In this document: one piece after another, positions 1 through 36,149 of the stretch
How the letters are laid out: every line of letters starts with the position of its first letter
How positions within the stretch are numbered: the stretch's first letter is position 1
Source: Candidatus Parcubacteria bacterium
Lineage (GTDB): Bacteria > Patescibacteriota > Minisyncoccia > Minisyncoccales > JAGOPM01
DNA length: 36,149 nt
Reading direction: 5' to 3'
Assembly (NCBI GenBank): GCA_017991975.1
Contig: JAGOPM010000004.1
Span: 1-36,149, forward strand
Made by a program: the position numbers and the translations under genes
Notes under the pieces: model-generated
What the model was told of the DNA's origin: nothing
What the model saw: the letters and a program-made list of their open reading frames with translations, nothing else
The model's database searches: none

Positions 1-1
1 T

Positions 2-1045
2 CCTATTTTAAATAATATCTTATTAAAAGCTGATAAGAATTTTATTATTCTTATGGCTACTAATTTAGAGATAGGGGTAAAATATTGGGTTTTATCTAAA
101 ATTGAAAAAGAAGGATCTATTGTTGTTCCAACAAAAGTTTTATCAACTTTTATTTCAAATATTTCTGATGAAAAAATTTCAATTACTTTAAAAGATAAAA
201 AGATTTATCTTGATGCGAAGAATAATAAGACTTTTATTAAAGGGCTTGATCCGGAAGAGTTTCCTATAATTCCTGATTCTGAAACAAAAGAGTTTATAGA
301 ACTCGATTCTAAGGCCTTTTGTGAAGCTATATCTAGTGTTTTAGGCTTTTGTTCTCAAAATCAATCTAGAAGGCCAGAAATCACAGGAATATATGTTAAT
401 TTTAAGAAGGATAGCGTTGATATTGTGGCAACTGATAGTTATAGATTAGGGGAAAAGAATATATTATTAAAAAACCCGATAAATAGCGAATTTGCTTTTA
501 TATTACCTCAAAGAACAGCTCAAGAATTAGTTAATATATTTTCTTTAGAAGATAATTTAAAGATTTATTATTCTCCTAATCATATTTTATTCGAATCAAT
601 GCTTTTAGAGGTTAAAAACCCCAAAATACATTTAAATTCAACTTTAATTCAAGGAGAATATCCTAATTATAAAGATATTATTCCTAAGAATTTTAAAACA
701 AAAGTGATTATTGATAAAGATGAATTATTAAATCAAATAAAAACAGCAGGTATTTTTACTGATAAAAATAATGAGATGAAATTCGATGTTGATTCTAAAA
801 AGAAAGGAATTACTATTTTTTCCCAAAATGCTGATATAGGAGAAAATGAATCTTTCATAGAAGCTTTAATAGAAGGGGAAGATTTAAATATTTGCTTTAA
901 TTATAGATTCTTGCTGGAAGGATTAACTAATATTAAAAGTAAAAAAATAAGTATTGAGTTAAATGGAAGCGATGGACCTTCAATTATTAGGCCAGTAGGG
1001 GATAGTAGTTTTATTTATCTTTTAATGCCAATTAAAAACAGTTAG
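2..1045 (+). CDS. dnaN: DNA polymerase III beta sliding clamp, 5'-truncated by window edge
   Basis: This is the ring-shaped processivity clamp that tethers the replicative polymerase to DNA. The frame is open from base 2 to the window edge. The ATG at 53 is an internal methionine, because the codons before it read PILNNILLKADKNFIIL and run straight into MATNLEIGV, the conserved stretch found about 50 residues into normal clamps. About 30-40 residues are therefore missing off the left edge. The rest covers the three clamp domains and ends in YLLMPIKNS, equivalent to the canonical VVMPMRL tail. The stop overlaps the last codons of the convergent penicillin-binding protein by 4 bases, with no terminator between them. 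dnaA may lie just upstream, but that is outside the window. The identification is firm; the true start cannot be seen. Confidence 0.95.
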   Translation, partial: PILNNILLKADKNFIILMATNLEIGVKYWVLSKIEKEGSIVVPTKVLSTFISNISDEKISITLKDKKIYLDAKNNKTFIKGLDPEEFPIIPDSETKEFIELDSKAFCEAISSVLGFCSQNQSRRPEITGIYVNFKKDSVDIVATDSYRLGEKNILLKNPINSEFAFILPQRTAQELVNIFSLEDNLKIYYSPNHILFESMLLEVKNPKIHLNSTLIQGEYPNYKDIIPKNFKTKVIIDKDELLNQIKTAGIFTDKNNEMKFDVDSKKKGITIFSQNADIGENESFIEALIEGEDLNICFNYRFLLEGLTNIKSKKISIELNGSDGPSIIRPVGDSSFIYLLMPIKNS

Positions 1046-2943
1046 AAATTTTGATTTTCTAAAGGATGCTTTGATAGATAATATTCCATGAACTGTCTAA
1101 AGACGGGGCCGGATAAACTGGCTCCGACTTTTTTTGTAGGTTCATTATTATTATTTCCACTCCATATTCCAATAACAATATTAGGGGTATATCCTATTGT
1201 CCATGCATCTCTGCCATCATTAGAAGTTCCTGTTTTTACAGCTACTTCATATCCAGGAACATAAAGATAGGAATTATATCCAAACATTGGTCCTCTGGCA
1301 TTGTTATCGGATAAAACACTATTTAAAACTTTGCAACTTTTAGAATCTAAGACTCTTTTAGGAGTTGATTTATATTCTTTTATTGTTTTTCCTTCAGAAT
1401 TTTCTATTTTAGTTATAGCTATCGGATTTGTTTTATATCCATTAGTAGCAAAAACTCCATAGGCTGAAGTTATTTCTATAGGTTTAACTTCCCATCCTCC
1501 AAGGACGATAGATGGGCCAAAAGGAGGGTTTAATGTGTTTATTCCGCAATTTTGCGCTGTTTTAATCGTATCATCTAATCCAGCCATATAAAGAAGAACT
1601 TTTACAGCTGGTATATTTAATGATTGAGCTAAAGCATTTCTTAAAGTGACTTCTCCTCTGAATAATCCATCGTAATTTTTAGGGATATAATTTTTACCTC
1701 CCCAGACTCCAAAATCAGTTAATTCATCAATAACTGTTGTTGTGTCGGTATATCCCTTTTTAAATGCTGTTACATAGGCAAAAGGTTTAAAAGCGGATCC
1801 TGGTTGCCTTCCTTGACCGTAGGTGAGAATATTAACTTTCGGGTCGTATAAACAATTAGATTTGCAGCCTTCTGGCTCTGTAGGTCCAAAATAATCTTTT
1901 GATCCAACCATAGCTAAAATATGTCCGTCTTTGGGATTAATCGCTATAAAAGCTGTGTTATGACAATTATATTGGATATTTTTTTGGGCATTAACTAAAA
2001 CAAAATCTTCAGCTTTTTCTTGGAGATCCCAATCAAGTGTTGTATAAACTTTTAACCCATTTTCCATTAAATAATCTTCTCCAAATTCTTCTAAAAGCAT
2101 TTTTTTGACATACAAAGAAAAATGAGGAGCTAAAATAGTGCTAGCATTATCGCTGAATTTTAAAGTTTGGCTTTTTGCCTGGTCTGCTTGTTCTTGAGAA
2201 ATATAATGTTCTTCAACCATTCTCTTTAAGACATAGTTATCTCTTCTTTGGATTAAAGAATTTAATTTTTCTCCAAAAGGATCATATTCGCAAGGTCTCT
2301 GTATTAATGCGGCCAATAAAGATGCTTCTGATAAATTTAAATCTTGAGCAGGTTTTCCAAAATAATATTTGCTTGCTTGACCAACTCCATATAAATTGTA
2401 GCAATAAGGAACACGATTTAAATACCATTCCAATATTTGATCTTTGGAATATTGTTGTTCAAGCCTTAGTGACAAAACTATTTCTCTTATTTTTCTTGAA
2501 ACAGTTTTTTCTTTGGTTAAAAAAGTTGTTCTAATAAGTTGTTGGGTTATAGTTGATCCTCCTCCGGCTTTACCAATATTTAAAACCATACGAGAAAACC
2601 CTGCAGGATCAACTCCTTTATGTTTATAAAAATTGGCGTCTTCGGATGATATTATTGCTTGTTTTAAAATATCAGGAATTTGGTCTATTTTTACAGCTTC
2701 AGTTTTATCAGATCCTATCCTATACAGAAGTCTTTCGCCTGTAGAATCATATATTTCAGTAGCCTTGCTCTGTTGAATCTCATTGAAGATTTCTGGTTGA
2801 GGCAAATCTTTGGTAAAATAAATAAAGAGCAAGAGAAAGCTTATTGCTCCTATTAAAAAAGCATAAAAAATATATTTCAGTATTTTTTTAGCGCCTAATT
2901 CTTTGAAATTAAAATTTGTTTTAAAATATTTTTTTACTTTCAT
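1042..2943 (-). CDS. Class A penicillin-binding protein (bifunctional transglycosylase/transpeptidase, PBP1A type)
   Basis: This enzyme polymerises lipid II glycan strands and cross-links their peptides at the outer face of the membrane. The 633 residues show a short basic cytoplasmic tail, one membrane helix (about 22-43), and a GT51 transglycosylase domain with the catalytic glutamate in EDANFYKHKGVD (E101) and the motif GGGSTITQQL. The transpeptidase domain follows, with the nucleophile in SAFK (S383, K386), SLN at 441-443 and KTGT at 570-573. All three active-site motifs are intact. Length is at the short end for class A PBPs, with no C-terminal extension. The gene is divergent from tyrS across about 50 AT-rich bases and convergent with dnaN. 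It is the only full wall polymerase in the window. Confidence 0.95.
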   Translation of the reverse strand: MKVKKYFKTNFNFKELGAKKILKYIFYAFLIGAISFLLLFIYFTKDLPQPEIFNEIQQSKATEIYDSTGERLLYRIGSDKTEAVKIDQIPDILKQAIISSEDANFYKHKGVDPAGFSRMVLNIGKAGGGSTITQQLIRTTFLTKEKTVSRKIREIVLSLRLEQQYSKDQILEWYLNRVPYCYNLYGVGQASKYYFGKPAQDLNLSEASLLAALIQRPCEYDPFGEKLNSLIQRRDNYVLKRMVEEHYISQEQADQAKSQTLKFSDNASTILAPHFSLYVKKMLLEEFGEDYLMENGLKVYTTLDWDLQEKAEDFVLVNAQKNIQYNCHNTAFIAINPKDGHILAMVGSKDYFGPTEPEGCKSNCLYDPKVNILTYGQGRQPGSAFKPFAYVTAFKKGYTDTTTVIDELTDFGVWGGKNYIPKNYDGLFRGEVTLRNALAQSLNIPAVKVLLYMAGLDDTIKTAQNCGINTLNPPFGPSIVLGGWEVKPIEITSAYGVFATNGYKTNPIAITKIENSEGKTIKEYKSTPKRVLDSKSCKVLNSVLSDNNARGPMFGYNSYLYVPGYEVAVKTGTSNDGRDAWTIGYTPNIVIGIWSGNNNNEPTKKVGASLSGPVFRQFMEYYLSKHPLENQNF

Positions 2944-2994
2944 TTTTTCTTGAAAAAAATCCTAAATTATTATATTTAATGATATATTAAAAAT

Positions 2995-4188
2995 ATGAAA
3001 ATTTCTACCGAGCAAAATAAGATAAACGAAATATTGGAGAGGGGAGTTGAAGAAATAACCAATAAAAAGCATTTGCAAGAAGCTTTACTTTCCGGCAGAC
3101 AATTAAGGATAAAACTTGGAATTGATCCTACGGGAAACAAAATCCATATCGGAAGAGCTACTCAGCTTTTAAAGCTTAAAGATTTTCAGGATTTGGGCCA
3201 CAAGATAGTCTTGATTATAGGAGATTTTACCGCTCAAATAGGAGATGCCTCTGATAAGAATTCTATGCGTCCTCCATTGACTGAAAAAGAGATAAAAGAA
3301 AATTTAAAAGACTACAAGAAACAGATAGCAAAAATTCTTGATATTAGCAAGGTTGAATTCAGGTATAACAGCGAATGGTGGTCAAAATTTAAAATGAAGG
3401 ATTTTATCTCTTTATCTCAAAAATTTACTGCCCAGCAGCTTATTCAAAGAAGGAATTTCAAAGAAAGGTGGGATAGTGATAAGCCAATAGGCTTACATGA
3501 GATTTTTTATCCTATTTTTCAAGGATATGATTCTGTGGCAGTGGAATCAGATATGGAATTAGGAGGTTCTGATCAATTATTCAATCTCCAGATGGGTAGG
3601 GAAATACAGACTATCTTTAATCAAAAACCGCAAGATTTGATGACTTTAAAAATGATTTGGGGATTAGATGGGAGAAAGATGTCTACAAGTTGGGGTAATG
3701 TTATAAATATAACTGATGATTTTTATGATATGTATGGGAAGATAATGTCTATGAGGGACGAATATATTATTGATTATCTGGAATCGTGTACCAGAATGTC
3801 TATTGATAAAATTCAACAGTATAAGAGAGATTTGGAAATTAAAGGTAATTTTAAGGAGGTTAAAGAAATATTAGCTAAAGAAATAGTAAGCATTTATTAT
3901 TCTTCAAAATTAGCTGATGAAGCTTATGATAAATTTAATAAAATGTTTAAAGACAAAGAAATTCCAGAAGATATTATAGAAGTTTTGATTCCTTTCCAAA
4001 AAATGAATATTTTGGATCTTTTGATAGCAACTGGATCTGTAAAATCAAAACAAGAAGCTAGGCGCATGATTGAGCAGAAAGGAGTTAAGATCAATAATGA
4101 TATAAAAGATGATATTAATGAAGAAATAGATGTAAAAAGCGGAATGGTGATTCAAAAAGGAAAGAGATTCTTTATAAAAATAAAGTGA
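2995..4188 (+). CDS. tyrS: Tyrosyl-tRNA synthetase
   Basis: This cytoplasmic class I synthetase attaches tyrosine to tRNA-Tyr. At 397 residues it matches the usual length. The HIGH-type motif is HIGRA (H51), the KMSTS loop is intact at 228-232, and GGSDQLFN around residue 185 is the typical tyrosine-pocket segment. Residues from about 335 form an S4-like RNA-binding domain (LDLLIATGSVKSKQEARRMI). The NSMRPPLT segment places it with the TyrZ-like bacterial subgroup. The start at 2995 gives a normal N-terminus, but there is no strong Shine-Dalgarno sequence, only an AT-rich stretch. The gene appears to be transcribed alone and ends at a strong hairpin terminator. Confidence 0.96.
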   Translation: MKISTEQNKINEILERGVEEITNKKHLQEALLSGRQLRIKLGIDPTGNKIHIGRATQLLKLKDFQDLGHKIVLIIGDFTAQIGDASDKNSMRPPLTEKEIKENLKDYKKQIAKILDISKVEFRYNSEWWSKFKMKDFISLSQKFTAQQLIQRRNFKERWDSDKPIGLHEIFYPIFQGYDSVAVESDMELGGSDQLFNLQMGREIQTIFNQKPQDLMTLKMIWGLDGRKMSTSWGNVINITDDFYDMYGKIMSMRDEYIIDYLESCTRMSIDKIQQYKRDLEIKGNFKEVKEILAKEIVSIYYSSKLADEAYDKFNKMFKDKEIPEDIIEVLIPFQKMNILDLLIATGSVKSKQEARRMIEQKGVKINNDIKDDINEEIDVKSGMVIQKGKRFFIKIK

Positions 4189-4193
4189 TTTTT

Positions 4194-4229
4194 ATAAAAA
4201 AACGCCCTGTTTAATAGGGCGTTTTTTTA
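4194..4229. terminator. Bidirectional intrinsic terminator between tyrS and the acidic-protein gene
   Basis: The 8-bp arms AACGCCCT (4201-4208) and AGGGCGTT (4216-4223) close a 7-base loop. An A tract lies on the left and a T tract on the right, so the hairpin can end tyrS on the + strand and the acidic gene on the - strand. Confidence 0.92.
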
Positions 4230-4243
4230 TATTTGTTTTTTAT

Positions 4244-4474
4244 TTAAAATATCTCTTCGTCTAAATCTTCTTCGTCTTCGTCATCTTCCTCTTCTTCATC
4301 TGTTTCTCCTAAATCCTCATCTATATCATCGTCTTCTAATCCTTCCTCATCTATTTCAATTTCGTCAGAGTCTTTTTCTTCTTCTCCTCCTTCTTCTTGG
4401 AAATCATCTTCTTGAGCAGAGAATCCGAAAGATTGAGTATATTTTTCTTCAGTGTCTTGAATTTTTTTCTTCAT
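4244..4474 (-). CDS. Small, extremely acidic low-complexity protein
   Basis: I do not recognise a family. The 76-residue product starts with a short basic/mixed segment (MKKKIQDTEEKYTQSFGF), and 38 of the last 58 residues are Asp or Glu, ending in DEEIF. There is no signal peptide or membrane helix. Reality as a gene is supported by a consensus promoter just upstream (4515-4542), a leader of about 34 bases, and a terminator directly after the stop. It follows ruvB-yebC-ruvC on the same strand but has its own promoter. The acidic tail resembles that of RNA polymerase delta subunit or nucleic-acid-mimic proteins, but only in composition. A role in binding basic proteins or RNA polymerase is a guess. 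The gene call is fairly sure; the function is unknown. Confidence 0.75.
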   Translation of the reverse strand: MKKKIQDTEEKYTQSFGFSAQEDDFQEEGGEEEKDSDEIEIDEEGLEDDDIDEDLGETDEEEEDDEDEEDLDEEIF

Positions 4475-4514
4475 AAAATTTTTATAAAGATATTATTTTA
4501 TTTATTTTTTGTTT

Positions 4515-4542
4515 ATTATAATCAGGTTTTTGAAACTGTCAA
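4515..4542 (-). promoter_or_regulatory. Consensus sigma-70-type promoter for the acidic-protein gene
   Basis: Read on the - strand: TTGACA (4542-4537), 16-base spacer, TATAAT (4520-4515). Both hexamers are perfect. The -35 overlaps the ruvC stop codon, and the predicted start of transcription near 4508 gives a short leader before the ATG at 4474. Confidence 0.8.
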
Positions 4543-5033
4543 TATTTTTTTAGCATATTTCTAAAGGGCTGGGAATTGGCATGACATATAGCCACAGACA
4601 ACGCATCTGCCGCGTCATCGGGGGAGGGGATTTTATCTAAATTTAGAATCATTTTAACCATTTTTTGTATTTGTTTTTTTTCAGCCTTGCCATATCCAGT
4701 TACCGCCATTTTGACTTGGAGGGGAGTATATTCGAAAATGGGAAGTTTTTGTAATTCAGCTGTCAGGAGGATAACTCCTTTAGATTGGCTTACCGTAATA
4801 ATTGTTTTTTGATTTTTGCAGAAAAATAATTTTTCCACAACTAAAACATCAGGATTATATTTTTTTATTATTCCTGATAATTTTTTATGAATTTCTTTTA
4901 GTCTTTTATGGTCGCTTAAAATAGGGGAAGTAAATATGCACCCGCAATCAATGAATTCAAGTTTGTTTTTTTCAGATCTGATTATTCCAAATCCTGTTGT
5001 TGCTGTTCCGGGGTCAATACCTAAAATAATCAT
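4539..5033 (-). CDS. ruvC: Holliday-junction resolvase RuvC
   Basis: RuvC nicks Holliday junctions symmetrically as a dimer working with the RuvAB motor. The 164 residues match the family length. The acidic catalytic set is visible: D7 in GIDPGTATTG, E67 in VVEKLFF, and the C-terminal pair around D139/D140 with D143 in PSPDDAADALSVAICH. The start follows the yebC stop by 3 bases, so ruvB, yebC and ruvC form one tight - strand operon. ruvA is not here but lies about 12 kb away at 16942 on the + strand. The 3' end carries the -35 box of the next gene's promoter. Confidence 0.96.
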   Translation of the reverse strand: MIILGIDPGTATTGFGIIRSEKNKLEFIDCGCIFTSPILSDHKRLKEIHKKLSGIIKKYNPDVLVVEKLFFCKNQKTIITVSQSKGVILLTAELQKLPIFEYTPLQVKMAVTGYGKAEKKQIQKMVKMILNLDKIPSPDDAADALSVAICHANSQPFRNMLKKY

Positions 5034-5036
5034 AAA

Positions 5037-5765
5037 TCAAGACAATTCTGCATTAGTATAGACATTTTGAACATCGTCTAAGTCTTCTAATGCTTCCAGC
5101 AGTTTTTTAATTGATTCTTGCGATTCTGCTGGAATCTCTTTGCTTTCTTTGGCAACCCATTCCAAATTGGCTGATTTAATGGAGACGCCTTTTGATTCTA
5201 ATCCTTTTTTGATATTCTCAAAATCTTGGATGTTTCCGTAAACATAGAAATCGTTTTCGTCACAAGACATGTCATCAGCGCCTATATCTATAGAAATCAT
5301 TTCCAAATCATCTTTTTTAAAATTTTTATTTTGTTCAAGATCGATTATGAAAACGCTCTTTTTCCCAAACATCCATTTTATAGCTCCTTCAGCGACAAGT
5401 TTTCCTCCTTCTTTATTTAAAACTTTTTTTATTTCTGAAAGGGCGCGATTGCTGTTATCGGTTATAGTTTCAATAATAATAGCGGCATCGTCTTTTATTA
5501 CTTCAAAAACAGACTCTTTGAGATTGTCTAATTCGGAACTGCCAGCGCTTTTAGCGATAGCTCTCTCAATATTTTCTTTAGGCATGTTGACGGCGCGAGC
5601 TCTGTCTATCACCATTCTTAATTTGGAATTGCTTGATAAATCAGTGCCTCCTTCTTTAGCCGCTATTGTTATTTCTCTTGCGAATTTAGAAAATATTTTT
5701 CCTTTTTTGGCGTCTTCTAATCCTTTTTTATGTTTTATTGTCGCCCAATGCGAATGTCCTGACAT
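5037..5765 (-). CDS. yebC: YebC/PmpR/TACO1-family protein
   Basis: The 242-residue protein begins MSGHSHWATIKHKK, the signature N-terminus of the YebC/TACO1 family, followed by KGKIFSKFAREI and the PKENIERAI segment. Family members have been described as transcriptional regulators and, for TACO1 and some bacterial YebC proteins, as translation factors that help ribosomes through difficult sequences such as proline runs. Which role applies here cannot be told from sequence. The gene sits between ruvB (3-base gap) and ruvC (3-base gap); linkage of yebC with ruv genes is common in bacteria. Length and all conserved blocks are normal. Confidence 0.95.
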   Translation of the reverse strand: MSGHSHWATIKHKKGLEDAKKGKIFSKFAREITIAAKEGGTDLSSNSKLRMVIDRARAVNMPKENIERAIAKSAGSSELDNLKESVFEVIKDDAAIIIETITDNSNRALSEIKKVLNKEGGKLVAEGAIKWMFGKKSVFIIDLEQNKNFKKDDLEMISIDIGADDMSCDENDFYVYGNIQDFENIKKGLESKGVSIKSANLEWVAKESKEIPAESQESIKKLLEALEDLDDVQNVYTNAELS

Positions 5766-5768
5766 ATT

Positions 5769-6785
5769 TTATAATAATTTATTTTGAGATTCGTTGTCTT
5801 GGTAATTTATTTTTAAATATTCATAAGCTGCTTTAGTGGCAGTTCTGCCTCTTAATGTTCTTTCTAAAAATCCTAATTGCATTAAATAAGGTTCGTAAAC
5901 ATCTAAAATAGTATCTTCTTCTTCCTCGCTTGAAGCGGAAAGGCTTTTTATTCCAACAGGTCCTCCTCTATATTTGTCTATTATTATTTGTAAAATTTTT
6001 CGATCTTCAATTCCTAATCCTAAATCATCAATCTCTAAGAAGTCAAGGGCATTTTTGGCAGCTTCTTTAGTTATGATTTTTTGTCCATCAACTTGGGAGA
6101 AATCTCTTACTCTTTTTAATATTTGATTTGCGATTCTCGGTGTTGATCGAGAACAGGCTGCTATTGTTTCGCAAGCTTGATTATCTATTTCTATTTTTAA
6201 ATTATTGGCCGAATTTTTTAAAATTGTTTTTATTTCTTCCTTATTATAATTGCTTAATTGAAAAGTGGCTCCGAATCTTGATCGAAAAGGGGAGGAAAGC
6301 AAAGCTACTTTGGTTGTTGCTCCAATAAGCGTAAAAGGAGGAAGATTGATTTCCATTGTTTGCGCCATAGGGCCTTTGCCTACGACGATATTCATTTTGA
6401 AGTCTTCCATTGCCGGATAAATCATTTCTTCAGTAATATTGTTCAATCTATGCACTTCATCAATAAAGAGTATATCTCCTTTGTTTAAATTGCTTAGAAT
6501 TGAAGCTAAATCTCCGCTTTTTCTTATTGCCGGACCAGAAGTTGAAAAAATATGAACCCCCATTTCTTTAGCGATTAAATTTGCTAAAGTTGTCTTTCCA
6601 AGCCCTGGAGATCCATAAAGGAGAATATGATCTAAAGGCTCTTCTCTTTCTTGAGTTGCTTTGATCATAACCTCAAGAGTTTGCTTTATTTTATCTTGGC
6701 CAATATAACCTTGCCAAGTTTTTGGTCTTAGGTTATAGTCAAAGGGTTGCGAATCAGGTGATTGTAGGGGGGTATTGACAAACAT
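5769..6785 (-). CDS. ruvB: Holliday-junction branch-migration helicase RuvB
   Basis: RuvB is the AAA+ hexameric motor that drives branch migration with RuvA. In the 338 residues, LRPKTWQGYIGQ opens the AAA+ domain, Walker A is GSPGLGKT (58-65), and Walker B is ILFIDEVH (D109/E110). GATTK (sensor 1) and SPFRSRFG (arginine finger) follow, and a winged-helix domain at the C-terminus includes the GLGIEDRKIL segment. Length is standard. It is the first gene of the ruvB-yebC-ruvC operon. Its start codon lies only a few bases from the -35 box of a strong opposite-strand promoter (6775-6803) that drives the structured RNA, so initiation of the two transcripts may interfere. Confidence 0.97.
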   Translation of the reverse strand: MFVNTPLQSPDSQPFDYNLRPKTWQGYIGQDKIKQTLEVMIKATQEREEPLDHILLYGSPGLGKTTLANLIAKEMGVHIFSTSGPAIRKSGDLASILSNLNKGDILFIDEVHRLNNITEEMIYPAMEDFKMNIVVGKGPMAQTMEINLPPFTLIGATTKVALLSSPFRSRFGATFQLSNYNKEEIKTILKNSANNLKIEIDNQACETIAACSRSTPRIANQILKRVRDFSQVDGQKIITKEAAKNALDFLEIDDLGLGIEDRKILQIIIDKYRGGPVGIKSLSASSEEEEDTILDVYEPYLMQLGFLERTLRGRTATKAAYEYLKINYQDNESQNKLL

Positions 6786-6803
6786 TTAAATCTTTGCTAT
6801 AAT
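6775..6803 (+). promoter_or_regulatory. Perfect extended sigma-70 promoter for the structured RNA
   Basis: TTGACA (6775-6780), exactly 17 bases, then TATAAT (6798-6803) preceded by an extended -10 TGC (6795-6797). No + strand protein gene lies within about 2.7 kb downstream, so this very strong promoter must serve an RNA. The -35 is inside the first codons of ruvB on the other strand. Confidence 0.88.
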
Positions 6804-6809
6804 TAATAT

Positions 6810-6997
6810 ATAAGACAGTTAATAAAGTTTGATTGAAAATTCAGTCAGCCAGAGCAAAAAGTAGCTCATGAGCTGGGGATAGGGATATTTCTCAGATATA
6901 TGGATAGTTGGGTTGCGACTCGGCTATACCTCGGAAATATTTCAGACTTTAAGCATACCGCTAAAGTGTCCCCCAGCTCAGGGGCTATTTTTATTTT
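6810..6997 (+). ncRNA. Structured non-coding RNA, 6S-like rod (candidate)
   Basis: The transcript predicted from the perfect promoter is about 185 nt, close to the usual length of 6S RNA. Folding by eye gives a small 5' hairpin (6830-6836 with 6841-6847) and a long closing stem. The closing stem pairs 6856-6879 with 6969-6992, with one bulged G, one bulged C, a G-U pair and one mismatch. Inside are a stem 6885-6891/6934-6940, a hairpin at 6902-6930 with a UGCG (UNCG-class) loop, and a third hairpin 6946-6967 on the 3' side of the central region. It ends in a T-rich run. Rod shape, central opening with a 3'-side hairpin, length and promoter strength all fit 6S RNA, the RNA polymerase regulator. 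There is no SRP-RNA, tmRNA or RNase P signature. The existence of an RNA is likely; the 6S identity is inference. Confidence 0.65.
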
Positions 6998-7002
6998 AAA
7001 AA

Positions 7003-8298
7003 TCACTCAGAAACTGCTTTGTCTATTTCTTGCATTGTTGTTATCTGCATGAGTGCTTTTATTATTCCGTCTTGGCGCATTGTTATCATTCCTTTTTTTG
7101 TAGCCAAATCAAGAGTGTCCGCGATTGATTTTTTTTCTAAAATCGCATTTTCGATATCTTTGTCTATTGGAAGTATTTCGTAAATTCCAATTCTTCCTTT
7201 ATATCCAGTGAAATTACATTCTTCGCATCCTTGCGGAATTAATATTTCCTTTTTGTCTTCTAATTCTTTTTGCATTTCTTCGGGAAATAGGGGAATGATT
7301 CTTTTTATTTCTTTTAATATTCCTTCTGGAGCGGATTCTTTTTTGGCGCATTGCTTACAGACTTTTCTTACAAGCCTTTGAGCTATTACTATATTTATTG
7401 CTGGACCAATATTGTAATCTTGCGCTCCTAAAGCTTGAAGCCTTGCTATTGATCCAACAGCGTCATTAGTATGCAAAGTTGATAAAACAAGATGCCCTGT
7501 TAGGGCTGATTGCAATGCTGTTTGGCAAGTTTCTTCATCTCTTATTTCTCCGACAAGTATTACGTCTGGGTCTTGCCTTACTATACTTTTTAATCCATTA
7601 GCAAAATCATATCCTTTGCTCGAATCTACCTGGGTTTGAGTTATGTCTTCTAATTTATATTCGATGGGGTCTTCAATGGTAATTATTTTATTTTCAGGGT
7701 TTCTGATTTTTTTTAGAATAGCGTAAAGAGTAGTTGTTTTTCCCGATCCGGTAGGACCAGTGACTAAAATCATTCCATTGGGCTTTGATATCTCTTTATT
7801 TACTGTTTCTAACATTAATTTATTCAGACCAAGATTTTCTATTTCAAAAAGATTTTTAGAATTTAAAATTCTTAAAACTATCGATTCTCCATTATTAGTC
7901 GGGATAGAAGAGCTTCTGGATTCGATATGATCCATACCGCTTATATTTATCGAGAATCTTCCATCTTGAGCTTTATTCTTGATATTTATTTTTAATCCTG
8001 ACAGAAGTTTTATTCTGGAGATTATTCTTTCTGCCTCTTCTAAAGGAATATCGATTATATCGCAAAGATTGCCATCAATTCTAAATCTTAATCTTGCTGT
8101 TTTTTCTTCTGGTTCTATATGGATATCTGATGAATCTAAGATTATAGCGCAAGAAATCACAGCATCAACAAGTTCAGTTGTTTCTTGTTTGATTTTCGAA
8201 TTTATGAGTTCTTTAGCCTGAGAGATATTTTTTATTTTTTTCTTGTATTCTTGAAAAAGAGGTTCGGAAATATTTAAATTTTTTGTTATTTCATCCAT
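7003..8298 (-). CDS. PilB/GspE-type pilus assembly ATPase, short form
   Basis: This secretion ATPase powers assembly of a type IV pilus or related filament at the cytoplasmic face of the inner membrane. In 431 residues it shows an N2-like domain with SSDIHIEP, Walker A GPTGSGKT (181-188), an Asp box (IEDPIEY), Walker B with DPDVILVGEIRDEET, and a His box (STLHTNDA). A zinc-binding Cys4 set (C314, C317, C358, C361) is characteristic of PilB/GspE rather than PilT. The N-terminal MshEN-type domain of full-length PilB (about 560 residues) is absent. It overlaps the upstream degenerate DHH gene by 13 bases, indicating translational coupling. No other pilus genes (pilC, pilin) are in the window. 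Confidence 0.92.
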   Translation of the reverse strand: MDEITKNLNISEPLFQEYKKKIKNISQAKELINSKIKQETTELVDAVISCAIILDSSDIHIEPEEKTARLRFRIDGNLCDIIDIPLEEAERIISRIKLLSGLKINIKNKAQDGRFSINISGMDHIESRSSSIPTNNGESIVLRILNSKNLFEIENLGLNKLMLETVNKEISKPNGMILVTGPTGSGKTTTLYAILKKIRNPENKIITIEDPIEYKLEDITQTQVDSSKGYDFANGLKSIVRQDPDVILVGEIRDEETCQTALQSALTGHLVLSTLHTNDAVGSIARLQALGAQDYNIGPAINIVIAQRLVRKVCKQCAKKESAPEGILKEIKRIIPLFPEEMQKELEDKKEILIPQGCEECNFTGYKGRIGIYEILPIDKDIENAILEKKSIADTLDLATKKGMITMRQDGIIKALMQITTMQEIDKAVSE

Positions 8299-9452
8299 AA
8301 AAGCTTGATTAGTTCTTGTTTTAAAGAATCAATGCTTATATTTTTGCGATAGAACAAAACCGCATTTTCTTTTTGTTGGCAGGGATAATTACTGGCAATT
8401 TTGGATATTTGATCTGCCATATTTGAGTATAACACAGCGCCAGTCAAAGAGCTATTAGGATTTTCTTCCCATAAAAGTAAGAATCTCGGGAATTTATAAA
8501 CTGGGCTTGTCTTTAAGTCTTTTATTATCAAGTTTAAATCGTTAAGTCCGGCTTTAGCGTCTAAAAAGTCGTTATATTTCAGCGTCATTATAGGAATATT
8601 GGCTTTGTTGTTTATATCTAAGCTTTCTATAGCCTTATTAAAAAGTTTTAGTTTTTTAATAATTGAGCTTTCTTCAGCTTGATTTCGTTCTGGGTTGCTT
8701 TCTTTCTTTTGATTTTCTGAATTAGTAGAATTTACGGAAGTTTCTTTTTTTTCTTCGCTTTTTTGGAGTGTTATTTTTTTATTAAGATAGTCTATTAATT
8801 TTTGGTTTTCTTCTTGGTCTTCTTGAGAGATGTTTGATGAATCGAAATGAATTACACTCTGATATAAGGCCTTTAAGGTTTCAGGTTCTTTTTTGAGCGA
8901 TTTATCAAAAGAGTTTAATAAAACTATCGCGATTTTTGCTAATGGGATTTTTTTGACTAAATTGACCTGCCCATATTTTTCATTTTCAAGACTGTTATCT
9001 ATGTTGATAATTGGTTTTTCATAGAAAAGTTTAAAATTTTGCTCTAAAAGTTCATCTAAGTCTGGAAGACGGGATATGCCTACTGTGATTACTGCGTCAA
9101 ATTCAGATTCATCTTTTGAACTTATTATTATATCTCCTTCTTCAATCGATCCAGATGACATTAAGAAATCAAGCTTTATGCAATCATCTTGCTTTTCATA
9201 AAATATTTCATCTATTTCTTTGCCTTGAGTATTAATGTTTATTGAAAATTTTTTTTGCGGATTTTCTGGAAATAAATTTCCCTGATATTGGTCCGGATTG
9301 ATTATTTTTGCATTTTTACCTAATTTCTTTAAACTGTAATAAAGCGCCAAACTTGTTTGGTATGCTTCATGATTGAACGAAGCAATAGGGAAAATAGCGA
9401 CATTCTGAGCGCTTTCCAAAATGTTTTTTGCTCTGTTTATTAGGTCAATCAT
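8286..9452 (-). CDS. DHH-phosphoesterase-like protein with lost catalytic motifs
   Basis: The fold resembles the DHH/NrnA-type phosphoesterases (nanoRNase/pAp phosphatase): an N-terminal VAIFPIASFNHEAYQTSLAL segment sits where DxDAxGS would be, DAVITVGISRLPDLDELL follows, and INIDNSLENEKYGQVNLV sits at the DHH motif. The metal-binding residues are gone: FNHEAYQTS replaces DxDAxGS, and DNS (from D152) replaces DHH. A Lys/Glu/Ser-rich linker (about 235-270) leads to a C-terminal domain that looks like the substrate-binding half. It is probably catalytically dead. The start is uncertain: an ATG at 9470 adds six residues, but MIDLINRAKN at 9452 looks more natural. It is co-transcribed with and overlaps pilB, which hints at a pilus-linked or structural role. 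The gene is sure; the family assignment is moderately so. Confidence 0.7.
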   Translation of the reverse strand: MIDLINRAKNILESAQNVAIFPIASFNHEAYQTSLALYYSLKKLGKNAKIINPDQYQGNLFPENPQKKFSININTQGKEIDEIFYEKQDDCIKLDFLMSSGSIEEGDIIISSKDESEFDAVITVGISRLPDLDELLEQNFKLFYEKPIINIDNSLENEKYGQVNLVKKIPLAKIAIVLLNSFDKSLKKEPETLKALYQSVIHFDSSNISQEDQEENQKLIDYLNKKITLQKSEEKKETSVNSTNSENQKKESNPERNQAEESSIIKKLKLFNKAIESLDINNKANIPIMTLKYNDFLDAKAGLNDLNLIIKDLKTSPVYKFPRFLLLWEENPNSSLTGAVLYSNMADQISKIASNYPCQQKENAVLFYRKNISIDSLKQELIKLLWMK

Positions 9453-9489
9453 TAACTCAAAATATAGCATTTACAATCAAAAGTCAAAC

Positions 9490-9924
9490 ATGGGAAAATC
9501 ATTTGATACGGACAATTTTTTACAAACTCAGGAGCTGGCTATAAACTTTTTACGCGATATAAAAAAGAGGGATAAGGCTCTTGTTTTGGCTTTGCAAGGC
9601 GACTTGGGAGGAGGAAAAACAACTTTTACAAAAGGGCTCGCCAAAGCTTGCCAAGTCAAGGAAGAAATTACAAGTCCGACTTTTGTCATTTTCAATAGAT
9701 ATAAAGCTTTTCATAAATTTAAAAATTTTTACCATTTTGATTGTTATAGACTTAATGGTTCAAAAGATGTCATAGATTTAGGATTTAAAGAGATAATTTC
9801 TAATCCTGATAACATCGTTGTTGTTGAATGGGCTGAAATTATAAAAGAAATTCTTCCTAAAGATTCGATTTTCATAAACTTTATTTTTGTTTCAGAAAAT
9901 AAGCGAAAAATAGAAATATCATAA
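9490..9924 (+). CDS. tsaE: tRNA threonylcarbamoyladenosine biosynthesis ATPase TsaE
   Basis: TsaE is the P-loop ATPase that works with TsaB and TsaD to make t6A37 in ANN-decoding tRNAs. The 144-residue product has Walker A GDLGGGKT (37-44), the family segment TSPTFVIFNRY, a YHFDCYRL block and VVEWAEII, all in the expected order. The open frame extends upstream to 9421, but that would overlap the divergent DHH-like gene; the ATG at 9490 gives the normal short N-terminus before MGKSFDTDNFLQTQELA. The stop is 4 bases before the exonuclease gene, so the two are likely co-transcribed. tsaB and tsaD are not in the window. Confidence 0.93.
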   Translation: MGKSFDTDNFLQTQELAINFLRDIKKRDKALVLALQGDLGGGKTTFTKGLAKACQVKEEITSPTFVIFNRYKAFHKFKNFYHFDCYRLNGSKDVIDLGFKEIISNPDNIVVVEWAEIIKEILPKDSIFINFIFVSENKRKIEIS

Positions 9925-9928
9925 TAAA

Positions 9929-10792
9929 ATGAAAGAAAAATTTTTAGTCATAGACGCTAATTCGTTAATCCATAGGGGATATCATGCATTGCCTCCTCTT
10001 TCTAATTCTAAAGGTCAACCGCTCAATGGAGTTTATGGTTTTTTTATGATTTTTCTAAAGGCAATAAATATTTTTAAACCTAAATATGTCTGCGCTTGTT
10101 TTGATTTTCCAGCGAAAAATTTTAGGCATGATGATTATGCCGATTATAAAGCAAAGAGGAAAAAAGCTCCCGATGATTTATATCTCCAAATCCCTTTAGT
10201 CAAAGATGCATTGAAGAATATGGGTATAAAAATTTATGAACAGCAAGGATTTGAAGCTGATGATTTGATAGCTACCGCTGTTGTTCAAAGCCAAGAATTG
10301 CAAAGGATAATTTTAAGCGGTGATATGGATAATGCTCAATTGGTTAAAGATGATGTCCAGATTTACGGATGGGGGAAAAATATAAAAGATAATGTTATTT
10401 ATGATTCAAAAAGAGTTTTTGATCATTTTAAAGTGAATCCAGAACAAGTAGTTGATTATAAGGCATTAGTTGGAGACGCGTCTGATAATATTCCTGGAGG
10501 AGAGGGGATAGGAAAAAAAACAGCAGTAGAACTTCTTTCAAAATATAAAGGGGTTCACGAGATATTTGAGCAGATAGAATCAGGCAATGCTTGGGATATG
10601 CAGGAAAAAATGAAAGCAAAACTTTTAGCCACAAAAGATAGAATATTTTTGTCTTATAAATTGGCGCTGACAAAAACTGATGTTTTTAAGCTTGATGTCA
10701 GCGAATGTCTTTGGGATTCTTATGACAGAAATGCTGCTAAGCAAATATTTTTAGAATTTGAGTTTAAAAGTTTAATTGACAGGCTTCCTTGA
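9929..10792 (+). CDS. Stand-alone 5'-3' exonuclease (PolA N-terminal / flap endonuclease family)
   Basis: The 287-residue protein corresponds to the 5' nuclease domain of DNA polymerase I, with no polymerase domain attached. Visible are VIDANSLIHRGYHALPPL (metal-binding Asp), CFDFPAKNFRHDDYADYKAKR, GFEADDLIATAV, ILSGDMDNAQLV, and LVGDASDNIPGGEGIGKKTA, the helix-hairpin-helix segment. The acidic residues and the helical-arch region are all present, so it should be active. It would remove RNA primers or flaps during lagging-strand maturation. It lies 4 bases after tsaE and about 60 before the sensor gene, which has its own promoter. Separate exonucleases occur in lineages where polA is split or lost; the rest of the genome would be needed to know which applies. 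Confidence 0.92.
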   Translation: MKEKFLVIDANSLIHRGYHALPPLSNSKGQPLNGVYGFFMIFLKAINIFKPKYVCACFDFPAKNFRHDDYADYKAKRKKAPDDLYLQIPLVKDALKNMGIKIYEQQGFEADDLIATAVVQSQELQRIILSGDMDNAQLVKDDVQIYGWGKNIKDNVIYDSKRVFDHFKVNPEQVVDYKALVGDASDNIPGGEGIGKKTAVELLSKYKGVHEIFEQIESGNAWDMQEKMKAKLLATKDRIFLSYKLALTKTDVFKLDVSECLWDSYDRNAAKQIFLEFEFKSLIDRLP

Positions 10793-10821
10793 TTTCAATT
10801 CATGCCTCTTTATGCTAAAAT
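10793..10821 (+). promoter_or_regulatory. Probable promoter of the sensor/kinase operon
   Basis: An extended -10, TGC-TAAAAT (10813-10821), lies 32 bases before the start of the 7TM-coiled-coil gene. The -35 region at 17-base spacing is TTTCAA, a weak match. The extended -10 compensates, but the call is only moderate. Confidence 0.45.
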
Positions 10822-10853
10822 AAATAAAACCATTTCATTTTTTTGATTCTAAA

Positions 10854-12038
10854 ATGGATTTTATTTTGATTAACAAGATTATAGTCGTTTTTTTAAACCT
10901 GCTTGGATTTTTTTTCGGCATATTGGGGTTTTTTGCCAATAGAAACCAGAAGCAAAATGGATTTTTTTTCTGGATGGCATTAACAGCTTTAGGTGTTATC
11001 GACTCGGCATTTATTTCTTTTTTTTCTAAATCACTTTTCTCTTTTTCTCCTGAAACTCAGGCGGCTTTTGCTATAGGATCTTATAGGGCTTTTTGGGTTT
11101 GTGTTTGCTTGTTTTTTATTTTCCTTTATTTTTTTGCTATTCATTTCCCAAAAACAGGAAGAGATATAAACGCTTTTCATTGGATACACAGTCTAATATG
11201 GCTTTCGTGGATAATAGTGGCTTTTACTAATTTTTTATTAGTCGGAATTCAAGAAGTTGGCGAATATACAGCGATTAAGCTTGGGAGCATCCAGATAGTC
11301 GCATTTTTTACAGTTGCTTTTTCGATTTTCTATGTTTTGTATTTAATGATTTCAAAATATAATTTTTTGCAGGAAGACGACAAGGGTAGGGCGCAATTTT
11401 TCTTTTTTGGAATGGCCGTATCACTAATTTTATTTTTGCTTTTATCAGTAGCGCTTCCATTATTCGATTCGGAATATTTTGTGAAAACTTATCTCTGGGG
11501 GATCTACTCTTTGATATTCTTTGTGATTTTGACATCTTTGGCTTTATTTCAAAAAAATGCTTTGGGAACTAAATCAATTTTTACTCAACTGATGGTTGTT
11601 ATTATTGGTTTATCTCTTTTTATCGCTCCTTTTTTTGTTGAGATTCTTTGGCTTAGGATAATTTATATTTTAATATTTTTATTTTTTATGGTTTTTGGCT
11701 CTTTTTTGATAAGAGATACCACCAAAGAGGCCATGCAAAAAATAATGCTTCAGAGCGAAGTGCAGAACAGGATTAGGGAATTGGAAGATGTTAAAAAAAG
11801 ATTAGAAGAAAACAAGGCAGTCCTTGAGATAAGAATTCAAGCTAGGACCAAAGCTTTGAAAGATCTTGCCAATAATTTGGAAAGCCAAGTTCAGCAGAGA
11901 ACAAAAGAACTGGAAAAAAAGGTCCAAGAGTTGGAGCGAGCCAATCAATTAATGGTAGATAGAGAGTTGGCGATGGCTGAATTGAAGAAAGAATCCGAAT
12001 CATTGAAGGAAAAAATAAAACAGCAAGGAAATGTTTGA
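10854..12038 (+). CDS. Multi-pass membrane sensor with C-terminal coiled coil, no kinase domain
   Basis: The N-terminal 280 or so residues contain about eight hydrophobic segments, resembling the 7TM-type sensor modules that precede kinases or cyclases. From about residue 285 a long charged coiled coil runs to the end (QARTKALKDLANNLESQVQQ, then QRTKELEKKVQELERANQL), ending LKEKIKQQGNV. This linker type normally continues into a histidine kinase or other output domain, but here the frame stops. The histidine kinase gene begins inside the last codons (8-base overlap, ATGTTTGA), so the two are translationally coupled and probably form one signalling complex. The ligand is unknown. It could instead be a scaffold that pairs with the coiled coil in the kinase. 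Confidence 0.8.
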   Translation: MDFILINKIIVVFLNLLGFFFGILGFFANRNQKQNGFFFWMALTALGVIDSAFISFFSKSLFSFSPETQAAFAIGSYRAFWVCVCLFFIFLYFFAIHFPKTGRDINAFHWIHSLIWLSWIIVAFTNFLLVGIQEVGEYTAIKLGSIQIVAFFTVAFSIFYVLYLMISKYNFLQEDDKGRAQFFFFGMAVSLILFLLLSVALPLFDSEYFVKTYLWGIYSLIFFVILTSLALFQKNALGTKSIFTQLMVVIIGLSLFIAPFFVEILWLRIIYILIFLFFMVFGSFLIRDTTKEAMQKIMLQSEVQNRIRELEDVKKRLEENKAVLEIRIQARTKALKDLANNLESQVQQRTKELEKKVQELERANQLMVDRELAMAELKKESESLKEKIKQQGNV

Positions 12039-13983
12039 AACAATTAAACAAAAAATATCTTTTTTTATTTTTTTTATCTTGATATCGATTTTCGCAGGAT
12101 CATTTTTGATAAGTTATAATTTTATAGAATCAGGCCAGAAAGAGATTCAAAATGATGAATTATCCGGATATGTTGATGTCTCGAGCAGACTTTTTATTTC
12201 TTATTTTGAAAAATATTATGAATTAGACAGACCGAAATTCAAAGAGTCTGTTCAAAAACTTGTTTATTCCAATCAAATTATAAAATCAATCAAGCTGGTC
12301 AATATAAATGGGGAGGTCATTTTTGATACTAATGATGCCGATAATCAATTAAGACCTCAGATAAGCGATCAGAAATTAATAGAAGATATCAGAAAATCTG
12401 AATCAAGTATTGAGTATTCAGATCAAAAGCAGAGAAACATTTCTTATGTCGTTTATCCGATTTTAAAAGAATTCGGGTTGCATGAGCAGACATTGATTTA
12501 TGAAATTTATTATAAGAATTATTCAGATCAGCTTTATTCGGTTTTAGACAATTCATTTCTCTATGTCGCTTCTTTTTATTTAGCAGTATTTTTATTCGCC
12601 ATTTTTGGAATTTATTTTGTTTTGTATCCTTTGACTGTTTTGGAAAAAGGAGTGAAGGTAATCAACCAAGGAAATTTGGATTACAAGATAAAAATAGATC
12701 AAGAAGGAGATATAAAGAATATCGCGTTAGCTTTTAATAGAATAGCGTATAATTTAAAATATTCTTTGCAACGATCAGAGAAAATGAGTTTGTTGGAAAA
12801 AGAACTTCAAGAAGGAAGGGCGGAATTAGATAGACGTTTTAAAGATTTGCAAACAAAAACACAAAGATTAGAAGAATTGAGAGCTGCATTGCTTAATCTT
12901 ACAGAAGACGCCAATTTTGCGAAGACTGAAGCAGTGAAGGAAAGGGACAAGACAATGGCGATTATTAATAATTTTGCAGATGGAATTATCACTTTGGATA
13001 AAAATAATGCCATAAGCCTTATCAATCCTTTAGCTGAAGAACTACTTGGAATAAAATATTCAGATATTTCAGGACATAAACTTGATGAATTGGTTAAAAA
13101 CAACATGGAGATAGGAATCTTAATGTCTATAATCGGAAAAATAGACAAAGAAATCTATAGAGAGGAATTGCCTTTAAAAGAAAATCAGGTGTTAGAGGTG
13201 TCGGTAGTATTTGTTAAAAAAGATAATAATGAAATAAGCGAGAAGCTTGTAGTTATTCATGATATAACAAGAGAGAAGATGGTTGATCAGACGAAATCAG
13301 AATTTATTTCGATTGCTGCCCATCAGCTAAGAACTCCCTTGTCGGCGATTAAATGGATATTCGGAATGATGAGAGATGGCGATTGGGGAGAGATTTCTAA
13401 AGAGCAAAAGGAATATCTTCATAAGGGATATATCTCTACAGAAAGGCTTATTAAAGTAGTAAATGATTTGCTCAATGTTTCAAGAATAGAACAAGGCAGA
13501 TTTGTAGCTAATCAATCTCAAGAAGATATTCAAGCAATAATGAAAGAATTATTTTCTCAATATCAGGGACTGGCTGAAGAAAGGAAAATATCGCTTGTAT
13601 TCAATGATTACCCAGGACAACTTCCAAAAGTTTTTGTAGATAAAGAAAAAATAAAAATATCCATTGAAAATTTAGTTGAAAATGCCATCAATTATACTCC
13701 TAAGAACGGAACGGTCACATTGGCGTTGTCAAAAGATACAAATAATAATATTTTGATTTCCGTTAAAGATACTGGAATTGGAATTCCAAAAGATCAGCAA
13801 GAAAGGATATTTACTAAATTTTTCAGGAGCGGCAATGCTTTGCGCGTTCAGACAGAAGGTTCTGGAATGGGGCTTTTTGTCTCTAAAAATATTGTTGAAA
13901 GCCATAAAGGGAAGATTTGGTTTGAGTCGGCCGAGGGACAGGGGACTACTTTCTTCATTTCATTGCCATCTTTACAAGGTTAA
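12031..13983 (+). CDS. Membrane-bound sensor histidine kinase (HAMP-PAS-HisKA-HATPase)
   Basis: The 650 residues show two membrane helices (about 10-30 and 178-203) flanking an extracytoplasmic sensing domain of about 145 residues. A HAMP domain (EKGVKVINQGNLDYKI and on) follows, then a coiled coil (about 255-300) and a PAS domain (NNFADGIITLDKNNAISLIN). The HisKA dimerisation domain carries phospho-acceptor H431 in IAAHQLRTPLSAIKW. The ATPase has an N box (N551 in ENAINYTP), G1 (DTGIGIP) and G2 (GSGMGLFVSK). All catalytic motifs are intact. It is preceded by the coupled 7TM-coiled-coil gene and followed 50 bases later by two receiver-only regulators, its likely phosphorylation targets. The stimulus is unknown. 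The kinase call is firm; the circuit is inferred from neighbourhood. Confidence 0.95.
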   Translation: MFETIKQKISFFIFFILISIFAGSFLISYNFIESGQKEIQNDELSGYVDVSSRLFISYFEKYYELDRPKFKESVQKLVYSNQIIKSIKLVNINGEVIFDTNDADNQLRPQISDQKLIEDIRKSESSIEYSDQKQRNISYVVYPILKEFGLHEQTLIYEIYYKNYSDQLYSVLDNSFLYVASFYLAVFLFAIFGIYFVLYPLTVLEKGVKVINQGNLDYKIKIDQEGDIKNIALAFNRIAYNLKYSLQRSEKMSLLEKELQEGRAELDRRFKDLQTKTQRLEELRAALLNLTEDANFAKTEAVKERDKTMAIINNFADGIITLDKNNAISLINPLAEELLGIKYSDISGHKLDELVKNNMEIGILMSIIGKIDKEIYREELPLKENQVLEVSVVFVKKDNNEISEKLVVIHDITREKMVDQTKSEFISIAAHQLRTPLSAIKWIFGMMRDGDWGEISKEQKEYLHKGYISTERLIKVVNDLLNVSRIEQGRFVANQSQEDIQAIMKELFSQYQGLAEERKISLVFNDYPGQLPKVFVDKEKIKISIENLVENAINYTPKNGTVTLALSKDTNNNILISVKDTGIGIPKDQQERIFTKFFRSGNALRVQTEGSGMGLFVSKNIVESHKGKIWFESAEGQGTTFFISLPSLQG

Positions 13984-13992
13984 AAGTCAGTG

Positions 13993-14021
13993 TTTACTTT
14001 TTATAGCTAATAAACTAAAAT
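13993..14021 (+). promoter_or_regulatory. Possible internal promoter for the two receivers
   Basis: TTTACT (13993-13998), 17 bases, TAAAAT (14016-14021), in the 52-base gap between the kinase stop and the first receiver gene. It would let the receivers and mutM/holA be transcribed independently of the kinase. Confidence 0.4.
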
Positions 14022-14035
14022 ATTAATAAGTTGAT

Positions 14036-14410
14036 ATGGCAAAGAAAATTCTTTTGATAGAAGATGATACGCTTTTGTTAGATTTAGTTCAAAATAAATT
14101 AAAAGAATACGGTTATGATGTATTAGGAAAGCAGAGCGGAGAAGATGGTCTTGAGGTTATAGCAGAATTTTTTCCGGATTTGATATTGCTTGATATGCTT
14201 CTCCCGGGGATAGACGGGATTCAGACTTTAGAGCAGATAAAGAAAAATCCAAAATCGACAGAAATTCCTGTAATAATTATTTCTAATTCAGGACAACCTG
14301 TAGAACTTGGAAGAGCTGAGCAATTAGGGGCCAGAGATTGGTTGATAAAGGTTGATTTTGATTTAGATGAATTAATAGATAAAATAATAAAACAAATAGG
14401 TAAACCATAA
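14036..14410 (+). CDS. Single-domain (CheY-like) response regulator 1
   Basis: The 124-residue receiver domain has no output domain. The acidic pocket is E9/D10/D11, the phospho-acceptor is D53 in LILLDMLLPG, the switch Ser is S83 in IIISNSG, and the conserved Lys is K105 in DWLIK, so it should be phosphorylatable. It follows the histidine kinase and lies 5 bases before a second receiver with which it shares the unusual SN-x-GQ segment after the switch residue. Without a DNA-binding domain it must act through protein contact or phospho-relay, for example on a motor, pilus or scaffold. The target is unknown. Confidence 0.93.
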   Translation: MAKKILLIEDDTLLLDLVQNKLKEYGYDVLGKQSGEDGLEVIAEFFPDLILLDMLLPGIDGIQTLEQIKKNPKSTEIPVIIISNSGQPVELGRAEQLGARDWLIKVDFDLDELIDKIIKQIGKP

Positions 14411-14415
14411 TTACT

Positions 14416-14787
14416 ATGCCTAAAAAAGTTCTTATTGTTGAAGATGACAGCTTTTTAAGAGAGCTGATAGTGAAAAAACTCCTCAATGAAGGGTTTGAGG
14501 TTGTTGCTGCTGTTGATGGAGAAGACGGATTGAAAAAATCAAAAGAAGAAAAGAACATTGATATAATGCTTCTTGATTTGATATTGCCAGGAATTGACGG
14601 ATTTGAAGTTCTCACTAAAATAAAGGCAGATCCTGCAACTAATTACATACCAGTCGTCATTCTTTCAAATTTAGGTCAGAAAGAAGACATTGAGAAAGGA
14701 TTAAAGCTCGGGGCAAAAGACTTCTTAATTAAGGCGCATTTTGTGCCAGGAGAAATAATCGCCAAAATAAAAGAAATAATAAAATAA
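14416..14787 (+). CDS. Single-domain (CheY-like) response regulator 2
   Basis: This second receiver-only protein has 123 residues. The acidic pair is D10/D11, the phospho-acceptor is D54 in MLLDLILPG, the switch Ser is S84 in VILSNLGQ, and the Lys is K106 in DFLIK. It probably arose by tandem duplication of its upstream neighbour, since the spacing of motifs and the SNxGQ segment match. The stop codon overlaps the mutM start (TAATG), so it is coupled to a DNA-repair operon by position, probably without functional meaning. As with the first receiver there is no output domain; a competing phosphate sink or a second target of the upstream kinase are both possible. Confidence 0.93.
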   Translation: MPKKVLIVEDDSFLRELIVKKLLNEGFEVVAAVDGEDGLKKSKEEKNIDIMLLDLILPGIDGFEVLTKIKADPATNYIPVVILSNLGQKEDIEKGLKLGAKDFLIKAHFVPGEIIAKIKEIIK

Positions 14788-15653
14788 TGCCGGAACTTCC
14801 AGAAGTTCAAACAATTGTATCTCAATTAAAAACAAAGGTCCTAAAAAGGACCTTTGTTGATTGTTGGACAGACACTCCCAAACTTTTAAAGGGCATAAGT
14901 TTTGATATCTTTAAAAAGAAAATATCAAAAAAAAGGATAAAAAATATTTGGCGTAGAGGGAAGAATATTTTGTTTGAATTAAGCGATGGATTATTTATGC
15001 TCATTCATCAAAAAATGACAGGCCATTTGATGCTGGGAAAATGGGAGAAAAAAAACGGTTTTTGGATTCCAAAAACAGACGGGCCTTTTGCTAAAGATAA
15101 GGCCAATAAATATATTCGTTTTATTTTTTTCTTGGACAATGGCCAAATGTTGGCTTTTTCAGATTTGAGAAAGTTTGGAAAGATTAGATTAGGGGATTCT
15201 GCGGATTTTTCAGAACTTGCAAAAATGGGTCCTGAACCGTTAGATCAAAATTTTAAATTCAGTGATTTTTTGAAAGCGATTTCCAAAAAGAAAAATGGCA
15301 GGATAAAACAAGTTTTGATGGATCAAGACGTAATTGCCGGAATAGGGAATATTTATTCAGATGAAATACTTTGGCGCGCAAAAGTCCAACCTTTCAAGAA
15401 AATTAGCGGATTGAATGATAAAGAAAAGAAAGATATTTTTAAATTTATCAAATCAGTTTTGAAAGATGCTGTTGACTTGAAAGGGGAGAGCTTTTCAGAT
15501 TATCGCGACCTTTTTGGAGAAAAGGGGAACTTTGATAAAATAAGGAAAGTATATAAAAGACAGGGTGAATTGTGTTCGAAGTGTAAAACTGAGATAATAA
15601 AGAAAAAAATAGGATCGCGATCGACATGCTTTTGCCCTAATTGTCAAAAATAA
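14787..15653 (+). CDS. mutM: Formamidopyrimidine-DNA glycosylase (Fpg/MutM)
   Basis: This base-excision repair enzyme removes 8-oxoguanine and ring-opened purines and cleaves the abasic site. The 288-residue protein starts MPELPEV, so after methionine removal the catalytic Pro and Glu are in place. QKMTGHLML, DQDVIAGIGNIYSDEILW (the helix-two-turn-helix) and a C-terminal zinc finger with four cysteines (CSKC and CFCPNC) are all present, including the RST segment before the last Cys pair. Length is normal. Its ATG overlaps the stop of the second receiver by one base and holA starts 1 base after its stop, so the three are read together. Confidence 0.96.
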   Translation: MPELPEVQTIVSQLKTKVLKRTFVDCWTDTPKLLKGISFDIFKKKISKKRIKNIWRRGKNILFELSDGLFMLIHQKMTGHLMLGKWEKKNGFWIPKTDGPFAKDKANKYIRFIFFLDNGQMLAFSDLRKFGKIRLGDSADFSELAKMGPEPLDQNFKFSDFLKAISKKKNGRIKQVLMDQDVIAGIGNIYSDEILWRAKVQPFKKISGLNDKEKKDIFKFIKSVLKDAVDLKGESFSDYRDLFGEKGNFDKIRKVYKRQGELCSKCKTEIIKKKIGSRSTCFCPNCQK

Positions 15654-15654
15654 G

Positions 15655-16605
15655 ATGATAAGCTTTATTTGCGGGCCGGATTCTTTCCGGGCGCATAAGA
15701 AACTAAAAGAAATGATAGACCAGGCCAAGTTAGATAACTTGCCGGTTGATTTTTTTGATTTTTCAGAAAAAGAGTGGAATTATAATGAATTTAAAAGCGA
15801 GCAAAATAATTTCTCGCTTTTTGAAGAAAAAAAAGCTTTTGTCATAAGGAATCTTTTTTCAGAAGGAAGCCTTGAATTCTGCGATCAATTCGAAATTGAT
15901 TTTGACAAGCATATAAAATCAGATGATAAAATAATTTTTTATGACTCAGTCAGTCTTGATTCTGTCCCTAAAAAATTTGGGAAAGTATTATTAGATTCTC
16001 TGGCCAGTAAGTCTGAATTATTCTTTTTTGATTTAATGAATCCAGCAATGGTGCGCAATTGGATTGAAAAAGAATGTCAAAGCTATGAAAAAGAAATAGA
16101 ACCAATGGCAAGAGAGGCTTTATTTAATTATTTTGGCAATGATTTATGGCAATTGGAAAATGAAATTTTAAAACTCTCAAATTATTCTCAAGAAAAAATC
16201 GTCCTTGCTGATATTAAAAAAATTTGTCGACCAATCGAGAATCTTGATATTTTTAAAACAATTGAAGCAATAGCTAAAAAAGAAAAACCCCATGCCCTTA
16301 ATTTGGTATACAAGCATTTGAGATCAGGCGAAAGCCCGTTTTATATAATTTCGATGTTAAGCGATACTTTTAAAAAGATGATAGCGGTTAAAGAGCTGGC
16401 TGATTCTAAATGCGATTATCGAAATATCGCAAAAATTACAGGCTATCATCCTTTTGTGCTTTCAAAAATTTACGCTCAGGCTCAGGAATTCGACCTTCAA
16501 GATTTGAAAAAGATCTACAATAAGATTTTTAAAGCTGATTTTGACATGAAAACAGGGCGCGTAGAGCCCCCTGTTGCTTTAGATCTTTTGATAATAAATA
16601 TTTGA
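15655..16605 (+). CDS. holA: DNA polymerase III delta subunit (clamp-loader)
   Basis: The delta subunit is the clamp-loader component that opens the beta clamp. The 316 residues begin MISFICGPDSFRAHKKL, the degenerate P-loop region typical of HolA, and follow the family pattern with LFEEKKAFVIRNLF, ENEILKLSNYS and a C-terminal helical collar domain including SGESPFYIISMLSDTFKKM and a DFDMKTGR segment near the end. There is no functional Walker A, as expected for delta. It is convergent with rpsT with only 2 bases between stops and no terminator hairpin, so the transcripts must overlap. The sequence is divergent but the layout is diagnostic. Confidence 0.88.
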   Translation: MISFICGPDSFRAHKKLKEMIDQAKLDNLPVDFFDFSEKEWNYNEFKSEQNNFSLFEEKKAFVIRNLFSEGSLEFCDQFEIDFDKHIKSDDKIIFYDSVSLDSVPKKFGKVLLDSLASKSELFFFDLMNPAMVRNWIEKECQSYEKEIEPMAREALFNYFGNDLWQLENEILKLSNYSQEKIVLADIKKICRPIENLDIFKTIEAIAKKEKPHALNLVYKHLRSGESPFYIISMLSDTFKKMIAVKELADSKCDYRNIAKITGYHPFVLSKIYAQAQEFDLQDLKKIYNKIFKADFDMKTGRVEPPVALDLLIINI

Positions 16606-16607
16606 GA

Positions 16608-16862
16608 TTATTTGACTAATTTGGCCAATCTTGATTTTCTTCTCGCTGCTGTATTTTTCTTTAAAATATTGACTTTATTAGCTTTATCTATTGCTTTATA
16701 AATAGCTGGAAGAAGTTTTTTAGCTTCATCAATCTTGTTTGAAGACACCAATTTTTGGATTTTTTTAGTCAAATCCTTGATTTCTCTGTTTTTTCTGAGA
16801 TTGTTCAAAGCTCTTTTTTTGCTTTGTTTTAAAGCCTTTTGGGCTGATTTTTTTATAGGCAT
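16608..16862 (-). CDS. rpsT: 30S ribosomal protein S20
   Basis: The 84-residue, very basic protein begins MPIKKSAQKALKQSKKR and has the S20 helical pattern with NKVNILKKNTAARRKSRLAKL near the C-terminus. S20 binds 16S rRNA early in 30S assembly. Length and conserved residues are normal. It is transcribed divergently from ruvA across 79 bases; on the - strand a TTGAAA lies upstream with a -10-like TATCAA at 16-base spacing. The stop nearly abuts that of holA on the opposite strand. Confidence 0.96.
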   Translation of the reverse strand: MPIKKSAQKALKQSKKRALNNLRKNREIKDLTKKIQKLVSSNKIDEAKKLLPAIYKAIDKANKVNILKKNTAARRKSRLAKLVK

Positions 16863-16893
16863 ATCTTAAAATTGATAACTATTAATAGCATAC

Positions 16894-16922
16894 TTTCAAT
16901 TTTTTAGCAAGTCCTCTATAAT
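16894..16922 (+). promoter_or_regulatory. Probable ruvA promoter
   Basis: A consensus TATAAT (16917-16922) lies 20 bases before the ruvA ATG, with TTTCAA at the -35 position (16894-16899, 17-base spacer). An AAAGGAA Shine-Dalgarno-like sequence precedes the ATG. Read on the other strand the same TTTCAA is a TTGAAA that could serve rpsT. Confidence 0.55.
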
Positions 16923-16941
16923 GTTTTAAAGGAAATAATAT

Positions 16942-17529
16942 ATGATTTCATACTTAAAAGGGAAGGTTTTGTTTAAAGGTTTTAATTTTGCCGTTATTGA
17001 AGCTAATGGAATAGGTTTTAAAGTGTTTGTTTCACCTAAAAATCTCGATTTTTTAAGGACTGATCAAGAGGCAGAGCTTTATTGCTATTTTGCTTTAAGG
17101 CAAGATGCTATGGAATTATATGGATTTTTAAGCAGGGAAGAGCTGGATCTTTTTGAACTTTTGACTTCTGTTTCTGGGGTCGGACCGAAAGCTGCTCTAA
17201 AAATTACATCTTTGGGAAGTTTGGAGGAATTTGAACAAGCGATTGAAAAAAATGACCATTCATTTTTTAGGCAGGTTAAAGGAATCGGCGCAAAAACTAT
17301 CCAAAAAGTTATTTTGGAATTGAGTGGAAAAATAAAGGAATTCCAAAATTTTGCCAAAGATGCAAAATCATTAAATATCCAGGACCGCCAAATTTTAGAA
17401 ACACTAAAATCATTGGGTTTCCGTCAAAGCGAAGCTTTAGATGCGATTTCTGCTATCCCGCCAGAGATTACTGAAATCCAGGAAAAAATAAGATTTGCTT
17501 TGAAATCTTTTTATTCTAAAAAACAATGA
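16942..17529 (+). CDS. ruvA: Holliday-junction binding protein RuvA
   Basis: RuvA tetramers bind the four-way junction and load the RuvB motor. The 195 residues give the OB-fold domain (MISYLKGKVLFKGFNFAVIE), two helix-hairpin-helix motifs (SVSGVGPKAALKI and VKGIGAKTIQKVI), and the small RuvB-contacting C-terminal domain (LKSLGFRQSEALDAI). Length is normal. It is separated from ruvB and ruvC by about 10 kb and lies on the opposite strand, with its own probable promoter. Its stop overlaps the MurE-like start by 4 bases (ATGA), so the two are coupled. Confidence 0.96.
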   Translation: MISYLKGKVLFKGFNFAVIEANGIGFKVFVSPKNLDFLRTDQEAELYCYFALRQDAMELYGFLSREELDLFELLTSVSGVGPKAALKITSLGSLEEFEQAIEKNDHSFFRQVKGIGAKTIQKVILELSGKIKEFQNFAKDAKSLNIQDRQILETLKSLGFRQSEALDAISAIPPEITEIQEKIRFALKSFYSKKQ

Positions 17530-18782
17530 ATATCAGAAAATTAATTCCGGATTTTTTAATAAGACATTATCATTTGTTTTTGGCTTTTTTAGGAGCCTGT
17601 TTTTTTGGGTTTCCTTCCAAAAAAATTAAAGTTATCGGAATAACAGGAACTAATGGGAAATCGAGCGCTGTTTTGATGATTTCAAAAGTTTTGCGTAGGG
17701 CAGGGTATAAAACTGCTTGCGTTTCTTCGATTGAAATCGATATTAACGGAGTTGTTGATGAAAATGCTACCAGAATGACAATGCCTGGTCGTTTTTTTAT
17801 CCAAAAATTTTTAGCTAAAGCTGTAAAAGCAAAATGCGATTATGCGATTATCGAAGTAACATCGCAAGGAATAGAACAATCCAGGCACAGATTTATTGAT
17901 TTTGAGATAGCAGCAATTACCAATCTTAGTCCTGAACATATTGAAGCGCACAAAGGGTTTGATAATTATCGTAAAGCCAAGGGGAAATTTTTTAGTTATG
18001 TCAAAAAAACGCATATTTTGAATTTTGACGATCCGTATTTTGAATATTTTAATTCTTTTGAGGCAGACCAGAAATTTTGTTATGGATTCAAGAAAGATTA
18101 TTTTGACAGTTTTTTTAAAATAGTAAAAGCAAAGAATATTTCCAGAGAAGAAGGGAAAATTATCTTTAATGTTGAGAATCAGGAGTTTTTGCTTAATCTT
18201 TTGGGAGATTTTAATGTTTACAATGCATTGATTGCAATTTGTGTTGGAATGAATCAGGGAATAGATTTAAAGACCATGGCGTTAGCATTGTTGGAGATAG
18301 ACCTTATTCCCGGAAGAATGGAAAAAATAGTTTCAAAGCCGTTTGAAGTAGTGATTGACTATGCGGTGACTCCTGACGCTTTGGAAAATTTGTATAAAAA
18401 TTTTCAAGGAAAAGATATTATAGGGGTTTTTGGAGCTTGCGGAGGGGGGAGAGACAAATGGAAGCGCAAAATTTTAGGAGAGATTGCTTCTAAATATTGC
18501 AAATATATAGTTCTTACAGACGAAGATCCTTATTACGAAAATCAGGAAGAGATTATAAACCAAATATCTAAAGGAATCCCTTTAGAAAAAGAATATTCGG
18601 TTTTTAAGATAATAGATAGAAAGGAAGCAATTAAGAAAGCTATTTCTTTAGCCCAACCCGGGAATGTGGTGATTATAAGCGGAAAGGGAAGTGAGCCGTC
18701 TATCTGCATTAAAGGCAAAAAAATCTCCTGGAGCGATAAGGGGATAGCTTTGGAACTAATAAAGAAAAATGAATATAGATAA
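17526..18782 (+). CDS. MurE-like Mur ligase lacking the canonical N-terminal domain
   Basis: This ATP-dependent amino-acid ligase of the Mur family is closest to MurE. In 418 residues the P-loop GTNGKSS sits at 41-47, whereas true MurE carries about 100 residues before it, so the UDP-binding N-terminal domain is reduced to about 33 residues that include a hydrophobic stretch (HLFLAFLGACFFGF). The core has EVTSQGIEQSRH, NLSPEHIEAH, YRKAKGKFF (probable carbamylated Lys), NVYNALIA, DYAVTPDALE and GACGGGRDKWKR. The MurE substrate-selecting DNPR motif is replaced by DEDPYY, so the added amino acid cannot be predicted. It overlaps ruvA by 4 bases and the next gene by 14. It could be a shortened MurE or a wall-modifying ligase on another acceptor. 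Confidence 0.82.
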   Translation: MNIRKLIPDFLIRHYHLFLAFLGACFFGFPSKKIKVIGITGTNGKSSAVLMISKVLRRAGYKTACVSSIEIDINGVVDENATRMTMPGRFFIQKFLAKAVKAKCDYAIIEVTSQGIEQSRHRFIDFEIAAITNLSPEHIEAHKGFDNYRKAKGKFFSYVKKTHILNFDDPYFEYFNSFEADQKFCYGFKKDYFDSFFKIVKAKNISREEGKIIFNVENQEFLLNLLGDFNVYNALIAICVGMNQGIDLKTMALALLEIDLIPGRMEKIVSKPFEVVIDYAVTPDALENLYKNFQGKDIIGVFGACGGGRDKWKRKILGEIASKYCKYIVLTDEDPYYENQEEIINQISKGIPLEKEYSVFKIIDRKEAIKKAISLAQPGNVVIISGKGSEPSICIKGKKISWSDKGIALELIKKNEYR

Positions 18783-19596
18783 TAATTTAGAATTGTTTAA
18801 GGAAACTCAAGCAAAGATGAAAAAAATGATGGAAATATCTCTTCTAAAATTTGCTATTCCTGATTCTATTTTTCTTAAAGGATATTTTGAGTCTCTGGAG
18901 AATATTATCAAACAAATTTCGCCTTTTTTTGATGAATATAAAAAAATTAATGATTTTGCGAAACAAATTGCTGATAGGTTTGACACAGAAAGAAATTCAA
19001 TATTGCAGAGTGGATGGTGGATAACTCCTTCTATGATGGATTGTCCAGATGATTGGATAGCGCAATCTTCATATAGTTATAAAAAAGGAAACAAATCAGC
19101 GATTACAAAATTATTTAAAAAGATATATCAAAAGAATAATTGTAAATTTTTAGAAGAAACAGTAAATGGGTGGATGAATAACAAATATTTCGTTCCATGG
19201 AAAAATCATATACAAAAAGCATTAAAAGCCCATCAGTCAGGAGATTATGTTCTTTCGATTCCAGCGATTTTGTTAGTTGCAGAAGGGATAGCTACTAGAA
19301 TATGTAAAAAATATGGATTCAGAAAAGTTGCTAATAGCTCTGATGGAGGAGGAAAAATAAAAAAACTTGCTGGAGAATATTATAAAAAAGATTGTTATTT
19401 GGTTTCAGATTTAAACTTAATCGAAACGGCTATAGACTCTTGTATTTATCAAAATACAAAGAAGCTGAATAAAAAAATATATTCTAATATTTTAAATAGA
19501 CATGCAGTTTTACATGGTATCAAGATAAAATATGGTACTGAAAAGGCTTCATTGCAAACATTTATGTTATTGGATGTCTTAAGCGTAATACAATAA
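18769..19596 (+). CDS. Uncharacterised protein with C-terminal HEPN-like Rx4H motif
   Basis: I do not recognise a named gene. The 275-residue product is soluble and mostly helical, with no signal peptide. The N-terminal half is Lys/aromatic-rich, with ITPSMMDCPDDW around 85-96. The C-terminal part (about 145-275) has an alpha-helical domain with SGDYVLSIPAILLVAEGI and, near the end, NRHAVLHGIKIKYGTEKA. R244 and H249 form an Rx4H motif, the RNase signature of HEPN domains found in toxins and abortive-infection proteins, and the pattern NRHAxLHG-YGT-N/K-LLLD recurs in uncharacterised bacterial proteins. It overlaps the MurE-like gene by 14 bases and starts an accessory block. An RNA-cleaving defence role is possible, but no antitoxin partner is seen. 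Confidence 0.7.
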   Translation: MNIDNNLELFKETQAKMKKMMEISLLKFAIPDSIFLKGYFESLENIIKQISPFFDEYKKINDFAKQIADRFDTERNSILQSGWWITPSMMDCPDDWIAQSSYSYKKGNKSAITKLFKKIYQKNNCKFLEETVNGWMNNKYFVPWKNHIQKALKAHQSGDYVLSIPAILLVAEGIATRICKKYGFRKVANSSDGGGKIKKLAGEYYKKDCYLVSDLNLIETAIDSCIYQNTKKLNKKIYSNILNRHAVLHGIKIKYGTEKASLQTFMLLDVLSVIQ

Positions 19597-19665
19597 GCAG
19601 ATTGGAAAATATTAAGAAAGATAGTTGGAGTGTGATTGTAATTTTTTTAATATCTAAAAACAAGG

Positions 19666-19671
19666 TATAAT
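19666..19671 (+). promoter_or_regulatory. -10 element before the Cys-rich pair
   Basis: A perfect TATAAT lies 32 bases before the ATG at 19704. No convincing -35 is at 16-18 bases; the upstream is T-rich. It probably drives the two Cys-containing genes. Confidence 0.45.
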
Positions 19672-19703
19672 GGGGGTGATAATAAATTAATCAGAAAAAA
19701 AAC

Positions 19704-19949
19704 ATGGAAAATCAAAACAATGAATGTTGCAACCAACATGGTTGCTGTGAGGGGGAAAATAATAAAAAGAAATTTGGATGGGAAAAGCATTGCGGAGGCG
19801 GGTGCCACTGCTCCAATGTTTTTATGTCTGTAGGGTCAGCTTTGGCTGTTACACTTTCGTGGTCTGCAAACCATTCGATAGGGTGGGCAATTGTCCATGG
19901 CCTTTTTAATTGGTTTTATGTAGCTTATTATTTATTTACCAATAAATAA
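19704..19949 (+). CDS. Small Cys/His-rich membrane protein
   Basis: This 81-residue hypothetical protein has two distinct halves. Residues 1-38 are rich in Cys and His (ECCNQHGCCEGE, then HCGGGCHC), a likely metal-binding or redox tail. Residues 39-79 are hydrophobic with two short helices (VFMSVGSALAVTLSW and WAIVHGLFNWFYVAYYLF), suggesting a membrane hairpin. The membrane part resembles small membrane proteins of unknown role seen in many bacteria. It lies 1 base before the next gene, which also has a CC pair near its N-terminus, so the two probably work together. Metal binding (Zn, Cu or Fe) is inferred only from residue content. Gene call good; function unknown. Confidence 0.72.
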   Translation: MENQNNECCNQHGCCEGENNKKKFGWEKHCGGGCHCSNVFMSVGSALAVTLSWSANHSIGWAIVHGLFNWFYVAYYLFTNK

Positions 19950-19950
19950 C

Positions 19951-20442
19951 ATGGAGCAAAAACAAGAAGAAATCTGTTGTCCTCAATTTGATCCAACAGG
20001 TTGGGATAATAAAACATATCATTGGCAGGAAAAGATATTCATAAAAAAATCGATACCACAATTTATGCATATGCCATTTCCGCCAATGGTTGGTAAAACT
20101 ATTATGTCTCTTTGGGAGGCAGCTCAAAAAGCAGGAGCAGTGAATGGATTGCAAGACTACTTATTATTAAACCGTGATCCGAGCCCATGGGTTGGCGAAT
20201 TTTATTTAGCGGTAAACAAAGAGATCGCAGGAATGGAAAATGTAAAAATATCAGGAGATTTTATTAGCAAAGTTTATGATGGGGGATACAATGAAATTCC
20301 TAAGTTTATAAAAGAGATGGATAACTACCTTGCTACGCAAAATAAAAAAGCAAAAGATTATTATTTTTATTATACCACTTGCCCTAAGTGCGCTAAGAAA
20401 TGGGGTCATAATTATATAGTGGTGTTCGCGCAAATAATATAA
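19951..20442 (+). CDS. Conserved protein of a family often labelled hydrolase / GyrI-like; function unknown
   Basis: The 163 residues begin with EEICCPQFDPTGWDNKTYHW, an N-terminus typical of a conserved bacterial and archaeal family whose members have CCPxFDPxxWD. Further conserved parts are DPSPWVGEFYLAV, a VKISGDFISKVYDGGY segment, and a C-terminal YYFYYTTCPKCAKKWGHNY with a CPKC pair. The fold is probably related to the GyrI-like effector-binding domain, but I cannot prove this. The two Cys pairs could bind a metal or form a redox centre. It starts 1 base after the Cys-rich membrane protein. There are no signal peptide and no membrane helices. Confidence in the gene is high, in the family moderate, and no reaction is known. 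Confidence 0.72.
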   Translation: MEQKQEEICCPQFDPTGWDNKTYHWQEKIFIKKSIPQFMHMPFPPMVGKTIMSLWEAAQKAGAVNGLQDYLLLNRDPSPWVGEFYLAVNKEIAGMENVKISGDFISKVYDGGYNEIPKFIKEMDNYLATQNKKAKDYYFYYTTCPKCAKKWGHNYIVVFAQII

Positions 20443-20474
20443 TTTAATATATTAAATTAATAATATTAATAAAT

Positions 20475-21168
20475 ATGAAAATTACAAAATCTCAAAGTTT
20501 AATAATTACAATTCTTCTTTTGCTTGTTGTGTATTTTGTTTATACAAACAAGCCACAGAGTAATTTGCAAACTTATAAAAATACTGATTACAATTTTACA
20601 ATCAGCTATCCAAAGAATTTAACGCCAGAATTTACTTTTAAAACTTATCCTTATTATTTATCTTTATTAGATATTGAGCCCTCCTATCCTTATTTATTAG
20701 ATGGTTGGAGAACTGATGCAATTCCTCAAACTAAAGGGAAGGGGATAATAACCATCCCAATATATGGCTTCGTGCAAGAGAATGCTTATAATAATGTTTA
20801 TAAAAATCCAAATTTTAGCCATGTCTATATTAGGAGCTAGCTCAGATCCAAGAGATGTTGCAAATTGTTATAATCCAAATTATGGATATGAATCATATGA
20901 ACCGACTACTACCACAGAAACTATAAACGGCATAGAATTTAGAAAATTTCATTTTGGTGGGAGAACTCTTCATGATTATTTAAGCGGTAACAGTTTTAGG
21001 GTAGTTCATAACAACATTTGCTATGCAATAGAACAAATTGAAACAGGAAGTCAGGGTTTGCCAGGAATTGAAGAATTGAGCAAAAAAAGCATTACTGTTG
21101 GAAATGCTTTAGCAGAGTTTTATGACCAAACATCTGATATAATAAAAACATTCAAATTTACTAAATAA
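20475..21168 (+). pseudogene. Membrane-anchored secreted protein, split by a +1 frameshift
   Basis: Two overlapping frames look like halves of one protein. The first (20475-20840) starts with an N-terminal anchor (KSQSLIITILLLLVVYFVY), then a TDYNFTISYPKNLTPEF domain common in small lipid- or membrane-anchored proteins of this type, and ends NFSHVYIRS. The second frame (mod +1, open to 21168) continues with SSDPRDVANCYNPNYGYE, INGIEFRKFHFGG, and a normal end FKFTK. Skipping one base near AGGAGCTAG (20832-20840) joins them seamlessly. The TAG stop sits inside the palindrome GAGCTAGCTC (20834-20843). This may be a real frameshift mutation, a one-base sequence error, or less likely a programmed shift. 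The intact protein would be about 230 residues. Function unknown. Confidence 0.7.
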
Positions 21169-21171
21169 TTC

Positions 21172-21217
21172 TATTGAAAATAAACGGCTAAGAGAACTTA
21201 GCCGTTTATTTTCAATA
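21172..21217. terminator. 20-bp perfect hairpin after the frameshifted gene
   Basis: Arms 21172-21191 and 21198-21217 are perfectly complementary (core AACGGCTAA / TTAGCCGTT) around a 6-base loop. It begins 3 bases after the stop at 21168. The flanking TTATTTT arm supplies the U-rich end. Confidence 0.85.
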
Positions 21218-21236
21218 CAGTATTGGTGTTTCAGCT

Positions 21237-21270
21237 AAACGGCTAAATCAATTTAGCCGTTTATTTTTTT
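21237..21270 (+). terminator. Second hairpin terminator with the same core, overlapping the elp3 end
   Basis: Arms 21237-21248 and 21251-21262 (core AACGGCTAA / TTAGCCGTT) are followed by a T run to 21270. The right half lies within the last codons of elp3 on the other strand. It shares its arm sequence with the hairpin 20 bases upstream, making a tandem pair. Confidence 0.8.
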
Positions 21271-22812
21271 GACCATATAAGTATCTTTTAGCTTATATCC
21301 TAATTTTTTGTAATATTCTCTTGTTCCTACTGAAGATATTATTGCCATTCCTTTTTTCCCTGATTTTTTTGCGATATTTTCAGCTTCTTTAATAAGCTTT
21401 TTTCCTAATCCTTTATGTTGGACTGCCAGTTTGTTTTTTTTGTCGATTTGGGTTTGCAGTCCGAAAGTGTGCACATCTCTTATGAGGGCGCAATTTTGCA
21501 GCGTTTTAATATAATGCTTTTTATTATCTGCAATTCTTAAGCGAAGCATTGAATATAATTTTTCTTGATCTTCACTTTCAAAAGTAAGCAATATTTCTTG
21601 TCCATTTGAAGCAATATAATCGTATCTGAAAAATTTAGGTTTGCTGTTTTGTTTTATTCCTCTGATTTCTCTGCATCTTATGCATTTGCATTTTAATCCT
21701 TCTTTTTCCATCAGATTAGAAACTAATTGACGCATGTTGGTTGTCTGACCTGCCAGGTTTTGCGCATATTCTGCTGGTATGTCTCGAATAATCCTTTCAA
21801 TCCTTACATAGGGCGGAACTATTTTTTTTATCTCAATAATCAAGTCGATTAATTCTTGAGCGGTATATTCTTTGAACTTTATTTTATCTTTTATTTTGTA
21901 AAGTTCAGCTTCTTTTAATAGAACTAAAGGATAAATTTTTAGATAATCAGGGCAAAAATCTTGATTTGAAAAAATTTCTTTAAACATTTCTAAATCTCTT
22001 TGCGGATTGGAGCAGGGGAGGTTTGGCATCATTTGATAGGAAACTTTAAATCCAGCGTCTTTTAATAATTTTGTAGCATTGATGATATCTTGTCTTGTGC
22101 TTTTGCGTCTGGAGAATTCTAAAACATCGTCATAAATAGATTGAATGCCTAATTCGATTTTTGTTATTCCCAATTCGCGCAAAAATTTTATTTCTTTTGC
22201 GTTTATATAGTCTGGTCTTGTTTCAATAGATAATCCAACAATTCTATGCTTTGCTATCTGATTTTTCTTTTGCGCTAATTCTAAAGTTTTGGAAATATTA
22301 CCGTTGCAAGCATCAAAACAATTTTTGATAAATGTCTTTCTATATATAGAAGGATAATACGACCAGGTGCCACCAATTATTCTTAATTCAATTTTATCTG
22401 TTGGATGCCCTTCTTTATGTAAAGATTCTAATCGAGTTTTGATTTGAACGAATGGATCGAATTTTAGCATTTTAGCGCGCTGAGCGGCCGGTTCTTTTGA
22501 TAAATAGCTTTTAGGCATTCCAGCTTCTGTTGGGCAGTAAATACAATTACCAGGGCAAGCGTAAGGTTTGGTTAAAGCTGAAACATTAACAATACCTGAA
22601 AGCGAACGCACAGGTCTGGTTTTTAAAGCATTTTCAATAATGAGATTTCTTTTGTTGGGGTAATAATTATGGTAAGCTTTAAGTAGATCAAAATTAGAAG
22701 GTGAAGATATGCCGTATTTTTTAGCGATTGAACGCTTAAAAGCGGCTAAAGACTTTTGGTCTTTTACCTTTGATTTTATCAGTGTTTGTATTATTTCTTT
22801 TGAGATATGCAT
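21253..22812 (-). CDS. elp3: Elp3-family tRNA wobble-uridine modification enzyme (radical SAM + GNAT)
   Basis: Elp3 makes the cm5U-type side chain on wobble U34 of tRNA, using a radical SAM domain and an acetyl-CoA-binding GNAT domain. Of 519 residues, the N-terminal helical part is followed by TKPYACPGNCIYCPTEAGMP with the iron-sulfur Cys at 86, 90 and 93 (CX3CX2C, the bacterial form). GGTWSYYP, GLSIETRPDYI, ELGIQSIYDDVL and MMPNLPCSNPQRD come next. The GNAT domain ends QHKGLGKKLIKEAENIAKKSG and TREYYKKLGY. A TTG start at 22827 is possible, but the ATG at 22812 fits better. It is head-to-head with a Trm9-like methyltransferase; their start codons share the palindrome ATGCAT (22807-22812). 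No other Elongator subunits are present, as usual in bacteria. Confidence 0.93.
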   Translation of the reverse strand: MHISKEIIQTLIKSKVKDQKSLAAFKRSIAKKYGISSPSNFDLLKAYHNYYPNKRNLIIENALKTRPVRSLSGIVNVSALTKPYACPGNCIYCPTEAGMPKSYLSKEPAAQRAKMLKFDPFVQIKTRLESLHKEGHPTDKIELRIIGGTWSYYPSIYRKTFIKNCFDACNGNISKTLELAQKKNQIAKHRIVGLSIETRPDYINAKEIKFLRELGITKIELGIQSIYDDVLEFSRRKSTRQDIINATKLLKDAGFKVSYQMMPNLPCSNPQRDLEMFKEIFSNQDFCPDYLKIYPLVLLKEAELYKIKDKIKFKEYTAQELIDLIIEIKKIVPPYVRIERIIRDIPAEYAQNLAGQTTNMRQLVSNLMEKEGLKCKCIRCREIRGIKQNSKPKFFRYDYIASNGQEILLTFESEDQEKLYSMLRLRIADNKKHYIKTLQNCALIRDVHTFGLQTQIDKKNKLAVQHKGLGKKLIKEAENIAKKSGKKGMAIISSVGTREYYKKLGYKLKDTYMVKKING

Positions 22813-23511
22813 GATAAATATGTCCAAAAAATATTAGAGCAAACCTGTCAAGATTATAACCTAATCGCAGAGCAGTATACAAGTACCAGGTCTTATATAC
22901 CAAAGGATGTTTTGAAATTGTCTGAATATATAAATTTGGGGGATAATGTTCTTGATTCAGGGTGCGCTAACGCCAGGCTTTATCCAGTGATAAAAGAAAA
23001 AGGAGGAAAATATGTTGGTATAGATGTTTCAGAATCATTGATTGATATTTCCAAGAATCTTTATCCAGATGGAGAATTCAGAGTAATGAATTCTTTAAAT
23101 ATGGATTTTGATGATGAAACTTTTGATAAGGTTTTATCAGTTTCTGTATTGCATCATATTCCTTCTGAAAAATTAAGAAAGAAATATCTTTTGGAGATAA
23201 ATAGAGTCTTAAAGAGAGGGGGAATGGTTTTGTTGAGAGTCCAGGATTTGATATCGAATCAGAAATACAGAATGTTAATTTTAAAATATTTTTTTCTGAA
23301 ACTAATCGGTTGGAGCAAGATGGATTTTGGAGATTTGCTGATTCCTTGGAAAGATGGGCAAGGTAATATTTTAGCAGAAAGATATTTCCATTGTTTTTCA
23401 AAAAAAGAGCTTAAAGAGCTTTTTAAAAAAGCAGGTTTTGAGATTGAAAAAGTTTATTATGATGGGAAAGATCCATTTTTCAATATTTATGTTATCGCTC
23501 GAAAGCCTTGA
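22807..23511 (+). CDS. Trm9/ALKBH8-like SAM-dependent tRNA methyltransferase
   Basis: The 234-residue class I methyltransferase resembles yeast Trm9 and the ALKBH8 methyltransferase domain, which methylate cm5U34 to mcm5U34. N-terminal KYVQKILEQTCQDYN and EQYTSTRSY match the KYV-STR start of ALKBH8. Motif I is VLDSGCANARLY (residues 48-59), with Ala for the usual second Gly. VGIDVSESLIDIS, VSVLHHIPSEKLRKK, LKRGGM and a DLLIPWKDG segment (177-184) follow; the last is characteristic of the Trm9 group, as is the C-terminal RYFHCFSKKELKELF and KVYYDG. It is divergent from elp3 with start codons sharing six bases, so the pair fits a two-step wobble-uridine pathway. A general methyltransferase is the alternative; subfamily assignment is by eye. 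Confidence 0.78.
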   Translation: MHDKYVQKILEQTCQDYNLIAEQYTSTRSYIPKDVLKLSEYINLGDNVLDSGCANARLYPVIKEKGGKYVGIDVSESLIDISKNLYPDGEFRVMNSLNMDFDDETFDKVLSVSVLHHIPSEKLRKKYLLEINRVLKRGGMVLLRVQDLISNQKYRMLILKYFFLKLIGWSKMDFGDLLIPWKDGQGNILAERYFHCFSKKELKELFKKAGFEIEKVYYDGKDPFFNIYVIARKP

Positions 23512-23547
23512 TTTAAAAAGCCGCCCTAACAGGGCGGCTTTTTAAAT
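23511..23547. terminator. Bidirectional terminator between the methyltransferase and FBP aldolase/phosphatase
   Basis: Perfect 17-bp arms (23511-23527 and 23531-23547; core AAGCCGCCCT / AGGGCGGCTT) close a 3-base loop, flanked by A and T tracts. It serves the + strand methyltransferase and the - strand FBP gene that converge here. Confidence 0.93.
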
Positions 23548-23551
23548 AATT

Positions 23552-24649
23552 TTAATCAGCTTTTTTTATTTTGAATTTTTTTTCAAGTTCAGTCAGACTT
23601 TCTACAATTCCGCTGTACTCAAGTTCTTCCATTCCAAGCATCGCGTTTCCAAAGAATCCCTGTTCTCTGATATCAATCGCTTTTTTGGAAGCTTTGGATC
23701 TTATTTCATCCCAAAATGGATGGTCAAAGCAATCAACCATTTCTGTAAATTTACCTTCATGGACGCATAGAGCGATGCAACTTACCATTGGAGGTCCGTC
23801 AAAAAATGATGTCGGAGAATTTACTTTAGATGGCATCAGTGGACCAATATGCGACCCGCGCATAAATCCATCGACATAAGGCGCTAATCTGAAAGGCGAT
23901 AATATTTCTCCTGTAGCGGGGAAATCTTTTTGCACTCTGACTAATGCGACAGGATCATCTTTCCCTGTATATTTCCCAGCAATGTTATGCAATCTGGTTG
24001 TGCTTACTGACGCGCATTGTTCTCCGTTAGGAGCAAATACTGATTCAATTGAATATCTTCCGGTTTCTCTTAATAAAACAGCAATGTCATATAAATCAGC
24101 AGGAGCTTTTAAATCAATATATTTATCTGCGTCTTTATATTTAACATCAACGATTCTGAATGTGAATCCTTTTTTTGCAGCAGGGGATAAAAGCAATCCT
24201 GAATTATGGAATGGATCTGCGAATCCTAAATAAAATGGTAAATTGTAAGCGCCTGGATCAGTTTTGTCAGCTAAAAAAACTAAAAATGGTTCAGCTGGTC
24301 TTTCTTGAAATTCTAATTCAGCCACTGCTGGACCAGCGCCTTTCACATTTCCAGAAAATGAATCTTTTAATAAATCCTGACCTGCTCCATAAAGACCTTG
24401 TTCTTTTGCGACTTGTGTTCCTTGCATTAATGCGTCCCAAGCAAGTTTATGGATTTCGTCGTTTCCTGTTCCTTTAGTATGCGACATTAAAATGGCGATA
24501 TCATCTCCAGTATGAAAGATATGACTGTCGATTATTAAAGGGCTTGCTTTTATGAAATCAATAACAGTTTCCAGAACTTTTGAGCTTGGTTTTATATGAC
24601 CTCCGATAGAACCAATATCTGCTTTTATTAATGAAATAGTTATTTTCAT
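23552..24649 (-). CDS. Archaeal-type bifunctional fructose-1,6-bisphosphate aldolase/phosphatase
   Basis: This class V FBPase is the gluconeogenic enzyme that both condenses triose phosphates and dephosphorylates fructose-1,6-bisphosphate to fructose-6-phosphate, with Mg ions and a Schiff-base lysine. The 365 residues have the signatures KADIGSIGGH near the N-terminus, HTGDDIAILMSH, GAGQDLLKDSFSGN, KTDPGAYNLPFYLGFADP, and YVDGFMRGSHIGPLMP. Length matches archaeal and thermophilic bacterial enzymes. It sits convergent to the methyltransferase with a shared terminator and is preceded by a promoter-operator (24674-24702) identical in design to that of inositol-phosphate synthase upstream. In fermentative CPR-like cells it may supply hexose phosphates for wall and lipid sugars; that part is inference. 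Confidence 0.95.
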   Translation of the reverse strand: MKITISLIKADIGSIGGHIKPSSKVLETVIDFIKASPLIIDSHIFHTGDDIAILMSHTKGTGNDEIHKLAWDALMQGTQVAKEQGLYGAGQDLLKDSFSGNVKGAGPAVAELEFQERPAEPFLVFLADKTDPGAYNLPFYLGFADPFHNSGLLLSPAAKKGFTFRIVDVKYKDADKYIDLKAPADLYDIAVLLRETGRYSIESVFAPNGEQCASVSTTRLHNIAGKYTGKDDPVALVRVQKDFPATGEILSPFRLAPYVDGFMRGSHIGPLMPSKVNSPTSFFDGPPMVSCIALCVHEGKFTEMVDCFDHPFWDEIRSKASKKAIDIREQGFFGNAMLGMEELEYSGIVESLTELEKKFKIKKAD

Positions 24650-24673
24650 ATTTTTATTTTATTATTTTACATC

Positions 24674-24702
24674 TATTTTACCATGGTAAAATACTCTGTC
24701 AA
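24674..24702 (-). promoter_or_regulatory. Promoter with overlapping palindromic operator, FBP aldolase/phosphatase
   Basis: On the - strand TTGACA (24702-24697), 16-base spacer, TAAAAT (24680-24675). A perfect 20-bp palindrome, TATTTTACCATGGTAAAATA (24674-24693), fills the spacer and covers the -10, so a bound repressor would block polymerase. The core TTTTAC-N4-GTAAAA recurs at 25886-25901. Confidence 0.75.
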
Positions 24703-24716
24703 TTTTGCAAGAAAAT

Positions 24717-24744
24717 AAAAAGCCGTCTTTAAAGACGGCTTTTT
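24717..24744. terminator. Terminator after inositol-phosphate synthase
   Basis: The 28-base perfect palindrome (AAAAAGCCGTCTTT and its complement) has a T-rich end on both strands. It ends the - strand inositol-phosphate synthase just upstream of the FBP promoter. Confidence 0.9.
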
Positions 24745-24749
24745 AAAAT

Positions 24750-25850
24750 TTATCTTTCTCTTTTTCCGGCAATAAATTCTTCTAACATTTCTCTAGCTTT
24801 TTCATCGGTAAATTGTTGTGGTGGATGCTTCATGAAATAGGCTGAGGCTGATAAAATCGGTCCGGCGACTTTTCTATCTAAAGCAATCTTTATAATTCTG
24901 ATTGCATCGATTATAACTCCTGCTGAATTTGGAGAATCTTCGACTGATAATCTCAATTCTATAGTTAAAGGTACATCTCCGAATTTTCTTCCTTCCATTC
25001 TTATAAAACAGATTTTATTATCCTTTAAGAAGGGGATATAGTCTGATGGACCAATATGAAGATTGTCATAACTCAATCTTTTTCCAAGTTCTGCTTCTAC
25101 TGCTTCTGTTTTTGAAAGTTTTTTAGTCTTTAATCTTTTTCTTTCAAGCATGTTTAAGAAATCTGTGTTTCCTCCAAAATTTAATTGGTATGATTTATCA
25201 ACTGTTACACCTCTTTGTTTGAATAAATGGGTTAAAACGCGATGAGTTATTGTCGCTCCGACTTGAGACTTGATGTCGTCTCCGATACATGGCAATCCCG
25301 CTTTTTCGAATTTTTTAGACCATTCAGAATCAGAAACTATGAATACAGGCATTGCATTTACGAATCCTAATCCTGCTTTCAAAGCGGCAGTGGCATAATA
25401 TTCTGTTGCTTTCTGGCTTCCGACAGGCATATAACTTACTAAAATTTGAGCTCCTGATTTTTTTAATTCAGCAGCAACGTCAACTGATTTTGCTTTGCTT
25501 GGAACAAATCTCTGTTCTTCAGGATATTCTTGCATATGATCTGCAACTCCGTCCAAAATAGGTCCCATTTGGACTTTTACTCCCATTTTAGGTATGTTTT
25601 TGCAGAAAATTGTTGTGCAGTTTGGTTTAGCAAACATTGCTTCAGAAACATCTTTGCCGACTTTTCTTTCATCAATGTCAAAAGCTGCAACGATTTCAAT
25701 ATCAGAAATTTTATAATCTCCGACAATATTGTGCATCAATCCAGGCACTAATTCGTCATCGTTTTTTATGTCTTTATAATAATAAAGCCCCTGGATAAGG
25801 CTTGAAGCGCAGTTTCCGATACCTGCGATAGCTATTTTAATTTTTTTCAT
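24750..25850 (-). CDS. ino1: Myo-inositol-1-phosphate synthase
   Basis: This enzyme converts glucose-6-phosphate to inositol-1-phosphate using NAD. The 366-residue protein has the Rossmann motif GIGNCASSLIQGLYYY, FDIDERKVGKD, SYMPVGSQKATEYYATAALK, GDDIKSQVGATITHR, NFGGNTDFLNML, and VEDSPNSAGVIIDAIRI, all in the order seen in actinobacterial and archaeal Ino1. Length is normal for this short type. It is preceded by a promoter with a palindromic site at 25885-25912 that matches the FBP gene. Divergently on the + strand lie the HhH fragment and pyruvate kinase. The product may feed inositol lipids or other inositol compounds; none of those genes is in this window. Confidence 0.94.
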   Translation of the reverse strand: MKKIKIAIAGIGNCASSLIQGLYYYKDIKNDDELVPGLMHNIVGDYKISDIEIVAAFDIDERKVGKDVSEAMFAKPNCTTIFCKNIPKMGVKVQMGPILDGVADHMQEYPEEQRFVPSKAKSVDVAAELKKSGAQILVSYMPVGSQKATEYYATAALKAGLGFVNAMPVFIVSDSEWSKKFEKAGLPCIGDDIKSQVGATITHRVLTHLFKQRGVTVDKSYQLNFGGNTDFLNMLERKRLKTKKLSKTEAVEAELGKRLSYDNLHIGPSDYIPFLKDNKICFIRMEGRKFGDVPLTIELRLSVEDSPNSAGVIIDAIRIIKIALDRKVAGPILSASAYFMKHPPQQFTDEKAREMLEEFIAGKRER

Positions 25851-25884
25851 ATTTATGCTAATTTATTGTATAAAGGTTTTTCTT

Positions 25885-25912
25885 ATTTTACCACTGTAAA
25901 ACAAACTGTCAA
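25885..25912 (-). promoter_or_regulatory. Promoter with overlapping palindromic operator, inositol-phosphate synthase
   Basis: On the - strand TTGACA (25912-25907), 16-base spacer, TAAAAT (25890-25885). TTTTAC-N4-GTAAAA at 25886-25901 has perfect 6-base arms and lies between the two hexamers, the same geometry as at the FBP gene. It could also influence the divergent + strand pyruvate-kinase operon. Confidence 0.72.
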
Positions 25913-25922
25913 TTGCTTTATT

Positions 25923-26201
25923 ATGGCCAATCATGAGCTTGCAAAGATGTTTTTTGAAATCGGGGAAATGCTTAATGAGAAGATGATTCCTCATAAACCA
26001 AGAGTTTATCAGAATGCCGCTGTAATTTTAGATTCTTTGCAATTTGATCTTGGCGATTTATATAAGGAAGGTGGAATAAACGCCATAAAAGATATTCCTG
26101 GAATCGGCGATGGGATAGCTTCTAAAATAGAAGAATATTTAACAACAGGGAATTTAGAATATTATTTACAATTAAAACAAGAGATAAAATATAAAATATG
26201 A
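25923..26201 (+). CDS. Isolated N-terminal lyase/HhH domain of a PolX-type DNA polymerase
   Basis: The 92-residue product matches only the first domain of family X DNA polymerases (8-kDa lyase/helix-hairpin-helix). It shows NHELAKMFFEIGEML, IPHKPRVYQNAAVILDSL, GGINAIKDIPGIGDGIASKIEEYL and TGNLEYYLQLKQE. Full PolX runs about 570 residues and continues into palm, fingers and PHP domains, none of which follow. The frame ends IKYKI, and pyk starts within the stop (ATGA, 26198). The ATG at 25923 is preferred, since the longer frame from 25866 runs into the ino1 promoter. It may be a degraded polX remnant, or a working stand-alone DNA-binding domain kept because pyk translation depends on it. Confidence 0.78.
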   Translation: MANHELAKMFFEIGEMLNEKMIPHKPRVYQNAAVILDSLQFDLGDLYKEGGINAIKDIPGIGDGIASKIEEYLTTGNLEYYLQLKQEIKYKI

Positions 26202-27640
26202 ATTCAATACAAAAAGAAATATTAAAAAAGAAATCGTTAGGGAATACGAAGGTTGTCGCTACTATTGGTCCGGAAACTAAAGATAAAGAAAGTATAGAAG
26301 CTATAGTTAAGGAAGGAGTGAGCATATTCAGAATAAATTTTTCTCACGGAACTCATGAAAGCAATGGAGAGATAATAAAAAATATCAGAGAAATTGAAAA
26401 AATTGTAGGTATACCTTTAACTGTTTTTGCAGATTTGCAAGGTCCTAAAATCAGGCTTGGAAAAATAAAAGATGGAAAAGATAAATTGAAATTAGGACAG
26501 GAATTTATTTTAACAACCCAAGAAATTTTAGGGGATAATAAAATGGCTTCCATTACTGATATTGATATAAAAGATATTGAAGCAGGAAAAGATATTTATA
26601 TAAATGATGGGTTAGTAAAATTACAGATTACAAAAATTGTTGGAGACAAAATTTATACTCAAGTTGTCGACGATGGAGATATATCAGACGGAAGGGGAGT
26701 AAATTTTCCAGGTACGACTCTGTCGCTTCCAGCGATAACTCCTAAAGACAAAGAAGATTTAGCTTTTGCTTTGAAGGCAGGAGTGGATTGCGTAGCTCTT
26801 TCTTTTGTGAGAGATCAGCAAGAAATCCAAGAACTTAGGAATTTAATGGGTGACAATCAAGTCCCGATCATCGCCAAGATCGAAAAATGGGAAGCTGTAG
26901 AAAATATTGAAAGCATAATTCAGGCTGCTGATGTGATAATGGTGGCTAGGGGAGATTTGGGCGTCGAACTTCCGATAGAGAAAATTCCATTGATTCAAAA
27001 AAGAATTATTTCTTTAGCTCATACATGGAAAAAGCCAGTTATAACTGCTACACAAATGCTTATTTCAATGGTTGAAAATCCGACTCCGACAAGGCCAGAA
27101 ATAACAGACATAGCAAATGCTATTTTTGATGGAACTGATGCTGTAATGCTTTCAAACGAAACTGCAACAGGAAGGTTTCCTTTAAGATCTGTCCAGACAA
27201 TGCAGAGGATAATACAAACGACAGAAAAATCTGACTTATTTGAATATTTTGTTTCAATGAAGGGAGAAAGGGTTGAAAAAAATTATTCAGCTGCGATTGG
27301 AGCTTCGGCTGTAGAAATTGCAGGAACAATTGGAGCTTGCGCGATATTTTGCGCGACAGAATTAGGCAGAACTGCTAGACTCATTTCTTCAAGAAGGCCT
27401 TTAGTTCCTATCTTTGCTCTGACTGCAAAAGATCAGACGATGAAAGATCTTAATTTTTTCTGGGGAATTATCCCGATAGTTTTAGATAAGGTTAAAGATG
27501 CAGAGGCTATTTTCCAAACAAGCGAAAAGATTGCAAAAGAATTAGAATTAGGAGGAGACGGGGATAGTATAGTTGTGACATCTGGATCAAAGCCAGGAAT
27601 CACAGGCGGTACCAATTTGGTAAAAATCCAAAATTTATAA
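26198..27640 (+). CDS. pyk: Pyruvate kinase
   Basis: This final glycolytic enzyme makes pyruvate and ATP from phosphoenolpyruvate. The 480 residues begin with a short leader, then NTKVVATIGPETKDK, FRINFSHGTHE, FADLQGPKIRLG, the catalytic-Lys segment PIIAKIEKWEAVENI, ARGDLGVELP, and ATQMLISMVENPTPTRPEI. A C-terminal allosteric domain of normal size is present and ends GGTNLVKIQNL, without the extra phosphohistidine-like domain of some Bacillus enzymes. It is coupled to the HhH fragment by a 4-base ATGA overlap, and the NUDIX gene starts 1 base after its stop. Divergent from ino1, it may share that gene's operator region. Confidence 0.97.
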   Translation: MNSIQKEILKKKSLGNTKVVATIGPETKDKESIEAIVKEGVSIFRINFSHGTHESNGEIIKNIREIEKIVGIPLTVFADLQGPKIRLGKIKDGKDKLKLGQEFILTTQEILGDNKMASITDIDIKDIEAGKDIYINDGLVKLQITKIVGDKIYTQVVDDGDISDGRGVNFPGTTLSLPAITPKDKEDLAFALKAGVDCVALSFVRDQQEIQELRNLMGDNQVPIIAKIEKWEAVENIESIIQAADVIMVARGDLGVELPIEKIPLIQKRIISLAHTWKKPVITATQMLISMVENPTPTRPEITDIANAIFDGTDAVMLSNETATGRFPLRSVQTMQRIIQTTEKSDLFEYFVSMKGERVEKNYSAAIGASAVEIAGTIGACAIFCATELGRTARLISSRRPLVPIFALTAKDQTMKDLNFFWGIIPIVLDKVKDAEAIFQTSEKIAKELELGGDGDSIVVTSGSKPGITGGTNLVKIQNL

Positions 27641-27641
27641 T

Positions 27642-28079
27642 ATGCCTTTTGAAAAATCTGCTGGATTTGTAATCTTTAGAAAAGAGGCGGGAAAAATTTT
27701 TTATTTACTTTTGCATTATCCTGCCGGTTCTCGCGCCAGCAAGGATTTCTGGGAATTTCCGAAAGGGCATATTGAAAAAGGAGAAAATGCTTTAGCGACT
27801 GCAAAAAGGGAATTGATAGAAGAAACAAAGATAAAGGACTTAATAGTTATAGATGGTTTTAAAGAATGGATTAAATATTTTTTTGTTGCCTCAGATAAAA
27901 AGATATTTAAGATTGTTACTTTTTTCTTGGGAGAAACTAAGCAAGAGAATATTGAGATATCTTCAGAACATATAGGATTTTTATGGGTAGAATTTCCGGA
28001 AGCTTGTAAAATTGTAAGTTTTAAGAATTCCAAAAAAATTTTGGAAAAAGTTAATTATTTTTTGTCAGAAAACGGCTGA
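27642..28079 (+). CDS. NUDIX hydrolase (Ap4A-hydrolase-like)
   Basis: The 145-residue NUDIX protein starts MPFEKSAGFVIFRK, with WEFPKGHIEKGENALATAKR leading into the NUDIX box. In that box G42, E48, R56, E57, E60 and E61 of GX5EX7REUXEEXGU are in place, but the usual Gly before the last position is Lys (K63). The SAG-VIF start and FWEFPKGHIE resemble bacterial diadenosine-tetraphosphate hydrolases. The metal-binding glutamates are kept, so activity is likely; the natural substrate is unknown. It follows pyk by 1 base and its stop lies inside a terminator, so it ends this operon. Confidence 0.88.
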   Translation: MPFEKSAGFVIFRKEAGKIFYLLLHYPAGSRASKDFWEFPKGHIEKGENALATAKRELIEETKIKDLIVIDGFKEWIKYFFVASDKKIFKIVTFFLGETKQENIEISSEHIGFLWVEFPEACKIVSFKNSKKILEKVNYFLSENG

Positions 28080-28093
28080 TTAGCCGTTTTTTT
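28069..28093 (+). terminator. Terminator after the pyk-NUDIX operon
   Basis: AAAACGGCT (28069-28077) and AGCCGTTTT (28082-28090) with a 4-base loop and a T run. It contains the NUDIX stop codon. The core is the same as in the tandem hairpins at 21172-21262. Confidence 0.88.
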
Positions 28094-28131
28094 ATCCACA
28101 GTTATTTTTTTAAAATGCTGTTTTTTTATTG

Positions 28132-28137
28132 TATAAT
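28132..28137 (+). promoter_or_regulatory. -10 element for the secreted-protein operon
   Basis: A perfect TATAAT lies 31 bases before the ATG at 28169. The upstream -35 region is T-rich and weak, so strength is uncertain. Confidence 0.5.
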
Positions 28138-28168
28138 AAGTAAAAGAAAATAAAATTTAATTTTTAAT

Positions 28169-29758
28169 ATGCATAAGAACAAAGGCGTATTTTTAGCATT
28201 AATTTTTGCGTTATTCTTTTGCGGAACATTAGCGCAGGCAGCAAAAGAAGTCCAAGACAAGCAGAAACCTGTTTTTGTCATAGGCGAGTCAAATCCGATA
28301 AGCCAAGAGCAATTAGATAATTGCTCAAACTATTATAAATTTGGAAGTATAGAGATGAATCTTTCTTTGGACAAACCTTCAGGAGTTTATGCGCCTGTTC
28401 AGGAAGTAGAAGTTAGAGGAAGCTTGAAGAATACAAATGGTTATCCTGTAAGCGCTGGGAAAGTTTTAATTAAGATTTTCCAAAAAATGAATTCTGGCGA
28501 TCTTGAGATGGATGAATTCTATCTATCTGATAAGGATAATAAACCTTTGAGCATCTCTTTATCTCAAAATGGAACACATGATTTTTCTTTCAAATATCCG
28601 GTTCCATTATGGGGGCCAGGGAAATATTATTTTGAATTGAATTATCTTTGGAATGACAAGAGAATAATTTCAAAATCTTCTCCTTTAATCTTTGATGTCT
28701 CAGGAGGCAAAACTGAAACTAGGTATTTGATTGACGCTTTCAGAGTTAAAGCTAATGATAAAAATTTTTATTCAGATAATTTAGTTGAATACAATATTTT
28801 TGAAAATGTTAAGGATTTGAATGTTGAATATTCTTTAGTGAATCCTTACACGGACAAATCAAAAATAAATGTTTTTTATAAGTTATACAAGTTGAATTAT
28901 TTTGATTCCAAAAATATTATTTCTGATCAGAGCGAGGAAATTCAGATGGACAAGGACAGCGCTAAAAAAATATCGAAAAATTTTTCGAATTTAAACCCAG
29001 GTTTTTATGTTTTAGAAATTTTTGCAAGCGGGCAGGGGATAAAGACCATCGCGAGATTTAATTTTATGATTATTGGGGAAGGAATGGGAGCAAGAATCAA
29101 TTTTGCCACGATAAATGATTTTCCGATAATTCCAAAATCTCCGGCTTTTGGGTTTGTCTGCTATAATAGTTTTTCCGAAAAATACCAATTTAATGGGAAA
29201 TTAATTTTGAAATTAAGAGATTCTTCTAATAATATAGTTTTTACCACAAGCACTGAAAGATTTTCGTCATTGCAGAATGTGGCGCTGAAAAATGATTTTT
29301 TGCTTGATAAAAAATATTCTAAGCTTTGGCTTGATATATCTTTAGTAAGCGCTGATGGTTATACAATAGATCAGACTACTTTGGAATATAATTGCGCTGA
29401 TATAAAAAATGTCGGCCAATTCCAAACATCTGTTTCAGGGTCAACGCTTAGAATAGTCGCTCAGAATAAATGCGGAGAAAAAGTTTCAGCTGATATTTTA
29501 GTTGAAGTCAAAGAAAAGGGGGGAGGGGTTATTTTTTCAGAAGCTGCTTATGGGCAGGATTTTAAGAAAAAAGTAAAGTTCCAGTCTGGCAAAGAATATG
29601 AAATAAAAGTTTCTTCTCAAGGGTTTCAAGACATTATTATTTATAAACACAGCCAAGGAAACAAAATCATTTATTTTGTTCTTGGCTTAGTGCTTTTAGG
29701 AGGATTGATTTATTTGAGCAATTATTTCAATAAAAAACAAAATAATCCTGTTGTATAA
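28169..29758 (+). CDS. Secreted protein with beta-sandwich-like domains and C-terminal membrane anchor
   Basis: The 529-residue protein has a signal peptide (about 1-25, hydrophobic GVFLALIFALFF then LAQA), a long extracellular region of beta-rich, Ig-like repeats (for example SLDKPSGVYAPVQEVEVRG around 70), and one C-terminal membrane helix (about 500-520, YFVLGLVLLGGLIYL) with a short basic tail. Few cysteines occur, in contrast to its downstream partner. No catalytic motif is visible. The next gene starts 4 bases after its stop, so the two secreted proteins form an operon. A simple reading is that this one anchors or displays the giant partner, which has no anchor of its own, but that is inference. 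I recognise no named family. Confidence 0.75.
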   Translation: MHKNKGVFLALIFALFFCGTLAQAAKEVQDKQKPVFVIGESNPISQEQLDNCSNYYKFGSIEMNLSLDKPSGVYAPVQEVEVRGSLKNTNGYPVSAGKVLIKIFQKMNSGDLEMDEFYLSDKDNKPLSISLSQNGTHDFSFKYPVPLWGPGKYYFELNYLWNDKRIISKSSPLIFDVSGGKTETRYLIDAFRVKANDKNFYSDNLVEYNIFENVKDLNVEYSLVNPYTDKSKINVFYKLYKLNYFDSKNIISDQSEEIQMDKDSAKKISKNFSNLNPGFYVLEIFASGQGIKTIARFNFMIIGEGMGARINFATINDFPIIPKSPAFGFVCYNSFSEKYQFNGKLILKLRDSSNNIVFTTSTERFSSLQNVALKNDFLLDKKYSKLWLDISLVSADGYTIDQTTLEYNCADIKNVGQFQTSVSGSTLRIVAQNKCGEKVSADILVEVKEKGGGVIFSEAAYGQDFKKKVKFQSGKEYEIKVSSQGFQDIIIYKHSQGNKIIYFVLGLVLLGGLIYLSNYFNKKQNNPVV

Positions 29759-29762
29759 GAAT

Positions 29763-32700
29763 ATGAAAAAAATATTTATATTGTTAATAATATTGTCTAC
29801 ATTATTTTTTTGGTCTAGCCCGACTTTTGCAGCCAATCCTCCGACAGTAGAAACAACTTATGCAAGTTATTCCAATGGATATATTTCTGCAGGCGGAAAA
29901 GTTACAAATGATGGAGGGAGCCAATTGACTAGCGGCTGGTTTAATTTTTATTCTGGGTCATGTTCTTCCAATGGAAATTTTTTTACTACTATATATTCTA
30001 ATGGCGCTCCACAAGTTGGATATACATTCTATATATATCAAAAACATTGCTTTCCTGCTGGAAATTATTGCGCAATAGCAGCTGCTAATTCTGTTTCAGG
30101 ATTAGGGCAGGCGAGAGCAGGAGTATCTTTTACATCAGATGGTTCTGGATGTGATTCTGGAAGTGGCCAGCAATCAATCCAAAAAAGTTATTATTATTGT
30201 CAGGATTGGTCTAATACAACTGGCCCTCAGCAAAGATGTTCTATTAGGGGCTCTTATTACTCATTAGCTGAATGTCAAAGAAGTGTAGACGCTACAACTC
30301 CTGGAAAGATTTGTTATGACAATGATAAATGCAATAATGCTTGCGACGAAAGATCAAAAACTCAATATTATTATTGTATTGATAATTCGTGCCAAATTGC
30401 AGGGCTTTATTTTAGTGATTATGAATGTACGGATACTAAGGGATCGCAGTGTTATATAAGCACTAATTGTTATGGAAAATGTTCTACATACTCTGGAGAG
30501 AATTACTGGGTTTGTGGTTCTTCTGATTATGGATGTCAATGGGCAGGGAAATTTTATTCGACAAATGATTGCGAAACGGCAAATAAAAAAACTTGTTATA
30601 AATCTTCTAATTGTTTTAATCAATGTGGTCAAGAATTTGAAGTATGTAATGATTATGGGCAATGTATCGGAACTGGGAAATTCGGATCAATTCAGGCTTG
30701 TCAGAGTTATCCTTCGAATTTGGGAAAAACTTGTTATCTGAAAGGATTGAATTGTAATAATGCTTGCAATAAGAGAATGTGGTATTGTTGGGGGAACAGT
30801 TGTGTTCAAACTGAAAAAGCTTATAAAAATATAAGTGAATGTTCTTGGGATATAGGCAAATCATGTTATTTAGATAATTCTTGCAATGGAACATGTTCAT
30901 CTGGAACTGGCACTGGCGGCACAGGAACCGGGGGAACTGGAGGTTCTGGAACTGGCACAGGAGGCACTGGCGGGACTGGAGGTGGAGGCTCTGGCACGAT
31001 ATGCAATTATAATAATCTTTGCGAAAAAAATCTTGGAGAATCATATCCAAATTGTTCGGATTGTAAACAGATGTATAGATGTGGAGGAGGGAACCAAATG
31101 CCTGGATATGGAGATTGTAATATGATAGGAGCTCCAGGAGATTTTATTGATAAAAATGATTGTTCTTATAGAAGCGGTTTTACATGTTACGATAATCCAT
31201 TTTGCGATAAGGCATGTTCAAGCGGAGGTTCTGGAACTGGCACAGGAGGCACTGGCGGGACTGGAGGTGGAGGCTCTGGTACGATATGCGATTATGATAT
31301 GATTTGCGAACCAAGCTATGGAGAAAATTCAACTAATTGCTCGGATTGCGTTTCTTCAACAGGATGTAATTATAATGGTATTTGCGAGCCCGCTCGTTTA
31401 GAAAATTCAAGCAATTGCCCAGATTGCGCTTCTACTCAAATTTGTAATTATAATGGAATTTGCGAAATATCTCGCGGAGAAAATGTATCAAACTGCCCTG
31501 ATTGTTCAGTATTGTCAACCCAAGGATACAATTGTAATAAAAGTACAGGTTTTTGCACATATGTTTCGTCAGGAGCTCAATACATGACGATTAATCAATG
31601 TATTCCGAACTGCACTAAAGATACATCAGGATATAATTGCAATATTGATGGAACATGTTCTTATGTGCTTTTTGGAGCTCAATATTCAACTCAATCACAA
31701 TGTTCGATAAATTGCCGTCCTCCAGCTGGATTAATAACTGCCAGAACTCTTGATCCAACTGAAATTACCAGGATAAGCGCAAGATTCAGAGGGGAAATAA
31801 CTAATAGAGGTGGATATTCTAATTTAGAATATTGGTTTAGGTATTACAAAGTTAGTGATGGAATATGGAAAGCTACCGGAATTTATAATGCAGGTTCATA
31901 CAATAGTTTTGGATCTTTAGTTTCTGGTTTAGAAGCCAATACTGATTATTGTTATCATATTATTGTTCAAGCAGTAGGAACAAGTATTAGAGGAGAGGGA
32001 CAACTTGTTTGTTTTAAAACTTTAGGAACTGTTACTCCTCCTGGATATAATTGTAATAATGGGTCGTGCCAAGTTTCAACAGGAGCTATTTCAGATTATC
32101 CAGATTTGCAAACATGTTCTTCGAATTGTAAAAGTGGCGCTGGTTGGAAATGTAATGATAATGGAACATGTTCTTCTGTTTCTTCTGGAGCGGAATATTC
32201 AACTCAATCTGCTTGCACTCAATATTGTAAGCCTTTGCCTACTGGATATAATTGTGTTTCAGGTAATTGCGAACCATCTTATGATTTCTTCCCTGATTAT
32301 CCAAATCAACAGACATGTTCAGCGGGATGTAAAAATTCATCAGGATGGAATTGTAGTCAAGATGGTCAATGCATATCAGTATCTTCAAATGCGCATTATT
32401 CAAACCAGAATACTTGCACTCAATATTGTAAATCAGAAATAACTGGATACAATTGCATTTTAGGAACATGTAATCCTACTTATGATTTTTTTGCTGATTA
32501 TGATACTCAGGATTCTTGTAATGCTAATTGCGTTGATAATGGAGACGCTGGTTGGATATGCAATACAAATGGAACATGCTCTTTTGTTTCTTCTGGAGGG
32601 CATTATGATTCTCAAAGCGTATGTGATCAAAATTGTGATGCTTTAACTCCTACTGGATACAATTGCATTTTAGGATCATGCAATCCGTCTTATGATTTTT

Positions 32701-35024
32701 TCCCCGACTATCCGAGTCAACAGACATGTTCAGCTAATTGCGGAACATCAGGCATTAGATGGACATGCGGAATAAACGGAATTTGCTCTCAAGTCTCTCA
32801 AGGAGGAGAATATCCTAATCAAGATACATGTAATCAATATTGCAGAATTCATCAAGAAAGTATTTTAGTTCAAACAGATCCTGCAAGCGCTGTTACTGAA
32901 ACTAGCGCGAGATTAAACGGAACTTTAATTGATAATGCGAGCAGACCAGATTTAGAATATTTTTTTAGATATCATGAAAATGGAAGTTCTACATGGATGC
33001 AAACAGATATTACTCCTATAAGCTCAGAAGGATCGATGTTCGTAAACATTTCTAATTTAAAACCAAATACAGAATATTGTTATTATGTTGCTGTTAGAAT
33101 TATTAACCAGGGAACGGAACACAGAGGTCAAGAAGTTTGTTTTACAACAAATCCTCCTGCCCAATTAGGAATTCCTATATTAATTTATCCGATTCATGAT
33201 GAAATTGTTCATACAACTTTAATTAATTTTGATTGGACTGATGTATCAGGCGCTCAAATTTATGAAATTTGGGAAATTTTTGGAAATGATGTAAGCACAG
33301 AATCTATTTATTATTCAGACAGAAGTAATTTAATAGCAGAAATTCCAGAATTGGGGAGACACTATTGGAAAGTAAGGGCTTGCAATGGTGTTAGCAATAT
33401 AAGGCCAAAATCAGGCGGATATGGAATAGAATTTGATGGAACTGCAAACTGCGGTCCATGGACAGAACAAGAATCTTTCAGAATAGCCAATAATCAAGGT
33501 ATAACTTGCACATATCAAACTACTGCAAACGGGCAGCAAGTTGATGTCCAGATGCAAATAGATATTTCTCCTTGTTCTATGAATGTTTCTTTTACTGATG
33601 CTATTGATGAAAATATAGCAATACAGCCAGGAACAAGATTGAGAATAGGAGATAGATTGATAATGAATATTAATGATCCTAATAGTGATTGGACTGTTGG
33701 AGCAAATAATACTGTAAGACATCCTGTATCATGGCTTGCTAATGCTAGAACAGCTTACACTAGTGGATCGTCAATAACTCCATCTTATCCTTTTACATGG
33801 CATTTATTTGATCAAGCTTTAGGAATTGATGAATACAGAACATTTAATGTTGGAGTTGCGGCAACTAATCCTGTCGTTCAAAATCCTGATGTTATTAATA
33901 CTTTGATAAGCGAAAATTTATCCATAACAAGGCTTAGTCCGGGAAGATATGAAATAGTTGTTTTAGGAGAAGGAACAGGAGATATTAATCTAAATATCGA
34001 TGATATTTTTTCTTACGCTACAGTTAATGGTGATGTTTGCGGAAGCGGAGCGATGCCTGGATGCTCTAGAGATTTTTCTTTTACTTTGCAAGGAACGATA
34101 CCAAGCGATGATGTCCCAGGAGATGATGATGGCACAACAACCACTACAATCCCTGGTGGAACAGATCATGTTATTACTACATCAACATGTATTAATGTAA
34201 CGATAAATAGCAATGGTGATAAAGAAATTACTAGAAATGGAAATTGCGATGGACAAATTAATGCAACAATTTATGATGTCGGTAGAGATGAAGTTTTAGA
34301 TAGAGATGCAATTTTAAGAATTGAAAATTTCATTGATGATAATGGCGTAAATACCGCTCCAACAGTTTCTAATTTGAGAAATAATAATCCTGATTGGTGT
34401 TTGACTCAGGATTATAGATTGGAATGGGATTACACTGATCCTGAAAATGATCCTCAGACAAAATATAGAATTAATATTTATGATAGCAACGGAGATTTGC
34501 TTGAAGGATTCCCTCAGGAATTTGATTCAAACTCAACAGGATACCAATTTAGTTTAGTAAACAGATATGGCCAAAATTATGAATGGGATGTTGAGGTTTG
34601 GGATCAAAGAGGACTATCAGCAAAATCTGAACGCAAACAAATAGCAAATGTTCCTGCTCATCAATATCCAAGTCCATCATTTGATTATAGTGAAGTGCAA
34701 TTAGGCGCAGATGATATTGAATATAAGATTTGGTTTGCAGATACTTCAAAATCTTATGGCGGAACTAATATTGCAAGTTATCAATGGGATTTTGATGGAG
34801 ATGGATCGTGGGATAAAGTTTTTGATAGTTCTTCGGAAATTGAAAATATGAAAAATAATCCTGAAACCCAATTGGTTTATGAATATGATTCAAATGTCTA
34901 TCAGCAAACCGTTTTGAGAACAACTGATAGCGATGGATATTCTTGCGAATATTCTCAAAGTATTGTTCCTGAAGATTTTAAATACGAAGATTCTCCGGTT
35001 GAAAATTTAAATTTGAATCCTTAA
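29763..35024 (+). CDS. Giant secreted Cys-rich repeat protein with FN3-like and PKD-like domains
   Basis: The 1753-residue surface protein starts at the ATG at 29763 (the TTG at 29751 is less likely), with signal peptide MKKIFILLIILSTLFFW. Order by residue: Ig-like domain (about 25-125); about six copies of a 40-residue, six-Cys repeat (CYxxxxCNxxC endings); Gly/Thr linker (380-410); Cys repeats of the CNYNGICEP-GEN-NCPDC type, four copies in all; a second Gly/Thr linker (488-508); two 28-residue repeat types alternating to about 1033 (six GWxC-GTC-SSGAxYSxQ and four GYNC-GxC-YDFFPDY), interrupted by an FN3-like domain at 657-757; a second FN3-like domain (1035-1133); beta domains; and a PKD-like domain near the end (SYQWDFDGDGSWD). 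No membrane helix, LPxTG or autotransporter follows. Many disulfides are expected. It probably acts in attachment to a host or surface. Confidence 0.85.
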   Translation: MKKIFILLIILSTLFFWSSPTFAANPPTVETTYASYSNGYISAGGKVTNDGGSQLTSGWFNFYSGSCSSNGNFFTTIYSNGAPQVGYTFYIYQKHCFPAGNYCAIAAANSVSGLGQARAGVSFTSDGSGCDSGSGQQSIQKSYYYCQDWSNTTGPQQRCSIRGSYYSLAECQRSVDATTPGKICYDNDKCNNACDERSKTQYYYCIDNSCQIAGLYFSDYECTDTKGSQCYISTNCYGKCSTYSGENYWVCGSSDYGCQWAGKFYSTNDCETANKKTCYKSSNCFNQCGQEFEVCNDYGQCIGTGKFGSIQACQSYPSNLGKTCYLKGLNCNNACNKRMWYCWGNSCVQTEKAYKNISECSWDIGKSCYLDNSCNGTCSSGTGTGGTGTGGTGGSGTGTGGTGGTGGGGSGTICNYNNLCEKNLGESYPNCSDCKQMYRCGGGNQMPGYGDCNMIGAPGDFIDKNDCSYRSGFTCYDNPFCDKACSSGGSGTGTGGTGGTGGGGSGTICDYDMICEPSYGENSTNCSDCVSSTGCNYNGICEPARLENSSNCPDCASTQICNYNGICEISRGENVSNCPDCSVLSTQGYNCNKSTGFCTYVSSGAQYMTINQCIPNCTKDTSGYNCNIDGTCSYVLFGAQYSTQSQCSINCRPPAGLITARTLDPTEITRISARFRGEITNRGGYSNLEYWFRYYKVSDGIWKATGIYNAGSYNSFGSLVSGLEANTDYCYHIIVQAVGTSIRGEGQLVCFKTLGTVTPPGYNCNNGSCQVSTGAISDYPDLQTCSSNCKSGAGWKCNDNGTCSSVSSGAEYSTQSACTQYCKPLPTGYNCVSGNCEPSYDFFPDYPNQQTCSAGCKNSSGWNCSQDGQCISVSSNAHYSNQNTCTQYCKSEITGYNCILGTCNPTYDFFADYDTQDSCNANCVDNGDAGWICNTNGTCSFVSSGGHYDSQSVCDQNCDALTPTGYNCILGSCNPSYDFFPDYPSQQTCSANCGTSGIRWTCGINGICSQVSQGGEYPNQDTCNQYCRIHQESILVQTDPASAVTETSARLNGTLIDNASRPDLEYFFRYHENGSSTWMQTDITPISSEGSMFVNISNLKPNTEYCYYVAVRIINQGTEHRGQEVCFTTNPPAQLGIPILIYPIHDEIVHTTLINFDWTDVSGAQIYEIWEIFGNDVSTESIYYSDRSNLIAEIPELGRHYWKVRACNGVSNIRPKSGGYGIEFDGTANCGPWTEQESFRIANNQGITCTYQTTANGQQVDVQMQIDISPCSMNVSFTDAIDENIAIQPGTRLRIGDRLIMNINDPNSDWTVGANNTVRHPVSWLANARTAYTSGSSITPSYPFTWHLFDQALGIDEYRTFNVGVAATNPVVQNPDVINTLISENLSITRLSPGRYEIVVLGEGTGDINLNIDDIFSYATVNGDVCGSGAMPGCSRDFSFTLQGTIPSDDVPGDDDGTTTTTIPGGTDHVITTSTCINVTINSNGDKEITRNGNCDGQINATIYDVGRDEVLDRDAILRIENFIDDNGVNTAPTVSNLRNNNPDWCLTQDYRLEWDYTDPENDPQTKYRINIYDSNGDLLEGFPQEFDSNSTGYQFSLVNRYGQNYEWDVEVWDQRGLSAKSERKQIANVPAHQYPSPSFDYSEVQLGADDIEYKIWFADTSKSYGGTNIASYQWDFDGDGSWDKVFDSSSEIENMKNNPETQLVYEYDSNVYQQTVLRTTDSDGYSCEYSQSIVPEDFKYEDSPVENLNLNP
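30939..31289 (+). repeat. Pair of 66-base direct repeats coding for Gly/Thr-rich linkers
   Basis: Copies at 30939-31004 and 31224-31289 are identical except for one base (C at 30995, T at 31280). They encode the GGSGTGTGGTGGTGGGGSG-type linker followed by the start of a CNYN-type Cys repeat. The composition is far more GC-rich than the surrounding gene. Such near identity suggests a recent duplication or gene conversion and a site for length change. Confidence 0.9.
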
Positions 35025-35064
35025 AATTTTAGTTAAAAGATTCATATATTCATTCAAATAGGGG

Positions 35065-35105
35065 AAACTAAAAACCGCCCTGCGGAACAGGGCGGTTTTT
35101 AGTTT
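35065..35105. terminator. Bidirectional terminator between the giant surface gene and rplT
   Basis: Perfect 18-bp arms (35065-35082 and 35088-35105; core AACCGCCCTG / CAGGGCGGTT) with a 5-base loop, A and T tracts on both sides. It serves both converging genes. Confidence 0.94.
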
Positions 35106-35115
35106 TCGGAATTGT

Positions 35116-35463
35116 TTAGTTTTTTGCCATTGCAATGACGGATTTTAAAACTTCAGGATATTTGACTGCCATTTCTGACAATACTTTTCTGTCTAATTCA
35201 ATTTTATTTTTCTTTAATCCTGCAATGAATTTGCTGTATGTAATTCCTTGCATTCTTACAGCTGCGTTAATTTTTGTTTGCCAGAGTTTTCTAAAAACTC
35301 TTTTCTTGTTTTTTCTGTCTCTATAAGCATAGACTCCTGCATGGGCTATTGCTTCCTTTGCAAATTTCACCTTGGATTTTCTTCCATGGCGGTATCCTTT
35401 TGCATCCTTTAAAATATTTTTTCTTCTTTTGTTGGCTATTGTGCCTCTTTTTACTCTTGGCAT
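35116..35463 (-). CDS. rplT: 50S ribosomal protein L20
   Basis: L20 binds 23S rRNA and is essential for early 50S assembly. The 115 residues begin MPRVKRGTIANKRRKNILKD and include GYRHGRKSKVKFAKEA, FRKLWQTKINAAVR and a C-terminal domain ending VIAMAKN, all normal for the family. It is the last gene of infC-rpmI-rplT, 3 bases after rpmI, and ends near a strong terminator. In many bacteria L20 represses its own operon; no leader is visible here because the operon start is outside the window. Confidence 0.97.
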   Translation of the reverse strand: MPRVKRGTIANKRRKNILKDAKGYRHGRKSKVKFAKEAIAHAGVYAYRDRKNKKRVFRKLWQTKINAAVRMQGITYSKFIAGLKKNKIELDRKVLSEMAVKYPEVLKSVIAMAKN

Positions 35464-35466
35464 AGT

Positions 35467-35667
35467 TTATCTTACGTATTTTAAATTTTTGAGAAGAATC
35501 CTGACTTCGGCTTTTGGCACTTCTCTCCATTTTCTCTTCGACCTCCTTTGTTTTCCTGTTTGTTTTGACAAAAGATGGTCTTGTCCGACAGACCTTCTTA
35601 ATATTTTTCCGCTTTTTGTTATTTTAAAGCGTTTTGTTATTGATTTTCTTGTTTTGCTTGTTGGCAT
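35467..35667 (-). CDS. rpmI: 50S ribosomal protein L35
   Basis: The 66-residue basic protein has the L35 pattern MPTSKTRKSITKRFKITKSG, then GKILRRSVGQDHLLSKQTGKQ. It begins 4 bases after infC and is followed 3 bases later by rplT, the standard order of this translation operon. The canonical N-terminus (MPKxKTxxxxxKRFK) is slightly altered to MPTSKTRKSITKRFK but is clearly related. L35 is a small structural protein of the large subunit. Confidence 0.95.
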   Translation of the reverse strand: MPTSKTRKSITKRFKITKSGKILRRSVGQDHLLSKQTGKQRRSKRKWREVPKAEVRILLKNLKYVR

Positions 35668-35671
35668 ATTA

Positions 35672-36149
35672 TTATTTACCTTTTGATATTATTGCGTAAA
35701 AGCCATTTGGTTTTTTCTTAACATCTTCTTCAATCTTTAGTGGCGCCATTTGTTTCAGTATTTCAATGAAGTGATAAAGTTTTTCCTTGGCTAAGTCTTG
35801 GAAAGCGTTTTCTCTTCCTCTTAAATATATTTGGATATTGACTTTGTAACCTTTTTGGAAGAATTTTGCAACTTGCTTGGCTTTTGTTTGAAGATCATGG
35901 TCTGAAGTGTTGTAATTCATCTTTACCGTCTTATGTCCTCCAACGGTCTGTTGTTTTTTTATTTCTTTCTCTTTTTTTTCTTGGATATAGGTGAATTTTC
36001 CATAATCCATTATTTTACAGATAGGCGGATCAACTTTATCAGTTATTTGTATTAAATCCATGCCTCTGTTTCTAGCTTCATTTATAGCTGAAGATATATC
36101 CAATACTCCTATTTGCTCTCCATTTTCGTCAATTACCCTTACTTGAGCT
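35672..36149 (-). CDS. infC: Translation initiation factor IF-3, 5' end cut by window edge
   Basis: IF-3 keeps 30S and 50S subunits apart and checks initiator-codon pairing. The frame stays open to the right edge: the codons before the TTG at 36103 read AQVRVIDENGEQIGVLDISS, the normal IF-3 N-terminal domain. The start therefore lies beyond the window, probably by about 10-20 residues, and the TTG is internal. Visible blocks are MDLIQITDKVDPPICKIMDY, the linker helix KKEKEIKKQQ, KMNYNTSDHDLQTK, and QIYLRGRENAF, ending AIISKGK. It heads the infC-rpmI-rplT operon. The factor's usual non-AUG start codon cannot be checked here. Confidence 0.96.
   Translation of the reverse strand, partial: AQVRVIDENGEQIGVLDISSAINEARNRGMDLIQITDKVDPPICKIMDYGKFTYIQEKKEKEIKKQQTVGGHKTVKMNYNTSDHDLQTKAKQVAKFFQKGYKVNIQIYLRGRENAFQDLAKEKLYHFIEILKQMAPLKIEEDVKKKPNGFYAIISKGK

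Follow-up and report, generated by a model that had tools for sequence, protein, structure and literature searches.

Archaea such as Haloferax carry Elp3 together with Trm9-Trm112, and an elp3-trm9 cluster has been noted in Sulfolobus (PMC2584109, PMC5372719); the archaeal Elp3/Trm9 version also appears in a later review (PMC7694415, citing van Tran 2018). As for bacteria, a 2017 review stated that genes similar to those of the Trm112-dependent methyltransferases were undetectable in them (PMC5372719), and in a 2020 review cm5U and mcm5U are credited to eukaryotes and archaea, not to bacteria (PMC7694415). Searches of the open-access literature turned up no report of a bacterial Trm9, and no paper on Elp3 or U34 modification in CPR/Patescibacteria; papers beyond open access could exist.

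In this work, we analyzed a stretch of 36,149 nucleotides (the window) from a Candidatus Parcubacteria bacterium, in which an elp3 gene and a methyltransferase gene lie head-to-head.

21253 to 22812, minus strand: elp3, predicted radical SAM/GNAT tRNA uridine-34 carboxymethylase, 519 aa (TIGR01211, 528.6 bits)
22807 to 23511, plus strand: predicted Trm9-like tRNA (cm5U34) carboxyl-methyltransferase, 234 aa (PDB and profile matches, AlphaFold2 model)
22807 to 22812, no strand: ATGCAT, interlocked start codons of the divergent elp3 and methyltransferase genes (direct reading)

Both open reading frames were found where an earlier, sequence-only reading had located them, and the three methyltransferase segments that it quoted are present: KYV..STR (residues 4-28), DLLIPWK (176-182) and RYFHCFSKKEL (192-202). 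Direct reading likewise verified the six-base start palindrome that it had described, each half of ATGCAT being the ATG of one of the two genes. Translated from this ATG, Elp3 has 519 aa; the mechanical ORF list runs further, to a TTG at 22827. We propose, with a probability of about 0.8, that the two genes constitute a Trm112-independent bacterial mcm5(s2)U34 pathway, whose product is inferred without nucleoside data.

The identity of Elp3 is clear from its full-length match to TIGR01211 (cut-off 350 bits, model positions 1-522 of 522) and from its match in the PDB to archaeal Elp3 (6ia8, E=8e-126). The closest solved structures carry Elp3-family labels and correspond to archaeal MinElp3 and bacterial DmcElp3 (PMC6367351). 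The residues of the iron-sulfur cluster are as follows.

22534 to 22557, minus strand: [4Fe-4S] cysteines C86, C90 and C93 of Elp3 (CX3CX2C), spacing kept in 54/54 Elp3 sequences of the order

The zinc cysteines (CxCxxC) of bacterial and archaeal Elp3 were also found in 54/54 sequences of the order, and the acetyl-CoA motif Q-H-x-G-L-G in 48/54, some loci being cut. As the radical SAM cysteines, the zinc cysteines and, in most cases, the acetyl-CoA motif are conserved, the window Elp3 should be an active enzyme; that it forms cm5U34 is an inference from its sequence. The CX3CX2C cluster loop of CPR Elp3 is one residue shorter than the CX4CX2C loop of archaeal 6ia8, the top match in the PDB.

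For the methyltransferase (METHYLTRANSFERASE), Pfam and NCBIfam searches retrieved generic methyltransferase families only and did not resolve the family, and the single window sequence found Trm9 in the PDB only as third match. The sequence profile of the window family, however, was nearer to Trm9 than to other class-I methyltransferases: (i) a profile restricted to bacterial members retrieved Yarrowia Trm9 (5cm2) first among PDB chains, at 6.3e-29, with the next chain at 5.2e-23, (ii) the bacterial profile aligned with archaeal Trm9-like proteins with an hhalign E value of 6e-59, and (iii) a profile of archaeal Trm9-like proteins alone gave 140.5 bits to the window protein, 129 to Yarrowia Trm9 and at most 93 to outgroup methyltransferases. 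Foldseek, run on an AlphaFold2 model with a pLDDT of 96.8, placed Trm9 at rank 2; a fold search was rejected as sole proof of identity, as many class-I methyltransferases score equally well. In the tree, Yarrowia Trm9, truncated at both ends and the sole eukaryotic sequence, joined the archaeal proteins (99), and that group stood beside the bacterial family (90). The bacterial proteins formed a group of their own, away from E. coli UbiE, UbiG, BioC, CmoA, CmoB and CmoM and from other CPR methyltransferases. The deep branch separating the bacterial and archaeal/eukaryotic Trm9 proteins from other methyltransferases was weak (SH-aLRT 55). An identity as CmoM was also considered and rejected, E. 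coli CmoM lying among the outgroups and not with the window family.

The case for Trm9-likeness rests more on the conserved active site than on the tree. Mutation of R29, H115, R241, Y243 or N271 in yeast Trm9 lowers tRNA affinity and activity, and Trm9 has a two-stranded lid (PMC5372719). The window protein has R28, H116, R192, F194 (Y to F) and N226 at the equivalent positions, all on the plus strand.

22888 to 22890, plus strand: R28, yeast Trm9 R29 (tRNA binding/catalysis), R in 110/110 bacterial members
23152 to 23154, plus strand: H116, yeast Trm9 H115, H in 102/110 bacterial members
23257 to 23304, plus strand: helical insert, residues ~151-166, between the W146 strand and the lid (model, length comparison)
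23332 to 23391, plus strand: predicted lid hairpin DLLIPWK...RYFH, including R192 (yeast R241) and F194 (yeast Y243) (model strands, conservation)
23482 to 23484, plus strand: N226, yeast Trm9 N271, N in 97/110 bacterial members

Residues were mapped through an alignment with Yarrowia Trm9, and the yeast numbers given to the mapped positions rest on a yeast Trm9 sequence that we take to be correct. At least four of the five residues occurred in 103 of 110 bacterial members and in none of 25 outgroup methyltransferases, with Y or F accepted at position 194. The position of yeast Y243 is Y in 55, F in 20 and V in 18 of the 110 members; at position 226, N is not among the common residues of the outgroup methyltransferases. 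In the model, strands 176-182 and 188-195 form a hairpin at the place of the Trm9 active-site lid. Between positions 146 and 176 most CPR members have 28-29 residues, compared with 17 in Yarrowia and 14-25 in archaeal members. Residue 146 itself (23242-23244) is Q in the window and W in 108/110 members. With profiles, residues and tree (deep branch 55) giving no grouping with unrelated SAM enzymes, the Trm9-like identity advanced by the sequence-only reading held, and assignment of 22807-23511 to the Trm9/ALKBH8-type methyltransferases is supported at the level of sequence; a cm5U to mcm5U activity is inferred.

We then compared the pair across genomes. Of 60 genomes from the window's order, both genes were present in 40, Elp3 alone in 5, the methyltransferase alone in 1 (in this genome the gene lies at a contig edge) and neither gene in 14; among the 39 pairs on the same contig, 36 were head-to-head within 250 nt. 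When 192 Patescibacteria (CPR) genomes were examined, Elp3 was found in 71 and the methyltransferase in 52, all 52 within the 71, and 41 of 47 same-contig pairs were head-to-head within the same distance. The methyltransferase cut-off used for the phylum, 112 bits, was picked after the scores were seen, but the outcome did not change with the 49 matches left by a stricter cut of 150 bits, so the result is not an effect of the cut-off. Two low-scoring matches of the 52 (G110 and G126) fell among the outgroups in the tree and cannot be firmly counted, and none of these counts is corrected for relatedness. In a genome scan, Chloroflexota, Ignavibacteriales and Fermentibacteria also had the pair in divergent orientation, and Thermoproteota had it co-directionally. 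Elp3 was present in 21 of 26 further genomes bearing the family and was not found in four family-bearing MAGs of unknown completeness (L082, L093, L098 and L119). L140, a candidate for a fifth exception, was discarded, as the tree places its protein outside the family. The pairing that the sequence-only reading had seen at a single locus is hence conserved in other genomes, and across the CPR the methyltransferase co-occurs with Elp3.

The contact between the start codons is conserved as well. The gap between starts was -6 to +3 nt in 28 of the 36 pairs measured in the order, where the typical junctions are CATG and CATATG, the window having ATGCAT. When a single mechanical rule was used throughout the CPR contigs, a gap of at most 10 nt was found in 26/39 Elp3/methyltransferase pairs and in 0/26 of the other divergent gene pairs of the same contigs, which served as control (P = 9e-9, a nominal value only, as the genomes are related). 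Pairing and start contact exceed chance. Since no intergenic space is left, the promoters must lie inside the coding sequence of the other gene, or the mRNAs are leaderless or nearly so; with overlapping head-to-head starts each promoter would lie within or at the first codons of the other gene, and expression of the two would probably be coupled. The earlier expectation that expression should be closely tied is thus plausible but weakly tested: in a scan for -10-like elements, scores 5' of the methyltransferase were marginally higher than in the control (P=0.04), whereas the elp3 side showed no excess over control (P=0.3), and with so weak and one-sided a signal a promoter claim was dropped.

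In the pathway that we propose, Elp3 would use acetyl-CoA and radical SAM chemistry to carboxymethylate U34 at C5, giving cm5U, and the Trm9-like enzyme would esterify the cm5U carboxylate with SAM to yield mcm5U34. The window's own genome also encodes the 2-thiolase MnmA, which could add a 2-thio group, leading to mcm5s2U34. The targets can only be inferred; likely ones are the U34 tRNAs that read NNA codons, namely Lys UUU, Glu UUC, Gln UUG, Arg UCU, Gly UCC and perhaps Ile UAU. Genes for U34 tRNAs of Lys, Glu, Gln, Arg and Gly occur alongside those for C34 isoacceptors. The Elp3/Trm9-like pathway would occupy the place that MnmE-MnmG has in most bacteria: MnmG exceeded its cut-off in 0/60 genomes of the order and in 4/192 CPR genomes, none of these four with Elp3. 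More than half of the 192 CPR genomes show neither of the known C5-U34 entry enzymes (MnmG in 4, Elp3 in about 70).

AUA is apparently read in the window's own genome by a tRNA-Ile(UAU) (G000:C33:23770-23842), and the only two CAU tRNAs found in this genome were both called Met. U34 modification may matter for the discrimination between AUA and AUG. Lysidine synthase (TilS) was considered as a link to tRNA-Ile(UAU) and the pathway and rejected; it exceeded its cut-off in 0/60 genomes of the order, so that it stays below the cut-off whatever the Elp3 state and offers no contrast.

Trm112 is the partner of the characterised Trm9 enzymes and not a trait of the protein itself, hence our label "Trm9-like". 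No match to PF03966 was found in the window's own genome, and none in any CPR genome reached through the loci; in the order, only 3/60 genomes gave a match over the cut-off, in ORFs of about 300 aa or more. The CPR enzyme therefore seems to work without Trm112, although this remains an inference. These same absences weigh against a variant of our reading, not exclusive of it, in which a Trm112-like partner is still needed but has diverged beyond the reach of the Pfam profile. That profile is short (40 positions) and the genome only about 86% complete; moreover, a Trm112 match accompanies most archaeal members and some of the other bacteria carrying the pair. We regard a hidden partner as unlikely, but as a possibility to be kept in mind. 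Whether the longer helical insert of the CPR enzymes substitutes for Trm112 is only a guess.

Some lineages have a further gene. At ten loci from Peregrinibacteria, Gracilibacteria and relatives, the methyltransferase is tied to a GT26 glycosyltransferase (WecG/TagA/CpsF, PF03808).

L118:5672-6496, L123:5705-6463, L125:5684-6472, L104, L093, L112 and L098: unfused GT26 genes
L128:5001-6521, L135:4953-6533 and L139:18-1616: GT26-methyltransferase fusions

In six of the ten, the GT26 gene could start within the methyltransferase stop codon (an ATGA-type overlap of 4 nt); in L098 it lies just downstream of the methyltransferase. Elp3 is still divergent upstream in L118, L123, L125 and L128, and the GT26-linked methyltransferases largely retain the Trm9 residues. 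GT26 may glycosylate the modified wobble uridine; we know of no tRNA nucleoside of that sort. It is tempting to imagine a long-standing, Trm112-free bacterial Elongator/Trm9 pathway, regulated through its interlocked starts and extended in Peregrinibacteria, Gracilibacteria and their kin by a GT26 enzyme that adds a sugar to the wobble uridine, but as a whole we hold this scenario to be doubtful.

The same glycosyltransferase, coupled or fused in some lineages, hints at further steps and so lends some weight to another explanation, namely that the substrate of the Trm9-fold enzyme is another Elp3-derived or wobble product, such as cmo5U in the manner of CmoM or a further-modified cm5U, and that the final base is not mcm5U. 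The variation at the yeast Y243 position points the same way. On the other hand, the family keeps the remaining catalytic positions of Trm9, E. coli CmoM and CmoB sit with the outgroups, and cmo5U needs no Elp3, yet the methyltransferase tracks Elp3; we therefore consider a different final base improbable. A generic small-molecule or protein methyltransferase, lying beside elp3 by chance in a compact genome, would fit the exclusively generic Pfam/NCBIfam assignments and the many class-I folds that resemble the model no less than Trm9 does, but it was already disfavoured and is hardly tenable given a pairing kept across dozens of families and several phyla, the absence of the enzyme from CPR genomes without Elp3 and the presence of Trm9-specific residues.

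Elsewhere in the window, the ORFs 20475-20840 and 20764-21168 overlap in different frames and resemble a single frameshifted gene, a pseudogene or an assembly error. Adjoining the pair, 23552-25850 on the minus strand encodes an archaeal-type fructose-1,6-bisphosphatase (FBPase_3, PF01950, 505 bits) and a myo-inositol-1-phosphate synthase (PF01658). Further on, 28169-35024 holds two overlapping ORFs, possibly for surface proteins: the first, of 529 aa, has no Pfam match, and the next, of 1757 aa, only a weak Ig-like one.

Altogether, recurrence of the pair across candidate phyla suggests that two proteins make mcm5U, a mark listed as absent from bacteria. The pathway had been presented in the sequence-only reading as a two-gene bacterial version of one usually considered eukaryotic; our results support the bacterial pair, but the pathway is not only eukaryotic, as an archaeal version is known. 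Three features seem to be new: that the pair occurs in bacteria, that it lacks Trm112 and that its starts are interlocked, an unusual gene layout that is conserved. A two-protein version in organisms that lack MnmG would explain how many CPR bacteria can modify U34, would give a simple system in which Elongator chemistry could be studied free of Elp1-6, Trm112 and accessory factors, and would be relevant to the question of whether Elongator/Trm9 predates the archaeal-eukaryotic lineage.

Several known systems can be set beside this one. The Elp3 of Dehalococcoides mccartyi (DmcElp3) is also bacterial and has been studied biochemically; it lacks the N-terminal extension, and no mention of a methyltransferase partner was found for it (PMC6367351). 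MnmE-MnmG, which forms cmnm5U34, likewise modifies C5 of U34 in tRNAs reading NNA/NNG codons, but with unrelated enzymes and a different side chain, and MnmG is missing in the whole order. The archaeal Elp3 and Trm9-Trm112 system shares with the window a stand-alone Elp3 beside a Trm9-like gene and matching methyltransferase profiles, whereas most archaeal members come with Trm112, the linkage in Thermoproteota is co-directional and the bacterial proteins form their own group in the tree. With eukaryotic Elongator and Trm9-Trm112/ALKBH8, which in yeast and humans form mcm5(s2)U34, a methyl ester on the tRNA wobble base, the common elements are the Elp3 catalytic subunit, the Trm9-type active-site residues and the lid. 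The bacterial Elp3, in contrast, seemingly stands alone (Elp1, 2 and 4-6 were outside the search), no Trm112 was found with it, the candidate thiolase is bacterial MnmA instead of Ncs6/Urm1, and the bacterial version consists of two adjacent divergent genes.
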